Of a stretch of DNA of 64,000 bases, positions 1 to 64,000 are shown one piece after another. This stretch comes from Thermoplasmatota archaeon (lineage in GTDB: Archaea > Thermoplasmatota > Penumbrarchaeia > JASLWR01): assembly GCA_030740765.1 (NCBI GenBank), contig JASLWR010000005.1, positions 1 to 64,000 on the forward strand, given 5' to 3'. How positions within the stretch are numbered: position 1 is the first letter of the stretch; each line of letters starts with the position of its first letter. Both the position numbers and the translations under genes were made by a program. The notes under the pieces were generated by a model that saw only the letters and a program-made list of their open reading frames with translations, did no database searches and was not told the origin of the DNA.

Positions 1-102
1 TCCAATGACACAATTAATTAATAAATTGCGAATAAATTAAATGTCAATATATTTAAATCGACATTCTATAAATTTACTGTGGATTATATATATAATATAT
101 AC

Positions 103-112
103 ATTTATAAAT
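103..112 (+). promoter_or_regulatory. Candidate TATA box upstream of the PhoU-like gene
   Basis: The 190 bases before the first gene are very A+T-rich and hold no ORF. A TTTATAAAT stretch lies here; a start site about 26 bp downstream would leave a leader of about 58 nt, consistent with the AGGT ribosome-binding element just before the ATG at 191. Several other TATA-like runs occur nearby, so the choice is tentative. Confidence 0.3.
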
Positions 113-190
113 GAGAAAAGAAATTACTATGAATCTATGAAAATATTACTCGTTAAAGAAGTTGAATTATATCACGAATGAGGTATTATT

Positions 191-1195
191 ATGGAAACCA
201 GAAAGGTTCAGATAACGGGGGGGAACACCTATATTGTATCCCTTCCCAAGAAATGGGTCCATGAAAGGGGTATAAAGAGCGGAGATCCTTTGAAGATAAT
301 TCCCCAGAGGGACGGAACTCTGGTAGTGGAGCCGGACCGGAACAAGAAAAAGGAAGTGCACGAAAAGACCTTTACGGTGGATGGGGACAAACCTTCCCAT
401 CTTCTCAGGAAACTGATCGGTGCATATATCTCCGGCTATACCGTGATCAATCTGAACTCGAAGGAGCGGTTCGACCCCCAGTTGCGGAAAACGGTAAGGG
501 AGTTCTCGAGGATTGTGATCGGACCGGAGATCATCGAGGAGAGCATGAAGAACGTGGTTATTCAGGATTTTATAGATCCTTCCGAGCTATCCATGGCCAA
601 GGGCACAAAGAGAATGTATCTCATAACCAAAGGTATGCACCAGGACGCCCTAACTGCTCTCGAGGAAAAGGACGCCGATCTCGCTCTCGATGTGAAATCC
701 AGGGATGCCGAGGTGGACCGGCTCTATTATCTTATATCAAAACAGTTCAGTACGCTGCTTCGTAATCCGCGCCCTGGAACTTCCGTGGGCTATCTTGTTG
801 AAAGCCATTACTATTTGTTACTTGCAAGGCTCATCGAGCGGATCGCAGACCACGCTTGCAAAATGGCCGTGAACATAACAAGGATCGAGGAGGTGGTGGA
901 CCCCGAACTGGTTCGTGAGCTTTCCCGCCTCAGTTCCGTCTCCATTGGTATCATCGATGCCGGAATGAAAGGGCTTGTGGGAAAGGACGTGAACGAGGCC
1001 AACAAGGGCATAGAGGTAATGGATGAACTGAAATCCAATTGCGACGATCTCTTTGAGAATGTGAAAAACATGAAAAGCGATCTTGCGGTCTCTCTTGCAT
1101 ACATCATAGAAAGCATTCTTCGTACCGGTTTCTACGGTGTGAACGTCTGCGAGACAGCCATCAACTATCTCATATCGCGGGAAGACGAGCAGTGA
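191..1195 (+). CDS. PhoU domain protein with N-terminal AbrB/SpoVT DNA-binding domain
   Basis: A 334-residue cytosolic regulator. Residues 1-50 form a swapped-hairpin AbrB/SpoVT domain (VQITGGNTYIVSLPKKW, then a GDPL turn), a common N-terminus of archaeal phosphate-uptake regulators. The rest is helical; residues 130-330 carry the two PhoU-like helical bundles, including the acidic and His-containing segments (ARLIERIADHACKMA) that bind metal in PhoU proteins. Members of this family are thought to control phosphate transport or phosphate-responsive genes. No pst transporter is visible next door. The ATG is preceded by an AGGT element. The gene ends 20 bases before korA and may be cotranscribed with it. 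Confident in the family, not in the target genes. Confidence 0.85.
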   Translation: METRKVQITGGNTYIVSLPKKWVHERGIKSGDPLKIIPQRDGTLVVEPDRNKKKEVHEKTFTVDGDKPSHLLRKLIGAYISGYTVINLNSKERFDPQLRKTVREFSRIVIGPEIIEESMKNVVIQDFIDPSELSMAKGTKRMYLITKGMHQDALTALEEKDADLALDVKSRDAEVDRLYYLISKQFSTLLRNPRPGTSVGYLVESHYYLLLARLIERIADHACKMAVNITRIEEVVDPELVRELSRLSSVSIGIIDAGMKGLVGKDVNEANKGIEVMDELKSNCDDLFENVKNMKSDLAVSLAYIIESILRTGFYGVNVCETAINYLISREDEQ

Positions 1196-1215
1196 TCTTC
1201 CGGAGGCGCGCCGTA

Positions 1216-2343
1216 ATGATCGAATATCTCGAGGGCAATGATGCTGTTGTCAGAGGAGCCATCGACGCCGGTTGCCGGTTCTTTGCCGGTTACCCGATTA
1301 CACCGGCCTCGTCGATTCTTCACGGCATGATAAGGGAACTTCCCAAAGTAGGGGGCATTGCGGTCCAGGGTGAGGACGAGATCGCTTCCATTGGTTTCTG
1401 TATCGGTGCCAGTATGGCCGGTTTGAAATCAATGACCGCTACAAGCGGACCCGGGATAAGCCTCTACAGCGAGAATATCGGTCTTGCAATAATGGGAGAA
1501 ACGCCCCTGGTCATCGTTGACGTGCAGCGGCAGGGACCTGCTACGGGTTCCGCCACCATGGGCGCCGAGGGGGACATCCAGTTCGTTAGATGGGGAACTT
1601 CCGGCGGACTTCCGATAGTTGCCCTGGCCCCCACAACCGTTGAAGAATGCTACTCGTTGACGATCCGTGCATTCAACATTGCCGAGCGTTTGAGGATACC
1701 GGTTTTTCTGATGTCCAACAAGGAGCTGGGCCAGCTTCGGGAAAGGACCGATCTGGATGCATTGGATAAACCCGAGATATTGGACCGTAGGCGGGTGAAA
1801 GGAGATACAGGTGAATTCGTACCTCATCTCTTCTTACAACCCGGCGATGTACCATTAATGTCCGACATTGGTGGAAAACGCATAGTGCGGTACACCACCT
1901 CCATGCATTATAAAGACGGTTTTATCACGAAAAGACCGGAGGAGATCGGTGAAATGATGGAGCATTTCACCAGCAAGATCATGAACAGGAGAGGGGAACT
2001 TGAACTTGTTGAGAAGGATTTCCAAGAGGGGGCGGAGACGCTTCTCGTCAGCTATGGCATTGTGGCCCGGAGCGCGAGAGAGGCTGTTGCTGAACTTCGC
2101 AAGATCGGAAAAAAAATATCTCATCTTGTCATCGTGTCGATCTGGCCCGTACCTGAAATTGCTTTGACCGAGTCTTTAATAGGATGCAAAAGAGTGATCG
2201 TACCGGAAATGAACCTCGGCCAGTATGTTCTCGAAATAGAACGGATAGCAAGGAAAACCGATCCGGGGATCGAAGTTGTTTCTGTAAGCAAGATGGATAC
2301 GACCCTACTTTCTCCCCGGGAAATAATTGATAGGGGGGTCTGA
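1216..2343 (+). CDS. korA: 2-oxoacid:ferredoxin oxidoreductase, alpha subunit (KorA-type)
   Basis: Alpha subunit of a thiamine-diphosphate 2-oxoacid:ferredoxin oxidoreductase, which decarboxylates 2-oxoacids such as 2-oxoglutarate to acyl-CoA and reduces ferredoxin. The N-terminal domain shows the family hallmark GYPITPASSI, then QGEDEIASIGF and TSGPGISL. The C-terminal domain has SYGIVARSA and the closing WPVPE region. A GTG at 1192 would start earlier, but GGAGG at 1202-1206 sits 9 bases before the ATG at 1216, so that ATG is preferred. The gene is 2 bases from korB. Substrate (2-oxoglutarate or branched or aryl 2-oxoacids) cannot be fixed by sequence reading alone. Confidence 0.9.
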   Translation: MIEYLEGNDAVVRGAIDAGCRFFAGYPITPASSILHGMIRELPKVGGIAVQGEDEIASIGFCIGASMAGLKSMTATSGPGISLYSENIGLAIMGETPLVIVDVQRQGPATGSATMGAEGDIQFVRWGTSGGLPIVALAPTTVEECYSLTIRAFNIAERLRIPVFLMSNKELGQLRERTDLDALDKPEILDRRRVKGDTGEFVPHLFLQPGDVPLMSDIGGKRIVRYTTSMHYKDGFITKRPEEIGEMMEHFTSKIMNRRGELELVEKDFQEGAETLLVSYGIVARSAREAVAELRKIGKKISHLVIVSIWPVPEIALTESLIGCKRVIVPEMNLGQYVLEIERIARKTDPGIEVVSVSKMDTTLLSPREIIDRGV

Positions 2344-2345
2344 CG

Positions 2346-3677
2346 ATGGAGGGGGATGCCATCAAATATATAAAACCGGTAGAAGACCTGAAATGGTGCG
2401 TAGGATGCGGTCACTGGAAGGTTTTGACAGCTTTGAACAGTGCAATGAAGCGCCTTGGCTTACCGGGCAACAGGATAGTGATAGTTACCGATATCGGCTG
2501 TATCGGATTGGCGGATCGTTTTTTTACCACTAACGCATTCCACGGCCTTCATGGCCGCAGCGTGACATATGCCACCGGAATAAAGATGGCTCGGCCGGAG
2601 ATGACTGTAATAGTATTGATGGGAGACGGCGGCTGTGGCATCGGAGGCACGCATATAGTGAACGCGGCACGTAGAAACATCGGTATCACTCTAGTAGTTG
2701 CCAATAATTTCAATTACGGGATGACGGGGTGCCAGCAGTCGGTCACCACTCCCCAGGACGGTAGAACCGAGACGACGCCGCAGGGGAATATCGAGGCTCC
2801 GCTGGACGTTCTCGGCCTGGGAAGGGCCGGTCAAGGTGGCTGGCTGGGCAGGGTGTCCGTTGGAAAGGAAAATACTGACAAGCTGACGGATATGGTCCAT
2901 GAAGCTATCCTGCACGATGGCTTCTCGCTTCTCGATGTTTGGGAGACCTGCCCCGGTGCATATGGTAAACGGAACGAGCTGTCTGAAGATGGGCTACAAT
3001 ATCTCATGCAGGAAACCGACCTCGCACCTGTGAAGGAGATCAATCTGAGATCAGAGTTCACGAAAGAATATGGAAAGAAAATAATTGTGCCCATGGAGGG
3101 CTGTCCACCCCACCGCGTCGACCTCACGCCGCGATATTCCTCGAGATTGGCTGCCACTAAAAGAATAAAAGTGGCCGGGAGTGCGGGTCAAGCGATTCAG
3201 AGCGCTGTGGCCATATTCGGCGGAGGCGCCATTCTCTCAGGTCTTTATGCGACCCAGAGAAATTCATATCCCATAACACGGCAGTCCGGTCATTCCACTG
3301 CAGAATCGATCATCGCCCCGGTCCGGATCGACTACACTGGCATGGATATTCCGGATTATCTACTCCTACTCTCTCGTGAAGGCTTGAAGGAGGCAAGCCG
3401 GGACCTGTCCAGAATGGGATCGGATACCATGCTTATCGCAGTTGAGGACCTCCGTGGCGAGCTGCCTGTAGGGAACTACCAACCAAAATTCATCTCTACC
3501 CATGTTGAGCGAGGTCTGAAAGAGCATGGTTTGGCTATAAGTGCCCTGAGAAAACTCGTTGAGCATAGCGATTGCTATAGTGTGGAGGCCTTCAGAGAAA
3601 GCTGTCGTAGAATGACACCTCAAAAATATGTTGAGGCAAACCTGAGAGCCTGTGATAATACGTCGATATTTGTATGA
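2346..3677 (+). CDS. korB: 2-oxoacid:ferredoxin oxidoreductase, beta subunit fused to gamma domain
   Basis: Partner of the upstream alpha subunit. Residues 1-270 are the beta subunit: the Cys-x2-Cys-Gly-His iron-sulfur motif (WCVGCGH, near 17-23) and the thiamine-diphosphate/Mg motif GDGGCGIGG (93-101) followed by NNFNYGMTGCQ. Residues from about 273 on look like a gamma subunit: KVAGSAGQAIQSA, then a serine-histidine turn RQSGHSTAES and a Rossmann-like tail. Gamma is usually a separate gene in four-subunit enzymes, so this is a beta-gamma fusion and the enzyme would need only two polypeptides plus ferredoxin. No delta ferredoxin subunit is adjacent; a small 2[4Fe-4S] ferredoxin lies at 36.3 kb. 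Starts 2 bases after korA. Confidence 0.88.
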   Translation: MEGDAIKYIKPVEDLKWCVGCGHWKVLTALNSAMKRLGLPGNRIVIVTDIGCIGLADRFFTTNAFHGLHGRSVTYATGIKMARPEMTVIVLMGDGGCGIGGTHIVNAARRNIGITLVVANNFNYGMTGCQQSVTTPQDGRTETTPQGNIEAPLDVLGLGRAGQGGWLGRVSVGKENTDKLTDMVHEAILHDGFSLLDVWETCPGAYGKRNELSEDGLQYLMQETDLAPVKEINLRSEFTKEYGKKIIVPMEGCPPHRVDLTPRYSSRLAATKRIKVAGSAGQAIQSAVAIFGGGAILSGLYATQRNSYPITRQSGHSTAESIIAPVRIDYTGMDIPDYLLLLSREGLKEASRDLSRMGSDTMLIAVEDLRGELPVGNYQPKFISTHVERGLKEHGLAISALRKLVEHSDCYSVEAFRESCRRMTPQKYVEANLRACDNTSIFV

Positions 3678-3729
3678 AAACGATATGGAAAGAGCCGCGG
3701 TACCAATTCCTTCAATGAACTTTTTTTAC

Positions 3730-4389
3730 TCACTCATTGTTGTTAAGAATCTCATCGTAACGGTAAATCTCTCCCTCCACAGTCTGTCCGATCAGTTTTC
3801 CGATCTCGCCCATGATCTCGTCCGTGATCATCTTTGTGATCTTGCGGTCGTTCTCCTTTCCCTCGTATTGCGAAAAGTCCATGGGCTTGCCGATCCTGAT
3901 TTCAGCTTTCCCTAAATTGGGTTTAACCGCCCCTCTTGGCAGTATCTCGTAGGTGCCGATCATGCCTACGGGTATTACCGGGGCTCCGGAGATCAGGGAG
4001 ATTCTCGCAACGCCGGTATGACCGCCGTGAAGTTTTCCGTCCCGGGTCCGAGTGCCTTCCGGATAAATGCCGAACAGCTCGCCGTTTTCGAGAACCTCAA
4101 TGGCCTGGTTTACTGCGCTGTTATCGCCAGTCCCCCTGTTAAGCGAGATCTGCCCCCATCGTGTTAGGAGAAAACCCCATATTGGATTCTCGAACAATTC
4201 CGATTTTGCAATGAATGTAATATCCCTATCCACCATCACAGGTAGGAGAAAATGATCCAGAAAGGAGAAGTGATTGGATGCCAGGATCGCCTTTCCCTCG
4301 GCAGGTATATTTTCTAGTCCGTTGACCTCGAGCTGAAACAAAACCTTTAACAAAGGCCCGGCCACGAACTTGCTGATCCCGTAAGACAT
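3730..4389 (-). CDS. 1-acyl-sn-glycerol-3-phosphate acyltransferase family protein (PlsC-like)
   Basis: A 219-residue membrane-associated acyltransferase. The catalytic H-x4-D motif is intact (NHFSFLD, His40 and Asp45), followed by the substrate-binding motif YPEGTRTRDG (EGTR at 111-114) and the VIPVG block near 138-142. PlsC enzymes transfer an acyl chain to lysophosphatidic acid in ester-lipid synthesis. Archaea make ether isoprenoid lipids, so its substrate here is unknown; it could acylate another glycerol or sugar compound. GAGGT lies 6 bases before the ATG and a TATA-like sequence sits about 23 bp upstream. The gene is convergent with korB and stands alone. Family assignment is firm; in-vivo reaction is not. 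Confidence 0.85.
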   Translation of the reverse strand: MSYGISKFVAGPLLKVLFQLEVNGLENIPAEGKAILASNHFSFLDHFLLPVMVDRDITFIAKSELFENPIWGFLLTRWGQISLNRGTGDNSAVNQAIEVLENGELFGIYPEGTRTRDGKLHGGHTGVARISLISGAPVIPVGMIGTYEILPRGAVKPNLGKAEIRIGKPMDFSQYEGKENDRKITKMITDEIMGEIGKLIGQTVEGEIYRYDEILNNNE

Positions 4390-4499
4390 AAGGATACCTC
4401 AAAGATGAATATATAGGTCCGCTGTTATTTAATTGGGGTTATTTATAAATAATTGTTCCAGGTTTTTAATGGTTAATACAGGCCCTTTTGGGTGACAAA

Positions 4500-5723
4500 A
4501 TGAAAATCCTATTCGTAAACGAGAACGGCACTACGGTCGGTGGTGCGGAAAGCCATATCGCCCATCTCTTCGAAGCTCTCAAAAGAAAAGGAGTTGAATC
4601 TTTTCTTTTAGCTTCTGCCGGAGACGGGTCCGGCCAGTTCATTTTGCCACGAGACCGCACCGTTTTCTCCCACCATCCTTCCGGCCCCTGCTCAAAGATA
4701 AGGAACGGTACCGCTGCCAGAGCTATCGAGGGAGCCATAAAGAAATTCGATATCGATTTCGTTCACGCACATAATATATTTTCCACAATTTCACCCTATT
4801 TTTTCAAAAACTGTAGCGTTCCCGCTCTCCTGACCCTGCACGATTATCACATTATTTGCCCCAAGACCATCCAATTCCTTCGTGAACGGTCCCTTCCCTG
4901 TATGAATGAATGCAATATGGGGAAATGTCTCGGACCCGTCAAATATCGTTACGAGATCTTCAAGAGAAACCGATGGAAGGAATACCTCAAGGACATTTCA
5001 ATTATAGCGCCTTCCATGTATCTTGAAAATGAGATCCGGAAGCGAGGTTTGACAAGAGTTACCACCATACACAACGGGGTCCCTGCTCCCGATAAAATAA
5101 TACGAAAGACGAAGGGAGTTGGTTCGGCAGAAGAAGTTTTTCATCTAATTTTCACAGGGAGGCTTTATCCGGAAAAAGGCGTGATACCCATGCTGAAGGC
5201 CTTCGAGCGCTTCCTAGCTGGTATGAACCACCGAAAAAGGGATGGAATAAAATTGACCGTAACAGGTGACGGACCTTTGAAGGGCGAACTGAGAGATTAT
5301 TCCCGTCGATACACCGAGATCGATTATCTGGGTTTTATTCCCCGAAAGCGCTTGTCGGAGATCCTTTCTTCAGCAAGCTTCCTGGTGATGCCTTCCATCT
5401 GGCCGGAGAACTGCTCAATGGCGGTGTTGGAAGCCATGCGCCAGGGGATTCCCGTTATAGCCTCGAACATGGGTGGTACTCCCGAACTGGTTCAGGATAG
5501 AAAAGAAGCCTATATCATGGATTTTGTCTCTATTTTTTCTTCTTGTCGGACGTCTACGGAAGAGAAGATCATAAAATTATTGGAAAATACATTCAAACGG
5601 GCTTATTCCGCAAGAGAGCGAATTCCGAAAATGGCCAAGAGCTGTAAAAGGGCAATAGAGAAAAGGTTTTCCTCGGATATCATGGCAGACCGGATAATTA
5701 CACAATACCGCAAGCTTGGTTGA
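4500..5723 (+). CDS. Glycosyltransferase, family 4 (GT-B)
   Basis: A GT-B fold glycosyltransferase. The N-terminal donor-entry loop is typical (GTTVGGAESHIAHL), a central TGRLYPEKGV strand marks the start of the second domain, and the C-terminal E-x7-E nucleotide-sugar motif is seen in PENCSMAVLEAM, followed by GIPVIASNMGGTPELV. It would move a sugar from a nucleotide donor to a lipid or protein acceptor at the inner membrane face. It is not in a glycan cluster, so the acceptor is unknown. A TTG at 4488 could extend it by 4 codons; the ATG at 4500 is preferred because a GGGTGA element sits just upstream. It converges with orc1 with only 4 bases between. Confidence 0.88.
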   Translation: MKILFVNENGTTVGGAESHIAHLFEALKRKGVESFLLASAGDGSGQFILPRDRTVFSHHPSGPCSKIRNGTAARAIEGAIKKFDIDFVHAHNIFSTISPYFFKNCSVPALLTLHDYHIICPKTIQFLRERSLPCMNECNMGKCLGPVKYRYEIFKRNRWKEYLKDISIIAPSMYLENEIRKRGLTRVTTIHNGVPAPDKIIRKTKGVGSAEEVFHLIFTGRLYPEKGVIPMLKAFERFLAGMNHRKRDGIKLTVTGDGPLKGELRDYSRRYTEIDYLGFIPRKRLSEILSSASFLVMPSIWPENCSMAVLEAMRQGIPVIASNMGGTPELVQDRKEAYIMDFVSIFSSCRTSTEEKIIKLLENTFKRAYSARERIPKMAKSCKRAIEKRFSSDIMADRIITQYRKLG

Positions 5724-5727
5724 ACTA

Positions 5728-7056
5728 TCAGATAAGTCTCGTCTGCATCCTTGGTACACTTGGATACGTTTCCTGAAACATCAGGTCCTTTATCTCGTCG
5801 TCTCTCGCAAAGGTGTCGCTAATGGTACTGTCACAGGCTGCGAGGCGTATGATCCTGGTTCGCCCCTCCCTCCCGTATGATATCACGTTAGCATCTATTA
5901 TTCCCAGCGTGGAGAGTTCGGATATGAAGTCGCTTACTCTCCTCTTGGTAAGAGCTGAGATCCCTCTCGTTCTGCAGAGCTGTACGTATGATTCGTAAAC
6001 GCTTCCGGTGGTGATCTTTGTTCGCCCTTGCTCGTGCTGGACCTGAATTGCGAGAAGTGCTATCTTGAGGTGGATGGGAAGGGTTCTGACCACTTCGCTG
6101 ACGCTGTCGGTCTCGATCTTTTCCAGGGCCAATTTGGTGTGTTCTTCCACAATCCTGTCAGCTCCGCTCCTTTCTGCCACTTCCCCGGATACCATCAACA
6201 GTGAGAGGGCCCTTCTGGCATCCCCGTTATCCCTGGCCGCGTATGCAGCGCATAGATTGATTATGGATTGTGAGTGCACGCCGTCGTTGAAGGCTTTTTC
6301 CGCCCTGTGCTTAAGGATGTCCCGGAGCTGTACCGCGTTGTAGGGCTTGAAAACCATGATGTCCAGCGACAGAGAGCTGTTGACCCTTGCATCGATTAAA
6401 TTGAATACGTTTGCATCGTTGGATATGCAGATAAGGCCAGTTGTGGAATTCTTCAGGTCTTCGTTCAACCTCGAGAGGATATGTAGTACGTCGTCCCCGC
6501 TTTTCTTAAGCAGGTTGTCCACCTCATCAAGCACGATTATTACCACACCGTGATAATTCTCGATGCATTTCAGCAATTTTATTACAACCATATCGGTGGT
6601 GAGTCCGGTAAAAGGCAGCCGTTCCTTCCAATCGGTTATGAAGGTATTGGCGATATTGGTGAGTATGCGGTATTTTGTATCCACATGCTTGCAGTTGATA
6701 TAAATATATTTCACGTTTCGCTCGATCTCCGCCGCCACCTCTTCTCCGAGAACGTCCTTAACACCAAGTATTTTGTTCCGACCTCCCGATACCGGGACAT
6801 TCTGATCGGCAAGATCTTCAGTTAGTTCTTCGAAGAAATTGTTCAAAACCATACGTTTGTAGCTGGAGTTGATCTCCTTGATCTTTTTCAATAACTGCTC
6901 ACCAATGAATTTTGATGTAGCGGTCTTGCCAGTGCCTGGTTTTCCACAAATAAACACATTTGATGGAGTTTGTCCACCCAACGCGTCTGACAGCGCCATG
7001 GCAAGGCGATTGGTCTCCTCGTTTCTGTGAAGAAGGATCTTGGGCGTATAGCCCAT
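5728..7056 (-). CDS. cdc6: Orc1/Cdc6 replication initiator
   Basis: Origin-binding AAA+ initiator that marks origins and loads MCM. Walker A is GKPGTGKT (38-45), Walker B is VLDEVDN (near 174-180), sensor 2 is GDARRAL (near 288-294), and a C-terminal winged helix follows (TTGSVYESYVQLCR ... KRRVSDFISELSTLGI). About 50 residues inserted after the P-loop helix (63-112) make the AAA+ domain longer than usual. The longest frame starts at 7098, but AGGAGGT at 7064-7070 lies 7 bases before the ATG at 7056, and a TATA-like sequence near 7113 would put the transcript start near 7087; 7056 is chosen. It borders a 1-kb non-coding stretch with an origin recognition box, the usual arrangement for an origin-linked orc1. 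Confidence 0.9.
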   Translation of the reverse strand: MGYTPKILLHRNEETNRLAMALSDALGGQTPSNVFICGKPGTGKTATSKFIGEQLLKKIKEINSSYKRMVLNNFFEELTEDLADQNVPVSGGRNKILGVKDVLGEEVAAEIERNVKYIYINCKHVDTKYRILTNIANTFITDWKERLPFTGLTTDMVVIKLLKCIENYHGVVIIVLDEVDNLLKKSGDDVLHILSRLNEDLKNSTTGLICISNDANVFNLIDARVNSSLSLDIMVFKPYNAVQLRDILKHRAEKAFNDGVHSQSIINLCAAYAARDNGDARRALSLLMVSGEVAERSGADRIVEEHTKLALEKIETDSVSEVVRTLPIHLKIALLAIQVQHEQGRTKITTGSVYESYVQLCRTRGISALTKRRVSDFISELSTLGIIDANVISYGREGRTRIIRLAACDSTISDTFARDDEIKDLMFQETYPSVPRMQTRLI

Positions 7057-8057
7057 CCTTAGAACCTCCTTGTTCTTGAAGATAGACCTGAATGTCATGT
7101 GTGAATCAAATATATTTACATCTGGTAGTATGTGTTTCCCTCCTTCTTATCTCCTTGCCCACTCCCGGGCTGAATCTTTCACGATTCTCAGTGAAATAGG
7201 AATTAGTTCCGCATATTTAAATTATGCATATGGCTGGTTGCAACTAAATTATTTCGGAACGCCGGTATTCGGTTTTTTTTAACATTTTTACAATATTCCC
7301 GCTGATGGCGGTGATTACGGACTGCACTTGATCTTTTTAAGTCCTATTGTGTGTTGATAAATCGGCTTTAAACTCCCAATACACCCCCATTATGCTAACC
7401 CTTAATATAACTTTCCTTCCGACCCTGCAAACTTTTTTTTTGACGGCCCTAAATCAGGAAGCCCCCTACGTTTCCACTGGAAACATTTTCGGAAATAGCA
7501 GTACTGGCTATGCGAAAGTAACATGAAATCAAGCAATTAAAAATTGAAATGTTATCCCCGGACATAGAATTAAAATCATATATATGCATATAAAAATTAT
7601 TTCGGTTCATTCTCAGGATATTATTTTTTTTACCGAAAGCGGGGTCTATTTGTTATAATGTAAAAAATGAGAGATTTTTCGAAATTCCGAACTAATAGTT
7701 GTTAACGGAATTTTTTTCTTAGTAATATTTGGTTTTTTTATCTACTGGACACCTGTATTTTATATAGGATGGACAAGTAAAAGTGCGGTATGTTGAGATA
7801 TTGGTGATTTGTGATTTTCCTTTAAGCTTAAAGTAACATTTTAATAAAATCCCCTCATTACTCTACTTTGCTAGTGCATGTATACATATTATTTTTATGA
7901 ACAGTATTTCAACCTTTATAGAACAATCAGACCATGGTCGATGGTTTTTTTCTCCTGAAGATATGGAAAAGTATTTCAAGGATTTTTCATAGTTTATTGT
8001 TAATCATTCATCAAAAACTTATAACAAAATAATATTCTCCGATTTTTATTCATCATT
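7057..8057. other. Probable replication origin region (oriC)
   Basis: About 1 kb with no credible gene, rich in A and T runs, directly upstream of orc1. It holds one near-canonical origin recognition box (7461-7484) and several long T or A tracts (around 7271-7278, 7432-7441, 7625-7632) that could unwind. A degenerate box-like sequence with a CAGTG core may occur near 7185-7198. Archaeal origins usually carry two or more boxes flanking an A+T-rich unwinding element, and only one strong copy was found by eye. The promoter of orc1 occupies the first 60 bases. Confidence 0.65.
7461..7484 (-). promoter_or_regulatory. Origin recognition box (ORB)
   Basis: Read on the minus strand this is GTTTCCAGTGGAAAC followed by GTAGGGGGC. 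It matches the archaeal ORB: a TTCCAGTGGAA dyad plus a downstream G-run that orients Orc1/Cdc6 binding. It lies about 400 bp upstream of the orc1 start. Confidence 0.75.
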
Positions 8058-8804
8058 TCAACCTATGGTGAGGAATTTTCCGGTAGACGTAAGGTGTATA
8101 TTGGTCATTCGACCCTGATGTTCCCTCTCTATAAGACCCTTTTTTTCCATCCCAATGAGAAGTCTCGTGAGCATAGTTTTCCTGTTTGCCAATATCTTTT
8201 TCCTACGTCTCTGGAAATACTTTTCCGGCTTGAAGAACTCAATCCTTTCAAGTTCTTCCAATAGATGCATCTGGCTTTCCATGCTTCCACCGTGTTTAAG
8301 AAGAATATTCAGGATCGACGTTTCTTCATTACTGGGAAGGGCCAATGGGGTATGTGGGAGGAAACAGGGTGACTTGGCACCCATGGTCAGTAAGGTTCGG
8401 TAAGGTGGTAGTATTATTCTCTCGGGCGAAACCACATATGCGCCACATTTCTTCGCCATAGCCGATATTAGTAGTATTGAGTTCAACAACGATGTTCCCG
8501 AAGAAACATTCACATATCTTACGTACCTGTCCTCCGGGTATCCCGTAATGATATTCGTTACGAACATGAGAATATCTTGAACATCTGCGGATACGATCTC
8601 GCGAACTTCCACTTTGGTCAATGGTTCTAGACTTTTCCTGATAGTGTTGACGTTGCGGCGGGATATTTTCTCTTCCCTGCTCTCATCGATCCACGAATGG
8701 AGAAGTATTGCCTTGTGGGCGGGCCTTTCCTTCAAGCCCGCGATTATGCCATCAATATCGAACGCAACAGGTATTATGTGGATGTTTTTCCTGTGGTACT
8801 CCAT
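8058..8804 (-). CDS. CARF-like domain, winged-helix transcriptional regulator (HFX_2341/Csa3-like)
   Basis: About 248 residues. Residues 1-135 look like a Rossmann-type CARF sensor: an IIPVAFDIDGI strand-loop, an ILLHSW strand, and the glycine/serine ligand loop VNVSSGTSLLNSILLISA with AYVV after it. The C-terminal part has a winged helix (EETSILNILLKHGG ... RKTMLTRLLIGMEKKGLIER). CARF domains bind cyclic oligoadenylate or nucleotides; stand-alone CARF-wHTH proteins regulate CRISPR loci in some archaea, but no cas gene or array is in this window. The frame is open to 8846, yet a TATA box (TATAAATA, 8827-8834) lies 26-27 bp before the ATG at 8804, which fits a leaderless start. A 9-bp palindrome upstream may be its operator. 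Confidence 0.68.
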   Translation of the reverse strand: MEYHRKNIHIIPVAFDIDGIIAGLKERPAHKAILLHSWIDESREEKISRRNVNTIRKSLEPLTKVEVREIVSADVQDILMFVTNIITGYPEDRYVRYVNVSSGTSLLNSILLISAMAKKCGAYVVSPERIILPPYRTLLTMGAKSPCFLPHTPLALPSNEETSILNILLKHGGSMESQMHLLEELERIEFFKPEKYFQRRRKKILANRKTMLTRLLIGMEKKGLIEREHQGRMTNIHLTSTGKFLTIG

Positions 8805-8826
8805 ACTTGAGAAATAGGATTTTCTA

Positions 8827-8834
8827 TATTTATA
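8827..8834 (-). promoter_or_regulatory. TATA box of the CARF-like regulator
   Basis: TATAAATA on the minus strand, centred 26-27 bp from the ATG at 8804. This spacing predicts transcription starting at or next to the start codon. Confidence 0.6.
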
Positions 8835-8858
8835 GGTATGCATCACATTATTATTTTC

Positions 8859-8884
8859 AACAGTTACGAAATAATGTAACTGTT
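8859..8884. promoter_or_regulatory. Perfect 9-bp inverted repeat, operator candidate
   Basis: AACAGTTAC and GTAACTGTT are separated by 8 bp. The repeat lies between two divergent TATA boxes (8827-8834 on the minus strand, about 8896-8903 on the plus strand), well placed for a dimeric winged-helix regulator to control both directions. The adjacent CARF-like regulator is the obvious candidate protein. Confidence 0.5.
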
Positions 8885-8925
8885 AGAAAACCAACCTTTA
8901 TAACTGTCCAGTGACATAATGTTTT

Positions 8926-9090
8926 CCAAGGAGACCCCCTATGGGAGGCCTTGAGAGAGCATCTCTCCGGGTACTCGTAGTGTCCCTTTTTAAATAAGCG
9001 AAGCAATGAGGATATAGAGAATCTGGTCGGATCTGTCCTCACAGTGGTCTCCCGGTAAGATCCGCCCACAAATTAAGGAAAGGTAATACA
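8926..9090 (+). ncRNA. Possible structured leader or small RNA
   Basis: A TATA-like CTTTATAA at 8896-8903 predicts a start near 8926. The following sequence folds into several hairpins: GAGAGA/TCTCTC near 8953-8967, and GGG..ACT/AGT..CCC near 8969-8986 followed directly by a T-run that could end transcription. A further GGATCT...AGATCC pair spans 9033-9063 before the next gene. It may be a short RNA, or the folded 5' leader of the gene at 9091. Seen by eye only. Confidence 0.3.
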
Positions 9091-9363
9091 ATGTCAAAGA
9101 AGATCCTCCGAAGAAAAGCAAAGGACATATTGGGAATGTACGGAGAAATGGACACCACGCAACTTCGTGACCACATCAACAGCGTTCTAAAGCACGGCAC
9201 CACTGTAAGCGAACTGGGCAATATACTTGGGAAATACGGAGAGTTCATGAAGGTGAGAAAGGAAACCAGGGTTTCCTGCGCCGGAAGGAGTTCCGGTAGC
9301 TATCAGGTCTGTGTTTGGCGTCTTGCCCCTACCGAGCCATCCATGGGATTTACACAATTGTGA
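9091..9363 (+). CDS. Small basic protein, possible winged helix
   Basis: A 90-residue basic protein that I do not recognise as a named family. The first 55 residues are helical and look like a small winged helix: RRKAKDILGMYGEMDTTQLR, then HINSVLKHGTTVSELGNILG and KYGEFMKVR, where the second and third helices could contact DNA or RNA. The tail has SCAGRSSGSYQVCVWRL, with two cysteines about 14 residues apart. A GGAAAGGT element lies just before the ATG and a terminator-like hairpin follows at 9411. The gene stands alone between the CARF-like regulator and the large PQQ protein. Probably real, given a good ribosome-binding site and clean boundaries. Confidence 0.6.
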   Translation: MSKKILRRKAKDILGMYGEMDTTQLRDHINSVLKHGTTVSELGNILGKYGEFMKVRKETRVSCAGRSSGSYQVCVWRLAPTEPSMGFTQL

Positions 9364-9410
9364 TGGCCCGTGACCACACCCGCTTCTCAACAAATGGCAT
9401 TTTGTCCCTT

Positions 9411-9438
9411 GAGGGAGTCCCTCGGAGGAGTTTTTTTT
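9411..9438 (+). terminator. Hairpin plus T-run terminator
   Basis: GAGGG-AGT-CCCTC (9411-9423) is followed by eight T residues at 9431-9438. It ends the small gene at 9091. The remaining bases up to 9644 hold no gene. Confidence 0.5.
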
Positions 9439-9644
9439 AATCAAATAATGATATTTATCAAGTATAATTTGTTTTAATTGGTTTCGCCGTATAATTTTCT
9501 GCGGAACAGTCTCTTCTCTTCGCTGACTTTTATTTGGCGGGATAGTTGACTGCAATATTATTTAATAATATAATGAGGATGTTATGAATAAGTGGGTGGA
9601 TCGTGCTTTTCATCCCTATTATGGTCAATAAATGAGGTAATGTC

Positions 9645-12600
9645 ATGCAAAGAGTTCTAAGATCGATACTTATGGTAGCTATTTCAATGTTACTGATTGG
9701 AGTTACAATGGCTGGATTAATAAGAGAGGATTATAGGTTCCAGGACTCCGCAAACGATGTCGTGATAAACGATGATGCCACCAGTGATGTTGGTGAACCG
9801 GTCATCCGAAGCACCAGTGGAAATTCTTGGTCCATGTTCGGGTACGACCAGACGAATTCTTTCAATTATCCAAATGCGGCTCCCGAAACGAACGATGTCA
9901 TATGGAACGCGAATTTCGCTGCGGATTTCTCGGCTTCTCCCGCCGTAATCGACGGACTGATCTACGTGGGCGGGACGGATTATTATCTCTATTGTATAGA
10001 TGCAAATACCGGAGAAGAGGTATTCAAAATACATTTACCTTCCCAGGTTGTATCGTCACCATGTGTTGTGGGAGACATGATCTACGTGGGATGCCGGGAC
10101 CGGAACCTGTATGCCTTTAATCGGGAAACACAGAATGAAGAGTGGAAGTTTACCACGGGGGGAGATGTGGACTCGTCGCCCAAGGTCGTTGGCGATACGG
10201 TGTATTTCGGCTCGCTGGACGGCTATTTCTATGCTGTGGATACCATAACGCACTCGCTGGTATGGAAATATTGGTGCGGTGAAGGTTACATGGTAAAATC
10301 CTCACCAGCAATATCGGGAAACCGGCTTGTGTTCGGTAGTTATAACGAGGATGGTTCGAAAGGAAATATCACCTGCCTCGATCTTAATGGATTTCAAGAT
10401 GGAAACGACGGTTACAATGGAGAAGGGAACACGTCCGAAACCGCTGGAGATGTGCTCTGGCAGTACACTCCATTGAAGGGTGTTATCGGTTCGGCTTCCA
10501 TTATGGGAGATAGCGTATTCATAGGATCCGAAGATGGAAAGCTTCACTGCCTGGGACTGTCGGACGGCAGTCTTTTATGGGATGCGGCAACCGGTGATTC
10601 CATCAAGTCCTGCCCCACCCCGGTACCGGAGACAAACAGTGTTATATTCGGTTCATGGGACGGATTCCTGTATAACCTCAACGCTTCCACCGGTACGCCA
10701 ATCTGGAAGGAACAGCTGTCCGGCTTTATCAGCGCTCCGGCAACCGTTGCCGACGGCAAGGTTTACGTTGGCGATCTGAGCTATAATCTCTACTGTTTCG
10801 ACCTCATTGGATGGGGCAATCTCTCCACGGAGAAGATATTCCAGATATACACGGGACTATATATGAGGTGCAGGGCGGCTCCCGTTATTTATAATGGCAT
10901 ACTATACCAGAGTTGCGAGAATGGGAATAATCCAAACAATGGCAAGATCATAGCGGTCGGAAGACCCGACGTGAAGGTATTCGACATTTTATTCGACGAC
11001 CCGACTCCGTATGAGGGGGAGTTGGTGGAGATCGAGGTTATTGTAAAGAATAATGATACTATAGAGTGCGAAATGGACATGGAGATATCCTACGTGGGAC
11101 ATCCTATAAAGGAATTAATCGCTTCGGAACATCTCACAGTGGCCCCCCTCTCACTGGCCAGCATCAATATTTCGTGGAAAGCCAGAAGTGGCACGTGGTC
11201 CATCTTTGTGAAAGTATTAAATATAACTCCCGAGGACACTACGAATACGCTTTTCCATTTGAATGCCCAGGTGCTGACGGTGAGTTCCCCACCCACAAAG
11301 GAGTGGAACTTTTTCATGGGTGGTGTCGAACACGAGTGTTACAGCGCCATAGCTGTGGATACAAACCGTGAGGAAGGGAGTGCTTTCCCTGGTGGTTCCC
11401 TTTTCCAACCCGTCATCTCCAAGGGATTTTTATTGGTCACGACCACTGCAGGTTCACTACTGGCATTTGACCAGTATGATCTGGCAAGCTCGCACAAATG
11501 GAGAGTGGATTTCCCTGACCCTGCCCTGTCCTCTGCCAGCGTTCTAGGGGATAAAATATTCGTTCCCTATGAGGGTTTCAAGTTACGGTGTTTCGACTTG
11601 ATGGATTCCGGGAACTTGTTATGGACTTATGATAATCCGGGAATCGAAGATCCAATCGCACCTGTAATGGCTAAACACGGGATTGTGTTCGTTACCACTG
11701 AAAGCGGTCAAGTATTTGCTATCGACGACGATGATGGAGAACTACTCTGGCAAACGGACATAGGAGCTAACAGTTCCACCATTCCACTATTATTTGGTGA
11801 CAATTTCACGGTTCTGGACGATAGTGGAAAGATATATTTGCTGGATCTCTACGACGGGACGATACTTGCAACGAAAGTGCTGGGTTCCACCTTACCCATG
11901 ACGCCTGCTTATTTCGACGACAGGATATTTGTTGTTTTCACCGATGGGGATATTGTCAGTTATGATCCGGTGTCAAATACTTCCACGCTGCTTCTGGAGC
12001 TTGCAGATACTCCTACCACCTGTGTCGTAAAAGTAAGCGAGGATGGCCGCCTGGCTCTTGGGACTGTCTCAGGTGTAAGAATACTTGACGAAAAATACGC
12101 TCCCGTGGGTATTATCGAAGGTGTGGGAAGCCTCAATTCTCCCTTGGTGGGCGGCCCCGGCAGGTGTTATTTTATCGATTCTACCGGAACTTTGTACGGT
12201 ATGAACATGTCATCCACGATCCCTTCAGAGGAACGATTCCTCTGGAATATGACCCTGGGCGCATCCACAAACGGTACTCCTGTTGTCTGGGAGGGGAAGG
12301 TTTACATTTCCACTGCCGGTGGAGAAATCTACGCCCTCGGTGCAGCGAATAATGCTCCAAAAGGAATCATCGACAGCCCTGCATCCATGGCCGTGTACAA
12401 GGAGATCGACGAGATCGAGTTCAGTGCCGCTTCATCCAATGATCCCAATAGGGACGAATTGAGGTACAAGTGGACCTCCACCCTGGACGGCTTGCTCTAC
12501 GATGGACCACTATCGGCTTTCAAAACTTATCTCAGTCCTGGCCTCCACGAAATAAAGCTCACCGTTGATGACCAGAGAGGTGGTAAGGACCATAAGATCA

Positions 12601-13613
12601 TAACAATATCCGTCCTGGGTCGTGAGATAGAGACTACCTTGTTTCCCTCGCTTGACATTGATTTGAGAGTGGCCAATATCGGTGGTGGGGATGCGAACGC
12701 CGAGTTGAAAAGCGGCCTTGCCGGTGTGAATAATAACATTCTCTGGAATATTGTAGCTGTCACTACCGATTATCCCTGGATGGACTGGATGGAAATTCGC
12801 TTCGATCTCACGATCGGAAGCAATGCCATTCCCGAAAATGCGGACGCAGATTCCATACGACTCTACTATATGAACTCCACCAATGGGAATTGGATCAAGT
12901 ATAATGACTCCAACGTAGAATTCATTCCCGGAAAATATATTTCGATCAATTTCACAAACCCGGAGGGTGGGACGGCAGAATTGATCCTCAGTCTTTATGG
13001 AAATATTCTGGATGTGATCTTTCCCACCGCCAATGCAGGTCCCGATCAGTCCGTTGACCGGGGAAGCACGGTAACATTTGATGGCAATGGAAGCTATGAC
13101 AACGTCGGAATCCAGAGTCTTGTTTGGACATTTAACGATGTGGGCGAAAAAATCCTTTATGGATTTGATCCGACGTACACCTTCAATAACTCGGGGAACT
13201 TTTCCGTAACGTTGAAGGTCACTGATACCTCAGGGAATGGGTATACCGATACCATGAACGTTGTAGTGAACAACACTATAGAGAAGCCGGTCCCGCCGGT
13301 TGAAGATGGCGAGGGCCAGTGGCTATGGGTAGTAATACTTGTTCTCGCAATATGTCTGATAGCTGTTTTCATAATCAGAGAGATCAAGAGCAGGAAGGAA
13401 GAACAGAGAAAGTTTGATGAGTTCTTCAAAGAAGGGAGGGAGCCTGATAAAGCGGTTTTGGAGACGGATGATAGAGACGTTGACAGCTACGTGGATATGT
13501 TTACCGTGGGAGGATCGAAAAAGGACAAGGGCGGCCGTGAAAAGAAGGTCGATAGCCTGCCCGACGAGACCATCGGCGGTATGAAGATACGAAAGCCCGG
13601 TAGTAAGAAATGA
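9645..13613 (+). CDS. Large membrane-anchored surface protein: PQQ-like beta-propellers, PKD domain
   Basis: A 1322-residue exported protein. An N-terminal signal/anchor (RSILMVAISMLLIGVTMAGLI) is followed by about 390 residues of PQQ/YVTN-type blades with repeated phrases such as GDTVYFGSLDGYFYAVD, a CARDB-like beta segment (DPTPYEGELVEIEVIVKNND), a second propeller, an Ig-like region beginning NAPKGIIDSPASM, and a PKD domain (ANAGPDQSVDRGSTVTFDG). One transmembrane helix (WVVILVLAICLIAVFII) and a charged cytoplasmic tail of about 80 residues end it. Propellers of this kind usually bind ligands or partner proteins outside the cell; no catalytic residues are evident. GAGGTA precedes the ATG. 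Its stop overlaps the start of the next gene (ATGA), so the two are translationally coupled, although their roles look unrelated. Confidence 0.85.
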   Translation: MQRVLRSILMVAISMLLIGVTMAGLIREDYRFQDSANDVVINDDATSDVGEPVIRSTSGNSWSMFGYDQTNSFNYPNAAPETNDVIWNANFAADFSASPAVIDGLIYVGGTDYYLYCIDANTGEEVFKIHLPSQVVSSPCVVGDMIYVGCRDRNLYAFNRETQNEEWKFTTGGDVDSSPKVVGDTVYFGSLDGYFYAVDTITHSLVWKYWCGEGYMVKSSPAISGNRLVFGSYNEDGSKGNITCLDLNGFQDGNDGYNGEGNTSETAGDVLWQYTPLKGVIGSASIMGDSVFIGSEDGKLHCLGLSDGSLLWDAATGDSIKSCPTPVPETNSVIFGSWDGFLYNLNASTGTPIWKEQLSGFISAPATVADGKVYVGDLSYNLYCFDLIGWGNLSTEKIFQIYTGLYMRCRAAPVIYNGILYQSCENGNNPNNGKIIAVGRPDVKVFDILFDDPTPYEGELVEIEVIVKNNDTIECEMDMEISYVGHPIKELIASEHLTVAPLSLASINISWKARSGTWSIFVKVLNITPEDTTNTLFHLNAQVLTVSSPPTKEWNFFMGGVEHECYSAIAVDTNREEGSAFPGGSLFQPVISKGFLLVTTTAGSLLAFDQYDLASSHKWRVDFPDPALSSASVLGDKIFVPYEGFKLRCFDLMDSGNLLWTYDNPGIEDPIAPVMAKHGIVFVTTESGQVFAIDDDDGELLWQTDIGANSSTIPLLFGDNFTVLDDSGKIYLLDLYDGTILATKVLGSTLPMTPAYFDDRIFVVFTDGDIVSYDPVSNTSTLLLELADTPTTCVVKVSEDGRLALGTVSGVRILDEKYAPVGIIEGVGSLNSPLVGGPGRCYFIDSTGTLYGMNMSSTIPSEERFLWNMTLGASTNGTPVVWEGKVYISTAGGEIYALGAANNAPKGIIDSPASMAVYKEIDEIEFSAASSNDPNRDELRYKWTSTLDGLLYDGPLSAFKTYLSPGLHEIKLTVDDQRGGKDHKIITISVLGREIETTLFPSLDIDLRVANIGGGDANAELKSGLAGVNNNILWNIVAVTTDYPWMDWMEIRFDLTIGSNAIPENADADSIRLYYMNSTNGNWIKYNDSNVEFIPGKYISINFTNPEGGTAELILSLYGNILDVIFPTANAGPDQSVDRGSTVTFDGNGSYDNVGIQSLVWTFNDVGEKILYGFDPTYTFNNSGNFSVTLKVTDTSGNGYTDTMNVVVNNTIEKPVPPVEDGEGQWLWVVILVLAICLIAVFIIREIKSRKEEQRKFDEFFKEGREPDKAVLETDDRDVDSYVDMFTVGGSKKDKGGREKKVDSLPDETIGGMKIRKPGSKK

Positions 13614-14629
13614 GCGACAATTACACCCTCCGTGCTAAAAGGTTTATAAAATGGAGGCATTTACCGGATTCCATGAATCCCGTACTGGAAACTACTAGGT
13701 ATGTTATGGAGAATTCGGACCACGTAAAAATAAATATGGACCGGCTCCATGAGTTCTCGGACAATTTCAGAGCAAGTGACTCACGGCATTGGCTTGCGGA
13801 TGCTCCCTTTGACCTTGCGACCCTTAGCGTTCAGGAGAAACTGCATTTCCTATTCGTGTTCAATTCTATTAATTTCTGTTACTGGGGGGAGCCGAAATGG
13901 ACTTTGACTTATAAAAATAAAAAATATGACGGTGCCTGGGGAATGGTAGTTGCCTTTGGGAGGGCTATTGAGGAAGGAAAATCCCTATTGGACTCTAGTT
14001 ATCTTGCGACACTTTCGAATGAAGAGCTTTCATATCTTTTCAGGGGGAATGTCCCGATACCGCTGTTCGGGGAACGCCTTGACATACTCAGAGAGATCGG
14101 CTCTACTCTAAATGAAAGGTTCGGCGGCTCCTTTAGTAGCATAATAAACGCGGCATCAAACGACGCTCTTCTTTTACTCGAACTGATCGTGAAAAATTTT
14201 CCTTCATTTGCCGATATATCGTACTATAAAGATCAAAAGATTTTCTTTTATAAACGAGCTCAGCTTCTGGTCTCGGACATTTACAATCTTTTTGAGGGTC
14301 GAGGATTCGGAGAATTAAAAAACATTGAAAAACTAACTGCCTTTGCCGATTACAAGATACCTCAGGTCCTGAGAAAAGCGGGAATACTCGTTTACTCGGA
14401 GGAGTTGGCCGGGAAGGTGGACCAAATGAAGCTGATTCCCGGGGGCAGCCCGGAGGAGATTGAGATCCGGGCGAATACCATATGGGCAGTGGAGTTGATC
14501 GCCAAACGCCTTAATGGAAGAAATTTACACATTGAGCCGATCTATGTCAATGATCATTTGTGGCTCTTGGGGCAGAACAAATCTCCTGATGATCTGCCGT
14601 ATCACCGAACCCGGACTATTTACTACTGA
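13610..14629 (+). CDS. Queuosine salvage protein homologue (Qng1, DUF2419)
   Basis: 339 residues, close to the usual family length. Members are queuosine 5'-phosphate nucleosidases that release the queuine base for reuse. Family-typical blocks are present: FNSINFCYWGEPKWT, then FRGNVPIPLFGERL, the late FADYKIPQVLRKAGIL (the DYxxPQ segment), EIEIRANTIWAVELI and the closing LPYHRTRTIYY. It overlaps the upstream PQQ gene by 4 bases. Archaea modify tRNA with archaeosine rather than queuosine, so this gene is unexpected: it could salvage queuine from the environment or act on a related 7-deazaguanine nucleotide. No tgt, queuine transporter or archaeosine gene is visible nearby. Family call is firm; substrate is inferred. 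Confidence 0.82.
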   Translation: MSDNYTLRAKRFIKWRHLPDSMNPVLETTRYVMENSDHVKINMDRLHEFSDNFRASDSRHWLADAPFDLATLSVQEKLHFLFVFNSINFCYWGEPKWTLTYKNKKYDGAWGMVVAFGRAIEEGKSLLDSSYLATLSNEELSYLFRGNVPIPLFGERLDILREIGSTLNERFGGSFSSIINAASNDALLLLELIVKNFPSFADISYYKDQKIFFYKRAQLLVSDIYNLFEGRGFGELKNIEKLTAFADYKIPQVLRKAGILVYSEELAGKVDQMKLIPGGSPEEIEIRANTIWAVELIAKRLNGRNLHIEPIYVNDHLWLLGQNKSPDDLPYHRTRTIYY

Positions 14630-14710
14630 GCCCGCGACCGGTTAGCAGTTATGTTAACCCGGTTAGTTTCACGCCTTTATGTCTATTATCTCTTTTCTTC
14701 GATCTATAGA

Positions 14711-14802
14711 GGGCCGCCGACCCCCAGGAAAACGGCGGCCCGATTCCAAAAGAAAAATATTACGAAGGAGGGCTCTGCCCTCCGGGTCGGTTTGCGCCGA
14801 CC
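14711..14802. repeat. Three consecutive GC-rich hairpins
   Basis: Perfect inverted repeats follow one another: GGGCCGCCG/CGGCGGCCC (14711-14719 with 14733-14741), GGAGGGC/GCCCTCC (14767-14783) and GGTCGG/CCGACC (14785-14802). They lie 80 bases after the Qng1 stop and may include its terminator, but three in a row suggests more structure than that. Confidence 0.5.
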
Positions 14803-14840
14803 ATTAGCGATCTTGAAATTCTTCTTTTTATATCGTAGAC

Positions 14841-15097
14841 GAGGCCTGTGCCCGTAGAAAACAACTGTTTTCGAGGGAGCAGTAACGCCGTAGGTGTTGC
14901 GTAGTCTGACTGCATACTTGCAGGCAGGTCAGGTGTGCCGAAGGTACACCGAGATGAAACGTGCGTTTCTTCCGTCGTCCGTAGGCATAACCCGTAGGCA
15001 CACTTGCCGAGGGTGCGGATGAAACTTGTTTCATCCAGCATTGCCGAGGGCTCAGGTGTGACGAAGTTACACCGGAGTATAACGGGAGCAGGCCTCG
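14841..15097 (+). ncRNA. Hairpin-dense element, possible structured RNA or small mobile element
   Basis: About 257 bp enclosed by a long inverted repeat: GAGGCCTGTGCCCGT at 14841 pairs with the sequence ending CAGGCCTC at 15097 with two mismatches. Inside are many short hairpins, among them GGATGAAAC/GTTTCATCC (15017-15036) and two near-identical ones, GGTGTGCC-GAA-GGTACACC (14930-14952) and GGTGTGAC-GAA-GTTACACC (15053-15074). The last two differ at a paired position that changed on both sides, which suggests conserved pairing. GTAG recurs before several stems. No good ORF. I see no RNase P or SRP RNA signature. Related hairpins occur near 20.8, 34.1, 35.7 and 36.7 kb. The rest of 14630-15274 has no gene. 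Confidence 0.5.
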
Positions 15098-15274
15098 AAG
15101 AGAATAGAATATCATGAGTGTAAATTATTCTCAAATAAGATACTTTCACTTTGGACTTTTCAACCTTCACTTCATTGAACGGGTGATAAACTACTTATAG
15201 AAGAATCGACATATATCTGTCTGAAATCAATCACTGGCATTGGTTTTATAATAATGTTTCATTGAATATATACT

Positions 15275-16282
15275 ATGAATAATGTCTCCTGCGGTTTTGT
15301 TAACATATCTAACGGTGTCGGTACCATGAAGAGAAACCAGATGATAACGGACATCTGTGATATTCTCTCACGATCCGGTTTCTATATATCCGATCCGGCC
15401 GACCTTCGATCCATCAGTTTTGATATTATCTGCCGAAGAGACAATACCCTTTTAATTATTAAGGTGCTGGCCAATATCGATTCCTTCACCAAAGAGAATG
15501 CCTGCCAGCTGAAATTGCTTGCCTCATTCCTGGGGGCAAGTCCCGTAATGATGGGATACCGGGCGTCCAGCGGTCCCTTGGAGGACGGTATAATCTATCT
15601 TAGGCATCTTATTTCCATAATTACTCCCAGGACCCTGTACGACATATTCATCGAAGGCGTTTTTCCATCTGTTTTCGCTGCACCAGGGGGTTTCTACGTA
15701 GACCTGGACAATGAGATACTCCGAGAAGTGCGAAAGGAGCGGGGAATGTCCCTTGGAGACATGGCAAAGGCCGTGGGTGTCTCAAGAAAAGCCGTGCAGA
15801 TGTATGAACAAGGTATGAGTGCAACCCTTGATGTCGGTCTCGTAATGGAAGAAACCCTTGGTGTGCCCCTTATAGCTTCATTGAATCCATTCGTGCTCAA
15901 CGAGAAACTATTGAAACAACGGGAAAAACTTGATAAGCTTGATAGTGTCAACAGTTCCCTACAATCAAAACTTCATCTTCTTGGCTATGAGGTCATTCCT
16001 CTCTTCCGTTGTCCCTTCGATGCGTTTACCCGTCGTGATAACATTCTTCTTTTGACCGGTTTCCAAAAACCAGGAGTAACCATCAGAAAGAAGGCAAGAA
16101 TGATGACCCGTATTGGCTCAATTACCGAGAGGCATTCTGTCTTTTTTCTTAGCGATCCCACTTCCAAGACGTGCATAGAGGGAACTCCAATTATTACGAA
16201 ATGCGAGCTGGAGGATATTGCATGCTCCGAAGACATTCTCGAGCTTGTGATGGAAAGAAGAGCTAAGGTGGGACCTAGATGA
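15275..16282 (+). CDS. Archaeal HTH (XRE-type) transcriptional regulator
   Basis: 335 residues. The N-terminal 150 residues resemble the restriction-endonuclease-like domain of an archaeal family of putative HTH regulators (RSISFDIICRRDNTLLIIKVLANID, IIYLRHLISIITPRTLYDI). A Cro/XRE helix-turn-helix follows (LREVRKERGMSLGDMAKAVGVSRKAVQMYEQG), then a linker and a second alpha-beta domain. A TATA box (TTTATAAT, 15245-15252) is centred 26-27 bp before the ATG at 15275, which fits a leaderless start. A methionine 17 codons in is an alternative. It overlaps the next gene by 4 bases, so the pair is likely coupled. Target genes are unknown. Confidence 0.75.
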   Translation: MNNVSCGFVNISNGVGTMKRNQMITDICDILSRSGFYISDPADLRSISFDIICRRDNTLLIIKVLANIDSFTKENACQLKLLASFLGASPVMMGYRASSGPLEDGIIYLRHLISIITPRTLYDIFIEGVFPSVFAAPGGFYVDLDNEILREVRKERGMSLGDMAKAVGVSRKAVQMYEQGMSATLDVGLVMEETLGVPLIASLNPFVLNEKLLKQREKLDKLDSVNSSLQSKLHLLGYEVIPLFRCPFDAFTRRDNILLLTGFQKPGVTIRKKARMMTRIGSITERHSVFFLSDPTSKTCIEGTPIITKCELEDIACSEDILELVMERRAKVGPR

Positions 16283-16935
16283 GCCCGAAGAGTGATACGG
16301 CCCTTCGGGATTTTCATGAATTGACAGTCGGAAACGCTAAAGTGTATCTCCTCGGCACCATCAAGGGATTGAAGAGCGAAGCGGAAAACGTAAAAAAAGC
16401 CTATCGGATAGCTATACCGGATATTATCGGCCTGCATATATCTCAGGGCGAGATGAAAGGTCTCGAGGCTACCGTAAGGGGAGAGATAACTGAAATGGGT
16501 CTTTCGCATTACGAGGAAATCTACGGTGTAAATCTTGCAGCGTACGGTGAGATCCAGGTTCCTCCGCCTTCTCTGGTGATGGCTTACAGGATCGCCCGAA
16601 AAAAAGATATAATTCTAGCTCCACTGGACATGAACGATGAAAAATATGCAGATATCTTCACAAAGACGGTTACAACCTTCCATTTGATACGTCACTCGTT
16701 CCGGGTAAAACGACTGAGAAAACGAAAATTCAACAGCCCCGATGCCCGTTCCTTCGTTTTGGACTGGGACGCTCAGATAAACAAGGTCAAGGGATACCGG
16801 GAAATTGAAGAGGCCCGGGAGCGGTACATTGCAGAAAATATTATGTATCTCTCGAAAGAGCACTCCAGGGTTCTCGCGGTACTTGAGTTAGAGCGTCTTG
16901 ACGGTATATATACAAAGTTAAAAGAAATGAAATGA
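16279..16935 (+). CDS. Divergent TraB-like protein
   Basis: 218 residues, starting inside the stop of the HTH gene (ATGA). The ends resemble TraB/GumN-fold proteins: an N-terminal VYLLGTIKG strand-turn where TraB has a GTxHxS motif, and a C-terminal ERYIAENIMYL ... VLAVLELERLDGI where TraB has RNxxM and VVGxxHxxGI. The histidines that define the active site in TraB are missing, so an enzymatic role is doubtful; it may be a structural or sensory relative acting with the HTH regulator. It is cytosolic, with no signal peptide and no clear membrane helix. The similarity is remote and could be wrong; the gene itself is certain from coupling and length. Confidence 0.5.
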   Translation: MSPKSDTALRDFHELTVGNAKVYLLGTIKGLKSEAENVKKAYRIAIPDIIGLHISQGEMKGLEATVRGEITEMGLSHYEEIYGVNLAAYGEIQVPPPSLVMAYRIARKKDIILAPLDMNDEKYADIFTKTVTTFHLIRHSFRVKRLRKRKFNSPDARSFVLDWDAQINKVKGYREIEEARERYIAENIMYLSKEHSRVLAVLELERLDGIYTKLKEMK

Positions 16936-16944
16936 GGTATGAAT

Positions 16945-17889
16945 ATGGCTGGCAGAACCGGTAATAAACCTGTTATCGATATTGCAGGTCTGAAGAAATA
17001 TTACGGCAAGGCCAGAGGTGTTGAGAACGTCTCCTTCAGAATATCTCCCGGAGAGATTTTTGGGTTTCTCGGGCCAAATGGTGCGGGGAAGACCACAACG
17101 ATACGTACAATTCTGGATTACATTAGACCCACTGCGGGTAAGATAAAAGTGCTGGGAATGGACCCGCAGCTTCAGGGTGCCGAGGTCAGAAGGAAGGTGG
17201 GGTATTTGCCATCGGATTTCACAATGAGTTCAAGAATGACCGCCGGTGAATATCTTTATTTCTTGCTGGGCATGATGGATCATACCGGGAATAACCGTAT
17301 AGAGGAACTGTCCGAAAGGTTCAATCTCGACCTTACAAAGCGCATAAAGGATTTTTCCCGGGGCAACAGGCAGAAGGTCGGGCTGGTCTCCGCATTCATG
17401 CATTCTCCAAAACTAATGATAATGGATGAGCCCTCAACAGGTCTTGACCCGCTGATGCAGCAGGAATTCTACAAATTGTTGCTTGAGGAAAAGAAGAAGG
17501 GAAATACGATATTCCTGTCATCCCACATACTCTCGGAAGTGGACGCGATATGCGATCGGGTGGCTGTGATAAGGGAGGGGGAACTGGTGGCAGTGGAAAC
17601 CATGGGGGAGTTCAAGAAGAAGACCGGCCGCCTCATGATCATCGATTTCCGAGACGCAATCAACCCGGAGATATTCCAGAGAATTAAAGGAGTATCCGAT
17701 GTGAAATCGGAAGGTAATCGATTGGTACTTACGGTTTTTTCGAACGTGGACGGTATCATCAAGTTACTGGCTAAACATACTGTTGACGAGCTTACTTTCG
17801 AGGATACATCCCTCGAACACGTATTTCTGAAGTATTACGGCATGGAAGAGGTTCAAAGGGAAAATAGTGGAGCGGGGGTGAATAAATGA
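16945..17889 (+). CDS. ABC transporter ATP-binding protein (ABC-2 type exporter)
   Basis: ATPase subunit of an export system. Walker A is GPNGAGKTT, the signature is FSRGNRQKVGL (a variant of LSGGQ seen in ABC-2 exporters), Walker B is LMIMDEPSTGLDP, and the H-loop is in FLSSHILSEVD. The C-terminal 80 residues form the extra beta domain typical of this group. Two ATG codons are possible, 16939 and 16945; GAGGT just upstream is too close to the first but well spaced from the second. The permease gene overlaps its end by 4 bases. Substrate is unknown; relatives export drugs, lipids or polysaccharide. Confidence 0.92.
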   Translation: MAGRTGNKPVIDIAGLKKYYGKARGVENVSFRISPGEIFGFLGPNGAGKTTTIRTILDYIRPTAGKIKVLGMDPQLQGAEVRRKVGYLPSDFTMSSRMTAGEYLYFLLGMMDHTGNNRIEELSERFNLDLTKRIKDFSRGNRQKVGLVSAFMHSPKLMIMDEPSTGLDPLMQQEFYKLLLEEKKKGNTIFLSSHILSEVDAICDRVAVIREGELVAVETMGEFKKKTGRLMIIDFRDAINPEIFQRIKGVSDVKSEGNRLVLTVFSNVDGIIKLLAKHTVDELTFEDTSLEHVFLKYYGMEEVQRENSGAGVNK

Positions 17890-19058
17890 AAAAACAGTTA
17901 TTCATAACGATGCTGAAGGAATCAAGGCGTGGTCTGCTGATATTCAGCATCATCATGATTTTATACGGGTTGTTGATAGTCTCCATCTTTCCATCCTTTG
18001 AGAAAAGTCTTTCAAATCCCTCTTTCGAGGGTAGTGGAATCAAACTGGAGGAGATTGAAAATAATAAATTTAATCTCACATGGGATTTCAAACGTGGATA
18101 TCCTAATCATATCGCCACGGGGGCTGTGAGCGTTTTTACCTATGCCAACTTTTACCTGAACTATACCGATTTTGAGCTGACCGATGATTTGGCTGAGCTG
18201 GATATCAATTCCTCACTCGGCGAGTACAGTATTTCGATACTTTACAATGGTTCGGGTAATCATGTGACCTTTAACAATACGGATAATTACCAAGCTTTTC
18301 TCGTTGTCTATATCACGGGGGATTGGAACATCTCCAATGCAACGATATCCGAGATCGTGACCCTTGACAGCCTCATGGCCAAAGGTGCTTTCGACGAGTA
18401 TCTCAAAGACAATCCGATGATGGAAGGAATGATGGGCGGAAATATCGTAAACATGTACGAGCTAAGAGGTTTTCTCGTACTGGAATTCTTTTCCATATGG
18501 CCTCTCGTTATGGCGATATATTTCAGCATAATGGGCCTTTCTTCCATAACGAAGAACGTGGAGGAACGGTCCATCGACGTGCTTATGGCCACCGGTTACA
18601 CCAGGGATCGGTTCCTGGTGGAAAAGACTCAGGTGATCCTCGCGAAGTTCGTCATCATTTCCATCTCTGCCCTCCTGGGTCTCGTGATCGGTACCATGGC
18701 CATTGGAAGACCCGTACCCTGGGCTGGTTTCATATTCGCATTTGTTGGGGGAATTCCATTCGGACTTGCTTTCATTGCCATTGGCTGTCTTGCCTCGGTA
18801 TTTATCAATGAATATAAACGCGGGCTCGGTATAATTATGGGGGCAGTTTTCGTCCAGTACGTTTTCCAGATAGTTTCAAATATATCAACGAAGGCGGAAT
18901 TCCTGAAATGGTTCTCGATGTTCACTTACTGGGACGCAGGCGAGCTAATGATCGACGAAAAGTTTTCCTTGATAAATATAATAATCCCATTGGTGCTTGC
19001 CATCGTCGTCTACATGATATCGCTGCATTATTTCAGAAAGAAAGAGATTCCGGTTTGA
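17886..19058 (+). CDS. ABC-2 type transporter permease
   Basis: 390 residues. One membrane helix at the N-terminus (LLIFSIIMILYGLLIVSIF), then about 170 mostly extracellular residues with several N-x-T/S sites, then five to six helices in the second half (FFSIWPLVMAIYFSIMGLS, FVIISISALLGLVIGTMAI, AGFIFAFVGGIPFGLAFIAIG and more). This large loop between helices 1 and 2 is typical of ABC-2 permeases with an extracellular domain. It pairs with the ATPase directly upstream and is followed by a terminator-like hairpin at 19081. Confidence 0.88.
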   Translation: MKKQLFITMLKESRRGLLIFSIIMILYGLLIVSIFPSFEKSLSNPSFEGSGIKLEEIENNKFNLTWDFKRGYPNHIATGAVSVFTYANFYLNYTDFELTDDLAELDINSSLGEYSISILYNGSGNHVTFNNTDNYQAFLVVYITGDWNISNATISEIVTLDSLMAKGAFDEYLKDNPMMEGMMGGNIVNMYELRGFLVLEFFSIWPLVMAIYFSIMGLSSITKNVEERSIDVLMATGYTRDRFLVEKTQVILAKFVIISISALLGLVIGTMAIGRPVPWAGFIFAFVGGIPFGLAFIAIGCLASVFINEYKRGLGIIMGAVFVQYVFQIVSNISTKAEFLKWFSMFTYWDAGELMIDEKFSLINIIIPLVLAIVVYMISLHYFRKKEIPV

Positions 19059-19080
19059 AGGTGCAGTTTCAAGTCCAATA

Positions 19081-19130
19081 AAATGAACTTCCTCCGCTCC
19101 CTGGCGGTTGATGTTCATTTCCCTTTTTTA
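19081..19130 (+). terminator. Hairpin terminator after the ABC exporter
   Basis: AAATGAAC (19081-19088) pairs with GTTCATTT (19113-19120) around an inner CCGC/GCGG stem; CCCTTTTTT follows. Confidence 0.55.
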
Positions 19131-19150
19131 TTGTTTATAAAGTATGAAAA

Positions 19151-19468
19151 GTGCTCATTCAAGTATATGAAATAGTTGTGGCCACAACCAATGATAAATA
19201 CAAGGTTAGCATTAAAGTGGTCATGTTTTATCTCAGTATTAAGGAGATTCATCTGAAGTACATTAAGCGGGGTCGTATTTCACTTCACAAGACGATTTCC
19301 AAAGGCAAGGAATACTTTCGAAGTAAAATCTATTTTAGAAACTCGGATGATGTCGGGGCTGTTTTTCACCTCTATGAAATTGAAAATCTGCATATGGTAG
19401 ATAAACATAAGCGGAAGAATAAAGGCAAAGGATACATAAATCTTCATACCGAAATAAATTTAGACTAA
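19151..19468 (+). CDS. Hypothetical small basic protein
   Basis: 105 codons from a GTG start; not recognised. It is rich in Lys, Ile and His with an alternating pattern that suggests beta strands (KYKVSIKVVMFYLS, RGRISLHKTISKGKEYF), and has a very basic patch near the end (KHKRKNKGKG). A TATA-like TTTATAAA at 19134-19141 precedes it, but the spacing does not match a leaderless start, and no clear ribosome-binding site is seen. An internal ATG at 19223 gives 81 residues. The base composition is more A+T-rich than the neighbouring ABC genes, and it borders a decaying island, so it may be acquired DNA or not a gene. Confidence 0.35.
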   Translation: MLIQVYEIVVATTNDKYKVSIKVVMFYLSIKEIHLKYIKRGRISLHKTISKGKEYFRSKIYFRNSDDVGAVFHLYEIENLHMVDKHKRKNKGKGYINLHTEINLD

Positions 19469-19507
19469 CGTTGCATATTAGGGACGTCTGAATTCATCTT
19501 TAAATTT

Positions 19508-19523
19508 CCCTCACGAGTGAGGG
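19508..19523. terminator. Perfect 7-bp hairpin CCCTCAC-GA-GTGAGGG
   Basis: It lies 39 bases after the small ORF at 19151-19468 and about 110 bases past the end of the DUF1016 pseudogene on the other strand. Pyrimidine-rich sequence follows on the plus side. Probably a terminator. Confidence 0.4.
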
Positions 19524-19630
19524 CTTTCTTGTTCTTATCAATAATTGATCCAATCTTTTAATTCCCCAATCCTCCGGTATCCACCCTAATTTCGTCTTCT
19601 TGTACCCCGGTCGTTTCTCATCTCCGTCGC

Positions 19631-20692
19631 TCAATCTCCTGCCTCCTCGTGTTCCGGCTCGCTTGCGGCAAGCTCCGCTTCTAATTGTTCCACAGTAGGC
19701 AGCTTCCCCTCCAGATCCGGAGGAAGTTTGCTTATCATTTCAAGCTCGTAGGTGGGTACTCCGATGGGTTTTCCGATGTCACGCAGCGCATATTCCACAG
19801 TCAGCTTCTTTCTGTCCTTGCACAGAACTATTCCAATGCTGGGATTGTCCAGTTCATTCCTCAATATGTCGTCTACAGCGGAAAGGTAGAAGTTCATCTT
19901 TCCGGCATATTCGGGTTTGAAATCACCCACTTTCAGATCGATGACGACATAGCTCCTGAGTTTCAAATGATAGAATAAAAGGTCAATGTAGAAATCGTCA
20001 TCGCCCACCTCGAGGTGATATTGGCTTCCCACGAAGGCAAAGCCCACTCCCAGTTCCAGGAGGAAATCCCTGATGTGCTCCACCAGGGCTCTTTCCAGTT
20101 GCCTTTCCACCACTTTGTCCTCAAGGGTAAGAAAATCAAAGATATAAGGGTCCTTCAGAACCTGTCGTGCCAATTCTGATTGGGGAGCAGGCAATGTTTT
20201 TTCAAAATTGGTCATCGCCCGACCTTGACGATTGTAAAGGTCTGATTCTATTTGATGGACCAGAACATTCCGGGACCATCCGTTTTCTATGGTTTTTTGA
20301 ATATACCACAGCCTCTCATCTTGATCTTTTATTGTCTGGATTATCCGGATATTATGTCCCCAGGGAATTTGTGAAGCAAGTTGCTTCACAATTTCTTCAT
20401 TAGGATAGGTTTGTGCAAAGGATTTCATATAAAAAAGGTTCCTTGAAGAAAAGCCTTTGACACCAGGAAAAGCTCACTGGAGATCGGCAGCCAATTTGCG
20501 AATCGTATTACTGCCCCAGGATAAACTTTCCTGTTTTCTTTGTAATTCTTTGCCTATTTTCCAGTATAATATTATCAACCTTTTTGTAATTGACAGCCCA
20601 GCTTTAATCTGAGCATTATGGATATTTCTTTTAATCTCATCCAGTGTTTCATAATAATCGGAAGGAACCGTATTCTCAATTTCTCCAGTCAT
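19631..20692 (-). pseudogene. DUF1016 (YhcG-like) PD-(D/E)XK nuclease gene, interrupted by one TGA
   Basis: The N-terminal DUF1016_N helical domain (LDEIKRNIHNAQIKAGLSITKRL) is read from 20692 until a TGA at 20474-20476. The same frame continues at once with AFPGVKGFSSRNLFYMKSF, the family's conserved junction, then the nuclease domain (GVGFAFVGSQYHLEVGDDDFYIDLLFYH, SYVVIDLKVGDFKPEYAGKM) to 19631. The whole is about 352 codons, matching the intact paralogue at 21069. There is one stop and no frameshift, so this is a recent nonsense mutation, or a sequencing error. TGA is an ordinary stop elsewhere in the window, so recoding is unlikely. DUF1016 proteins often accompany type I restriction genes; the DxxL...DLK residues are intact. 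Confidence 0.8.
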
Positions 20693-20823
20693 TTGTATCC
20701 CATCTCTATCATTGGATAATTAGTGCAACAGCTGTTGCACAAATTCTCTTTAACTATCGCTTTTCGTTGTATATTGTCAATGGTGCAAATCTTAACGAAT
20801 CAAGATTCGCTTATCCCTGCCCA

Positions 20824-21018
20824 CAGGTGTGCGGTCAAGTTTCGAAAATAATTCGAAGCCTTTCGAGTAACGTCTCGAAAGGACCAGATGCATCTTTGAT
20901 GCATAAGGGTTTGCAGCTTGACAATGTGCGCGGCATCGTCCGCAGGAAACAGCATGTTTCCGAGGGCGCAGGTGCGCCGTAAGGCACCGCGCGCGTGAAA
21001 ACGCAGATGCCCGCTACA
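20824..21018 (+). ncRNA. Hairpin-dense element (second large copy)
   Basis: CAGGTGTGCGG at 20824-20834 pairs with CCGCTACA at 21011-21018, enclosing consecutive hairpins: CCTTTCGAG/CTCGAAAGG (20859-20882, perfect 9 bp), ATGCAT/ATGCAT near 20888-20904, GGAAAC/GTTTCC (20945-20961) and GGTGCGCC-GTAA-GGCACC (20971-20988). A GTCAAG...CTTGAC pair links 20834 and 20916. No ORF with coding character. Its outer stem matches the GGTGTG...TACAYC pattern of the small hairpins elsewhere in the window. The rest of 20693-21068 has no gene. Confidence 0.5.
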
Positions 21019-21068
21019 TGAATATGAAACTGTCTTCTTGTACCTCGGCCTTTTCTCATCTCCGTCGC

Positions 21069-22091
21069 TCAATCTCCGGCCTCCTCGTATTCCAACTCCC
21101 CTGCGACCAGTTCCGAGAACTCCCGCAGCTTCTGCTCAAGCAGGCTCTTCGGTATCAATTTTGTTTCGTACTCTGCTATCATTGTGGGTGACAGCGCCCT
21201 GCTCAGGGCGTACTCCACCACCTCGTCGTCCTTGCCCTTGCACAGTATCACGCCGACGCTCGGGTTCTCGTGCTCCTTACGGTGGTCCCGGTCCAGCGCC
21301 TCTAGGTAGAATTCCACCTTGCCCAGGTATTCCGGCTTGAATTCTGTTATTTTAAGCTCGAGTGCTACGAGGCACCGAAGGCCCCGGTGGTAGAAAAGCA
21401 GGTCGATGTAATAATCGTGATTACCCACCTGGAGACGGTATTCCTCCCCCACGAAAGCGAAATCCTTGCCGAATTCCAGTATGAAATGTTTCAGATTTTC
21501 GACGATGGCCTTTTGAAGATCCTTTTCTGAGAAATCATGGGGCAGGTTCAGGAAGTCCAAGACATACTTGTCCTTAAATACTACTGGAAATGATGGATGA
21601 ATTTGTGTCAGGGTTGCTGACACATTTTGGTGGGAAAGTATTTGTCTCTCATAAACACAGGCATCGATTTGTCTTGCAAGTTCTCGAGTTGTATATTGTT
21701 CTTTTATTGCCGAACTGATGTAGAATTCTTTTTCTTCAATTGATTTTGTTTTGGACATGATAATGATATTGTTCGTCCAGCTTAATTCTCTCATCAGTGA
21801 TGAGAGTTTTGAATGATCACAATATGTTTCATAAAACTGTTTCATCCGCCAAAGGTTCTGAGCAGAGAAACCCTTTAAGTCTGGCTCCTCCATTCTTAGA
21901 AAATCCGAGAGGTTCTTGACGACTCCCTTGCCCCATGTTTCATCCTCAACCTTCTTACTTAGGTATTCACCAACGGACCAATAAAGATCGATCAGTTCCC
22001 TGTTAACACTTTTCAAGGCTCTGAACCTGGCCCTTCGAATTATTTCCCTGACTTCTATGAAATCTCGTTCATAGTTAATAATTTCATTCAA
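21069..22091 (-). CDS. DUF1016 (YhcG-like) PD-(D/E)XK nuclease domain protein, intact
   Basis: About 340 residues. The N-terminal helical domain holds ALKSVNRELIDLYWSVGEYL, the hinge is DLKGFSAQNLWRMKQFYETY, and the C-terminal nuclease fold holds FAFVGEEYRLQVGNHDYYIDLLFYHRGLRCLVALELKI split over the usual strands, with Asp and Glu-x-Lys as likely catalytic residues, ending near VILCKGKDDEVVEYAL. The family is linked to restriction and defence loci; precise activity is not established. The frame opens with GTG at 22100, but AGGAGGT overlaps that codon, so the TTG at 22091 is better spaced. It is about 43 percent identical by eye to the broken copy at 19631, so the two are old paralogues, not a fresh duplication. 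Confidence 0.75.
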   Translation of the reverse strand: MNEIINYERDFIEVREIIRRARFRALKSVNRELIDLYWSVGEYLSKKVEDETWGKGVVKNLSDFLRMEEPDLKGFSAQNLWRMKQFYETYCDHSKLSSLMRELSWTNNIIIMSKTKSIEEKEFYISSAIKEQYTTRELARQIDACVYERQILSHQNVSATLTQIHPSFPVVFKDKYVLDFLNLPHDFSEKDLQKAIVENLKHFILEFGKDFAFVGEEYRLQVGNHDYYIDLLFYHRGLRCLVALELKITEFKPEYLGKVEFYLEALDRDHRKEHENPSVGVILCKGKDDEVVEYALSRALSPTMIAEYETKLIPKSLLEQKLREFSELVAGELEYEEAGD

Positions 22092-22100
22092 TTGCCCCAC

Positions 22101-22340
22101 CTCCTGTAAGATGAAAATATATTTCAGATAAGGTTTGTGGCAGTTTTTGGTTCATATCCTTCACCGGTTCCAATTCTCTCAACAGCGGTGAGAGTTTTTC
22201 GATAATACTCAATATCCCAGCTCCTCCAGGTATTCCTTCATCTTGGTCTTGACGTCAACCAGTTCGCTTTTCTCTTGCATCGCCGATGGTACAATTCTGG
22301 CGGAGTCAAGTGTCAAAGTTGAGTTATTATCTCCTGTATA
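22101..22340 (-). pseudogene. Remnants of a type I restriction locus: HsdM C-terminus and a DUF1016-like scrap
   Basis: On the minus strand, 22340 to 22209 is open and ends with DSARIVPSAMQEKSELVD then KTKMKEYLEELGY and a TGA, which resembles the extreme C-terminus of a type I methyltransferase subunit (HsdM). Immediately after, near 22150-22200, LSPLLRELEPV resembles the LSSLMRELSW segment of the adjacent DUF1016 protein. Neither is a complete gene. They suggest that a type I restriction-modification operon with accessory DUF1016 genes once stood here and was mostly deleted. Short matches, so tentative. Confidence 0.45.
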
Positions 22341-23738
22341 TTAATTATCATGTATTATTACGCTTTTCGGCCCATTTTCCTCAAACTCATCCAGTATCAG
22401 CACCAATCCCAGGAAGAATCCCCATACGGTGGAAATCGGATAAGCTCTCCATATAAGGATGATGTCATCGGAAATGATGCTGAACAGGTAAACCGCAGGC
22501 AGCAGCACAACCACACGCTGTACCACCAACAAGAACAGGCTGCGTCCTCCCTTTCCGATAGCCTGGAAGAACGAGGCCATGATCACTATGGGTCCCGTTA
22601 GGAAGTACATAATAGCGATCCAACGGAAGCCCGTGGTACCAACGCTTATTAGCAATTCATCCGAGTTGAATACCGAAATAATAGTCCCCGGAAAAAGCTC
22701 GAAGATGAGAAAACCGACAAAAGAGATTGCAAAACTCCACGCGAGGGCGATTTTGAGTATCTTTTTCACTCTCGCCCGGTTCCCGGCCCCGTAATTGTAA
22801 CCGACCATTGGTATGAATCCCTGTACCAGGCCGAATACCGGCATCATAAAGAATGACTGAACCTTGAAGAAGAGACCGAGGACCGCAACGGCGTAACTGG
22901 ATATTGCACCCAGTATCACGTTTACTGCCCCGAGGGTAATGCTTCCCAGTATCTGGATGGCCATGGTGGGGCCGCCTACAGCGTAGATCTTTGCTATCAG
23001 CGGCCAGTTCGGACGGAATTCGCGTATCTTTATGGAAAGCTCGTTCCTCTTCGAAAGGAGTATGGCCAGTATCACAACTGCCCCAACAGTTCTTGATATC
23101 ACCGTGGCAATGGCGGCTCCCTTCACCCCCATTGGCGGTATGAACCAGAACCCGTAGATGGAGATAGGGTCCAGTATTATGTTGAGCACTGCCGTGGAAG
23201 CCAGAACCAGCATCGGCACGAATGTATTTCCCTGCGCCTGGAGTATCCTTTCGCCAAGTATAAAGAAGAATAGTGAACCGGAAAAGATCATAATTATCCT
23301 CAAGTATTCGGAACCCATGAGGATTATGCTATCGTCCTCGATGAACAGTCTCACAATCTGTGATGCCAGGAAAAAACCGATGATGGCAGTCACAATAGAG
23401 AACAGAATACTTATCATGATGGCGTTGTTCACCACCACGCGGGCCTTTTTTCTTTCACCCTTTCCCAGTAACCTCGATATCAACGATGAGACTCCTATGC
23501 CGGTGCCAACGCTAACTGCGATCAATATGAGCTGGATCGGAAACACCGCCGCAAGGGCTGTAATTGCCTCCACTCCTTGCTTGGCCTCTCCTATCCTTCC
23601 AACGAAGATAGTATCCACAACGTTATAGGTGGACTGGATGAACATTGCAATCATTGCGGGCAGAGAAAGTTTCATGAGGAGTTTTCCCGGAGACTCCTTG
23701 CCCAGGCGATCCGAGGAATCCTTCCGTGCCCTATTCAC
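22341..23738 (-). CDS. MATE family efflux transporter
   Basis: About 465 residues and twelve hydrophobic helices in the MATE arrangement. The N-terminal signature is KLSLPAMIAMFIQSTYNVVDTIFVGRIG, the repeat in the second half begins AVGGPTMAIQILGSI, and the FGLVQGFIPMVGYNYGAG segment is characteristic. It exports cationic organic compounds or flavins using a sodium or proton gradient. The frame reaches a TTG at 23768, but GAGGG sits 7 bases before a GTG at 23738, which also clears the stop of the upstream lipoprotein gene; 23738 is chosen. It is the last gene of a minus-strand run with the lipoprotein and transglutaminase. Confidence 0.9.
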   Translation of the reverse strand: MNRARKDSSDRLGKESPGKLLMKLSLPAMIAMFIQSTYNVVDTIFVGRIGEAKQGVEAITALAAVFPIQLILIAVSVGTGIGVSSLISRLLGKGERKKARVVVNNAIMISILFSIVTAIIGFFLASQIVRLFIEDDSIILMGSEYLRIIMIFSGSLFFFILGERILQAQGNTFVPMLVLASTAVLNIILDPISIYGFWFIPPMGVKGAAIATVISRTVGAVVILAILLSKRNELSIKIREFRPNWPLIAKIYAVGGPTMAIQILGSITLGAVNVILGAISSYAVAVLGLFFKVQSFFMMPVFGLVQGFIPMVGYNYGAGNRARVKKILKIALAWSFAISFVGFLIFELFPGTIISVFNSDELLISVGTTGFRWIAIMYFLTGPIVIMASFFQAIGKGGRSLFLLVVQRVVVLLPAVYLFSIISDDIILIWRAYPISTVWGFFLGLVLILDEFEENGPKSVIIHDN

Positions 23739-23752
23739 CTGATTCCCTCGAC

Positions 23753-24124
23753 TTATTTGATCTCCCAAACCAGTTCGATATCGATTTTCCTCTCATCCAG
23801 GTTCTCGAAGGTAAGGGTGTAGGTAGCATTCTGCTTTATTTTTATATATTCCTCACCGACATTGTTGAAGCCAACTATGTCCTGCGGATTTCCCGGGACA
23901 ATGGTGTTGTTGTCATCACTCAGCTGCCACTGGATCTCACCGTCGGTATTCCACTTGATATGAAGTTCATCACCCTTCTCGGCTGGGATCATTACCGAAT
24001 AATGTCCACCCTTCTTTATCTCGATCCCGTTGTCCTTATCCGTGCAGCCAGCAGACATTAACACGAGGGCCAACAATAGCACCGGACCTATCCTTCTTAT
24101 TATTTTACTTCCGATGTTTGACAT
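23753..24124 (-). CDS. Predicted lipoprotein
   Basis: 123 residues. The N-terminus has a signal peptide ending in a lipobox (VLMSAGC), so the cysteine is probably lipidated and the protein faces outside the membrane. The mature part is an all-beta domain of about 90 residues (GGHYSVMIPAEKGDELHIKW, YTLTFENLDERKIDIELVW) of a kind often found in carbohydrate- or protein-binding modules; I do not recognise the family. It starts inside the end of the transglutaminase gene (20-base overlap), so the two are cotranscribed. The ATG at 24124 is preferred over a GTG three codons earlier. Confidence 0.75.
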   Translation of the reverse strand: MSNIGSKIIRRIGPVLLLALVLMSAGCTDKDNGIEIKKGGHYSVMIPAEKGDELHIKWNTDGEIQWQLSDDNNTIVPGNPQDIVGFNNVGEEYIKIKQNATYTLTFENLDERKIDIELVWEIK

Positions 24125-25376
24125 GGGGATCACGTTTGTTTTTTCGTCTTCTGTGGGATATGGCCATGATGGCGGTAACCGTTATTATTATTGCAGGCAG
24201 ATCTATAAAGGGTATCTCGTCTCCGGACCGGCTCTCCCCGGTCTCCGAATCGTAGAGGACGCTTCCTTCAGACATGTAGCTGATGGTGGAAAACTCTTCT
24301 AGGTGCTGCACTTTTGGTTTCCGCTGAGAGGCGTAGTGATATGAAAAGAAATAGTAGTAATCGGCAAGATTGCACTTATTCCATTTACCATCATTGCCGT
24401 AATGGCCCCTGGTGCCGTCGTCGGTCCAGTCCGTTAAATGATTGCAGGTCCTGAACAGGAACTGTTCGTTAACCACATCCACAGCCACCACCTCGTAGCC
24501 CCCCCCTGATAAGGGAATGTAAACGTTAGTCCAAGCATGGCCGAACCACATGTCCTTGGCCGGATCGTAGAGAAGACCGATCTCCAGCCATGCGGGAATT
24601 TCGAGAGATCTTAACATTGATATGAATAGTATGGACTGGTCGTCACAGTCTCCTTCGCGTGAATTCAACGTATTTAACGCCTTCGAAGGGCTTCCTTCCC
24701 TTCCCAGAGAGTAGGTAAATCCCCCGTCGCGAGTGATAAATCTGTAAATTTTCGAAACAGTTTCATAAACGTTCCTACCATCTCCTGCGATCTCCTGGGC
24801 CTTGGAAGATATCTGTGGGTTGCTGGGTTCTATCTTGTACGAATCCGGACTCCTATCATTATTCCCGTCCTCGGGCTCGCCGTCCCCGTTGGCGTCTTCG
24901 GCCCACTGGTTACCTAAATATTGTTTTTTTACATTTTCATCGGTGATATCGTCGATATTTCCGCTTTTAGCGGTATCAAGGTCCCATTTAACGGTCTGGG
25001 CCTTCACGGTGTATGTGATGCTGATGGTATCCGTTCCCAGAAAATTATCCTTCTCCCAGATCATGGCTGTCCCCTGACTCGGATTCCTCTTTGGCATAGG
25101 GTCGAGTTCCAACCCAACCATATTCTGGATCGAACCGGGTGAGGATGAATCCTTGTCAGGTATCTGTGGTGGTTCGTAGAGCTTGAATTTGTAGTCCACG
25201 GGAGTACGGCTGACCGAGATGGTCTCGGTTCTTTTAATGCTGTATTCCGCGGAGGCGGGAACCTCCAGGAGCCCCTCATCTTTCGCATCATCGATGATGA
25301 ACCTGTAATAGAAATAGATTGTCATCACCAGCATTATGAACAGGATCATGTAGAACCCCATTAAGTGTTTGTCCAT
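24105..25376 (-). CDS. Membrane-anchored transglutaminase-like protein
   Basis: About 423 residues. One N-terminal transmembrane helix (GFYMILFIMLVMTIYFYY), an extracellular linker with a possible calcium loop (DANGDGEPEDGNNDRSPD), and a transglutaminase-like cysteine protease domain with its triad: Cys in LNSREGDCDDQS, His in FGHAWTNVY and Asp in EVVAVDVV. A second hydrophobic stretch near the C-terminus (IPFIDLPAIIITVTAIMAI) ends in basic residues, so both ends may be anchored. Such proteins are thought to cleave or cross-link peptides on the cell surface. A TTG at 25418 would add a very basic 14-residue N-terminus; the ATG is preferred. The lipoprotein gene overlaps its end. Confidence 0.8.
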   Translation of the reverse strand: MDKHLMGFYMILFIMLVMTIYFYYRFIIDDAKDEGLLEVPASAEYSIKRTETISVSRTPVDYKFKLYEPPQIPDKDSSSPGSIQNMVGLELDPMPKRNPSQGTAMIWEKDNFLGTDTISITYTVKAQTVKWDLDTAKSGNIDDITDENVKKQYLGNQWAEDANGDGEPEDGNNDRSPDSYKIEPSNPQISSKAQEIAGDGRNVYETVSKIYRFITRDGGFTYSLGREGSPSKALNTLNSREGDCDDQSILFISMLRSLEIPAWLEIGLLYDPAKDMWFGHAWTNVYIPLSGGGYEVVAVDVVNEQFLFRTCNHLTDWTDDGTRGHYGNDGKWNKCNLADYYYFFSYHYASQRKPKVQHLEEFSTISYMSEGSVLYDSETGESRSGDEIPFIDLPAIIITVTAIMAISHRRRKNKRDPHVKHRK

Positions 25377-25476
25377 GGCTCTTTTATTTACTTTTTTTTT
25401 TTGTTTACCCCGTCTCAAATATCCACATTCCTTCCATGTCTTTATGATAAAAAAAAAATTCGAAGTGCGTTCAAAT

Positions 25477-26343
25477 TCATGAATCTATCTCGTTCAATGT
25501 CTGTTCGAGTATTCTTATAAGCTGGGTTTTTTCCATTCCCTTTTCCTTTGCGATTTTTTTTAGTCGTTTCAACTCTGCCCTTGCTGTATCATCATCACCT
25601 GTGAAATGGAGTGATATCCCCTTCAATCCAATGGCCCTGATATTATCGGGGTCTGTTTCCAGAATATCATCACAAACCGAGATGGTCTCGTCCAATTTGC
25701 CCAGATCAAGAAGCACTTCGGCTTTGCTCAACCTTGTCTCATCCACCTTATAATCCGATGCGAGTACTTTATCGAAACATTCCAAAGCTTCCTCGAAGCG
25801 TCGGAGTTCCATCAGTGAAACACCTTTTTTATATATTAGGTCCGGCTTCGCCGGATTCTCTTGAAGCGCCCGATTGAAATCTTGGAGTGCCATCTCGTAA
25901 TTGCCAAGCTCGAGATATACATTACCTCTGTTTTCCAGTACCTGCGGTTCTTCGCACAGCACAGCAGCCCTGTTCAGGCAGACCAATGCGTCTATCAGAT
26001 TGCCACATGCTGCCAAATAAGAACCTTTATTGGCCCATGCCTCTTTGCATTTGTCATCAATAGCAATAATCCTGTCGAAAATATCCATCAGTTCGGCGTG
26101 AGTGTTGTAGAGATTCCCCTGCAGCATGCACATTGCAAGGTTCAAAAGGATATTGGGATTGTCCGGGCTGTCATTTAGCGCCATGTCGAAATACTCGTAA
26201 GCTTCCCTGAATTTCTCCTGCTTGTAGAAATCAAGCCCTTTCATTATATTATCGGTCATGTCGTCTTGATTCCCAGGATCCATTTCCCCGTTTTCCGCTA
26301 TCTTGAATCGTTCCTTTTCTTCATCTTTTTCCAATGCAGACAT
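25477..26343 (-). CDS. Tetratricopeptide (TPR) repeat protein
   Basis: 288 residues, predicted cytosolic. After an acidic N-terminus it has about six TPR units, for example FYKQEKFREAYEYFDMAL, GNLIDALVCLNRA, LGNYEMALQDFNRALQ, LRRFEEALECFDKVL and LGKLDETISVCDDIL. TPR superhelices hold partner proteins; no enzymatic motif is present. A TATA-like element (TTTAAGCT, centred near 26375) lies about 32 bp upstream of the ATG, giving a leader of only a few bases. It is followed by the transglutaminase gene after a 100-base gap with poly-A tracts. Confidence 0.85.
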   Translation of the reverse strand: MSALEKDEEKERFKIAENGEMDPGNQDDMTDNIMKGLDFYKQEKFREAYEYFDMALNDSPDNPNILLNLAMCMLQGNLYNTHAELMDIFDRIIAIDDKCKEAWANKGSYLAACGNLIDALVCLNRAAVLCEEPQVLENRGNVYLELGNYEMALQDFNRALQENPAKPDLIYKKGVSLMELRRFEEALECFDKVLASDYKVDETRLSKAEVLLDLGKLDETISVCDDILETDPDNIRAIGLKGISLHFTGDDDTARAELKRLKKIAKEKGMEKTQLIRILEQTLNEIDS

Positions 26344-26509
26344 GAGATCAGCCTATTTTAACAGAATGTTAGCTTAAATAATTTATTGTCTGGACCAATG
26401 TTACGATTAGTAATGGTAAATGGAGACGCAAATTCCATAGGTATGGTAAATAATATTAAGGTATGTTCCCTTGGGGTGAAATATACTGGGAAATACACGA
26501 GCCCCGGTA

Positions 26510-27160
26510 ATGAAAAAATTAACATGGATGACCGCTATGCGAGATGATGCAGGGAACCTGGTTTCTTCCCTCGAACTGGCCTGGTCACAGTTGAAGAACC
26601 GGGATATGAAAGACATCGCTCGAAGAAGCAGCGCGTTGATGACAGATGAAGGATTGCACCTCGGATTTTTCGATAAAGATTATCAGATAATAATTGAGGA
26701 CGAGCGCGTAATCGCTCTGGGTGGAAATGCACCAAATCCCTTCTTCGAGGCTATTATCCTGCATTATCTGGTGAATGCAAAGGATATCGAACCAACGGGG
26801 AAAATGATCTCATTCAGGAATCTAGAAGGTGGTAACTTTTATTTCAGTGCTTTCCACAAGCGTACCATCGCCCCAATGATCGACCGATTCGGAAATTCAT
26901 CCCAAGAATTATTGAATGCGGGAGAACTCATGAAGGGGGTACGCATTGATATGGGTGACGCGGCGGTGATGATAAAAATATTTCCCAGGTTATTTGTGAC
27001 CATTGTACTTTGGGAGGGAGATGACGAGCTTATGTCCAGCGTTAACGTACTGTTCGATTCCACTGCCGGCTACCATTTACCCACTGAGGACATGGCTGCA
27101 CTGGGCTCAATATTAGCCTCGAATTTGATAAGGAATGCCGATATTCTTTCTAAGGACTAG
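26510..27160 (+). CDS. DUF3786 domain protein
   Basis: 216 residues matching the DUF3786 family, common in anaerobic bacteria and archaea and of unknown function. Typical segments are FFEAIILHYLVNAKD, then GKMISFRNLEGGNFYFSAFHKR, and a C-terminal IVLWEGDDELMSSVNVLFD with LPTEDMAALGSILAS. The pattern suggests a soluble alpha-beta protein without membrane segments. An AAATATAC box (26479-26486) centred 27-28 bp before the ATG suggests a leaderless start. It stands alone between the TPR gene (divergent) and SBDS (convergent), so context gives no functional hint. Confidence 0.8.
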   Translation: MKKLTWMTAMRDDAGNLVSSLELAWSQLKNRDMKDIARRSSALMTDEGLHLGFFDKDYQIIIEDERVIALGGNAPNPFFEAIILHYLVNAKDIEPTGKMISFRNLEGGNFYFSAFHKRTIAPMIDRFGNSSQELLNAGELMKGVRIDMGDAAVMIKIFPRLFVTIVLWEGDDELMSSVNVLFDSTAGYHLPTEDMAALGSILASNLIRNADILSKD

Positions 27161-27180
27161 TGCGAATATCCCCAAATTAT

Positions 27181-27333
27181 TCAATCAAATCCGTTCAAAT
27201 AGGTCTTGACCCTTTCGGTGAGTCCCACCTCGTGGGCATATGTTTCGATCATCTCTGTGACTTTGGACACCCTGGGTATCATTTCCATTGATTCTATCCA
27301 TACTAGGCAGATTTCCCGGAGGCTGAACTTCAA
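27181..27333 (-). CDS. Small unannotated ORF downstream of SBDS
   Basis: A 50-residue frame that starts at a TTG overlapping the SBDS stop codon and ends at a TGA at 27181. The product begins LKFSLREICLVWIESMEMI and goes on with RVSKVTEMIETYAHEVGLTE, two plausible amphipathic helices with coding-like codon use. A coupled restart from SBDS is possible. I do not recognise it. It could also be the tail of a larger gene that has decayed. Confidence 0.35.
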   Translation of the reverse strand: MKFSLREICLVWIESMEMIPRVSKVTEMIETYAHEVGLTERVKTYLNGFD

Positions 27334-28025
27334 TCAAGTATCTTTACAGAAGCTTCTCCGTGGGTCTTTGCATTGAGCCTGTCGAAAAATTCCAATTTCA
27401 GACCGGCCGGAATTTGAACGATACCGATCCAGTTACCATCCTTTTGCCATTCCTCGCGGGTCAGTTTTCCCATGTCCTTTATCTCGCCATAACATCGACC
27501 GTATTCCGGCGCAGACAATCTTACAGCCATAACAATTGTATCGAATTTGATTGGCATAAGGATTTTTAATTTATCCAATACGTCGTTGATCTGGCTATCT
27601 GCAGATTTGAATGGGTCAATTTTGATCTTCGCCTCTTCTATTGCCAGTTCAATCCTCTTTCGGGGATGTGGAGTTTTTGTCTGTGGATTGATAGCGTTTC
27701 GAACAATTATATCCACTATTTTATCCTTTTTCTTCTGACGCATTTTCTTTCTTTGCGTTTGTGTTAATTGAATATCTCCTTTGGTCAGGATTTCCTCTGC
27801 TACCAAAGCTACATCAATGGTACCAAAGACCTTCTGAATGCTTTCCTCAGAAGCGCGATCTCCTCTCGATGAACTCTTGAAAATTTCCTCTGCGGCAAGA
27901 GATGCAAGGATATCTATAGCGACTCCTTCTTTGTATTTCTGGGCGTCAGACGGCTCTATCAGAATCTCGAACCGTTCTCCATGACGATCCAATCTGGCAA
28001 TAACCGCCTCCTCTAGGGAAACCAT
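27330..28025 (-). CDS. Ribosome maturation protein SBDS
   Basis: 231 residues, full length for archaeal SBDS. The N-terminal domain has HGERFEILIEPSDAQKYKEG and the helical FGTIDVALVAEEILTKGDIQLT segment, the middle domain has KKKDKIVDIIVRNAINPQTKTPHP, and the C-terminal ferredoxin-like domain has IKFDTIVMAVRLSAPEYG. With EF-2-like GTPases, SBDS removes the anti-association factor aIF6 from new 50S subunits. A TATA box near 28045-28054 lies about 25 bp before the ATG, indicating a leaderless start. It follows psmA on the same strand with a 42-base gap, an arrangement also seen with proteasome and exosome genes in other archaea. Confidence 0.92.
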   Translation of the reverse strand: MVSLEEAVIARLDRHGERFEILIEPSDAQKYKEGVAIDILASLAAEEIFKSSSRGDRASEESIQKVFGTIDVALVAEEILTKGDIQLTQTQRKKMRQKKKDKIVDIIVRNAINPQTKTPHPRKRIELAIEEAKIKIDPFKSADSQINDVLDKLKILMPIKFDTIVMAVRLSAPEYGRCYGEIKDMGKLTREEWQKDGNWIGIVQIPAGLKLEFFDRLNAKTHGEASVKILD

Positions 28026-28067
28026 ATTAACAACTCACCGGGCCTTAATATATGAAATAAATGTTAA

Positions 28068-28796
28068 CTACTTGGTCTTCTTAGCTTTGAATTTTTTTAC
28101 AAAAGATGCCACATCTTTGGCGGACAGTTTGCTGAATTCTTTACCCTTTTCCATGATCCCTATTTCGATAGTCTCGCTGTCGGGTTCCTTTTCTGTGGCG
28201 ATTTCAAGGGCTTCTAATCCCAGTTCGATAGCCTTTCCTTTGCTCATTCCGGGCTTGAACTTCTCCTCGAACACCTCCATGACAGTGTTCCTACCGGCAC
28301 CTATACTGGCCGCGTTGTATGCTATTAGGGCGCCGCTGGGATCGGTCTCGTATAGGTGCAGACCCTTGTTATCCACTCCGGCGATCAACAGGGCCGTTCC
28401 AAAGGGTCTTACCCCGCCGAACTGTGTATAGTTCTGTTTGTAATCACATATACGTTTTACGAGATTCTCAACGCTTGTCATCTCATTGTAGGAAATTTTA
28501 TGGATCTGAGCTTCTACCTGGGCTCTGTCCACCAAAACCCTGGCATCGGCAACGAGACCGGATGTGGCACATCCTATATGTTCGTCAATCTTGAATATCT
28601 TTTCAATGGAACTGGGTTCGATCAATCGGGAGCTGATCCTCTTGTCGATCATCAATATCACGCCCCGGTCGTACTTCAATCCAACCGTTGTTGTCCCTCT
28701 TTTCACCGCCTCTCTTGCGTACTCCACCTGGAAAAGTCTTCCATCCGGTGAGAACACGGTAATCGCTCTATCATATGCCATATTGCTGGGTTGCAT
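28068..28796 (-). CDS. psmA: Proteasome subunit alpha
   Basis: 242 residues. The alpha-type N-terminal helix is present (MAYDRAITVFSPDGRLFQVEYAREAV split over the first 35 residues), which forms the gate of the 20S core and carries the docking site for AAA unfoldases. Further landmarks are KRGTTTVGLKYDRGVILM and the NLVKRICDYKQNYTQFGGVRPFG loop. The catalytic beta subunit is not in this window. The C-terminus is Lys-rich (FVKKFKAKKTK) and does not show the HbYX motif, which is expected of the ATPase rather than of alpha. A short palindrome lies 41-57 bases upstream of the start. Confidence 0.95.
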   Translation of the reverse strand: MQPSNMAYDRAITVFSPDGRLFQVEYAREAVKRGTTTVGLKYDRGVILMIDKRISSRLIEPSSIEKIFKIDEHIGCATSGLVADARVLVDRAQVEAQIHKISYNEMTSVENLVKRICDYKQNYTQFGGVRPFGTALLIAGVDNKGLHLYETDPSGALIAYNAASIGAGRNTVMEVFEEKFKPGMSKGKAIELGLEALEIATEKEPDSETIEIGIMEKGKEFSKLSAKDVASFVKKFKAKKTK

Positions 28797-28836
28797 TATC
28801 CTACCTCGAATACCTTATTTACGAAAACCATTATTA

Positions 28837-28853
28837 TCAAACTTCGAGTTTGA
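28837..28853. promoter_or_regulatory. Palindrome in the psmA promoter region
   Basis: TCAAACT-TCG-AGTTTGA, 7-bp arms, 41-57 bases upstream of psmA. It may be an operator. The rest of 28797-29325 (529 bases) holds no ORF; it also has a perfect 12-bp palindrome GGTACATGTACC near 28975 and A+T-rich promoter-like sequence before 29326. Confidence 0.35.
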
Positions 28854-29325
28854 CAATATGATGTTATTTCCATACTAATGCGACAACTCTACTAAATATT
28901 TTTCCACCTAAACTTGGATCGAAGAACTGGGTAGCTATATTGCTGCTCTGATAAGGGTATTATCGGTCTTCTTGGTACATGTACCTGAGGAAACGAAGTG
29001 GAAGTCGGATTAAGATTACATTATTACGGATATTATGGAATGATATTATCCACTTTCGGTCCGCCATAATGTAAAGGTATAGCATAAAATTTTGGATCAA
29101 TTTTAATAGGGAATCAATTCGTTTTTTATCTTATTTCGGGTGAAACGGGATTTCCTGCACAAACATTAAATATAGATTTTTCTTATACTCGTCGCACTAG
29201 TTTTCCACTAGCCAGATCGAATGATTACGGATATGTGGATTCCATAATAATTTGACGGCCGATTTGGTAAGCCTTTGGACCGCATAATGAGATAAAGACC
29301 AATACAAAAATGACGAGGTGAAACG

Positions 29326-30165
29326 ATGAACAAGGTACTTATGAAAAAGAAACTGGTATCGAACATTTTCGAGATGGAAGTGGAAGCTAAAGGCATCGCC
29401 AATAAGGCAAAGGCCGGGCAATTTGTGGTTATAATGGTATCTGAGAAGGGGGAGCGGATCCCCTTGACCCTTGCCGACTGGTCTGTGGAAAAGGGAACCA
29501 TTACTCTTGTTTTCATGGTTGTTGGAACTTCTTCATTGAGACTCTCCCAATTGGAAGAAGGCGATGATCTTTTTGCGGTCCTGGGTCCTCTGGGCCATGC
29601 ATCCGATATCGAAGATTACGGGGCTGTGATCATGGTGGCAGGCGGTGTGGGAACTGCTCCCATATACCCTATTGCCAAGAGTTTGAAGGAAAGAGGTAAT
29701 AAGGTAATCTCGATCCATGGGGCCCGCTCGAAGGATTTGTTGTTCTGGCAGGATAAACTTGCTTCTGTCAGCAATGAGCATATCATCACCACCGATGACG
29801 GATCTTTCGGCAGAAAGGGACTGGTAACCGAACCTCTCAAGGAACTTCTGGAAGCCGATCACGATAAAATAATTAGCCGGGTTTACTCCATCGGCCCAGG
29901 TATTATGATGAAGTTCTGCGCTCTGACGACCAAACCCTTTGGAGTAAAAACCATCGTAAGTCTGAATCCCATAATGATAGACGGCACGGGGATGTGCGGA
30001 GCTTGCAGGGTCTGTGTCCACGGCAAGACAAAGTTCACATGCATCGATGGACCGGAATTCGATGGACATGAGGTCGACTGGAATCTGTTGACGACAAGAC
30101 AGAGAGCGTATCTCAATGAGGAAAAGTGTTCTTACGATAAGTTTCATATGGAGTGTGAGGATTAG
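29326..30165 (+). CDS. NADH-dependent ferredoxin:NADP oxidoreductase small subunit (NfnA/SudB-like)
   Basis: 279 residues of the ferredoxin-NADP reductase superfamily. It has an FAD-binding barrel (KAGQFVVIMVSEKGERIPLT), a nucleotide-binding domain with MVAGGVGTAPIYPI, and a C-terminal [2Fe-2S] site with the cysteines of GMCGACRVC plus a later FTCIDGPEFDGHEVDW. It forms a heterodimer with the next gene product. NfnAB-type enzymes couple NADH and reduced ferredoxin oxidation to NADP reduction by flavin-based bifurcation; the same pair is also known as sulfide dehydrogenase SudAB in Thermococcales. GAGGTGA lies just upstream of the ATG. The partner ATG follows the stop immediately. Confidence 0.88.
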   Translation: MNKVLMKKKLVSNIFEMEVEAKGIANKAKAGQFVVIMVSEKGERIPLTLADWSVEKGTITLVFMVVGTSSLRLSQLEEGDDLFAVLGPLGHASDIEDYGAVIMVAGGVGTAPIYPIAKSLKERGNKVISIHGARSKDLLFWQDKLASVSNEHIITTDDGSFGRKGLVTEPLKELLEADHDKIISRVYSIGPGIMMKFCALTTKPFGVKTIVSLNPIMIDGTGMCGACRVCVHGKTKFTCIDGPEFDGHEVDWNLLTTRQRAYLNEEKCSYDKFHMECED

Positions 30166-31620
30166 ATGGGTGGATACAAGTACGAAGGCAGGCGTCTCCC
30201 GGTTCAGGACAAGAAAGCGCGAATGAAGACCCATCGGAACAAGATGACCGAACAGGACCCACTGGCGAGGGCAAGGAACTTCGACGAAGTAAACCTGGGC
30301 TATGATGCTGAAACCGCTATATCGGAGGCCGAGCGTTGTCTTCTCTGCCCTTCATCGCCCTGTGTCAAGGGTTGTCCCGTGAAAATTCGCGTACCCGAGT
30401 TCCTGGATAAGATATCGGAGGGCAAGTTCATGGAAGCCCTCGAAATAATTAAGGCGGACAATGCTCTACCTGCTATAACGGGCCGTGTGTGCCCACAGGA
30501 GGTACAGTGCGAGGGACCTTGCACACAGAACAAGGTCAGCAAAGAACCGGTGGGAATAGGTTATCTAGAACGTTATGTGGCAGATCTTGAGCGAAATTCA
30601 ATGGATAGATGCTGTGTTAACTGTTCGCCGCCCACAGGGAAGAAAGTAGCGGTTGTGGGCTCCGGCCCAGGCGGGCTAACTGTGGCTGCGGATATGATGA
30701 GATTGGGTCACGAAGTTCACATCTACGAGGCGTTTCACAAGGCCGGAGGCGTTCTGGTTTACGGTATCCCGGAATTCCGCCTGCCAAAGGCCATCGTAGA
30801 TTACGAGATCAAATGCATGGAAGACTTGGGCGTCAAGATACACACCAATCATATAATCGGCAAAATATATTCATTGGACGAATTGATGGCTGAAGAAGGT
30901 TTCGATGCAATTTACGTCGGTATCGGTGCAGGAGCCCCCCGTTTCATGGGGATCGAGGGTGAGAATCTCCTTGGTATATTTTCTGCAAATGAATATCTTA
31001 CACGATCCAACCTGATGAAGGCCTATGATTTCCCGAACTATGATACCCCCATAGCGCAGGGCAAAAAGGTGTGTGTCATGGGTGGTGGGAACGTTGCAAT
31101 GGATTCTGTGAGAACGGGACTACGACTGGGTGCCGAGGAAGCGCATATTATTTACCGGAGGAGCCATGAAGAGCTACCTGCGAGAACAGAAGAGATACAC
31201 CATGCTGAGGAGGAAGGCGTCATGTTCGATTTTCTCACAACTCCAATCAGGTTCATTGGGGATGACGAAGGTAAGCTAGTTGCAATGGAGTGCATTCGCA
31301 TGGAACTGGGTGAACCGGACGATTCGGGCCGAAGGCGGCCAGTCCCTCTGGAAGGTTCCAATTTCATTCTTGAGGCCGATCTGGCAGTGATAGCAATAGG
31401 TGCAGGGCCCAATCCCATCCTAACGTCCTCCGAGCCTGAGATCGAACTGAACCGGTGGGGGTATATCGTTGCGGATGATGACGGCAAAACGTCCAAAAAA
31501 GGCGTTTGGGCCGGTGGAGATATTGTAACGGGTTCAGCAACCGTGATACTGGCAATGGGCGCAGGAAGAAAATCCGCGGCATCGATGCACAGGTATCTAA
31601 CGGGCGAGGAAGAATGGTAG
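30166..31620 (+). CDS. NfnB/SudA-like oxidoreductase (GltD-type, Fe-S flavoprotein)
   Basis: 484 residues, the large subunit of the pair. The N-terminal domain has two [4Fe-4S] clusters (cysteines in RCLLCPSSPCVKGCPV and GRVCPQEVQCEGPC), followed by an FAD site VVGSGPGGLTVA and an NAD(P)H site VMGGGNVAMDSVRTG, and a final FAD contact GVWAGGDIVTGSATVI. The architecture is shared with the glutamate synthase small subunit, but the neighbouring [2Fe-2S] partner points to NfnB. It would supply NADPH for biosynthesis from ferredoxin reduced by 2-oxoacid oxidoreductases such as KorAB at 1.2-3.7 kb. Starts directly at the end of nfnA. Confidence 0.9.
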   Translation: MGGYKYEGRRLPVQDKKARMKTHRNKMTEQDPLARARNFDEVNLGYDAETAISEAERCLLCPSSPCVKGCPVKIRVPEFLDKISEGKFMEALEIIKADNALPAITGRVCPQEVQCEGPCTQNKVSKEPVGIGYLERYVADLERNSMDRCCVNCSPPTGKKVAVVGSGPGGLTVAADMMRLGHEVHIYEAFHKAGGVLVYGIPEFRLPKAIVDYEIKCMEDLGVKIHTNHIIGKIYSLDELMAEEGFDAIYVGIGAGAPRFMGIEGENLLGIFSANEYLTRSNLMKAYDFPNYDTPIAQGKKVCVMGGGNVAMDSVRTGLRLGAEEAHIIYRRSHEELPARTEEIHHAEEEGVMFDFLTTPIRFIGDDEGKLVAMECIRMELGEPDDSGRRRPVPLEGSNFILEADLAVIAIGAGPNPILTSSEPEIELNRWGYIVADDDGKTSKKGVWAGGDIVTGSATVILAMGAGRKSAASMHRYLTGEEEW

Positions 31621-31805
31621 GTCTTAACAATTTTAAATCGGTTTCAATATTTCGTGATATATGAAATAGAATCGGCCGGTACCTTTTTTGGAATCTCTGC
31701 ATAAATGTTGCAAATGTACACTTTTTCTCAATAAGGATTTTTATATAGGAATGGATTTATGTTGGACTAAACAGTTGACGGTCCCTGCAATTGATGGTGT
31801 TATCC

Positions 31806-33155
31806 ATGGTACTGAAAAATTTAGGCGAATCCCTTCGCAATACGCTCAAAAAGATCGCAAAGGCGTCCCACATCGATAAGAATCTCATAAAGGAGATCGT
31901 CCGCGATATTCAGAGAGCGCTTCTTTCAGCGGATGTCAACGTTAAGCTTGTTCTTAAACTGACAAAGGAAGTTGAGCGAAGGGCATTGGAGGAAAAACCT
32001 CTTGCTGGCATGAGCGGCAGGGAACACGTCATAAGGATAATCTACGATGAGCTTGTAGGTGTACTGGGTGGGGCAAGGGAGGTTTCTCTCAAGAAACACG
32101 TGATAATGATGGTGGGCCTCTACGGGCAGGGAAAGACCACCACCATCGGCAAGTTGTCGAAATTTTTTTCCAAAAAGGGTCTTCAGGTTGGAGTAATTGC
32201 CGGAGATGTTCACCGTCCAGCTGCGTACGAGCAGCTAGCCCAGTTGGGGGAGCAGGCAAAGGTCCCGATATACGGTGAACCCGGCAACAAGGATGCTGTT
32301 TCCATAGTCGAGAGAGGCTTAAAAAAAATGCTAAAGAAGGATATTGTGATAATCGATACCTCAGGGCGACATTCTCTCGAACAGGACCTCATTGATGAGA
32401 TGGAGAACATCTACAAGGTCTCGAAAGCCGATGAGAGATTTCTCGTGATAGATGCGGCTGTGGGGCAGCAGGCCGGCCCACAGGCGAAAGCGTTCCACGA
32501 GACGGTTCATATTACTGGGGTGATAATGACAAAGCTCGATGGTACTGCCAAGGGCGGCGGGGCGATATCCGCAGTATCGGTAACGAAAGCACCCATCGTG
32601 TTCATCGGCATAGGAGAGCACATGGATGACCTGGAGATGTTCGATCCGCCCAGGTTTATCTCTCGGCTGCTTGGTATGGGAGATATACAAACGCTTCTCG
32701 AGAAGGCCCAAGAGGTAATGGATGAGGATTCTCTCGAAGAGAGCGCCAAGAAACTTATGACCGGCAAGTTCACCCTGAAGGAGATGTACCAACAGATGGA
32801 GATGTTAACGAAGATGGGGCCTCTTCAGAAAGTGATGAGCATGTTACCCATCGGTCCGGCAGGCATGTCCGGGGGCATGTCCGATCAAGCAGTATCACAA
32901 GCAAAGGAAAACCTGAAGAAATTTCGAGTTGTAATGGATTCCATGACAGATGAAGAAATGGAAAAGCCGGAAATTATTAAACATTCACGGTTACGCCGGA
33001 TTTCCCGCGGGGCCGGTGTGGAGCCGAAGGATGTTAAGGCATTATTAAAATATCACAAGATGTCGAAGAAGGCCATGAAGGGTTTGACATCCGACCGAAA
33101 GATGAGAAAGAAGCTGATGAAGCAGTTCAAGGGCGGTAACCTGCCTGGTATGTAG
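31806..33155 (+). CDS. srp54: Signal recognition particle protein SRP54
   Basis: 449 residues with the N, G and M domains. G-domain motifs: GLYGQGKTTTIGKL (G1), DTSGRHSLEQDLIDEM (G3), TKLDGTAKGGGA (G4). The M domain has the methionine-rich groove (MYQQMEMLTKMGPLQKVMSMLP) and the RNA-binding SRLRRISRGAGV helix-turn. It binds signal sequences on the ribosome and docks with FtsY. The frame opens at 31791, but the family N-terminus (MVLKNLGESL) matches the ATG at 31806. A TATA-like TTTTTATATA near 31737-31747 predicts a leader of about 40 bases. The 7S RNA gene is not in the window. Confidence 0.93.
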   Translation: MVLKNLGESLRNTLKKIAKASHIDKNLIKEIVRDIQRALLSADVNVKLVLKLTKEVERRALEEKPLAGMSGREHVIRIIYDELVGVLGGAREVSLKKHVIMMVGLYGQGKTTTIGKLSKFFSKKGLQVGVIAGDVHRPAAYEQLAQLGEQAKVPIYGEPGNKDAVSIVERGLKKMLKKDIVIIDTSGRHSLEQDLIDEMENIYKVSKADERFLVIDAAVGQQAGPQAKAFHETVHITGVIMTKLDGTAKGGGAISAVSVTKAPIVFIGIGEHMDDLEMFDPPRFISRLLGMGDIQTLLEKAQEVMDEDSLEESAKKLMTGKFTLKEMYQQMEMLTKMGPLQKVMSMLPIGPAGMSGGMSDQAVSQAKENLKKFRVVMDSMTDEEMEKPEIIKHSRLRRISRGAGVEPKDVKALLKYHKMSKKAMKGLTSDRKMRKKLMKQFKGGNLPGM

Positions 33156-33944
33156 TTATTCGAACCATTTTCGTATTGTTTCAACATCCGAATCGGCGTA
33201 TAATCCTATGTCCAATGGTGTAATTACAACGTTACCTTTTTCAATCAATTCCCAGCAATCCTTTCCTCTTACTTTTTCGCTATGCTCTTTGCCGCCCAAC
33301 CAGAAGTAATCGTTTCCCAGAGGATCCTTTTCCCATATCACATTGTTCTCGAAGCGAAGTGTCTGCGGTGGCCGGACCATAATTTGAGTCTCCTTCGTAT
33401 AATACATGGGAATGTTCACCGATATGATATTTGTGTTTGGAGGTAATCCTTTCTCCATTGCTTTTCGTATTATCATTTCCATTAGGTCGATCACTTCGTT
33501 TTCCAGTTGGAAACCATTGTGGTTGAACCAGTTCTCCGGGCGAGACTGGTGTGAGAATGAAATCGCGGGAAGACCCATAAGCGCCCCCTCGATACACGCC
33601 CCCAGGGTACCGGATGTAAATATTGAGTGATATGAGGTATTGTCTCCTGGATTTACTCCTGACAACACTAGCGATATATTTTTCTGTGGAAATTGGCCCA
33701 ATGCAAACAATACACAATCGGCAGGAGTGCCGCTGACTGATATGAGCTTTCTATCTTTTCCATCTATTTCAATCATGCGCTCATTTGCCCTTAGCATCTT
33801 GTGGAAGGTCATAGATTTGGAAACGCCGCTCTTGGGACTCTTGGGCGCTACGGTTATTACATCATCCAGTCTCGATGCTGCGGATATTAGACCATAAATG
33901 CCAGGGCTATCCACAGAATCATCATTTGTAACTAGGATCGTCAT
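33156..33944 (-). CDS. surE: 5'/3'-nucleotidase SurE
   Basis: 262 residues. The divalent-metal site is intact: TNDDSVDSPGI at the N-terminus, SGTPADCV and the LSGVNPGDNTSYHSIFTSGT segment. SurE dephosphorylates nucleoside monophosphates and short polyphosphates. A TATA box (TATAAATA on the minus strand, 33966-33975) is centred 26-27 bp before the ATG at 33944, so the mRNA is probably leaderless. It converges with SRP54 without a gap. Confidence 0.92.
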   Translation of the reverse strand: MTILVTNDDSVDSPGIYGLISAASRLDDVITVAPKSPKSGVSKSMTFHKMLRANERMIEIDGKDRKLISVSGTPADCVLFALGQFPQKNISLVLSGVNPGDNTSYHSIFTSGTLGACIEGALMGLPAISFSHQSRPENWFNHNGFQLENEVIDLMEMIIRKAMEKGLPPNTNIISVNIPMYYTKETQIMVRPPQTLRFENNVIWEKDPLGNDYFWLGGKEHSEKVRGKDCWELIEKGNVVITPLDIGLYADSDVETIRKWFE

Positions 33945-34102
33945 GATTACCGGTATCCGGTGAGATATATTTATATCTGGTCCTGATATTTAATCGGAGT
34001 CCTCAGTGGTTTACGTTCGGTTCAATTATTGGATAAATTTTTAATATTACACCAATATTTGCTGACAGATTGGATTGGCTCCCGATGCCGCTCTAAGAAA
34101 AA

Positions 34103-34138
34103 AACAGATATAATATGGGCCAATGGTCTAGGTGGTTA
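34103..34138 (+). pseudogene. Duplicated 5' part of the tRNA-Val gene with its upstream flank
   Basis: 36 bp that repeat 34291-34326 with one mismatch. It contains the first 22 bases of the tRNA (GGGCCAATGGTCTAGGTGGTTA). The copy stops exactly where a hairpin element begins. Further shared GATGCCGC segments at 34084, 34267 and 34328 suggest a tandem partial triplication of the tRNA 5' half. Confidence 0.7.
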
Positions 34139-34265
34139 CCTCGATGTATACCTCCCTCTGGTCGGTCCACATCTGGGTCGCCAACAAGTGTGTTGGCTCC
34201 TCTCGGTGTAAACAGCCCTTCGGGCTTCGGTTCACACCTAAGTCGCCAGGAAGTGTCCTGGCTCC
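34139..34265 (-). mobile_element. Small hairpin element inserted in a duplicated tRNA-Val 5' half
   Basis: About 127 bp between tRNA fragments. It holds two copies of a 24-base unit with covarying stems (GCCAAC-AAGTGT-GTTGGC at 34177-34200 and GCCAGG-AAGTGT-CCTGGC at 34242-34265) alternating with two larger hairpins that read GATGTG...TATACATC and GGTGTGAAC...GTTTACACC on the minus strand. Its left end TCGATGTA is shared with 35727 and 36677. No protein is encoded. Because the paired bases change together, the structure itself is probably conserved. Confidence 0.55.
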
Positions 34266-34304
34266 TGATGCCGCCCTTGCAATTACAAAAAACAGATATG
34301 ATAT

Positions 34305-34378
34305 GGGCCAATGGTCTAGGTGGTTATGATGCCGCCCTTACAAGGCGGTGATCGCCGGTTCGAATCCGGCTTGGCCCA
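34305..34378 (+). tRNA. tRNA-Val (anticodon TAC)
   Basis: 74 bases. Acceptor stem GGGCCAA/TTGGCCC with discriminator A, anticodon stem CCGCC/GGCGG around loop CTTACAA, T arm GCCGG-TTCGAAT-CCGGC. CCA is not encoded (the sequence runs into T residues). Partial copies of its 5' part lie upstream and of its 3' end downstream. Confidence 0.93.
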
Positions 34379-34390
34379 TTTTTTTTTAAA

Positions 34391-34508
34391 TTAAAATCTT
34401 TCTCCGAGCTATGCGAGGAGCTTGTTGAGCAGGGCGCCCCGAGTTTTGGGTTGTTCTGAATCTTTTTGCGAGGGGCGCCCTGCGCAAACAAGTTATCAAA
34501 AAGATTTA
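34391..34508. mobile_element. 118-bp palindromic (MITE-like) element flanked by tRNA-Val 3'-end repeats
   Basis: The element has imperfect terminal repeats around AAATCTTT/AAAGATTT and a perfect 12-bp inverted repeat in the middle (GCAGGGCGCCCC at 34429-34440, GGGGCGCCCTGC at 34472-34483), with further pairing CTTGTT/AACAAG outside it. It sits between two copies of a 20-bp direct repeat (34364-34383 and 34516-34535) that is the 3' end of the tRNA, like att sites of an integrated element. It codes for nothing. Confidence 0.55.
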
Positions 34509-34515
34509 GTTCGTG

Positions 34516-34535
34516 ATCCGGCTTGGCCCATTTTT
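34516..34535 (+). repeat. Duplicated 3' end of tRNA-Val (att-like)
   Basis: ATCCGGCTTGGCCCATTTTT, an exact 20-bp copy of 34364-34383 at the end of the tRNA-Val gene. Between the copies lies the 118-bp palindromic element. Confidence 0.75.
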
Positions 34536-34663
34536 ATTTTATATCGTGTGTAATTTAAATAACGTTTATTAAATATGATTTTTTTCTATTTAAGGCAGGT
34601 TAGCGGGGATAGGTTTAAAATATGAAAAGTCAGTTACCTTTCCGATAGGCATATGGTGGTAGA

Positions 34664-35443
34664 ATGGCTGCTGATTCGGATGACATAACAAAGCTGGAAG
34701 AATTCCTGGATAAACTACCCGGACAACCTTCTAATAAACCAGAACAAAAGATGCTCTGGACGGTCTGGGCCAGGTTATATCCCGAGGAAGCAATGACCCA
34801 TTCTGAAATGGGGATAAAGATCTCGACCATAAAGATGCTTGCCAAACCCGATATGGACCTGGATAAATTTGAATCCACCGTTGGAATGATGAAAAAGAAA
34901 ATGATGGAAACCATAAAAAAGAAGAAACTGGCCCAGCTTGAAAAGAAGAAAGCCGAGAAGAAACCCGAAATGGTACCAATAAAGATGGAACTTTTCACAG
35001 CACCCATGGAAGTGGAGCCGCTTGAAGTTGAGCCTATTATTGAGGACGAAGATACGGAAAAACCAAGAAAGGTGCTAATAAAAAAACCGTCCAAGAAGAC
35101 CATCAGGAAACCGGTGAAGGTAACGAAGCCAAAGAAGTCCCCTTTGTCTACCAAGACCGCTATAAAGCCGGTCCCAAAGACAAAGACCAGTATTAAAGCC
35201 AAAAAGGCTGGGAAACCGGTGACCAGGGATAAAGCAACCCCGGCAGCAAAACCTATAAAAAAAGCGGTACCAAAAGCCAAGAAGCCAATTAAAGCCACTA
35301 CAACGAAATCGGAAAAGAAAAATGTGCTTGGAAAAAAAGGGATAATAAAAGCGAAAAAATCCATCTCGAAACCTGCGAAGAAAGTTGTGAAACCGGCCAA
35401 AAAGGCGATAAAAAAGACAATGAAAAAGCAGGTTAAAAAGTAA
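34664..35443 (+). CDS. Lys/Pro/Ala-rich protein with histone H1-like tail
   Basis: 259 residues. The first 95 form a small folded part (DDITKLEEFLDKLPG, MLWTVWARLYPEEAMTH, then a helix ending in a lysine run). An acidic hinge (LEVEPIIEDEDTEK) separates it from about 145 residues made almost only of Lys, Ala, Pro, Thr and Val in PKKA- and KPAKK-type repeats, like the tail of linker histones and bacterial Hc1/H1-like proteins. Such tails bind DNA or RNA and neutralise charge. A TATA-like element near 34614 precedes it. It may be a chromatin or nucleoid protein; binding to ribosomes is an alternative. Low-complexity sequence makes family searches unreliable. Confidence 0.75.
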   Translation: MAADSDDITKLEEFLDKLPGQPSNKPEQKMLWTVWARLYPEEAMTHSEMGIKISTIKMLAKPDMDLDKFESTVGMMKKKMMETIKKKKLAQLEKKKAEKKPEMVPIKMELFTAPMEVEPLEVEPIIEDEDTEKPRKVLIKKPSKKTIRKPVKVTKPKKSPLSTKTAIKPVPKTKTSIKAKKAGKPVTRDKATPAAKPIKKAVPKAKKPIKATTTKSEKKNVLGKKGIIKAKKSISKPAKKVVKPAKKAIKKTMKKQVKK

Positions 35444-35612
35444 TAAATCAGATCGATTTCGAATGATTATCATTTCATCATAATATTTAGCTTCCAAAAT
35501 CCCCACGGGGATATTTTTCTTTCGAGAAATCACCTGATAAATCATTAAAAATGAACAAATTTTTTTATATATGAGCTTTCATACCTCAGCCTTGAAATTA
35601 TCACCCATATAT

Positions 35613-35686
35613 GCCGCCGTAGCTCAGTTGGTGGAAGCACACGGCTGTTAACCGTGAGGTCACCGGTTCGAATCCGGTCGGCGGCG
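35613..35686 (+). tRNA. tRNA-Asn (anticodon GTT)
   Basis: 74 bases. Acceptor GCCGCCG/CGGCGGC with discriminator G, D arm AGCTCAGTTGGTGGAAGCA, anticodon stem CACGG/CCGTG around CTGTTAA, T arm ACCGG-TTCGAAT-CCGGT. CCA is not encoded. A TATA-like TTTTATATATG lies about 40 bp upstream. Confidence 0.94.
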
Positions 35687-35716
35687 CATATTATTAAATT
35701 TCCATTTGGTATTCCT

Positions 35717-35785
35717 TGGGCCTGTATCGATGTAAGCCTTTTCGGCTCACATCTGACAGTCCCACTTGCTCACTGCGCTCACAAA
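35717..35785 (-). mobile_element. Small hairpin element next to a duplicated tRNA 5' end
   Basis: TGGGCCTGTA at 35717-35726 repeats the first bases of the next tRNA (35786-35795). It is followed at once by TCGATGTA and a hairpin that on the minus strand reads GATGTG-AGCC-GAAAA-GGCT-TACATC (35727-35755), then by CCCA...TGGG. The layout, tRNA start then element then intact tRNA, matches the tRNA-Val locus and looks like an insertion with target duplication. Confidence 0.5.
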
Positions 35786-35786
35786 T

Positions 35787-35860
35787 GGGCCTGTAGCTTA
35801 GCTTGGTGGAGCACCCGGCTCATAACCGGGCGGTCGCCGGTTCGAATCCGGCCAGGCCCA
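35787..35860 (+). tRNA. tRNA with CAT anticodon (elongator Met or Ile2)
   Basis: 74 bases. Acceptor GGGCCTG/CAGGCCC with discriminator A, anticodon stem CCCGG/CCGGG around CTCATAA, T arm GCCGG-TTCGAAT-CCGGC. It is not an initiator: archaeal initiators start AGC and differ in the acceptor stem. The body closely resembles archaeal tRNA-Ile, so it may be the tRNA-Ile2 whose CAU is modified with agmatidine to read AUA; elongator Met is the alternative. Confidence 0.92.
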
Positions 35861-36215
35861 TTTTTTATTTAATTTTTTTCGTTTTTTCAATACCCGGCAA
35901 ACAAATTTATCACGAACCTTCCTGATTGCTCTCAGATCAACCGCTATAAAACAGCTTGCCAGTATCGTGGATAGCCTGAAATGGTTGAAATACATTTGCC
36001 TTGAGACGTACTGGTACCTATCCATGATATTCTATGATAAGGTATTCAACGTGGCGGATTTTATTGGTTTACTATTATTTGCCATAATCATTCTTGCCGG
36101 TAAGGTATCTCTGTTCAAGAAGAAGGATATTCCTGCCGAAAGCTGCCTACGGCTCTCCCGTATAAAAAAAAAAGAAAAAAAGAATAGCAGTTATTCAGTT
36201 TATAATCTGCTGTAT
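35861..36215. other. Intergenic region with no confident gene
   Basis: A frame open through 35967-36170 on the plus strand would encode a short hydrophobic stretch (VADFIGLLLFAIIILAGKV) ending in lysines, but it continues as antisense to the ferredoxin gene and lacks a start signal. It may be a fragment of a membrane protein gene. Poly-A and AAAAAG tracts near 36165-36182 follow. Confidence 0.25.
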
Positions 36216-36386
36216 TTATTTCAAGGAGATTGCTTCCGAGGGACATTCCTCCACGCAAGTTCCGCAATCAGTACAGGTTTCTGGGTCAATGTGAGCGACA
36301 TCGTTCATCGTGATAGCTTCAGTCGGGCATACGTCCACACAGGCGCCGCAACCGACACAATTTTCCTCGTCAACTACTGCTGGCAT
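36216..36386 (-). CDS. 2[4Fe-4S] ferredoxin
   Basis: 56 residues with two classical cluster motifs: CVGCGACVDVCP and CTDCGTCVEECP (Cys-x2-Cys-x2-Cys-x3-Cys-Pro, twice). It carries low-potential electrons between oxidoreductases, probably including KorAB and NfnAB in this window. AGGAGGT (36394-36400) lies 7 bases before the ATG. Short genes like this one are easily missed, but composition, motifs and start signal leave little doubt. It stands alone. Confidence 0.95.
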   Translation of the reverse strand: MPAVVDEENCVGCGACVDVCPTEAITMNDVAHIDPETCTDCGTCVEECPSEAISLK

Positions 36387-36922
36387 TTTGTTTACCTCCT
36401 AGAGATTGAAAGCCAGAATGGAAAAAAAGGATTTAAGTGTTTTGTCATTTTTGACAGGGAAAACCTTCTAATTTATTTTACAGTGGTTTTTCTTTTGTCG
36501 TTTTAACCATATTTCCCTGTAATCCGGTCAATATGTACCTGGGGAACTCATCCAATCAAGGGATGCTATATTTAGAAAGTTTTAAATAGTGTGGCAATGG
36601 ATGTACAAATATCCTTTAATATATCGGAATACATATACTATCTTATAACCCGGGCGATCCTACTGGCTCACCTATGTCGATGTACTCAAGAGCACATCTG
36701 ACTTGCCCCGGCGTTACCGGTCAAACCTTGTCAGGTGGTGACCTAACTTGAAAAGCCAAGCATATCGGTCTTGTCTTTTTGAGTCCCGACGAAAATAAAT
36801 CCTGGATTATAGTCTTGAAATGTTGCCGATATGTCTCCAAAGACGTTACATTTTAAGAAAAAACTTATATAAAGAACAACGGATTACGAAACCGAAATCC
36901 GTCTGGCTTTAAGGTGGTATGT
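36387..36922. repeat. Intergenic region with a third small hairpin element
   Basis: No gene. At 36677-36700 is TCGATGTACTC-AA-GAGCACATCTG, whose minus strand reads GATGTGCTC-TT-GAGTACATC with the same ends as the elements at 34141 and 35727. Around it are CCGG/CCGG (near 36708) and GGT-GGTGACC pairings and an ACCCGGGCGATCC stretch (36648) that resembles part of a tRNA anticodon arm. The last 60 bases include a TATA-like AACTTATATAAAG before the next gene. Confidence 0.45.
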
Positions 36923-37834
36923 ATGAGAGACACCCAAATAAAACTGTTATTGATGAGCTTTGTGTTGATCGGAGCTTTTTTCATAGGAATGGTAGAAGTA
37001 CCGGGCGAAGCGGAAGCAGCCCAACCCGTTGCGACAATCGCGCTCGATAACCCTGAACAGACTGCCAAAGTTGGTCCCGGGGAAAATGGAATTGTTACAT
37101 TCTCCGGTGTAGTATCGGTTCAGATGATAGGTCCGGGTTCAAACGTTCAATTGATCGTGGTCAAACTTACTGCTGAATCTCCCTGGGTGACTTCGATTAC
37201 CCCGTCTACCCTGACCTTTGAGGCTCAAAATCCTTCTCCATTACCCTTCACTGTGGTGGTAAAAGTACCAAACTTCCAATCATTTACAACTCAGGGGAAT
37301 GTTCAGGTTTCGGGAACTGTTAATACCATTCCTGGAGCGCTTCTATCCAATATTGCGCCAGCAGGAGGCATTATCACTATTGAGCCGTATTACCAGTTAA
37401 GAGTATCATGCACAGAACCATACATCGAGATATCCCCCGGCGACCCTATTATATTTGCAGTTACGGTGAAGAATGAAGGTAATTCCCAAGATCGTATTTC
37501 ACTGGATATTCCTAACCAGGAAGCATTGACTGATGACGAATGGGTAATTTCTCTGGGAACTCGAACAATGATGCTTGAGGAAAAAAAGGAACAAGTGATA
37601 AAATTCTCAGTCACTCCACCGCAGGATTGGACCCTCTATCGAAATCGGGTTACAAGAATTGAATTAGTCGTAAAATCGGATACAAGTATTCAGGCTCAAA
37701 GTGCGATGCCCGAAACACAGTACTTTGATTTCTTTGTGCGTGACAAGGGTATGTATATACCGGGTTTCGAACCCATGTTCGCCCTCTTGGCTCTGGTGAT
37801 CGTCGCCGCAGCCTTCAAAAAGTTCCGGGACTGA
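36923..37834 (+). CDS. Secreted surface protein with PGF-CTERM-like C-terminus
   Basis: About 303 residues. A signal peptide (LLLMSFVLIGAFFIGMVEVPGEAEA) precedes beta-rich Ig-like or CARDB-like domains: GENGIVTFSGVVSVQMIG, PFTVVVKVPNF and EISPGDPIIFAVTVKNEGNSQDRISLD. The C-terminus is PGFE followed by a hydrophobic helix and basic residues (MFALLALVIVAAAFKKFR), as in archaeosortase-processed PGF-CTERM and related choice-of-anchor proteins. The protein is therefore probably cleaved and lipid-anchored at the cell surface. The ATG at 36923 follows AAGGTGG by 5 bases; a GTG three codons earlier is less well spaced. A strong hairpin terminator follows at 37847. Confidence 0.82.
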   Translation: MRDTQIKLLLMSFVLIGAFFIGMVEVPGEAEAAQPVATIALDNPEQTAKVGPGENGIVTFSGVVSVQMIGPGSNVQLIVVKLTAESPWVTSITPSTLTFEAQNPSPLPFTVVVKVPNFQSFTTQGNVQVSGTVNTIPGALLSNIAPAGGIITIEPYYQLRVSCTEPYIEISPGDPIIFAVTVKNEGNSQDRISLDIPNQEALTDDEWVISLGTRTMMLEEKKEQVIKFSVTPPQDWTLYRNRVTRIELVVKSDTSIQAQSAMPETQYFDFFVRDKGMYIPGFEPMFALLALVIVAAAFKKFRD

Positions 37835-37846
37835 TTGAATAATAAT

Positions 37847-37880
37847 TGGGCAGTTTACTGCCCATTCTTTTTTAATTTTT
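37847..37880 (+). terminator. Hairpin terminator TGGGCAG-TTTA-CTGCCCA plus T-runs
   Basis: A 7-bp perfect stem with a 4-base loop (37847-37864), then TTCTTTTTTAATTTTTTTT. It ends the surface-protein gene. The remaining 340 bases to 38222 hold no convincing gene, only the promoter of the next one. Confidence 0.7.
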
Positions 37881-38222
37881 TTTCAAAAAATGTGGACTCA
37901 TTTTTTCCTCTATCTTCAAATTATTCGGAATAATTTTTGTCGCAGTTGGTGCACTATTTTGATTGTTAGATAAAATTATTTCGTCAGTGATTTTTACGCC
38001 AGGTTTCAGCGGATATAATCGATTCCGACATGCATTCATTCGGCTAAACTCGACCTTAGGCATTTCCGAAAAAAAATTATCGATAATTCCATAAGTTCAA
38101 GGATTCACTATGATGCTTAACATTATTACGCTTTACAGTAAGTGTCGTCTACATGCAAAAACTGAATTGACCGTAATAATATTGTAAAAACATTTAAGTC
38201 ATCATGGAGGTTTATAGTTACC

Positions 38223-40553
38223 ATGGACTCTTGCATGACAAAGCAGATGGACCGAATAACCATCCCTGAAAGAGTTCTGCTTCATCTGCTTGACCATTTC
38301 CAGTTATCGGAAGAATACACCCGACCGCTTGAACTTACTCAAGAAGGAATTGCCTTGTGTGTGGATGTGAAGAGGAGTCACATCTCGTATTGCCTTAAAC
38401 AACTGGGTGAGAAAGTACTTATTACAGAAAAATTGAGCCATATCGAGAACAAGAGAAGGAGAATGAAAGCCTATTCACTCACTCATGAAGGATTTACAAA
38501 TGCAGTATCACTGAGAAAAGGTCTCATGGACGTCGAGATACGGGTGAGAATCGGAGATGAATTCCAAACGGATACAATTGCCGCTATCCTCTCACGCAAT
38601 AAAAGAGAGATCAGCTTGGTTAAAATCCTTGCTCGTATCAAGAGTTGCGGTTTCGTCGACATTGCCGAGATCCGGGCACCGAGAAAAAATGAAGATACCA
38701 AAAAACAGAATATATTCCTTATCGAAAACATATTACCATGTCCCGATTTTACCGGCAGAACGAAAGAGAAAGAAGAACTCGCTTCGTGGTTGTCATCCGA
38801 AGAGTGCCGTATCTGTGTGATCCAGGGGATTGCGGGGATCGGGAAAACTTCCCTTGGTTTTAAGTTCTCCACCAAGGCAAGAAAAACCCACCATCTCTTC
38901 TGGTATACTTGCGAGAGCTGGTCTACTCCAAGGGCCATCATTACTTTCGTTGCGGAATTCCTCTCCAAGCTAGGACGATCGGAATTATCAACCTACGTAA
39001 AGGGAGCGTATGAACTGGACCTTGACACCGCTTATCGCGTGATGAAGGAAGGATTCCGGAGTTAAAGTATATTGCTTGTGCTCGATGACACACACAAACT
39101 CCAGGAAAAACACATCAGTATATGTCAGATATTCGCCAAATTGGCTTCAACTGTGAACGATATTAAGTTATTGATATTATCGCGGAGGATACCACAATTC
39201 TATGATCGTAAAGAAGTTCTTGTCAAAAAAAGTATTAAGGAAATACCCCTGCGGGGTCTGGATTATGATGATTGCACTTCTTTAATTGCCAGATGGGGAC
39301 TTCTGGACCCGGATTCGAATAAATCCAGTGAGGACGAAATATACCGGATTACCGGGGGTCATCCCCTGACACTGGAATTGATGAAAGGCGGGATATACGG
39401 CAAGGACGTTAACAGGAATATTTCCCGGTTTTTCAGGGAAGAGGTGTTGAAGGGACTGACTTCCGAACAACAGAGAATGCTGGAATTGGGAGCCTTTTAC
39501 CGGGCGGAGATCCCCACCATGGGCCTGTTTCCCGAAGGAGGGGACTATCGAACATTGGATTCACTTTTAGAGAGGTCTCTAATCAAGGAAACCGAGGAAG
39601 GTTATCTTATTCATGATGTGCTCCGCGAAGTAATGGGGAGTCGGATATCGCCACAACGCAAAAAAGAGATCCACCGTATAATCGGACTTCATCTGTTGGA
39701 GGAATCCCGGATCGGTGACTTGCATTTTGCCCTGGAGAGTGTTTCTCATTTCCTTGAATCGGGCGGTTTTCCAGAGGCTGCGAATGTTATTTTAGATTTT
39801 GGAACTTCACTTTACGGGGAAGGATATATCCACGAAGTACTGGAATCCATTGATCGGATCCTGAAATCGGTTCATGAGGCAAAGCTGAAACTTCCTGAAG
39901 ATGTATATTTGTCGTTGAAATGCCTGAAGGGAAATCTTCTCACATTTACCGGGAGGCTGGAAGATGCCCGGAGTCTGCTGGATGAGGTTGTGGAATCGAA
40001 GAAGGGTTCCGGTATTACGGACCTCGTGTATGCAAAAGCCAGGAACGGTCTTGGAATAATCGCGTATCGCAGTGAAAAATATGATCTTGCATTGGATCAA
40101 TACAACAGGGCCGCGGAAATTGCCGGGGGCTGCAGTGATCGTAAATACATGGTGAAAGTGTTGAGCAACCTGGGCGTTCTGTACGCGGATATTGGAAAAA
40201 CCGAACAGGCCCGGAACGCGCATCTTGAAGCCATGGCGGCATGCTTGGAACTTGATGACAGGGAGGGGCTTGCAAGAGCCTATAACAACCTAGGCATCAT
40301 ATCATTCAATAATGAGGACTATACGGACGCCGTGGTGATGTTCAGGAAAGGTTTTGAAATTTCTACGAGCCTCGGAAAGTCGCATATCTCGGCCATAGCC
40401 TGCAATAACCTGGGAGAAGCCTACCAGTGCATGGGTCAAAGAAAAATGGCAGTTGAATATTATCGCAGGGGATTGGAGATTTCCCAAAAGAACGATTTCA
40501 CTGTGGAGGAAGCAACGGCACTTGAAGCCCTGGCTGCCCTTGGAAAAAAATGA
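38223..40553 (+). pseudogene. Winged-helix/STAND-type NTPase/TPR regulator, interrupted by one TAA
   Basis: One frame of about 776 codons with a single TAA at 39063-39065. Residues 1-110 hold a winged helix (LLHLLDHFQLSEEYTRPLELT ... YCLKQLGEKVLI). The NTPase has a P-loop GIAGIGKTSLGFKF and, right after the stop, the Walker B strand ILLVLDDTHKL. The C-terminal half has TPR repeats (ARNGLGIIAYRSEKYDLALD, AYNNLGIISFNNEDYTDAVVMF, ACNNLGEAYQCMGQRKMAVEYY). The stop falls between two core ATPase strands, so neither half should work alone. A restart at TTG 39072 is possible but would lack the P-loop. A TATA-like TTTAAG (centred 38195) sits about 27 bp before the ATG, indicating a leaderless mRNA. 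Confidence 0.8.
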
Positions 40554-40572
40554 AACGCAAAAATGTACAACA

Positions 40573-41211
40573 CTATGGTATAAAGTCGAACATCTCCGGT
40601 AAGATCATCACAGAAATTATATACCTGTTCTCGAACACGTGAAAGTCCTTAATGTGAACGTTTTTCATCCTCTTAATTTTAAATGAAAATTTATTCAATT
40701 CTGGGATGCTAGTGAAACTGAACATCAATTTTTGTTCGGTCAATACGTTGCTCCGGAACTCGTCAACCACGCGTATGGCGTCTCCAACCCTGTCGATCTC
40801 CGTTATATTTTTCGCTTCCCGTTCCAACTTGCGCTTTAGGGCCTCTGAAATGTTCAGGCGAAGTTCTTCGTTGTCCCAGGGTTTCTCGATGTAACTGTAA
40901 ACATGGGCCTTGTTAATGGCTTCCTTGGCAACACTGATATCCGAGTAACCAGTGATGAGCATTCTGATCGTTTCGGGACAAATTTCCTTAACTTTTACAA
41001 GGAACTCCACGCCGTTCATATCCGGCATTCGGTAATCGCTGAGTACCAGATCGAATTCATTTTTACCGAGCTCGAACAACCCGGCCTTCCCATTCAAGGC
41101 CGTGGTGATCTCACAGTCGAATTCCTTCGCCTCTATAAGGGTCAGGTAGAGGGCATCTACCACGTCTATCTCGTCATCGATTATCATTATTTTATTTGCT
41201 TTCGCGTCCAT
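40573..41211 (-). CDS. Response regulator with unknown C-terminal domain
   Basis: 212 residues. Residues 1-125 are a receiver domain: acidic pocket IIDDEIDVV, phosphoacceptor Asp in LVLSDYRMPDMNG, Thr in MLITGYSD and Lys in YSYIEKPW. The next 85 residues (ITEIDRVGDAIRVVDEFR, then a beta-rich KFSFKIKRMKNVHIKDFHVF) match no output domain I recognise and carry no DNA-binding motif, so it may act by protein contact. No histidine kinase is adjacent. GGAGGGG lies just before the ATG. Confidence 0.85.
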   Translation of the reverse strand: MDAKANKIMIIDDEIDVVDALYLTLIEAKEFDCEITTALNGKAGLFELGKNEFDLVLSDYRMPDMNGVEFLVKVKEICPETIRMLITGYSDISVAKEAINKAHVYSYIEKPWDNEELRLNISEALKRKLEREAKNITEIDRVGDAIRVVDEFRSNVLTEQKLMFSFTSIPELNKFSFKIKRMKNVHIKDFHVFENRYIISVMILPEMFDFIP

Positions 41212-41265
41212 ACGGCTCCCCTCCGTATATTACCGTTATATATAATATCGAATACTTCAGCATTC

Positions 41266-42381
41266 CTATCCGACTTCCACGAGATCGTAATTATATTCAC
41301 CCATTCCGAGCTTTTCCGCATATTTCAACTGGTGGCTCCAATCGATGTTGTGGATCTCCCTGAATTTGTCATGCCCCGCCGATATAGCATTAATTTTTTT
41401 TCCGAAGTTCGAGCTTGCAAGTCCTTCTCTAGTATTCACGAGATCGGCACAGGCCCGGTCCAGGCTAACCGGATCCCGGGATGCCAAAATTCCGATATCA
41501 CTGACCATTGGCGGGTCGTCGGTTTCCATACAGTCGCAGTGCGGGGTTATGTTGATAAGGAAATTGATGAATGCCACCCGGTTTGCTAGGCGGGTAAGTA
41601 TTCCATAAGCGTATTCAATCATCTTTTCCTGGAAGGTCCGGTTGTCAGTGGCCCACCTCACCTTTATCGCCCCGCTCATGCAAACTGCCGTGCATTCCCC
41701 GCACCCTATGCATATGTCCGGCTTTATACGGGCGGAACCGCCACCCTCCCTGATTGCATTCGCAGGGCAAGCTCCGATGCAAGCCAGACAAAGCGTACAT
41801 AGAGTCGGTATTACCTTTGGTTTGACATCACTATGTTGTTCCTGTTTTCCACTTCTCGAGGCCAGTCCCATTCCGACGTTCTTCAGGGCCCCGCCGAATC
41901 CCGCAAGCATGTGGCCCTTGAAATGTGTCAATACCATCATGGAATCGCAATCCAACGCGGCTGACCCGATTTTCACCTTCCGGAAATGCTTCTTATCAAT
42001 TTTTATAGCACGATAATCCTTTCCGGTCAATCCGTCTGCGATTATGACGGGTGCGCCAGTATCCGCGGGCAAAAAACCATGCTTGTAGGCGACGTTCAGG
42101 TGATCCACCGAGTTGGCCCGGGACCCTCGGTATATGGTATTGGCATCCGTGAGAAACGGCTTGACTCCGCCGGTCTTGAGAAGCGATACCGTTTTTTTCA
42201 CGTAAGCTGGAGACAGATAATTGAGATTCCCTTCTTCACCAAAATGAAGTTTCACCGCGCAGAAATCCTTTTTCCTCATTATTTTTGTGAATCCGGCCTC
42301 TTTATATAGCTTTTCAATTCCGGTTAATACCTCTCCTTCGGTATGTTCTTCACGCAGAGGATGAAAATAGACTACCGACAT
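41266..42381 (-). CDS. DUF362 domain protein with 2[4Fe-4S] ferredoxin insert
   Basis: About 371 residues. DUF362 segments: DFCAVKLHFGEEGNLNYLSP, FLTDANTIYRGSRANSVDHL, VLTHFKGHMLAGFGGALKNVGMGLASR. A ferredoxin-like domain holds eight cysteines in LCTLCLACIGACP and CIGCGECTAVCMSG, then a second DUF362 part (DIGILASRDPVSLDRACADLV). The family is widespread in anaerobes and its function is not settled; an electron-transfer or Fe-S-dependent role is likely. The frame opens at a GTG (42402); the ATG at 42381 matches the usual family N-terminus. A CTACCG/CGGTAG inverted repeat overlaps this start. Confidence 0.85.
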   Translation of the reverse strand: MSVVYFHPLREEHTEGEVLTGIEKLYKEAGFTKIMRKKDFCAVKLHFGEEGNLNYLSPAYVKKTVSLLKTGGVKPFLTDANTIYRGSRANSVDHLNVAYKHGFLPADTGAPVIIADGLTGKDYRAIKIDKKHFRKVKIGSAALDCDSMMVLTHFKGHMLAGFGGALKNVGMGLASRSGKQEQHSDVKPKVIPTLCTLCLACIGACPANAIREGGGSARIKPDICIGCGECTAVCMSGAIKVRWATDNRTFQEKMIEYAYGILTRLANRVAFINFLINITPHCDCMETDDPPMVSDIGILASRDPVSLDRACADLVNTREGLASSNFGKKINAISAGHDKFREIHNIDWSHQLKYAEKLGMGEYNYDLVEVG

Positions 42382-42567
42382 CGAAAAACGGTAGGAGTTC
42401 ACGATTGATTAAACTTTCGGCGGATTTTTTTTAGGAAAGACATGTGAAGTTTTCACCCAAATTATGAAGCGGGCAACGCTGACATAATCTGAGATTTGTC
42501 TTACCGACAGGTCTCGAAGGATCCATGGGACCAAAGTTTTTTATCGAGCCATGCTGTTAGGCCATGT

Positions 42568-43527
42568 ATGAAGCTGCTTAAGCACTTTTACGATGCTGTG
42601 AGACAGATACCCCGGGGCCGGGTATCTACCTATGGCAGCATCGCAATAGCCCTTGGTGACAAGAGAGCTGCAAGAGCGGTGGGTCTAATGCTGCATCACA
42701 ACATTTATGCGCCTAAAGTACCGTGCCACAGGGTGGTGATGAGCGACGGGGGAATTGGTGGTTTTGGTACGGGTATCGATAACAAAATAAGCTTGTTGGC
42801 TGAAGAAGGTGTTGGGGTAAGCAATGGAAAAGTGGAAGATTTTGATCGAATAAAGTTTACCGATTTCGACACCCGGAATCCCCTGGCTGAACTCAGGGAT
42901 GAGCAAAGAAAGAACGCTCTCAAGATAGTGCTGGAGGACCGATTCGACGGGACCAGGCTGATCGCTGGTGTGGATGTTGCATACGTACCTGACGAAAAGA
43001 AAGATACTCAGACTGCATTTGGTGCCATGGTTGTTTGGGATATGGATAAAGCTTCCCCCGTGAGCCTGGACATTGCTGAGCTTGAAATCGATTTTCCCTA
43101 CATACCCACCTATCTATCGTACCGGGAGTTTCCTGTCATAGAAAAATTGGTGAAGAAAAATAATAAATTCGATATCCTGATGGTGGACGGCAACGGTGTT
43201 CTGCATCCTGAGAGGATGGGCCTTGCAAGCCATACCGGGATAAAGCTTGAGAAGCCCACAATTGGGGTGGCCAAGGGTGGATTGTGCGGGACCGTGAAGG
43301 ATGCCGATGATCCGAAACTGAAGGAGATATATATTGATGGAAGGCTTGCCGGATATTCGTTCTTGTCATCGAAAAGGGCGAAGAGATCGATATACGTTTC
43401 CCCGGGTCACCGCGTTTCCTTTGAAAGCACTATTGAATTGGTTAGGCGCATGTGTATTTTCAAGATACCCGAGCCACTGAGATTGGCTCATATCGAGGCG
43501 GTCAAAGCGCGAAAAAATATCCCCTAA
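42568..43527 (+). CDS. Bifunctional O6-alkylguanine-DNA alkyltransferase / endonuclease V
   Basis: 319 residues. Residues 1-95 are an alkyltransferase domain with the acceptor cysteine in VPCHRVV (Cys53) and the arginine-finger region GDKRAARAVG. Residues 100-319 are endonuclease V: IAGVDVAYV, VDGNGVLHPERMGLASHTG and KRAKRSIYVSPGHRVS. The first part would repair O6-alkylguanine, the second nicks at deoxyinosine. The same fusion was characterised biochemically in Ferroplasma acidarmanus, which supports a Thermoplasmatota origin. The frame reaches a TTG at 42496, but a TATA-like TTTTTATC (42539-42546) is centred 26 bp before the ATG at 42568, so a leaderless start there is chosen. Confidence 0.92.
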   Translation: MKLLKHFYDAVRQIPRGRVSTYGSIAIALGDKRAARAVGLMLHHNIYAPKVPCHRVVMSDGGIGGFGTGIDNKISLLAEEGVGVSNGKVEDFDRIKFTDFDTRNPLAELRDEQRKNALKIVLEDRFDGTRLIAGVDVAYVPDEKKDTQTAFGAMVVWDMDKASPVSLDIAELEIDFPYIPTYLSYREFPVIEKLVKKNNKFDILMVDGNGVLHPERMGLASHTGIKLEKPTIGVAKGGLCGTVKDADDPKLKEIYIDGRLAGYSFLSSKRAKRSIYVSPGHRVSFESTIELVRRMCIFKIPEPLRLAHIEAVKARKNIP

Positions 43528-43678
43528 AACACAGATCGGCAAGGTATTATTAACGTCGTAGTCGGTGGTTTATAAAGGTAGTATCATAATCAACTCCCGG
43601 GATGGAAAAGTTTTTATACCACCTGTGGAAAAGGTTAATTGTTGTGCAATCTGATTGGGGCTTAGGGATGGGCCCATT

Positions 43679-43843
43679 GTGCTCAAAATTAATGTACCTT
43701 CAAAACTTCTCCGGGCAGTCTGCCGTATCATCACGGTTGAAAGTGTAGCCCGAAAAGGAATTGATGAATTTCAGATCGAACACAGCATTGAAAATCCCAA
43801 TGCCAGAGGGAGGTATTCGAATGCTGATCTCGCAATATATTAG
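43679..43843 (+). CDS. Possible small protein overlapping the DAC-like gene
   Basis: A 54-residue frame from a GTG, beginning LKINVPSKLLRAVCRIITVE and with an amphipathic pattern. It overlaps the start of the next gene by 23 bases and is not recognised. A TATA-like TTTTTATA near 43610 could serve both. It may instead be leader sequence of the DAC-like gene. Confidence 0.3.
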   Translation: MLKINVPSKLLRAVCRIITVESVARKGIDEFQIEHSIENPNARGRYSNADLAIY

Positions 43844-44993
43844 CAGTAATAAGTTCAAGGAATTTGATGACAAGCTCGTGGAAAAATTGATTTGGTTGGG
43901 CGCTAAAATGGGTTTCCGCGCCGTGAAGAGGAAACACGGTGGAATGCTCGTTATGGTCTCAAGAAAAAAAATCAAGTCCAATTACGAGAAGATATTGAAC
44001 AATCGTCTTGACTACAGCGCGGGAAGATATGCTTTTGCGCCCGAAGTTGAAGATTTGATCATCCATTACGGAATCGAGGATGGTGCCATACTCATTGATA
44101 GGAAAGGCAAACTTATCGATAACAACTGTGCCCTACCTCTTGATTTTAAAAAGAACTACGACTATAAACGGACCCATGGCGGTGTGAGAAGGTCTACGGC
44201 GATAAATGTGACCAAACGATTCAAAGCACTGGCATTGATGATCCGCTCCAATGGACTTGTAACAATAGTATATCAGGGAATGATCCGAGGCATTATCAGA
44301 TATACCGAGACAAGTTGGGGCAACATTGTCCCTTTGGTGGATAACGTTCGTCAGTCCTCTTTTCCCGAATATTCATCATTCCCCACTCACCTGAAGAATA
44401 AGGTGCTCTTACCAAAGTTGGATAAGTTCATCCAGGGAATGGGGGATCCTTATGCAGCCAAACTGGATTATTACAAGGAACGCACCAAGCCCAGTGTGGA
44501 TTGGGAACCGGATCGCTCGGAGGCGAACGTTCACTACCATAACAGGGAAAGTCCGGTAAAATACAAGCAGAGCCACTTTGGGGATTCCACCCATGTTTTA
44601 CACCAGAGCCACCATATTCTGGACAATGTATCCTACATTCCTCCAGGGGTCCCTGAGAACACCTGGGACTATAAGCAGCTGGAATATATTTACAAAAATG
44701 GAATAACTCCGGCCGTGGCTGCTATTTTATATGAGCGAATGAGGAATAGTCTCTATCCCTTGAATTTGAAAAAACCATTGACCTTGCAACAGAACTTGCC
44801 TCAAAAACCGCTAATGGCGTTACCTCCCGGACAGGATTGGAAACCTGCCATTCAAAAGGAGGCTGGGGAGATGGATACCAACGGCCATATTGGATCATTT
44901 CTGAGCAATATATATTCCATATTGAATCGTTTCAGCAGGAAGAATGAGCCATCCCGTTCCGTCAGAAAAAAATCATTCCCCCGAGATGACTAA
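43821..44993 (+). CDS. Diadenylate cyclase (DAC)-like domain protein
   Basis: 390 residues. Residues 25-165 resemble the DisA_N/DAC fold that makes cyclic di-AMP: RKHGGMLVMVS, EDLIIHYGIEDGAILIDRKG with the DGA motif at 87-89, and THGGVRRSTAINVT followed by TIVYQG. The second motif is normally GTRHRAA; here it is GVRRSTA (121-127), so two residues that contact ATP differ. It may still be active, as archaeal DacZ enzymes are diverse, or it may be a c-di-AMP or nucleotide sensor. The C-terminal 200 residues are unrecognised, with HYHNRES and THVLHQSHHILD His-rich segments. GGGAGGT lies 6 bases before the ATG at 43821, preferred to one at 43761. Confidence 0.6.
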   Translation: MLISQYISSNKFKEFDDKLVEKLIWLGAKMGFRAVKRKHGGMLVMVSRKKIKSNYEKILNNRLDYSAGRYAFAPEVEDLIIHYGIEDGAILIDRKGKLIDNNCALPLDFKKNYDYKRTHGGVRRSTAINVTKRFKALALMIRSNGLVTIVYQGMIRGIIRYTETSWGNIVPLVDNVRQSSFPEYSSFPTHLKNKVLLPKLDKFIQGMGDPYAAKLDYYKERTKPSVDWEPDRSEANVHYHNRESPVKYKQSHFGDSTHVLHQSHHILDNVSYIPPGVPENTWDYKQLEYIYKNGITPAVAAILYERMRNSLYPLNLKKPLTLQQNLPQKPLMALPPGQDWKPAIQKEAGEMDTNGHIGSFLSNIYSILNRFSRKNEPSRSVRKKSFPRDD

Positions 44994-45386
44994 ATATTTC
45001 TTTTTGCGTAAGTAGATTACCTTTGACCCGAAGGTGATCGCCCTTTTCTTCAATTCTTTATCGTTGGTTAGAAGAATTCCTCCGGTTTTCCGGACGGCCT
45101 CCAGCACCCCATCATCCCCTGCTGCTTTTGTTTCGACAATCTCGTATTTTTCAGCGAGTTTCCGGGCGGCCCTGGCATGTGGATAGGTTTTCGAGAGACC
45201 GGCAAGTTCGTCGATAACGCAACTTGGTACTATACCATACCAGAATCCCATCAAGCGGTCCAATTCAAGGTCTATATTAACTTTGAACTGGAAAGGCATC
45301 ATAAGACTGTTGGTATCGAAAATAACCGGGCTGTATCCGGACTGTGGATTGTGGCTCGTATTCGTCGGGTCACTTGATAATGCCAT
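44973..45386 (-). CDS. PIN domain protein (archaeal aIF2-gamma-linked family)
   Basis: 137 residues of PIN nuclease fold. Acidic residues are placed as expected: Asp in [11 protein letters not shown], Glu/Asp in VIDELAGL, and a C-terminal [15 protein letters not shown]. This family, related to the PIN domains of Fcf1 and Nob1, is often encoded beside aIF2-gamma and is thought to act in RNA processing rather than as a toxin; no antitoxin is present. It starts 17 bases inside the aIF2-gamma gene end, so it is the third gene of the rpS6e operon, and it overlaps the convergent DAC-like gene at its own end. Confidence 0.85.
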
Positions 45387-46608
45387 ACCCTATCAATCTC
45401 CATCTCCCCCCCACACGCCTGGATATGGCGACCCTCTCTTCTTTCTCGGCACATACCGGAAGTTTAAGGCGTACTTCCACGGTTTCTTTCTTCCTTATGC
45501 TGGACACTATACCCACAGTGGTTGCCGAACCCACCGTCAGCATAAGAGGTTCGTTCATCTTTATGTTCTCGACGTTTATCTTACGGTCCATTCCTACCAC
45601 CAGATCCAGCAGGTGACACTGTATGAGAAACGTGGTAAGCGTTGGGGGAAGGGTTCCCTTCTTTCCGATTACCGTACCTATAAGAGAATCGGATTTTGTA
45701 AAAGTGGGGTCGAGAGTGGTGCTTATACCGATCAGGCCACCGGGTTTCAATTTATCGAATTGACTCCCGCCGGATATCAGTGAAGTTATTTTTGTTCTAA
45801 GTGTTTTGAAAGAATAATCCTGTTTGTCGATCTTTATGTTCCTCGTGGGTCGGATGTCTACTTCGTCACCCACTTCCAGGATTCCCTGGGATAGAGAACC
45901 GCCGAGAACCCCTCCGATCAGCTCATCCGGTGAGCTTCCGGGTTTGTTGACATCGAAGGATCGCGCCACATGCATCCGGGCCGGTTTATCCTCGTCATAG
46001 CTGGCGGTGACGATAACCTTTTCTATCATCTGAATTAGAACGTCGATATTGACATCGTGATGGGCCGATATCGGAATTATTGGGGCATCTTCGGCTATGG
46101 TCCCTTTTATGAATTCCTTGATCTGCTTGTAATTCGCCCTGACCTCTTTTTCAGACACGAGATCGATCTTGTTCTGGACGATAATGATATTATTTACCTC
46201 GGATATCGCTAGGGCCATAAGATGTTCCTTGGTCTGGGTTTGCGGGCACTTCTCGTTAGCGGCTATCAGAAGGAGAGCACCGTCCATAAGTGCGGCCCCT
46301 GAGAGCATGGTGGCCATGAGGGTTTCGTGGCCAGGGGCATCCACGAAGGATACGGCTCTGAGAAGTTCGGTCTCTCCTTCGCAATTTGGGCAGGTGGCAT
46401 CTGTGGTATAACAACTGGGCACGGGACATTTGGAACATTTGTAGAAAGCTGCGTCTGCGTATCCCAATCTAATGGAGATACCGCGCTTTATCTCCTCGCT
46501 GTGCTTGTCGGTCCATACATGCGAAAGCTTCTCAGTGAGAGTGGTCTTGCCATGGTCAACGTGACCGACCATCCCTATATTCACTTCCGGCTGAGTTGAA
46601 ACCTTCAT
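45370..46608 (-). CDS. eif2g: Translation initiation factor aIF2 subunit gamma
   Basis: 412 residues, full length. GTPase motifs: [10 protein letters not shown] (G1), VDAPGHETL (G3), QNKIDLV (G4). A zinc knuckle with four cysteines (CSKCPVPSC, later CPNCEG) lies between G1 and G3, as in all aIF2-gamma proteins. Domains II and III follow ([24 protein letters not shown]). It carries initiator Met-tRNA to the small subunit. Its ATG overlaps the rpS6e stop (ATGA), so the two are coupled, and the PIN gene overlaps its end. The alpha and beta subunits are elsewhere. Confidence 0.97.
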
Positions 46609-46997
46609 TTCTTCTCCTCGTTATTGGTTAATAGGGCCAGGTCCTTGGAACCGAACGCAGTGATCTTCATGTTCACTTGCGACAGTTCGGCCGATATAGT
46701 GTTTCCCCGTATCACTTTCTTCCTTCTCTGCCCCTTCTTCTTGGGATGGAACCCGGTTGATTTGGATATCAATATTTTTTTCCGTGCTGTCCCGGGGATC
46801 TCCACCCTCATGGGTACTCCGCTCTTGTCGCTACCGCCGCTGATCATTAGTTTGTAGCCGGGAAGTCCCACGAATATGCCATCGAACTCATCTCCGATCT
46901 TTCTTCCGATCAGTGAGTTCGCGTGATGACCCGATATGACGGTTTGATATGTTTTACCGTCCCGGGGATCGTTTATTACTGCTTTGAATTCGCTCAT
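46605..46997 (-). CDS. rps6e: Ribosomal protein S6e
   Basis: 130 residues, the normal archaeal length. Characteristic segments: [48 protein letters not shown] and [23 protein letters not shown] component of the small ribosomal subunit. GAGGTAATATA precedes the ATG. First gene of the rpS6e-aIF2gamma-PIN operon, a gene order shared with many archaea. Confidence 0.96.
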
Positions 46998-47119
46998 TTA
47001 TATTACCTCTTATCAATATGGCGAAATACCACAAGGTAAGATTCACGAGGGTAATACGATTATTTATTATATATTTACTGTATCCAATTTGGTTTTATAT
47101 CCGATGATGTCGCGTTTGA

Positions 47120-47431
47120 TTATGGTTTCCGCTTTGAGAATATCATGACTGCATTACTGAGGTCCGTATCCATACCAACATCAAGAGCTTTCACGGGCAT
47201 AAATATTAATGAGGGAAGAAGAAATAACACATTCATCAGGAGAATGGAGGTTATCAGAAGGATCTGCCCCCTCTTTATAATACTGGAAATATTTACAATC
47301 CCTCTTTCTTTCGTCAGTTGTGAGAGCTTTATCTCCTTCTTTTTTTGGGCTGCTTTTTCCAAAAAAGTAGTTTCGGGGCGCTTTTTTGGGGTGGAATAGA
47401 GGCGGGTGGGTTTAAAAAAGTGCTTTTTCAT
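47120..47431 (-). CDS. Hypothetical small membrane protein
   Basis: 103 residues. A very basic N-terminal 45 residues (KKRPETTFLEKAAQKKKEIKL) is followed by one transmembrane helix (ILLITSILLMNVLFLLPSLIFM) and a short outside or lumenal tail. Not recognised. A smaller frame on the plus strand covers part of the same region, but the minus-strand protein has the more natural composition. No strong ribosome-binding site is seen, so existence is uncertain. Confidence 0.45.
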   Translation of the reverse strand: MKKHFFKPTRLYSTPKKRPETTFLEKAAQKKKEIKLSQLTKERGIVNISSIIKRGQILLITSILLMNVLFLLPSLIFMPVKALDVGMDTDLSNAVMIFSKRKP

Positions 47432-47554
47432 ACATACACCGACATGTGACTATTTTGGAATCAGACCGTAATAATATATCTATTCTTATTAGGATTTTCC
47501 CCTGAGTTTCAGGGAAGCTAGACAATTTTTGTATTTCAATGAACCGTGAATTGT

Positions 47555-47674
47555 TCAATTTGATAATCCTTTCAGAACTTCCGTGAATGTATCGATGTCG
47601 ATATCCAGATGTTTTGCCGCTTCCCTTGCAACATCGGTCTTAATGATTTTCATTATATTCGGGCTCAAAGCCAT
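47555..47674 (-). CDS. Very small protein downstream of the AbiEi-like regulator
   Basis: 39 residues starting MALSPNIMKIIKTDV and ending LDIDIDTFTEVLKGLSN, two amphipathic helices. It begins 10 bases after the stop of the gene at 47685, on the same strand, so it is probably cotranscribed. Not recognised; it could be an antitoxin-like or regulatory peptide, or the remnant of a longer partner gene. Confidence 0.4.
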   Translation of the reverse strand: MALSPNIMKIIKTDVAREAAKHLDIDIDTFTEVLKGLSN

Positions 47675-47684
47675 ATAATCATCC

Positions 47685-48284
47685 TTACTCGTAATACCTC
47701 GATATCAATATCTCCGCTGCCTCGTTACATTCCGCTCCTTCTCTCAATAGATCGACAATTAGTTGTTGTATGCTAACGGTCGGCCAATTTTCGATTGTCT
47801 TTCCATCCCAGAAGACGTGTTCATCCCCTAGAATGATCCTGACATTGCCTTTCCCGACGTAACCGTTTTCAGCCATGTAAATATGCCAATCATGGGCGTC
47901 TTCGAGTAATACATAAAGATCAAATTTTCGTGGGAACAGATAGTTTCCCATCAATTGTTCTGCAAAATACGTGGTGAGAGCATATTTCATATTTGCATTT
48001 TCGAGTACCTTCTTTGGCATCTGGATGTGGTATTCACGATATAATCCGGGTGTATGGCGGCCGGACCAAATTTCGAAAAGCTCATGGGGCTTTCGCACCG
48101 TGCCGCCCTCGATTATTCCTTTTTCCTGAAGGTTTTTCAGTATTCGGTGTGCCCACCCGTAAGAGACGTCTCCGAGCTTTGCAATCCTGTACCAGGTCAG
48201 CTTGTTCTTTTGGGTACTAAGTAATATTCGGTATAATCGCTCGACCTTTATACCCCTCAGGGATTTTGATATTTCGTCATTCAT
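47685..48284 (-). CDS. Winged-helix protein resembling AbiEi-type antitoxin/regulators
   Basis: 199 residues. An N-terminal winged helix (RLYRILLSTQKNKLTWYRIA, YGWAHRILKNLQEKGII) is followed by an alpha-beta domain (YREYHIQMPKKVLEN, KFDLYVLLEDAHDWHIYMAENG) of the kind found in archaeal AbiEi-like proteins, which often regulate themselves and pair with a nucleotidyltransferase toxin. No AbiEii-type toxin gene follows; only a 39-residue ORF does. The frame opens at 48305, but a TATA box (48308-48319) predicts a transcript start near 48287, so the ATG at 48284 is chosen. Two TAACGGATATAT-like repeats at 48319-48330 and 48357-48368 lie upstream and may be operators. Confidence 0.5.
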   Translation of the reverse strand: MNDEISKSLRGIKVERLYRILLSTQKNKLTWYRIAKLGDVSYGWAHRILKNLQEKGIIEGGTVRKPHELFEIWSGRHTPGLYREYHIQMPKKVLENANMKYALTTYFAEQLMGNYLFPRKFDLYVLLEDAHDWHIYMAENGYVGKGNVRIILGDEHVFWDGKTIENWPTVSIQQLIVDLLREGAECNEAAEILISRYYE

Positions 48285-48527
48285 ACGATATATCTCATGT
48301 CGCAATACTATAAATAAGTTACGGATATATCGGTATTGTTGAATATTATATAAATATAACGGATATATTTTTCCCCCTGATTCATCAAGCTCGTCTAAGA
48401 ATAGCCGGATTTTATCGGGGATATGATTTGACGATACATTATTTTCTATTGAAATACATACGTGATCGGTTTAGATACTAAACGATCTATTTACCGCAAA
48501 TACGTAGATATAAACAGCCTGAATAAC

Positions 48528-49004
48528 TCAGGTTGCGACCCGATTTTTGCCTCTATGATTTATCGAGAATATCGCTGAATAGAAATTACTAATTCGTTCC
48601 TTGATCGCAAGCCCCGCCAGAATGATTCTTCCCCTGCAGTCTTCGAGGAATTCTGTGACCAGAAAGAACAAGGTCCAGTTGTCAGCCTCGGACCTAGAGC
48701 GATTGATCGCACCAATATCCGAAAGGGTTTTTAGTACTTTAGCGGTTCTCTTGTTACCCCAGTGGTATTTTAACGACATGTATGTGTTTATCAACTGCTG
48801 CTGCCGTCCAAAACAGTCGAAATGATAAATGATGACGTAAAGTAATAATTTGGCTTCAGCCCTACCGATCGTATCATCCAATTTACTTTCGATGTCCTTT
48901 ATTCCTTTTCTGTATTCCTTCAGTTTCCGTGTGTCCTTTCGTTTGTTTATTATATCAACCCCGTTTATCTTTTTCAAGTGGATCATAGGTAACGGAAATC
49001 CCAT
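48528..49004 (-). CDS. Hypothetical protein, possible HTH regulator
   Basis: 158 residues, not recognised. Helices in the middle look like a winged helix: RAEAKLLLYVIIYHF, then LINTYMSLKYHWGNKRTAKVLKTLSDIGAINRS, followed by a strand-rich WTLFFLVTEFL and a basic tail. A TATA box (TTTATATA on the minus strand, 49031-49038) is centred 30 bp from the ATG at 49004, so the leader is only a few bases. Two ATTTGTC words lie between TATA and start, and four related 12-bp repeats stand 150-225 bp upstream, as expected for an autoregulated DNA-binding protein. Confidence 0.5.
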   Translation of the reverse strand: MGFPLPMIHLKKINGVDIINKRKDTRKLKEYRKGIKDIESKLDDTIGRAEAKLLLYVIIYHFDCFGRQQQLINTYMSLKYHWGNKRTAKVLKTLSDIGAINRSRSEADNWTLFFLVTEFLEDCRGRIILAGLAIKERISNFYSAIFSINHRGKNRVAT

Positions 49005-49102
49005 GACAAATTAGACAAATGATTGGCGAGTATATAAATGTAATTATGAGGGAGGGGGGTAAGTGAAAGTAAAACTTTTTTAGAACTGGCTGCTGAATAA
49101 GA

Positions 49103-49230
49103 AAGTGAAAGTAAGATGGAAATGAGGAGTGGCTGATTTCTGAAATCTTAGAACATTTGTCGATGGATGTCGGGAACATTTGTCGGGCAGATATGAGAAT
49201 ACTTTCAGGTAGATCGGATAACATTTGTCG
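49103..49230. repeat. Iteron-like array of GAACATTTGTCG repeats
   Basis: Copies start at 49151, 49174, 49197 (degenerate, GAATACTTTCAG) and 49219, at 23, 23 and 22 bp. That is about two helical turns, so a protein could bind all on one face. The core ATTTGTC recurs at the start of the gene at 48528-49004. A second repeat, AAGTGAAAGTAA, occurs at 49061-49072 and 49103-49114. The 458-base gap 49005-49462 has no gene. Confidence 0.6.
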
Positions 49231-49462
49231 TATGATGATGATAAACTACATTTGAGCTAAACCGATCACAGAAGTATTGAAATGAAATGGCCCGTTTTCC
49301 TCGTCCTTCCCTCCGACTCTTTAATCAAACATTCCGCTTTCTCGATAAACGCTCCTCAGCATCAGTAGTTTACAGAAATTATACAATAAGATTTAATATA
49401 GTTTAGTAGTATATTGCCATCGAACCAGCTATTAATTATAATAAATTCAGGAGGATCGAAAT

Positions 49463-49705
49463 ATGACGATTCGCATTACTATTCGGGATGCCGACACCGG
49501 CAGCAAAGTGGAGATGGACCTCGAAGAAGATAATTCCATCGAGGAGACCATAGAAAGCGCGGCAAGTTACTGGGAAAAGGAAGCAGGCGCCTACGTGCTT
49601 AGATACGGCAAGAAAGTGCTTAGGGGACAGACCACCATCGGGATGTCTGCCATCCGCGACGGGGACCTGCTGGAGTTGATTCCCGACCCAGAAGGCGGTT
49701 ATTGA
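49463..49705 (+). CDS. Ubiquitin-like beta-grasp protein ending in Gly-Gly-Tyr
   Basis: 80 residues. The strand pattern fits a ubiquitin/YukD-type beta-grasp fold: MTIRITIRDADTGSKVEMDL (hairpin), a helix SIEETIESAASYWEKE, strands AYVLRYGKKVLRGQTTIG and a final DGDLLELIPDPEGGY. The last residues are Gly-Gly-Tyr, so removing one residue would expose a di-glycine as in ubiquitin-type modifiers. AGGAGG lies 8 bases before the ATG. The next gene on the same strand encodes a JAMM metalloprotease, the enzyme class that trims or removes such modifiers. No E1 or E2 gene is in the window. Fold and ending are visible; modifier function is inferred. Confidence 0.65.
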   Translation: MTIRITIRDADTGSKVEMDLEEDNSIEETIESAASYWEKEAGAYVLRYGKKVLRGQTTIGMSAIRDGDLLELIPDPEGGY

Positions 49706-49902
49706 AATTTCTTAACCCGGAGAGGCTCCTTAGATCCGCAATCCTCGGGCTTTCTAAATGTGAACCCATTGCTGACAAGATCGGTTAATCCAGAGGAAAT
49801 GTCGGTTGATGGTTTAGCAATTTTATTAGATGTACTGTAATTTCTTAATTTTACTCGGCAATACTTCCAGGCTGATTGTCCTGGTCACGGGTGTTTGTCA
49901 TT

Positions 49903-50919
49903 ATGAATCCGGATGTTAGAAAACTTCTCGATATGCTGGAGGAAACGGTGGATGGTATCGATGATGAGGCTCGTATAAAACTTCTTCCGATAATAACCGG
50001 GTTCGTAAACGATCTGAAACGCGATATCGGAAGGGTGATGAAGCTTAAGGCGGACAAGCGTCTCAGGGATCTCGAAATGTCCCTGGACCTTAAATACCGT
50101 AAAAAAATTTCAAATATCAAACTTTCTGACATTCCGGAAGAGGTCGTGGCCGAGATACGCCAAATGTGCGAGTTGGAACTGGCTTCGAAATACCGGGAAC
50201 TGGAAATACAATCAGCGAATATTACTGGCGCTGGGGAAAAACCGGTTTCCGAAACGGGCCCGAAAGTGGAGGAAACCTTAGATGACGCTGCAGATGCCCA
50301 AAATAGTTCCGATGCAAGCTCCGCTACTCAAGGACAAGTTGTTGCTGCACCTGTAGAAAAACGCAGTTTTTCGAAGGTAAAGCATAATCTAAGATTATGC
50401 AGAGCAAAGCGGGCATCCTCGGAAAGTTCCCCTACGGATGAAGAACTCCCTGTTTTAATGCCTATTGAGCCAGTGGAACTCTATTTCAGATCGCAGGCGT
50501 TCAGGGCCATGATGGAACACTGCATTGATATTGGGAAGCGGGAACTCGAGGCCCTGGGATTTCTGCTTGGCGATCATTTCACCCACGAAGGCGATGTGTA
50601 TACTGTGGTTGAGGAGGTTGTCACCTCGGAGTTGGATTCCTCTATCATATCGGTCAAAATAAAAGATTTCACGCCCATGTTCGAAAGGATGCACGAAATA
50701 GAGAAGGCCGGAAAAGATTTTATTCTCGTAGGGTGGTATCACTCTCACCCTGGTCACACCTGTTTTTTATCCCCCACGGATGTTGATACACAGAAAAGGA
50801 TGTTCCGGAAAGATTATCACGCGGCAGTGGTGGTGGATCCTGTCAATTCAGAGGTCAAATCGTTCAAGCTTGGAAAAGGGGAAGACTATCGGGAAATATC
50901 CTACGGCGTGTATCGTTGA
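49903..50919 (+). CDS. JAMM (JAB1/MPN) metalloprotease domain protein
   Basis: 338 residues. The C-terminal 145 residues are a JAB1/MPN domain with a full zinc motif: Glu216 (ELEALGFLLG), His280 and His282 (WYHSHPG), Ser290 and Asp293 (LSPTDVD). Enzymes with this motif remove ubiquitin, SAMP or other modifiers from proteins. Residues 1-105 are helical, possibly coiled-coil (LLDMLEETVDGIDDEARIKL, LKRDIGRVMKLKADKRLRDL), and 110-185 are low-complexity with a basic patch (LRLCRAKRASSE). This N-terminal part is not found in simple archaeal JAMM1 proteins and may hold a partner. The frame opens at 49876 but the ATG at 49903 is the first. It lies 197 bases after the ubiquitin-like gene, same strand. 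Confidence 0.85.
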   Translation: MNPDVRKLLDMLEETVDGIDDEARIKLLPIITGFVNDLKRDIGRVMKLKADKRLRDLEMSLDLKYRKKISNIKLSDIPEEVVAEIRQMCELELASKYRELEIQSANITGAGEKPVSETGPKVEETLDDAADAQNSSDASSATQGQVVAAPVEKRSFSKVKHNLRLCRAKRASSESSPTDEELPVLMPIEPVELYFRSQAFRAMMEHCIDIGKRELEALGFLLGDHFTHEGDVYTVVEEVVTSELDSSIISVKIKDFTPMFERMHEIEKAGKDFILVGWYHSHPGHTCFLSPTDVDTQKRMFRKDYHAAVVVDPVNSEVKSFKLGKGEDYREISYGVYR

Positions 50920-50934
50920 ATTGTGAAGATGGAG

Positions 50935-51234
50935 TCAGCTACGCTTGAGTTTTATACCCTTTGGAAGGAAGATACCCAGTATAAGCAATATAAAAAAACA
51001 GATCAGAATAAAGTAAAAGAGGACCACTTCATCCGAGGGCCAATCAATTTTATTTTTTACCACGTTCACGAGAATGAAAAAGGCCGCTATCACCAGTGTG
51101 AAACCAAAGAGCTTCCCTGTATTCTTTACGGTCAGGGGCCAGTTCCTCCTGGGATCCGGGAATTTCAACCCAATGAACACTAGGATCACAATAAATGCTA
51201 TTATCATCCAATCGGTCCATATCATAATTATCAA
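50935..51234 (-). CDS. Small membrane protein coupled to the AAA+ ATPase
   Basis: 99 residues with three hydrophobic helices (MIIAFIVILVFIGL, LFGFTLVIAAFFILVNVV, VLFYFILICFFILLILGIFL) and short charged loops. Not recognised. Its ATG overlaps the stop codon of the AAA+ gene, so it is the last gene of that operon and probably a partner of the membrane ATPase. It converges with the JAMM gene with a 15-base gap. Confidence 0.7.
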   Translation of the reverse strand: MIIMIWTDWMIIAFIVILVFIGLKFPDPRRNWPLTVKNTGKLFGFTLVIAAFFILVNVVKNKIDWPSDEVVLFYFILICFFILLILGIFLPKGIKLKRS

Positions 51235-54200
51235 TCCCAGTCATCGTCCACGTCATTTCGTCCTCCACCGTACCGCCGCTTACCACGCAGGTCTTCTTCC
51301 TCCCACCCATTCTCCGGTTCATCATAGTCATCTTCTTCCTCTTCATCGTAATCATCATCCCACCCCTCATCATCCTTTTTACCGCCATCGTACCGGCTCA
51401 CCCGGTATGACCTCTCACCCTCACCGCGTCCGCTTTTTTTCGTCAGTCCAATTCCCTCTCCGATTCTCTTGTGGACCTTCCTCTCGTAATGCGACTGCAG
51501 CTCGATGTAGTCCTTCTGCATCTTCTTCGAGATGGACGGCTTCAGAATGTCGATCATATCATGGAAATCGTCCATGGTTATGGAGGTTTTCTTCTTCGTT
51601 GAAAGCGCCCGTTTCATTGCCTGTGTTGCGCATTCTCGGCAAAGATTCGCAAGGTCCGCTCCGGAATACCCGTCGGTTAATTCCGCAATCTCTCTCACAT
51701 TGATCTTTCCCCGCGTAGGCTTGCCCTTCAGGTGTATCTTCAATATCTCCACCCGATCCCGGGGTCCCGGCGGCGGCACGTACATCACTTTATCGAACCT
51801 GCCGGGTCTTAACAACGCAGGGTCTACCAACTCGGGCTTGTTTGTGGCTGCGATTATTATGATTCCCGCGAACTCATCCATGCCGTCCATCTCGGAAAGC
51901 ATTATGCTCAACAGCCTCGGGGTGACGTCGTCGGCGCTGTAGAAGTCCCTTCGTTTTGCTATTGCGTCTATCTCGTCCAGGAACAGAAGGCAGGGCTGTT
52001 TTTCCCGAGCTATCTTGAAAAGGTCGTTTATGAGATTCTCGGATTCGCCGTACCATTTCGACATCACGTCGGAGCATTTGACCCCGATCATCTCCACCTT
52101 CAGTTCGGTGGCTATTACCCGCATCAACAGCGTCTTCCCGCATCCAGGGGGACCGAACAGTATCATGCCCTTGGGTGGCACTACTCCATATTTTTTTGAC
52201 ATTTCCGGCCTTAATAGCGGGCCTATCATTGAGTCGGTTATCTCACTCTTGACGCCCTTGAGCCCCCCAACATTTTCGAAAGACGATTTCCGGAAGCTCA
52301 TCATATCCGATATCCTTGTTCCCACCCCAACGGTCTTCTTGTCCGTGTAGAATTCGGAGTAAGCTCCCCTCAGGATTAAGCCTAAATTGATTGCGAGCAT
52401 AAGGACTGGGAATACAAGAACGTAAACCAGTATATACTTCCATGAAAAGATAATATCTGTCTTGAAATCGGCGAGGAACATTCCTCCGATAGTAGCAGCA
52501 AGCAGTATACCCCCTGCGGTGAATGAATATATGAACACTTTTTGGCCATTGCTTCTGGATTCGATCTTTTTCTTGATAAGATATACCACCAGCACCATTA
52601 GAACCCATATCAATATCTGCATTATTGGCACCATGGAGGTCATATAGTCCTTTATGAAACTGGTCATGGCAGCGCCGTCGATATCTCTTATACTGCCGAA
52701 AGCATTGAAGTAACTAGTTGGTGAAAATATTTGATCGCCGGGGACCCTGGAGAATGTTGTTATACTGTTCTTTTCGGTTGCGTACGGTGATACTATGAAC
52801 GATAGGTTGATCACGTTACCGGTGGCAGTCACAATGGAGAGGAAAAGGCCTGATAAGACAGTGACTGTAATACTTGTAAAGAGAGAGAAAAGGAAGATCG
52901 AGAAAACAGGAACAAGGAACGAGATTCCGAAGGTGGAAAGAAAAACTGTCAGGAACGATAGATAACCGAATTTCCAGTTGAACAACGAGCATAGAGTGAC
53001 AATGAGGGCGAAAATCATGAAGAGCAGCCCGAACTCCGCTGTCTGAAATGCTGTGGAGCCTATGGCAACGAAACTAACGAATATTAGTGCTATGAAAGGG
53101 AACCTGTACCCGATAGCTCCCGTAATGAGAGCGATTATCATAACCATCCACCACGGGTAAAAGGGACACCACAGGGCTCCGAAGAATCCCAGGAATCCAA
53201 ATGCTACGGCTGTGCTGATGTTCTTTTTCCGCTCTATGTTCCTGAACCGTTTCTCAAGATTGGTTACGATTTTCCCGTATCCCTTCAATTCTACCTTTTT
53301 CTTATCCTGCGCGGTTTCTACCTCCCGACGGCCCCGATCCAAAAGATAGAAAAAGGATATTGGGAACATAAGGGTCACTATGACAAGGGTAACCATTACC
53401 TTGAGACTGAAGAAGTCCATGATGTCTAATCCGGTGGATATGTCGTTCACGTCGTAATTGATCAAGAAAGTAAAATCCGTGGTATTCCCGTCGATGGTCA
53501 CCGTTATTTCTTTCGGATCGTAACCGCTCTCCAATGGCTCTACTTTTATGTTGTATTCACCATCCCTGATGTCCGGGGGTGTCCAGAAAAGGCCGTTTAC
53601 AGTTGATCCTGAAACTCGATATCCCGCTGAGTTGAACACTGTGACATTTGCCTCTACATAACTTGATCTTACCTCGTCATAGGCCCCAACGATTATACCG
53701 TATAGATACGTTTCCTCGGGCACCGTTACATCGTAACTGTATTCTCTTGAGGTCATGGGTGTCATGTACTCATCGTAGGCGGTGACACGGAAGATAACCG
53801 AGGTGTTTCCCGGGTACCGGGGAATATTTGTCTTGTATGAGTTGTCGTCGATCCTGATCAAGGAGTTCGGCCAGTTTATCTCATTTAAATTGCCTGGAAG
53901 TTGGAACGATACGTTGATGTCGGCCCGGGTGATTATCACACCTGGCCAAATTCCCTGTATCCTCACCTCAACGGTGTCATTGACAGTGGGGGGGACCGGA
54001 CCATAGGTGAGGTTCATATTTTCCTTGAAAGAGGGGAATCTCCAGGCGATCTTGGGTGCTACCTCGTAGTAATAAGTTTGCGATTCTAGCTGTCGGACCC
54101 CGTCATACACAGAGACGTAGAATGAAACATTCGTGTTGCCCGGATACCCGTAAAGCTCGACAAAGGCTTCGGTCTCGCTGGTGAGGTTCATCTCATATGC

Positions 54201-54518
54201 GCCGGAGGATTTGAAATCCCCTCCCTTGATGTCCAGCCAAATGTATGCCCATAATAGCTCCGCACCGTTTCTGGATTGAATGCTTACGTTCACTTCCTCA
54301 TATTCAGAAGGTATTGCAGGAGAGTATGAAAGTAAGATATTATCGTCGAAATTATCGTTTATAAAAACGGCTCCTTGTGAGGTCTCGATGACGGAGGTGA
54401 ATACCAGGGTGGAAATGAACCCCAGCAGGATCAGCGGTAGTATTTTGTACTTGTGACAATGTTCGCGGAATCGCGGCCCCAAAGGGGACCGATTCTGCTG
54501 AATCGATCTGTATTTCAT
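51231..54518 (-). CDS. Membrane-spanning AAA+ ATPase with extracellular beta-domains
   Basis: About 1095 residues in an unusual order. An N-terminal signal-anchor (ILPLILLGFISTLVFTSVI) leads to about 320 extracellular residues of Ig-like beta domains with many N-x-S/T sites (YSPAIPSEYEEVNVSI, GPVPPTVNDTVEVRI). Around eight or more membrane helices follow (roughly 385-690). The cytosolic part (about 740-1000) is a single classical AAA+ domain: GPPGCGKTLL (Walker A), LLFLDEIDAIAKRR (Walker B), an Arg finger in DPALLRPGRFDKV, and GYSGADLANLC. The tail is Asp/Glu/Trp-rich. It resembles p97- or FtsH-type unfoldases but lacks a protease domain. It could extract or remodel envelope proteins in response to an outside signal. 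ATG 54518 is chosen over GTG 54527. Confidence 0.85.
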   Translation of the reverse strand: MKYRSIQQNRSPLGPRFREHCHKYKILPLILLGFISTLVFTSVIETSQGAVFINDNFDDNILLSYSPAIPSEYEEVNVSIQSRNGAELLWAYIWLDIKGGDFKSSGAYEMNLTSETEAFVELYGYPGNTNVSFYVSVYDGVRQLESQTYYYEVAPKIAWRFPSFKENMNLTYGPVPPTVNDTVEVRIQGIWPGVIITRADINVSFQLPGNLNEINWPNSLIRIDDNSYKTNIPRYPGNTSVIFRVTAYDEYMTPMTSREYSYDVTVPEETYLYGIIVGAYDEVRSSYVEANVTVFNSAGYRVSGSTVNGLFWTPPDIRDGEYNIKVEPLESGYDPKEITVTIDGNTTDFTFLINYDVNDISTGLDIMDFFSLKVMVTLVIVTLMFPISFFYLLDRGRREVETAQDKKKVELKGYGKIVTNLEKRFRNIERKKNISTAVAFGFLGFFGALWCPFYPWWMVMIIALITGAIGYRFPFIALIFVSFVAIGSTAFQTAEFGLLFMIFALIVTLCSLFNWKFGYLSFLTVFLSTFGISFLVPVFSIFLFSLFTSITVTVLSGLFLSIVTATGNVINLSFIVSPYATEKNSITTFSRVPGDQIFSPTSYFNAFGSIRDIDGAAMTSFIKDYMTSMVPIMQILIWVLMVLVVYLIKKKIESRSNGQKVFIYSFTAGGILLAATIGGMFLADFKTDIIFSWKYILVYVLVFPVLMLAINLGLILRGAYSEFYTDKKTVGVGTRISDMMSFRKSSFENVGGLKGVKSEITDSMIGPLLRPEMSKKYGVVPPKGMILFGPPGCGKTLLMRVIATELKVEMIGVKCSDVMSKWYGESENLINDLFKIAREKQPCLLFLDEIDAIAKRRDFYSADDVTPRLLSIMLSEMDGMDEFAGIIIIAATNKPELVDPALLRPGRFDKVMYVPPPGPRDRVEILKIHLKGKPTRGKINVREIAELTDGYSGADLANLCRECATQAMKRALSTKKKTSITMDDFHDMIDILKPSISKKMQKDYIELQSHYERKVHKRIGEGIGLTKKSGRGEGERSYRVSRYDGGKKDDEGWDDDYDEEEEDDYDEPENGWEEEDLRGKRRYGGGRNDVDDDWD

Positions 54519-54531
54519 GGTTATCACTTAC

Positions 54532-56013
54532 TCAGGTCCCCACAGCGACCTTTTGTCTTGATATCAATCGTTTTTTAAGTTTCAATCGTTCGATGATCCC
54601 CAACCCCACGAATCCAGCAATGAAGTATTCAACGGGGAAGACCGTAGGAGTAGCCGCCGTGGGTAGACCAGCGGGAGCGCTAAGGGGGATCACCGTGGGA
54701 GATGCAGGGCTTGGGACCATAATGGGGTAACCTCCCGGTGGAGGTGGTGGAGGTGGTGGGGGTCCGGGAATTGGTGGTGGGCCGGGAGGGATTATCAGGT
54801 TAATGGGCGGTTTGGATGACTTTACGGCAAGTGTGACAGTGGAAAAGAATTTTATGTGTTCATCGTCTCCGACATTGTACAATACTCTGGCGGTTTGCTG
54901 AGGATGAATAGATATATTATTATCTTGAAGGCTGGATGAGATATTGTAGCTGATGAATATCTTTTCACCGATGGTGACGTTGCTAATATTCCATTCCATG
55001 CGTGTCAGATTGTCATTCGTTTTGTATATTACGTCCGGGTATCTCGTAAACGAGTTTTCGTCAACATAAAAACCATTGCGTAGAACGTCTCTGAGCATCG
55101 GTTCGGAATCCCTGATGTCCGGGTCGTAACCGGCAGTATAGTTACGGAACCTCATTGCGATCTTTTCATAGATGGCAACCAGGTCATTGGGTGTCTTTGC
55201 AACGAAATACTCACCACCGGTTTTCTTTGCCATCCAGCGGAGGAGGTCTTCGTCAATGCGGGTCGATGAACCGAACTCGTAGAGGCCTATTGTATAGATG
55301 GTGATATTATTTTCAATGGATTCATTCAGCACTTCCATGGTGATATTGGTGCTGGATGGTTCCGGTTTGCCGTCGGTAAGAAGAATATTGATCCTCGATT
55401 TGTTCTCTTCACCATAGTCAATAAACTCCCTATTGGTCAGTTGTACGGCATCAGTGAAATTAGTCTGTCCCTGGTTGTCGATCTCGTTGAGGTCTTCCAT
55501 GACCTGCTCGTAATCCGTGGAAAGATGATGGCTGCCTACCAGCTCAGCACTGTCTGAGAATTTGATCACTGCGGCACGATCCGGGGCGATGAGTTTTTCC
55601 ACATAATTCTTGGCTGCATCCCGCCGCAGGTAATCCGGGTCGGCGAGATTCATGCTCATGGAGCAGTCTATTGTAAAAATTACGTCTTGGGAATTGAAAT
55701 TAATGGCGGGATTTCCTGCCCCCGAGATCTCAAGGAAGACCGTTGCATTTTTTGGACACCTATCATCATATCTCTGCCATATTTCATCTGTCGAGATGGA
55801 TTTGTCAATGATCAAGTGGGGGGGTGAGTTAGCGTCGATACCGGTGTCAGCTCTCAATGAAAGGCTGTCTACGTTATCTTCAGATTCCACGGATTCAGAC
55901 CGAAGCGAAATGGGTTCCACTGAACCGGCGGGGATGGTCCCTCCAATATGGGAAAGATGGCCCGCAAGGCAGAATAAGGCCGCAGATATGACTGCTATAG
56001 TGATCACCCTCAT
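54532..56013 (-). CDS. VWA domain surface protein with C-terminal anchor
   Basis: 493 residues. After a signal peptide (ITIAVISAALFCLAGHLSHIGG) and a linker, residues 110-310 form a von Willebrand factor A domain with a MIDAS motif (VIFTIDCSMSMN, that is D-x-S-x-S), the conserved Thr loop (GQTNFTDAV) and ILLTDGKPEPSS. A beta domain follows, then a proline run (GPPPPPPPPPGGYP), a membrane helix (EYFIAGFVGLGIIERLKL) and a short basic tail. VWA domains bind proteins through a metal ion. It lies between the 2004-residue VWA protein and the AAA+ gene on the same strand with 13-15 base gaps, so the three are one operon. Confidence 0.85.
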   Translation of the reverse strand: MRVITIAVISAALFCLAGHLSHIGGTIPAGSVEPISLRSESVESEDNVDSLSLRADTGIDANSPPHLIIDKSISTDEIWQRYDDRCPKNATVFLEISGAGNPAINFNSQDVIFTIDCSMSMNLADPDYLRRDAAKNYVEKLIAPDRAAVIKFSDSAELVGSHHLSTDYEQVMEDLNEIDNQGQTNFTDAVQLTNREFIDYGEENKSRINILLTDGKPEPSSTNITMEVLNESIENNITIYTIGLYEFGSSTRIDEDLLRWMAKKTGGEYFVAKTPNDLVAIYEKIAMRFRNYTAGYDPDIRDSEPMLRDVLRNGFYVDENSFTRYPDVIYKTNDNLTRMEWNISNVTIGEKIFISYNISSSLQDNNISIHPQQTARVLYNVGDDEHIKFFSTVTLAVKSSKPPINLIIPPGPPPIPGPPPPPPPPPGGYPIMVPSPASPTVIPLSAPAGLPTAATPTVFPVEYFIAGFVGLGIIERLKLKKRLISRQKVAVGT

Positions 56014-56028
56014 CTTATCGATCCATCC

Positions 56029-59000
56029 CTAATCGTAAAAATCATCATCCGGTTCTTCGTCTATCCAACCGCTCATTTCATCCACATCGTCGGCCGCCAT
56101 CCCGTATGGCTTTTCACTGTTACCCCGCTCTTCTTTCATTCGTTTGCGCTGATCCTTCCAGTCCTTCTTTCTCCTCTTGGATTCAACTTCATCCGCACCG
56201 TCATCCGTTTCACCCTCCGGGCTTTCATCAAGCCATCCACCCATCTCCTCTATGTCATCCTGGGCATCCTGATAACGTCCTCCACTCCCTCTTCCTCTCC
56301 CTTTTTTCCCCCTATTCCCCTTTCTCCCTTTACCGCGTTTTGAAGATTTTTTATTTTTTCCCGTTCTTCCACGCCCCTTCGAGGGAGTGCTTTCGTTACT
56401 AAGACTTTTTTCTTCCTCCTCCTCCTCTAACATATCCGAGGTCACCACTGTGGCCTCTTCCTCCTTCTCACTGTATTTCTCGACGTCATCCGTTTTACCT
56501 GCGCTTTCCTTCTTTTCGCTGATCGATACGTTTTCTTTCTTACTGCCTTTCACCCATTTTTTTGCCTGGCCTGTGCGCACCAGTACAAAAATGATTATTA
56601 TGATAAGCAAAATAAGAAGTATGAAGAGTATCAACGGCATGGAATCGCTGAATTCCTGAAGGAAGGGCGTCTCGTTCTCCACTTCTATGACCGACGATTG
56701 TATTCTCTCATTACCGTACTCGTCCACTGCCTTTATCTGGTAGGTATGCTTGCCGTTGTCCTCCACGCCTGTGGTCCATATGTACCAAAATGAGTTATCA
56801 GCCTCGTCGTAACCCATCTCTTTCCACCCGGCCCCTTCGATGTTTATGTACATTCGCGAGGCGTTATCATTGTTCTCAACCCTGAATTCGATCTGGCTGT
56901 CACCCTTCACAGGTACATCGTCCAGAAGGACGCCGGGTCCCCTGTTGTTGAAGTTCACCATTACCATGCCAACATTGGATTTGCCAACGTAGTCCCTTAC
57001 GGTGATGATCAGGGTGTGGGCCCCATCCGGATATTTCGTAGTATCTATTGGGGCTTCATAGAGGCCGGTAACGGGATTGATGAAAACGCTTATTGGAGTG
57101 CTGTTATCCACCGACATGGCCACTGACTCTACTGATACAGTGTCGTAACAGTAGGCTTTCACAGTATTTGTCCCGGTCAGGTGGTCTCCGGCCCCTGGTG
57201 AGACCAATGTCAGCTCGGGGACCGAATTGTCCACATTTACTTTTATGGCACGGGTGGTGACATGCCCGGCTTCATCCACAGCCATCACTTCGATCTCATG
57301 GGTTCCATCGGTGTAATTTCCGGTATCCCAGAGGTTTGGCCCCGTGGAGTTTATCTTCACCCATCCGGTCTTGTCCACATTGTACTGGATATTGGTGTCA
57401 TAATGATCTTTTGAGCCGATATCTATCTCGGCAAGGCCTGTGAGATACGCGTTTCCAGCGGGTTTCCTTATATCAAGGGTTGGGAAGTTCCCGTCGACCC
57501 TGAATCCCACCGGAGCCAGCGTGACGCTGTTCAGGGATCCATCATATGCGGTAACGGAAACTTCATACCCCCCGTCTGTGATTCCATAAAGGGATTGGGT
57601 GTACTCGTAGTAATTGGATACGGAATTGTGTGTTGCCTGCACCTTTTTTGCGTGGGGAGATCCAGTGAAGATGTATAGGCTCACCTTATCAACGCCAAGG
57701 CTGTCCGAAGCCAGTATCCTGAATGTCATGGACCCTTCCACGAATTGATCCGGTGTGGGGCTGTGAACCGTGCATTCCGGGAAACCGTTGTCCACTGTCA
57801 CAGTGATGGTCTCCACCACGGTGTGCCCTATTGCATCCCGGGCTCTTATGGATATGCTATGCAATCCGTCTCCGGTCCTTGATGTGTTCCACGGGACGCC
57901 GATGTCCCGCCACCCGGAGGAATCCACATTATATTCTGTGGGCAGAGGATACGAATCGATGGTGGTGACGTTCATGTCCACGCTTCCGTTAAGGTAATAT
58001 TGGTTTTTCGGGCTGTTTATGACTAGTTTAGGCGGCGTGTTGTCCACGTTGAAGAATACCGGTCCGTCGCTAGCCACCTTGCCTGAAAGATCATATGCCA
58101 GGGCGGAAATCGTCTGGATGCCGTCCTCAAGGATCACAGTGGTATCAAGGCTGTACTCGTAGTAACCGCTCTGGCTGTTGAAGGTAGCGTTCACCAGCTC
58201 GTTGTATATGTCCAGAACGACCAGGGAGATACCCACCGTATCGCTGGCCTTCACCTTGAAAGTCATAACTCCCTGCATATACTGGTTATCATATGGTGTA
58301 TGTATCTCGCAAGTGGGTTTCCTGTTGTCCACGGTTACCGTAATGGAATGACTGGTCGAGTGGCCCGCGAGGTCCCTGCCCCTGATCTCAATGACGTGCT
58401 TTCCGTCGGCTATCAAGGTGGTATTCCAAGCGATCGAGACGTCCTTCCATCCGCTGGAATCTATATTGTATTCAAGAGATCTTGGGAATGACTCCCCGCT
58501 CAAAGACGTGTTAAGTTGAACTGAACCCGAGACGATATCACCCTCCAACGGACTGTTAATCAGTAGCATTGGGGCATTGTTATCCACCTGAAAATCAACT
58601 TGCGCCGATATCGTACGGTTGCCAGCAAGGTCCAGGGCCATTATTGTTGTTGAATAATTCCCGTCGTTTACACCGTTTGTATCAAAGATGCATTCGAAAT
58701 AACCTGTGCCAGAGTTATAGCTCATAGAAGTGTTCAATATCTCCGCTTGGGTCCCAGAATCCAGAATAATCGCCCTGACGCTTTCAAGTCCCACTTCGTC
58801 TGAGACTATGGCTCCAAGGGTATATATTCCCTCAATGAACTGGTTTTGAGAGGGAAGGTTCAATCTACATTCCGGGTTATGATTGTCTATGGTTATTATG
58901 ATACTCTCCAGGACCTCGTGCCCAGCCTTGTCCCCTGCTCTGATCCTCATGATGTGGTCTCCGTCAGGGAACAACCAGGTACTCCAGTTATCAGAACTAT

Positions 59001-62000
59001 TCACCCAGCCTGAACTGTCTATGTTGTATTCAAGCAGGTCCAGAAATGCATCGGATACTGAAATATTAAGTGTAAAGGTACCATAAATAATCTGTCCGTC
59101 CGTTGGCTTATAGATAGTCATTCTCGGTTCGTTGTTGTCTACATTGAAATCCTTGGTCGCAGACGGTCTGCTATGACCTGCTTTGTCATGAACGTATGCT
59201 GTGAACCGGTAGCTGCCGTCTGGCAGGTTGGCCGTTCCCAGTACTAGTTCATAGTAGCCGGAATCCATATTGTATCCCATGGATGTGTTTGAAACCAACT
59301 CTGCTCCTGTCTCATTTATTATGGTGCCGTTCACGCTTTGGATTCCGATCGCGTCCATGGCAGTTACCCTGAACGAGTACAATCCCTCTATGTATTCACC
59401 GGATATTGGGGTTATTACAGTTGATTGGCTGGGTGCGGTGTTGTCCACTATGAAGTTTATTTGCATTGTTGACTCGGCCCCGTAAGGGTCTTTGGCATTA
59501 ACGTGGAGAACGTGGGCCCCGTCCAAGTAAAGGGACGAATCCAATAGAGCGCCGAATTCAGTCCCGGAGACAAGCGACATGTTGAACCAAGCATTTGCAT
59601 CCACCCGGTAACGTGGGTTTGTATCGGTATCTGGGATCCCGTCGGGATCGCTAATGTTCGCGATGATCTGGTAGTTACCCGAAACAATATCCCCCGCAAC
59701 GAGGTTTTTCATTATTATATCCACATCGTTGAATATCTCAATATTGCCTGATTGGCTACCCAGGTTTCCAGCCTTGTCGTAGGCGTTAACAGTATGCGTG
59801 TAAACCCCCGATACGAGTCCGGTTGTGACCGTTACGTTGTCCGATGTGTAGTCCCCGTCGTAAGCCACCTCATCGTTTCCCGTTCCATCATCCCTCATGG
59901 GCACCTGATTGGCACCACCAATGTTGGATGCATCGAGGTAAACATTTCCCAACCCGGTATCCTCATCGGAACAGTTGGCCACCACGTATATGGAATACCC
60001 GTCCTGGGCCTTGACACGGCCTGGGGGGTAAGAGGTATTCACCCTGCCCACGGAAGGTTGTACGTTGTCCAGTCGCACTGTGTACTGGGTTCCGTTCATG
60101 TTACCGGCGCGATCGGTCCCTTCTACCTGGAAGATGATATCTCCCGAATCCAGGCTGTTAACTGTAACCAGATCGGAGCCATAAATGTCGTCATCGGCTT
60201 TTCCGTCCGCGTGCAATCCGTCATCGAACATGTTGACCTTGAGGGCGATTCCGATGGAGGACAGGTCTGCTTGGATGGAGTCGATCCCGTGGGGCTGTTC
60301 GATACCCAGGGTGCTGGCTCCGAAACTCTGGATCACCTGCGAAACATTGTTGTAGATTGCATACAGGTCGGTGGAGGATGGTGCGAAGTAATATTTGCCC
60401 CCTATCGATGAATTGGCTATGCTCATGACATCGAACTCGGTGGTGTACTTGTAGGAAGCTTCGGTGGGATCGAGATAACCCGATGCGGTGGCATTAGTCC
60501 CTTGAGGCCACATCCCAAGGCCGATAGTGAAGACCGGTATACTGGCATTGATCAATCCCGTTCGTGTCCGTTCGGGCGAGCCACCAGGGAAATTGGCTGT
60601 GGTCTTGGCGTTCACCGGATTTGTATCGAGTTCTCTCTGAATGGAAGGATATGCTCTCATAGGCGAGTCCCATATACAACCTCCGCTCACGGTCCAGGTC
60701 TGTCTACCGGCGCCGTTTGGTGCCCCGGGACAGTATGTTTCCGAGCCGGTTTCGTACCGGTTTCCACCAAGGGTTCCACCGGTATCGTTCCCATCCGTCA
60801 TTGCGATGACCACCGGAACCGCTTCCTCTCTTCGGTTGTTGATGGCATACTGGATTCCAGTACCTATGGTGTCCCAAATAGGTGTGTTGCAGCTGGGTTG
60901 GCCGAGATTCGTCGTAAGATGCAGACCGTCATCCCTGGTGATTATATATTTCGAGACATTGCGTCCGGTGGACGTGTAACCTGTACCCTGTGGATCGTTA
61001 TAGGTTTCGGACATTGTTAGGAAGGTGGAGTACTGTTTGACGTCTTCCAGGGGCCAGGGTCCTTGTCTGTCAAAGGATACTATTGCGCACCTGTCATTAT
61101 CCGCAAGCTGGTCCAGGAAGGTGGAGGAAGCGTATTCAAGGTCATCCCATTTCATTCCCCCGGAGCCGTTCGAATCCCGCATGGATCCGGAGTTATCCAG
61201 AACCAGTACCACGTCCAGAGGTTTTCTCTCGACAACATCCTCGATCAATATCTTGTAGTCAAGCGCCTTGGCCGTTACCCTTATCACATCACCATTCTTG
61301 ACGGCTACTTGCCCCGCCGGTAGCATGGTGTCGATCTCCAGTATCGTGGGTTCGTACTGATCCACGTTGCATGCTGCTGTCACGTTTCTAAAGTTTCCCT
61401 TCGAATCGGTGGCATGAACATAGGCTGCTCGGTAACCCCCGCCAACAGTTACGTTTACGAGAGCAGTGCCATATGTATTATCGTTGGGTGCCCCATCGTT
61501 ATGAAGTCCATCGTCGTACATGGTGAGGCCGGGGTCGTCCCCAATCATAGAAGCATCGCAGCGGACGGAACTAATTGAGGACACCGATTCGATAACCTTT
61601 GCGATAATGGTAACCTTGTCTCCAGGTTTTGCAGTGTTTTGTCCAGTGGGATATAGCGTTGTTGCATTGGTGATCTGAGGGCCAGAATTATCGAATTTTA
61701 CCGGGATCGATGTAATATCGTTTGTTGTATCCCCCGTGGAATCATATCTTATTATATGCCGCCCGTCGCTCCATCCCGATGTATTGATCTGGAAAGACCA
61801 TGTAGGACCGCCTGCCATGGTAGCTATAAGTATACCATCTATACTCAATTCAACCTTATCGGCATTTGTGGAATTACACCTGAAGTTCACCACACCGGTC
61901 AGTATGTCCCCCGATTCCGGGAGATATGGAGTTACGGGATTCGCACTCGTGTTTCCAGTGAATAAGCCCAAGGCGGCAAGTCCGCTGATAACGATCATTG

Positions 62001-62043
62001 TTGTCATGGCCATCGCAGACCATTTACTACTCATGTTGAACAT
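56029..62043 (-). CDS. Giant VWA/Ig-repeat surface protein with charged cytoplasmic tail
   Basis: 2004 residues. Signal peptide (MTTMIVISGLAALGLFTG), an Ig-like domain, a VWA domain with a MIDAS site (DVVLVLDNSGSM) near residue 280, then about 1300 residues of Ig-like repeats in pairs of about 190, each with phrases like NIDSSGWKD, DGKHVIEIRGRDLAGH and TVTVDNRKPTC. A membrane helix (MPLILFILLILLIIIIIFVLV) follows. The cytoplasmic tail of about 190 residues alternates acidic and Lys/Arg/Gly-rich blocks and holds two copies of a DD-[IV]-x-EM-x-GW-[LI]-DE motif, one at the very end. GGAAGGG precedes the ATG at 62043. It heads the operon with the VWA and AAA+ genes; the tail is a possible contact to the ATPase. 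Confidence 0.87.
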   Translation of the reverse strand: MFNMSSKWSAMAMTTMIVISGLAALGLFTGNTSANPVTPYLPESGDILTGVVNFRCNSTNADKVELSIDGILIATMAGGPTWSFQINTSGWSDGRHIIRYDSTGDTTNDITSIPVKFDNSGPQITNATTLYPTGQNTAKPGDKVTIIAKVIESVSSISSVRCDASMIGDDPGLTMYDDGLHNDGAPNDNTYGTALVNVTVGGGYRAAYVHATDSKGNFRNVTAACNVDQYEPTILEIDTMLPAGQVAVKNGDVIRVTAKALDYKILIEDVVERKPLDVVLVLDNSGSMRDSNGSGGMKWDDLEYASSTFLDQLADNDRCAIVSFDRQGPWPLEDVKQYSTFLTMSETYNDPQGTGYTSTGRNVSKYIITRDDGLHLTTNLGQPSCNTPIWDTIGTGIQYAINNRREEAVPVVIAMTDGNDTGGTLGGNRYETGSETYCPGAPNGAGRQTWTVSGGCIWDSPMRAYPSIQRELDTNPVNAKTTANFPGGSPERTRTGLINASIPVFTIGLGMWPQGTNATASGYLDPTEASYKYTTEFDVMSIANSSIGGKYYFAPSSTDLYAIYNNVSQVIQSFGASTLGIEQPHGIDSIQADLSSIGIALKVNMFDDGLHADGKADDDIYGSDLVTVNSLDSGDIIFQVEGTDRAGNMNGTQYTVRLDNVQPSVGRVNTSYPPGRVKAQDGYSIYVVANCSDEDTGLGNVYLDASNIGGANQVPMRDDGTGNDEVAYDGDYTSDNVTVTTGLVSGVYTHTVNAYDKAGNLGSQSGNIEIFNDVDIIMKNLVAGDIVSGNYQIIANISDPDGIPDTDTNPRYRVDANAWFNMSLVSGTEFGALLDSSLYLDGAHVLHVNAKDPYGAESTMQINFIVDNTAPSQSTVITPISGEYIEGLYSFRVTAMDAIGIQSVNGTIINETGAELVSNTSMGYNMDSGYYELVLGTANLPDGSYRFTAYVHDKAGHSRPSATKDFNVDNNEPRMTIYKPTDGQIIYGTFTLNISVSDAFLDLLEYNIDSSGWVNSSDNWSTWLFPDGDHIMRIRAGDKAGHEVLESIIITIDNHNPECRLNLPSQNQFIEGIYTLGAIVSDEVGLESVRAIILDSGTQAEILNTSMSYNSGTGYFECIFDTNGVNDGNYSTTIMALDLAGNRTISAQVDFQVDNNAPMLLINSPLEGDIVSGSVQLNTSLSGESFPRSLEYNIDSSGWKDVSIAWNTTLIADGKHVIEIRGRDLAGHSTSHSITVTVDNRKPTCEIHTPYDNQYMQGVMTFKVKASDTVGISLVVLDIYNELVNATFNSQSGYYEYSLDTTVILEDGIQTISALAYDLSGKVASDGPVFFNVDNTPPKLVINSPKNQYYLNGSVDMNVTTIDSYPLPTEYNVDSSGWRDIGVPWNTSRTGDGLHSISIRARDAIGHTVVETITVTVDNGFPECTVHSPTPDQFVEGSMTFRILASDSLGVDKVSLYIFTGSPHAKKVQATHNSVSNYYEYTQSLYGITDGGYEVSVTAYDGSLNSVTLAPVGFRVDGNFPTLDIRKPAGNAYLTGLAEIDIGSKDHYDTNIQYNVDKTGWVKINSTGPNLWDTGNYTDGTHEIEVMAVDEAGHVTTRAIKVNVDNSVPELTLVSPGAGDHLTGTNTVKAYCYDTVSVESVAMSVDNSTPISVFINPVTGLYEAPIDTTKYPDGAHTLIITVRDYVGKSNVGMVMVNFNNRGPGVLLDDVPVKGDSQIEFRVENNDNASRMYINIEGAGWKEMGYDEADNSFWYIWTTGVEDNGKHTYQIKAVDEYGNERIQSSVIEVENETPFLQEFSDSMPLILFILLILLIIIIIFVLVRTGQAKKWVKGSKKENVSISEKKESAGKTDDVEKYSEKEEEATVVTSDMLEEEEEEKSLSNESTPSKGRGRTGKNKKSSKRGKGRKGNRGKKGRGRGSGGRYQDAQDDIEEMGGWLDESPEGETDDGADEVESKRRKKDWKDQRKRMKEERGNSEKPYGMAADDVDEMSGWIDEEPDDDFYD

Positions 62044-62342
62044 AACAATCCCTTCCAGTAAATTATGCGTCCATAACGCAGGTCATTACTAAATATATTT
62101 TATGGTACATATTTCGAAACAATTCTTATACGTGGGTGAGTTTATTGAACCTAACCTCTCAAATTTTTCTACCAACTGCTCTTTTTCTACATAATATAGT
62201 TGGATTATAGAACTCTTGCCTTTCTATCCGTATTTTATCACATATTTGGATTTCAGATTGACCAAAAAAAAAAGAATTTTACAAAATTTTATATCGCTAA
62301 AAGTAGTTAACATTTAAGTATAGTATTATTGGGGTAAACAAA
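62044..62342. promoter_or_regulatory. Divergent promoter region between the VWA operon and the C25 protease
   Basis: 299 bases, A+T-rich, no gene. An ATTTAAGT box (62312-62319) is centred 26-27 bp before the ATG at 62343, which predicts a leaderless mRNA for the protease gene. TATA-like AAATATATTTTATGG near 62090-62104 could drive the giant VWA gene on the other strand. Confidence 0.5.
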
Positions 62343-64000
62343 ATGGATGTAGATCTGAAGAAAAAGAAATATTTTGCGATAACCGCAGTTGCAGTCCTGG
62401 GCCTGGCGGCAATTGGTCTATATGTCATGATGGGACCAGCTGAGGAGTATATACCTCCATATGAACCCACCATCGATCTTCCCAAGGAGTACATAATTCT
62501 CGTAAATGAACCCCAAAATCTCCATGACATGATGTTCATATCGTCTCTGTCTTCCATAGCAGTGCGGGAAACGTATCATCCCCTGTTCATACTTGAGGAC
62601 GGGAAACTGGACGATCATCAGTTGTGGACAATCGAGCATTTCGTTGATGAGATGAAGAACGCGCCTAAACTTTTATTCACCTCCGACGAGACCGTATTGA
62701 ATAATGTGAAAGGACAGGTTGAGGGCGTGGTACAATACGAGATATCCAATGACGTGCTTGCACAGTTCAAGGGATTTGACGACGTCATTGATGTGAATTC
62801 ATACCCGGAGGCGCTTTGGGCCGCTCCGGTGGCCCGGGTAGAAAACAAGGTCATTAGGCTCGGTCGTACCACATTCAAGAATCAGGAGGACGCATGGGAT
62901 CGCCTGCAGGACAATGGCATAAACGCAAGATATATTATTGTGACCAATCCTTACGATATCTCGGCGTCCCTCATGGCAAATAATACGGAATATTACGACG
63001 AGTATGATTCGAATTTTCATACGCCGTCATTATCCCTTGTATCTTCACAGTTGGCCGCCTATCACAATGCCTATGTACTTACCAGCGCTCCGGCTTCCAC
63101 CGAAGAAGTATATACCTTCGAGAACCCGAATTTCGATGTAGCGGAAAATTACCAATTAAATGCTAGGGCAACCGGATATTATCTTGCATTGAAGGAACTG
63201 TCTGCCAGGTATTACAACCCCACGGCCGATATAGGACAGCATGATATATACAAGGATTCTCCCGAATACGTTTGCATCGTCGGAAGCGCCGCCGCCATTC
63301 CCCAGTTCCAGATACCGGGCAACGGAGACGGCGACGATCTCGTTAGCTGCGATGTGATCTTCGGATTTCTGGATGATGACAACACGCTGATGGACGCAGC
63401 GGTTGGCCGAATAGTGAACTACAACGTGCAGGGTGCCTCGAACCAGATGGCTAAGACACTTGGATTCGATTACGTCGTGGATACGGTTACCGTGGAATAT
63501 TCGGACGGTCCCAGGGACGTACAGTGGAGAAAACACGGGGCTTCCTTCAGCGGATTCGATATTACCTACAAGAGAATGCAGGTTTCTCCTGCAAGGTGGG
63601 TTTGCAAGGACTATACCGACGAGGGAATGGAATACGAATACTACGGACCGGCTCTAGTTGAGCAGGATATCACCATAACTCCAGAGACCACCCTCGAGCC
63701 AGCGGTTCAGGCCAGTGGATTACTTGCCTACAGGGGACACGGCAGCGACAATGGCGGTCTTTACATGATCGCTTACAAGAATGGGGATGAAAACGCAGTA
63801 CTGCGCGGAACCGAGGCCCGGGAATTATTCATCCCTCCACAGGTGTCTTTTTTCGTGTCGTGCATGAACGGCAAGATCCACGGAAAGGATTTTGGCGATG
63901 GCGCTCCGGACGTACCCTATGACGAACTGTTTTCCACGAACTATCTCTACGGAGGGGCGGTGGCACTGGGAGGGGCAACGGAAGTGAGCTACAGCAATAT
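62343..64000 (+). CDS. Gingipain-like cysteine protease (family C25), partial
   Basis: At least 552 residues; the frame is open to the window edge. An N-terminal signal-anchor (KYFAITAVAVLGLAAIGLYVMM) is followed by a region of about 230 residues, then a caspase-fold C25 domain: EYVCIVGSAAAIPQF, FGFLDDDNTLMDAAVGRI, the His of LLAYRGHGSDNGG and the Cys of SFFVSCMNGK, then GGAVALGGATEVSYS. The His-Cys dyad is intact. Gingipain-type proteases are secreted and digest proteins; they have been reported from sediment archaea thought to live on detrital protein. The neighbouring surface proteins suggest it acts at the cell envelope. The C-terminal part lies beyond 64000. Confidence 0.85.
   Translation, partial: MDVDLKKKKYFAITAVAVLGLAAIGLYVMMGPAEEYIPPYEPTIDLPKEYIILVNEPQNLHDMMFISSLSSIAVRETYHPLFILEDGKLDDHQLWTIEHFVDEMKNAPKLLFTSDETVLNNVKGQVEGVVQYEISNDVLAQFKGFDDVIDVNSYPEALWAAPVARVENKVIRLGRTTFKNQEDAWDRLQDNGINARYIIVTNPYDISASLMANNTEYYDEYDSNFHTPSLSLVSSQLAAYHNAYVLTSAPASTEEVYTFENPNFDVAENYQLNARATGYYLALKELSARYYNPTADIGQHDIYKDSPEYVCIVGSAAAIPQFQIPGNGDGDDLVSCDVIFGFLDDDNTLMDAAVGRIVNYNVQGASNQMAKTLGFDYVVDTVTVEYSDGPRDVQWRKHGASFSGFDITYKRMQVSPARWVCKDYTDEGMEYEYYGPALVEQDITITPETTLEPAVQASGLLAYRGHGSDNGGLYMIAYKNGDENAVLRGTEARELFIPPQVSFFVSCMNGKIHGKDFGDGAPDVPYDELFSTNYLYGGAVALGGATEVSYSN

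Follow-up and report, generated by a model that had tools for sequence, protein, structure and literature searches.

A Qng1-family protein in a Thermoplasmatota archaeon whose genome appears to encode queuosine synthesis

Textbooks place queuosine (Q) in bacteria and, by uptake, in eukaryotes only. According to a 2024 study, de novo synthesis of Q is confined to bacteria (PMC11130926), and a 2026 paper lists Q for Bacteria and Eukarya but archaeosine for Archaea (PMC13329287). Castelle et al. 2021, however, reported that 34 archaeal genomes, of which 12 are DPANN, carry queuosine pathways that are complete or partial and include QueA, QueH and Tgt; they name Methanosarcinales, and the pathway is also predicted for some Euryarchaeota (PMC8204110). 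Their main text contains no occurrence of DUF2419, the Qng1 family. Salvage of queuine has been described in bacteria, where it is indirect through QueK-QueL of C. difficile and direct through the Tgt of C. trachomatis (PMC11570991, PMC11130926). The role of Qng1 is likewise one of salvage, and according to the 2024 study it is only known to cleave queuine (q) from Q or from Q-MP (PMC11130926). In a literature search that covered few subscription papers and not the key ones on Qng1, we found no report of a queuosine pathway in Thermoplasmatota, of queuosine in Aciduliprofundum, or of Qng1 in a Q-making archaeon.

Here we analyse a qng1 gene in the genome of a Thermoplasmatota archaeon (hereafter G000), lying on a stretch of 64,000 nucleotides at the start of contig JASLWR010000005.1 that we refer to as the window. 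The protein appears ordinary as an enzyme, and the stronger point appears to lie outside the gene itself, in a genome that looks Q-making and in a pathway that is common in its phylum.

The qng1 gene and its product

A preliminary description of this locus had called the ORF (Table 1) a full-length homologue of Qng1/DUF2419, which was borne out by both sequence and fold. The PF10343 (Q_salvage) profile places it within DUF2419 with an E-value of 3.3e-84 and 283 bits (cut-off 25; Pfam profile search), aligning ORF residues 75-339 to positions 8-285 of the 285 in the profile, and the FADYKIPQ and YHRTRTIYY blocks that had been named are both found in the translation. All five distinct sequences returned by a phmmer search of the PDB are DUF2419/Qng1 proteins (best E-value 3.8e-79), and the identity of the window protein is 42% to the Sphaerobacter enzyme and 35% to the human one over 281 columns. 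An AlphaFold model, for which the window protein and 13 homologues served as input, reached a mean pLDDT of 88.5 and matches the queuosine 5'-monophosphate (Q-5'-MP) complex 7u91, as well as 7u07, with a TM-score of 0.94 by target over 319 columns, at 41% identity. Furthermore, all 11 structure matches with E <= 0.001 belong to Qng1; the next ones are DNA glycosylases, among them NTHL1 and MutY, at E >= 0.016. Judged by its sequence, the product is a genuine full-length Qng1 in an archaeon and a member of a known enzyme family.

The two residues mutated in structures of the Sphaerobacter enzyme are in place as well. K199 and D231 of the Sphaerobacter enzyme, which are substituted in the mutant structures 7u5a (K199C) and 7ulc (D231N), correspond to K215 and D247. 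In a count that leaves out homologues L003 and L005, K199 is kept in all 14 comparable alignment rows and D231 in 13, with a glutamate in L004; in alignment A2, where those two are included, K215 is invariant in 14 rows, D247 is nearly so, and the FCYWGEPKW block is invariant in 14/14. D298 and W302 are further active-site residues of the Sphaerobacter enzyme (PMC11592518), of which the tryptophan is kept as W318 and the aspartate is replaced by N314. An asparagine at the D298 position also occurs in homologues from Uhrbacteria, Thermodesulfobacteriota, Clostridia and one Woesearchaeote, at least five bacterial or DPANN homologues altogether, which weakens N314 as a candidate mark of a new substrate.

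Table 1. Features of the qng1 locus and a candidate target tRNA in the window
Feature	Position	Strand	Remarks
Upstream PQQ-propeller/PKD surface protein gene	9645..13613	+	1322 aa; co-translation with Qng1 improbable
Qng1/queuosine salvage protein (PF10343) ORF	13610..14629	+	339 aa, as first reported
TTTATAAA, candidate archaeal TATA box, leaderless transcript	13643..13650	+	octamer enrichment and spacing
Likely true Qng1 coding region	13673..14629	+	start M22, 318 aa; homologue starts
K215 codon	14252..14254	+	equivalent of K199, Sphaerobacter enzyme; alignment
D247 codon	14348..14350	+	equivalent of D231, Sphaerobacter enzyme; alignment
N314 codon	14549..14551	+	place of active-site D298, Sphaerobacter enzyme; alignment
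tRNA-Asn (GUU), candidate Q34 target	35613..35687	+	sequence read

The gene had also been described as coupled to that of the surface protein upstream. While a 4-nt ATGA overlap with the PQQ/PKD gene does exist, co-translation is doubtful in view of where Qng1 probably begins. Homologues L004, L006, L009, L010 and L011 start at a methionine equivalent to M22, residues 1-20 of the model have a pLDDT below 50, and the ATG at 13673 lies 26.5 nt downstream of the centre of TTTATAAA, a spacing that we take to suit leaderless transcription from an archaeal TATA box. This octamer has seven copies in the window where 1.8 are expected, a number reached in 0 of 100 shuffles. On the basis of the homologue starts, the low pLDDT and the spacing, Qng1 probably starts at 13673 under a candidate promoter of its own; as such, the 4-nt overlap is probably not its start, and translational coupling to the surface-protein gene is unlikely. 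Another of the seven octamer copies sits within the Qng1 coding region.

Queuosine genes in the host genome and its phylum

The assembly of G000 comprises 3.59 Mb in 158 contigs, with 93.7% completeness and 1.81% contamination. The contig carrying qng1 is archaeal: the gene is flanked by the archaeal markers Cdc6 (5728-7098) and proteasome alpha (28068-28796; 340 bits, cut-off 287). A search of this genome for a bacterial-type Tgt and for QueG or QueH, proposed in the preliminary description, recovered Tgt and QueH. The sole TGT found with PF01702 matches the TIGR00430 equivalog (409 bits vs 306.75) and scores far below what the archaeal TgtA model requires, and the same search found no arcTGT in the 93.7% complete assembly. 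QueH has 200 bits to PF02677, with no NCBIfam model matched, and QueG was found neither in G000 nor in its phylum (0/57 genomes), a step that QueH would cover. QueA passes two models (NF001140, 368 vs 324; TIGR00113, 334 vs 267), QueC has 211 bits against 150, QueF-II passes narrowly (89.3 vs 86.9), and adjoining QueC is a QueD-like protein of 73.5 bits, under the equivalog cut-off of 89.25. An ArcS homologue of 332 bits, below the curated cut-off of 440 and within the range of many relatives, is one gene apart from tgt, and queCD lies about 4 kb from an archaeal glycerol-1-phosphate dehydrogenase (430 vs 413). queA and tgt are on separate contigs; those of QueA and QueH are short (4.3 and 9.5 kb), and no archaeal equivalog exceeded its cut-off among their scanned proteins.

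On the evidence of these genes, the host archaeon very likely makes queuosine itself. The preliminary description had set Qng1 against archaea that use archaeosine, and this contrast fails in G000, where a bacterial-type Tgt, QueA, QueH, QueF-II, QueC and a QueD-like protein are found together with an ArcS homologue. A loss of archaeosine, as suggested by the sole TGT being bacterial-type, was dropped as a reading after the ArcS homologue was found near tgt. G000 also carries a second Qng1 on contig C66 (210 bits), which is 33% identical to the window copy, keeps K, D, D and W, and in a 19-row tree that comes with a long-branch warning is not a recent duplicate of it. This second gene lies near gyrase genes and a MiaB-like-B tRNA methylthiotransferase, and its contig also carries a type I GAPDH.

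Across the phylum, sampled as G000 and 56 relatives, QueA is present in 29/57 genomes, QueH in 23/57 and the QueF family in 17/57 (16 over the cut-off), against 1/57 for Qng1. All 57 genomes have an ArcS match at E <= 0.001, which passes the curated cut-off in 15, and such a match also occurs in bacteria. Twenty-five genomes encode a bacterial-type Tgt and G006 a fragment of one. Of these 26 genomes, 25 also have QueA, and 18 of those keep queA and tgt no more than 160 bases apart. Moreover, in a tree of 36 Tgt sequences, 24 of the 25 from the phylum form one clade (support 100/98) separate from bacteria, DPANN and CPR, the 25th (G024) grouping with a Woesearchaeote. In the phylum, the queuosine pathway appears to be ancient and to have been passed on largely by vertical descent. 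Since QueA is so much more widespread than Qng1, the pathway plainly runs without the latter, which looks like a sporadic addition. Codon usage adds a weak signal for Q in vivo: the use of NAU over NAC, with the remaining two-codon boxes as correction, is greater by 0.365 log units in genomes that carry Q genes (p = 0.026, family permutation; 0.047 with a TTT/TTC control and 0.065 with GC3). The sample held 41 of the 57 phylum genomes (20 with Q-gene regions, that of the window, and 20 without), of which 39 were used after dropping G038 and G031, whose codons were too few; G017 counts among the Q-positive genomes although a bacterial-type Tgt was not found in it.

Further relatives of the window protein were located by scanning genome contigs with exact short patterns, which detects close relatives only and under-counts other groups. 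This yielded 13 Qng1 loci, 40-54% identical, in DPANN archaea, CPR bacteria, a Thermodesulfobacteriote and one Clostridia genome. Plasmids contribute five distant records whose annotation reads queuosine salvage family protein; no relatives were found in phages and none were confirmed in viral contigs. The DUF2419 phylogeny that had been suggested (19 rows) does put the window copy among DPANN and CPR homologues, but its backbone is too poorly resolved to tell donor from recipient. Nine of the 13 Qng1-bearing genomes have a TGT, in 9/9 cases bacterial-type by length and key residues, with that of L097 aligned without the zinc cysteines. No TGT was found in the other four (L004, L005, L008 and L009), all archaeal, with small genomes of uncertain completeness; either the gene was missed by chance, or Qng1 is put to other use there. 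Around L003-L015, where the nearest 71 of 92 ORFs were scanned, the commonest neighbour family is NUDIX (3/71), and no recurrent queuosine gene near the 13 homologues appeared among the best 25 of 103 families in these 71 neighbours.

Source of the queuosine nucleotide and fate of queuine

From these genes we infer the activity and substrate of Qng1, the presence of Q in tRNA and the fate of queuine. QueD, QueC and QueF would provide preQ1, which the bacterial-type Tgt would insert at G34 of GUN tRNAs, and QueA and QueH would complete Q on the tRNA. Breakdown of tRNA, either the cell's own or taken up, would yield Q-5'-MP, which a Qng1-type N-glycosidase would cleave, releasing queuine; this in turn may be re-inserted by a relaxed Tgt, converted to preQ1 by a QueL-like lyase, or released. 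We consider it probable that Qng1 cleaves Q-5'-MP in an archaeon that very likely makes Q itself. Salvage from decaying biomass, as put forward in the preliminary description, is possible but not needed, because the turnover of own tRNA can supply Q nucleotides.

So how would queuine find its way back into tRNA? In the Tgt of Z. mobilis, C158 and V233 fit preQ1, and the V and G of eukaryotic enzymes fit queuine (PMC3660597). The Tgt of G000 has C158 and L233, and not the queuine-type V158/G233 pattern; all 25 aligned bacterial-type Tgts of the phylum have C158 and none has G233. From these residues the enzyme looks preQ1-specific, and because of them direct re-insertion of queuine is not predicted. 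It should be noted, however, that queuine, when supplied, can be used by a Bartonella Tgt whose residues are of the preQ1 type (PMC11570991).

A different source of Q can tentatively be entertained, in which the host lives off dead bacterial biomass and takes in Q or Q-5'-MP, from which Qng1 frees queuine, supplementing or replacing synthesis. The enzyme reaction is the same as in de novo synthesis followed by recycling, the reading that we prefer, and it is the origin of Q that differs. Foreign Q would fit the known salvage role of Qng1 (PMC11130926), its patchy presence (1/57), which suits an accessory gene, and the location of its closest homologues in DPANN archaea and CPR bacteria. The de novo genes of G000 and its preQ1-type Tgt, however, speak against it.

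It is unlikely that the substrate itself has shifted, such that Qng1 would free preQ1, preQ0 or the archaeosine base from a 5'-monophosphate, a product directly usable by a preQ1-type Tgt or an archaeal TGT. We keep this reading mainly because of the gap in the route of queuine back to tRNA. In its favour, the Tgt of G000 has C158, as do those of most relatives that carry Qng1. Next to a bacterial qng1 there is a transporter that moves preQ0/preQ1, which was noted as unexpected (PMC11130926), and both N314 and the ArcS homologue in G000 could be read in the same direction. Against this, asparagine at that position is shared with bacterial and DPANN homologues and is no mark of G000, the FCYWGEPKW block is unchanged throughout A2, and the reactions known for Qng1 are those on Q or Q-MP (PMC11130926). 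The new substrate suggested in the preliminary description, such as an archaeosine-related nucleotide, gains a little from the preQ1-type Tgt. We are similarly doubtful of a broader scheme in which de novo Q34 and archaeosine at G15 would draw on one preQ0 pool and the two divergent Qng1 proteins would recycle 7-deazaguanine nucleotides from tRNA turnover, one or both using preQ1-, preQ0- or archaeosine-5'-MP rather than Q-5'-MP, with the base passing back to a transglycosylase. That the Q genes are bacterial contamination introduced by binning is very improbable, and for qng1, tgt and queCD largely refuted, for although the assembly is fragmented and 1.81% contaminated, type I GAPDH occurs on the second qng1 contig and no archaeal equivalog over cut-off was found among the proteins scanned on the short QueA and QueH contigs, each of those three loci lies alongside archaeal marker genes, Tgt falls within the 24-member phylum clade apart from bacteria, and the GC content of qng1 (0.445) differs by no more than about 1.2 sd from the average for 32 window ORFs.

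Comparison with known systems

If these genes work, many members of an archaeal phylum would be Q-makers with a Tgt clade of their own (24/25), and Qng1 in G000 offers a testable case of archaeal queuosine. Compared to the solved enzymes, the window protein aligns over its full length with both Sphaerobacter thermophilus Qng1 (7u07/7u91) and human QNG1 (7ugk), and shares the C-terminal YHRTRT block with each; it has the fold of the former at a TM-score of 0.94, with K199 and D231 kept, and that of the latter at 0.86-0.88 by target. Unlike these enzymes, it resides in an archaeal host, carries N314 for D298, and coexists with a preQ1-type Tgt and de novo synthesis genes.

With bacterial queuine salvage it would share the hydrolysis of a Q nucleoside or nucleotide that frees queuine. 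Qng1, however, belongs to another hydrolase family than QueK of C. difficile, and the Tgt of G000 is not of the queuine type, in contrast to the direct salvage by the Tgt of C. trachomatis. The archaeal pathway predicted by Castelle et al. 2021 resembles that of G000 in having QueA, QueH and a bacterial-type Tgt in archaea (PMC8204110). To what that source describes, G000 adds QueF, an ArcS homologue and two Qng1 genes, and the Tgt clade of its phylum is separate from the DPANN Tgts sampled.

A second Qng1 copy and the tgt-ArcS neighbourhood

The genome from which the window derives carries a second, divergent Qng1 on another contig, with 33% identity to the window Qng1. This copy keeps the lysine of the KRAQ motif and the aspartate of FADY, while FADYQ replaces FADYK, and YHLTVTTAY is found where the window Qng1 has YHRTRTIYY. 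On a further contig of the same genome, a single gene, encoding a FlaK-like prepilin-peptidase, separates the bacterial-type tgt from the archaeosine synthase (ArcS) homologue.

Positions of the features discussed, in the window and elsewhere in its genome
Feature	Location	Strand
Second Qng1, divergent	L002:1342-2313 (contig C66)	+
Bacterial-type tgt and ArcS homologue	L113:8805-13201 (contig C79)	
1098-aa protein, CDC48/PAN-like AAA domain close to the C-terminus	window 51231-54527	-
2004-aa ORF adjoining the gene above	window 56029-62043	-

The long N-terminal part of the 1098-aa protein matched no named family in the family scan.

Qng1 and Tgt in other archaea

In four DPANN genomes that carry Qng1 (L004, L005, L008 and L009), no TGT of any type was found; either these genomes may be incomplete, or Qng1 may have a role other than tRNA re-insertion.

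Among relatives within the phylum, the Tgt of G024 (L022) clusters with that of a Woesearchaeote, apart from its own phylum, and its tgt is probably a separate transfer; QueA was searched for in this genome and not found. The bacterial-type tgt frames of G048 (L024) and G043 (L026) are 602-605 aa long, and in both the first ~240 residues form an N-terminal extension.

Codon usage

Across 39 genomes of the phylum, those with queuosine genes somewhat prefer NAU over NAC after correction, a weak signal (p 0.03-0.07, family permutation).

Follow-up and report, generated by a model that had tools for sequence, protein, structure and literature searches.

The stretch of DNA analysed, referred to as the window, comprises 64,000 nucleotides of contig JASLWR010000005.1 from a Thermoplasmatota archaeon. 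An open reading frame at 49463-49705 (+), with a strong ribosome-binding site (aggagg, 49451-49456 (+)) ahead of it, codes for an 80-residue ubiquitin-like (Ubl) modifier whose translation is MTIRITIRDADTGSKVEMDLEEDNSIEETIESAASYWEKEAGAYVLRYGKKVLRGQTTIGMSAIRDGDLLELIPDPEGGY. Its C-terminus is PEGGY, preceded by PD, and Gly78-Gly79-Tyr80 (49694-49702 (+)) constitutes a di-glycine with a tail of one residue. After a gap of 197 bases, a figure correctly given in the preliminary description, comes a gene on the same strand which, read from the ATG at 49903 to 50919 (+), specifies a 338-residue protein with the full JAMM motif. Both genes have clear homologues across the phylum, so neither is a chance open reading frame. 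Three copies of (G/T)AACATTTGTCG, spaced 23 and 45 bases, are present at 49151-49230, some 230-310 bases ahead of the Ubl gene.

Further along, at 51231-62043 (-), are the genes for a membrane AAA+ protein of 1098 residues, a VWA protein and a 2004-residue Ig/VWA surface protein. The AAA domain of the first is nearest to CDC48, PAN and FtsH, and no match to a protease domain was found in it. This neighbouring operon had been given as one reason for the distinctness of the pair. A link is rejected: its genes run the other way and do not adjoin the Ubl or JAMM genes in the relatives inspected. Elsewhere in the window, 42496-43527 encodes the DNA-binding domain of an O6-methylguanine methyltransferase fused to endonuclease V, and 43761-44993 encodes an archaeal 410-residue protein with a DisA-type diadenylate cyclase domain (PF02457).

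Profile comparison of the 80-residue protein brought up both YukD (E=0.001; 20.2 bits, cut-off 27) and ubiquitin (E=0.0025), each below cut-off in Pfam, and sequence search of the PDB gave weak matches only (RAD23 UBL, 0.002, for example). Because of this a structure model was needed. The AF2 model, made with 17 homologues, has a pLDDT of 87.4 and a pTM of 0.71, and is a beta-grasp with the order strand-strand-helix-strand-strand-strand. Its top Foldseek matches are SUMO, Caldiarchaeum ubiquitin, Hub1 and NEDD8 (E about 2e-7 to 4e-7, TM 0.82-0.87). Judged by this model the product is a ubiquitin-fold protein, and its earlier description as beta-grasp-like is borne out. YukD being the best Pfam match, the protein might be thought to serve, like YukD, in WXG100/type VII secretion. 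However, that match is below cut-off, Pfam scans of the neighbours revealed no secretion ATPase or WXG100 protein, and the operon considered below is composed of E1, Ubl, E2 and JAMM with no type VII secretion genes. The secretion reading is rejected, and its chance of being right is minimal.

The JAMM protein is a metalloprotease of the Rpn11/CSN5-like type (PF01398 E=1e-11; RPN11 E=2e-14), and by sequence and structure, including Foldseek, its closest relatives are RPN11, CSN5 and the Rpn11 homologue of Caldiarchaeum. The MPN/JAMM catalytic domain is formed by residues 190-338 (50470-50916 (+)), with block means of pLDDT at 90-96, except for 76-82 at residues 241-260. Within it all four residues named beforehand are present and conserved: the catalytic Glu216 (50548-50550 (+); 99%), the zinc ligands of His280-Ser-His282 (50740-50748 (+); 100%) and Asp293, which together with Ser290 lies at 50770-50781 (+) (100% for both). 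Ahead of the domain (49903-50469 (+)) the model has helices in residues 1-99, with pLDDT of about 45-77, and a disordered linker at about 125-186. This extension of ~185 residues, which had been held to set the protein apart, is real but lineage-specific, as operon-type JAMMs have only about 45-75 residues in front of the domain, and it is no mark of distinctness. The genome from which the window comes has a second JAMM of the same family on contig C87 (L010, 8260-9291), whose acidic spacer and hydrophobic segments at the C-terminus are shared by a JAMM of another genome (G027, L156). A further JAMM on C26 has, as read by eye, a motif resembling that of the SAMP protease, HSHPSG...D.

The distribution of the Ubl was followed in three ways. 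Whole-protein search found it in 26 of 97 relatives within the phylum. Among 390 genomes of the phylum surveyed it is present in 80 (67 of the 203 high-quality ones), in about 20 families of Thermoplasmatota. When 84,980 species genomes were scanned, 131 related stretches came up, of which 80 loci were retained; the labels of these loci are Thermoplasmata/Thermoplasmatota, Methanomassiliicoccales/-ceae/-coccus, Methanomethylophilaceae, 'Euryarchaeota' or only 'archaeon'. Every one of the 29 Ubl copies from the whole-protein search, which include a second copy in some genomes, ends with P-x-P-x-G-G and 0-9 variable residues. The claim of Gly-Gly conservation rests on this set, as the scan pattern contained PDP[EQ]GG and so the 80 scanned loci have the Gly-Gly by construction. 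The residues that follow it in homologues are W, G, A, KR, YW, S, R, L, longer tails or none at all. Of the GGY ending expected to be conserved, it is thus the Gly-Gly that is constant, while what comes after it varies. At 47 of the 80 loci (about 59%) there is no tail. A precursor tail therefore does not distinguish this Ubl from those of the SAMP/JAMM1 type, and, with so many Ubls already ending at Gly-Gly, processing cannot be the sole job of the JAMM.

The JAMM is a conserved neighbour of the Ubl, as the preliminary description would have it, though mostly within a larger unit. The order E1-Ubl-E2-JAMM, on one strand, is found at 56 of the 80 related loci and Ubl-E2-JAMM at 15 more. The genes are tightly packed: the median distance from the Ubl stop to the E2 start is 3 bases, and the E2 and JAMM reading frames overlap. 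In the genome of the window (158 contigs, 94% completeness) the components are dispersed. A UBA-like E1 is on C92, an E2-like gene is beside the second JAMM on C87 and another intact E2 is on C75. The only adjacent pairs are Ubl with JAMM and E2 with JAMM, and neither E1 nor E2 is beside the pair of the window. A relic E2 was looked for between the window Ubl and JAMM and none was found. The arrangement there looks like a derived, split form.

Among the 97 relatives, E2 is detected in 26/26 Ubl-positive genomes, E1 in 24/26 and JAMM in 23/26, with none of the three in any of the 71 Ubl-negative genomes (bit-score thresholds of 100, 140 and 40 for E2, E1 and JAMM, respectively). The anticipated co-occurrence of an E1-like gene is thereby confirmed. 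The two genomes with Ubl and no detected E1 are 81% and 72% complete (G043 and G048). Fisher p-values for these associations treat genomes as independent and are inflated by shared ancestry.

Against solved structures the E1 matches UBA1/UBA2/UBA3 at E=3e-27, versus 1.5e-16 for MoeB. It is about 255-290 residues long and ends at the second zinc half-site. Unlike in the E1s of Caldiarchaeum and eukaryotes, no UFD/Ubl C-terminal domain and no second catalytic domain were found in it. Its nucleotide-site residues, Cys189, Cys192, Cys274 and His277 (of the zinc type, CxxC...C..H) and Cys208 in FSCTG are invariant or nearly so, and Cys208 we take, by comparison with known E1 motifs, to be the thioester cysteine. 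The E2, of UBC fold, is related to eukaryotic E2s (E=4e-11; PF00179 E=1e-13). Its HPN and Cys110 are 99% conserved and Cys148 is 100% conserved (Cys110 being numbered as in the C87 copy).

These features bear on the alternative that the Ubl belongs to the ThiS/MoaD family, as a sulfur carrier or SAMP/Urm1-type protein served by a MoeB-type E1, with the JAMM as desampylase. SAMP systems likewise combine Ubl, E1 and JAMM, the window JAMM gives a weak match to the desampylase model (28 bits, cut-off 130) and there is a MoeB-like E1 on C55 of the same genome. However, the Ubl has no match to PF02597 at E<=1 in the Pfam scan, ThiS/MoaD genes are separate, on C117, a dedicated E2 is linked to the Ubl and accompanies it in all 26 Ubl genomes, the linked E1 is closer to UBA proteins than to MoeB, and the JAMM is of RPN11/CSN5 type. 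On the E2 linkage, the type of E1 and the separate ThiS/MoaD genes, the SAMP reading is discarded as improbable.

Another alternative is anti-phage conjugation of the BIL or CBASS (Cap2/Cap3) kind. BIL has the same four types of component, and PADLOC does report weak JAMM and E1 matches. Yet it has no match for the Ubl or the E2, BilC is matched only at E=3e-5, and the best E1-E2 match is 2e-13, whereas eukaryotic E1 in the PDB is matched at 3e-27. The genomic setting also argues against defence. In distant families the operon has ribosomal genes and a gene resembling that for 6-phospho-3-hexuloisomerase as its neighbours (names from sequence inspection), a stable housekeeping setting, and it is family-wide, unlike patchy defence islands. 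With PADLOC weak or negative, a defence role was set aside; it is about as improbable as the sulfur-carrier one.

Lineages in which different parts of the system have been lost, among E1, E2, Gly-Gly and JAMM activity, serve as natural controls. In one genus (g30; G034, G077 and G307) E1 and E2 are intact but the protein in the JAMM position is shortened and lacks HxH...D, and in 3/3 of these genomes the Ubl ends exactly at Gly-Gly. A connection between the absence of a tail and the state of the JAMM is suggestive only, 47 of the 80 loci being zero-tailed anyway. The converse is seen at seven loci (L322-L328; five in genus g75, together with G144 and G305) where E1 and E2 are absent, as judged within the fetched 8-9 kb near the Ubl, and at 7/7 of which the Ubl is without a terminal Gly-Gly. 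At one of them (L323, g75) there is a JAMM-like remnant beside the Gly-Gly-less Ubl, in the same genomic surroundings as the intact operon. Across loci Gly-Gly is thus retained together with the conjugating enzymes, and its loss along with that of E1 and E2 suggests that the ancestral role was conjugation. The same Methanomethylophilaceae-like genomes, with Gly-Gly-less Ubls, one of them beside the remnant, and no E1 or E2 in the locus, could be read as showing that Ubl and JAMM act non-covalently, as an adaptor pair, and that conjugation is not their main role, at least in some lineages. However, Gly-Gly is intact in the genome of the window and at every E1/E2-linked locus examined, and at those loci the catalytic sites are intact too, apart from the dead JAMMs of g30. 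Such a non-covalent pairing is, if anything, slightly less probable than the sulfur-carrier and defence alternatives.

Search for RING domains with classical C3HC4 spacing gave no match. What the relatives have instead is a RING-like motif, C..C-C.CG..[FY]H..C-C..C, a C4HC3 domain with eight ligands, for which Pfam matches are mostly below cut-off. It is present in 23/26 Ubl genomes versus 13/71 others, and several of the RING-positive, Ubl-negative genomes carry divergent E1/E2/JAMM operons of their own. On their sequence these domains may be RINGs that act as E3s, and they are treated as candidates. In four genomes one adjoins the operon. In two of them (G016 and G027) a very long protein with this domain at its end immediately precedes Ubl-E2-JAMM, in another (G043) such a protein immediately precedes E2-JAMM, and in the fourth (G031) the domain is part of a 409-residue protein just ahead of E1-Ubl-E2. 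Many others follow a single hydrophobic segment near the C-terminus, as seen by simple hydropathy, which is not a topology prediction. A 1696-residue open reading frame (G003:C51; L091 2942-8032) combines a right-handed beta-helix region and a hydrophobic segment with two domains, one RING-like and one JAMM (PF01398 E=2e-14). A CDP-alcohol phosphatidyltransferase (PF01066) with a C-terminal RING-like domain is encoded at G000:C125 (L310 4007-4921; L236 1444-2358).

It is conceivable, though on balance doubtful, that the Thermoplasmatota system is membrane-centred, with cytoplasmic-side RINGs serving as E3s, carried by proteins that are single-pass or long and surface-like, and with JAMMs tethered to the membrane taking the tag off, so that the tagging would control turnover of envelope or surface proteins. 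Examples that prompt this reading are the hydrophobic C-terminus of the C87 JAMM, the 1696-residue protein of G003, and the RING-tailed giants before Ubl-E2-JAMM or E2-JAMM.

The pair in the window very probably belongs to a ubiquitin-type conjugation system that is native to Thermoplasmatota, as its modifier and its deconjugating and processing protease. The fold, the conserved Gly-Gly and catalytic residues, the operon, the co-occurrence and the coordinated decay are all computed features of that system. In the proposed cycle the JAMM would cut off whatever follows Gly-Gly, a single Tyr for the window Ubl. The E1 encoded on C92 would then adenylate the Ubl C-terminus and load the Ubl on Cys208, from where it would pass to the active Cys of an E2 (C87 and C75; Cys110 in the C87 protein). 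The E3 step may fall to RING-like proteins, of which many are membrane-anchored, and the JAMM would afterwards free the Ubl from its targets. That the JAMM both trims the Tyr and takes the tag off proteins is the most likely division of its work. We infer actual conjugation, to substrates and with a role for E3, and specificity of the window JAMM for the window Ubl.

Other ubiquitin-type operons occur in phylum mates (L305-L309). They comprise a Ubl ending IIGG with E2 and E1 (f4), a Ubl, a Ubl-E2 fusion with an internal PKGG, a JAMM and an E1 (f5), and an E1 with a C-terminal extension, an E2 and a JAMM (f10 and f20). A 496-residue protein (G000:C65; L013 9758-11248), with an N-terminal Ubl domain (E=4e-5 to the window Ubl) followed by zinc-ribbon-like motifs and no Pfam family, is possibly a reader or adaptor.

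Complete archaeal ubiquitin-type systems are usually credited to Aigarchaeota and Asgard, and Thermoplasmatota are outside both. The spread of the E1-Ubl-E2-JAMM operon over many of their families, relatives of gut methanogens included, bears on the debate over where the eukaryotic ubiquitin system originated and how many steps this took. Methanomassiliicoccales, one of the orders concerned, has cultured members, so archaeal ubiquitylation becomes testable in the cell and not just with recombinant parts.

Distinctness of the pair from SAMP/JAMM1, asserted at the outset, stands, though not for the reasons then offered (the tail, the N-terminal extension and the AAA+ operon). It is set by the dedicated E2 with its catalytic Cys, the eukaryote-type E1 and the RING-like candidates. 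SAMP/HvJAMM1 of Haloferax shares an archaeal Ubl with Gly-Gly, an E1 and a JAMM, but has no E2, its modifier is of the ThiS/MoaD family and its JAMM is of another group. Bacterial BIL and CBASS Cap2/Cap3 share E1, E2, JAB protease and the target/Ubl logic, but are distant by profile search and differ in architecture and genomic setting. Prokaryotic RING/E2/YukD-like systems were reportedly treated by Burroughs et al. in 2011.

Part of the novelty of the system may already be published. No account of the four-gene system in Thermoplasmatota was found in full-text literature, most subscription papers being beyond reach of the search. Fuchs et al. 2018 delineate a JAMM-3 group, prokaryotic JAMMs more like Rpn11/CSN5, and state that JAMMs nearer to Rpn11 share operons with homologues of Ub, E1 and E2, RINGs being an addition in Caldiarchaeum and Asgard (PMC6043591). 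The present JAMM family is likely the JAMM-3 group, for which the main text of their paper names no taxa. The available part of a 2015 paper reports WP_019177758 of Methanomassiliicoccus luminyensis as a relative of PSMD14/Rpn11 in Methanomassiliicoccales (PMC4453063). It is probably a member of the present family, and in that part the JAMM is described with no Ubl, E1 or E2 genes. A survey of the ubiquitin toolkit has one euryarchaeal genome, from a marine group II cell (PMC4327156).

The closest counterparts are the ubiquitin operons known from Caldiarchaeum and Asgard, a JAMM of which type has been shown to process the precursor and to deconjugate (PMC5654768, PMC6043591). In common with Caldiarchaeum subterraneum (Aigarchaeota) and Asgard there are a ubiquitin-fold modifier with Gly-Gly and a removable tail, an E1, an E2 with catalytic Cys, an Rpn11-like JAMM next to the operon and RING-type candidates. 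Apart from the phylum, the differences are in the E1, which in Thermoplasmatota is compact and without the C-terminal UFD/Ubl domain, in the E2, whose HPN-to-Cys loop is longer (HPNIMPPEDGGYVC) and which has the extra invariant Cys148, and in the RING-like domains, which are of C4HC3 type and often form part of membrane proteins or long, surface-like ones rather than of small srfp proteins. With its compact E1 and its RING candidates often on membrane proteins, the Thermoplasmatota system is rated a variant of archaeal ubiquitin systems.
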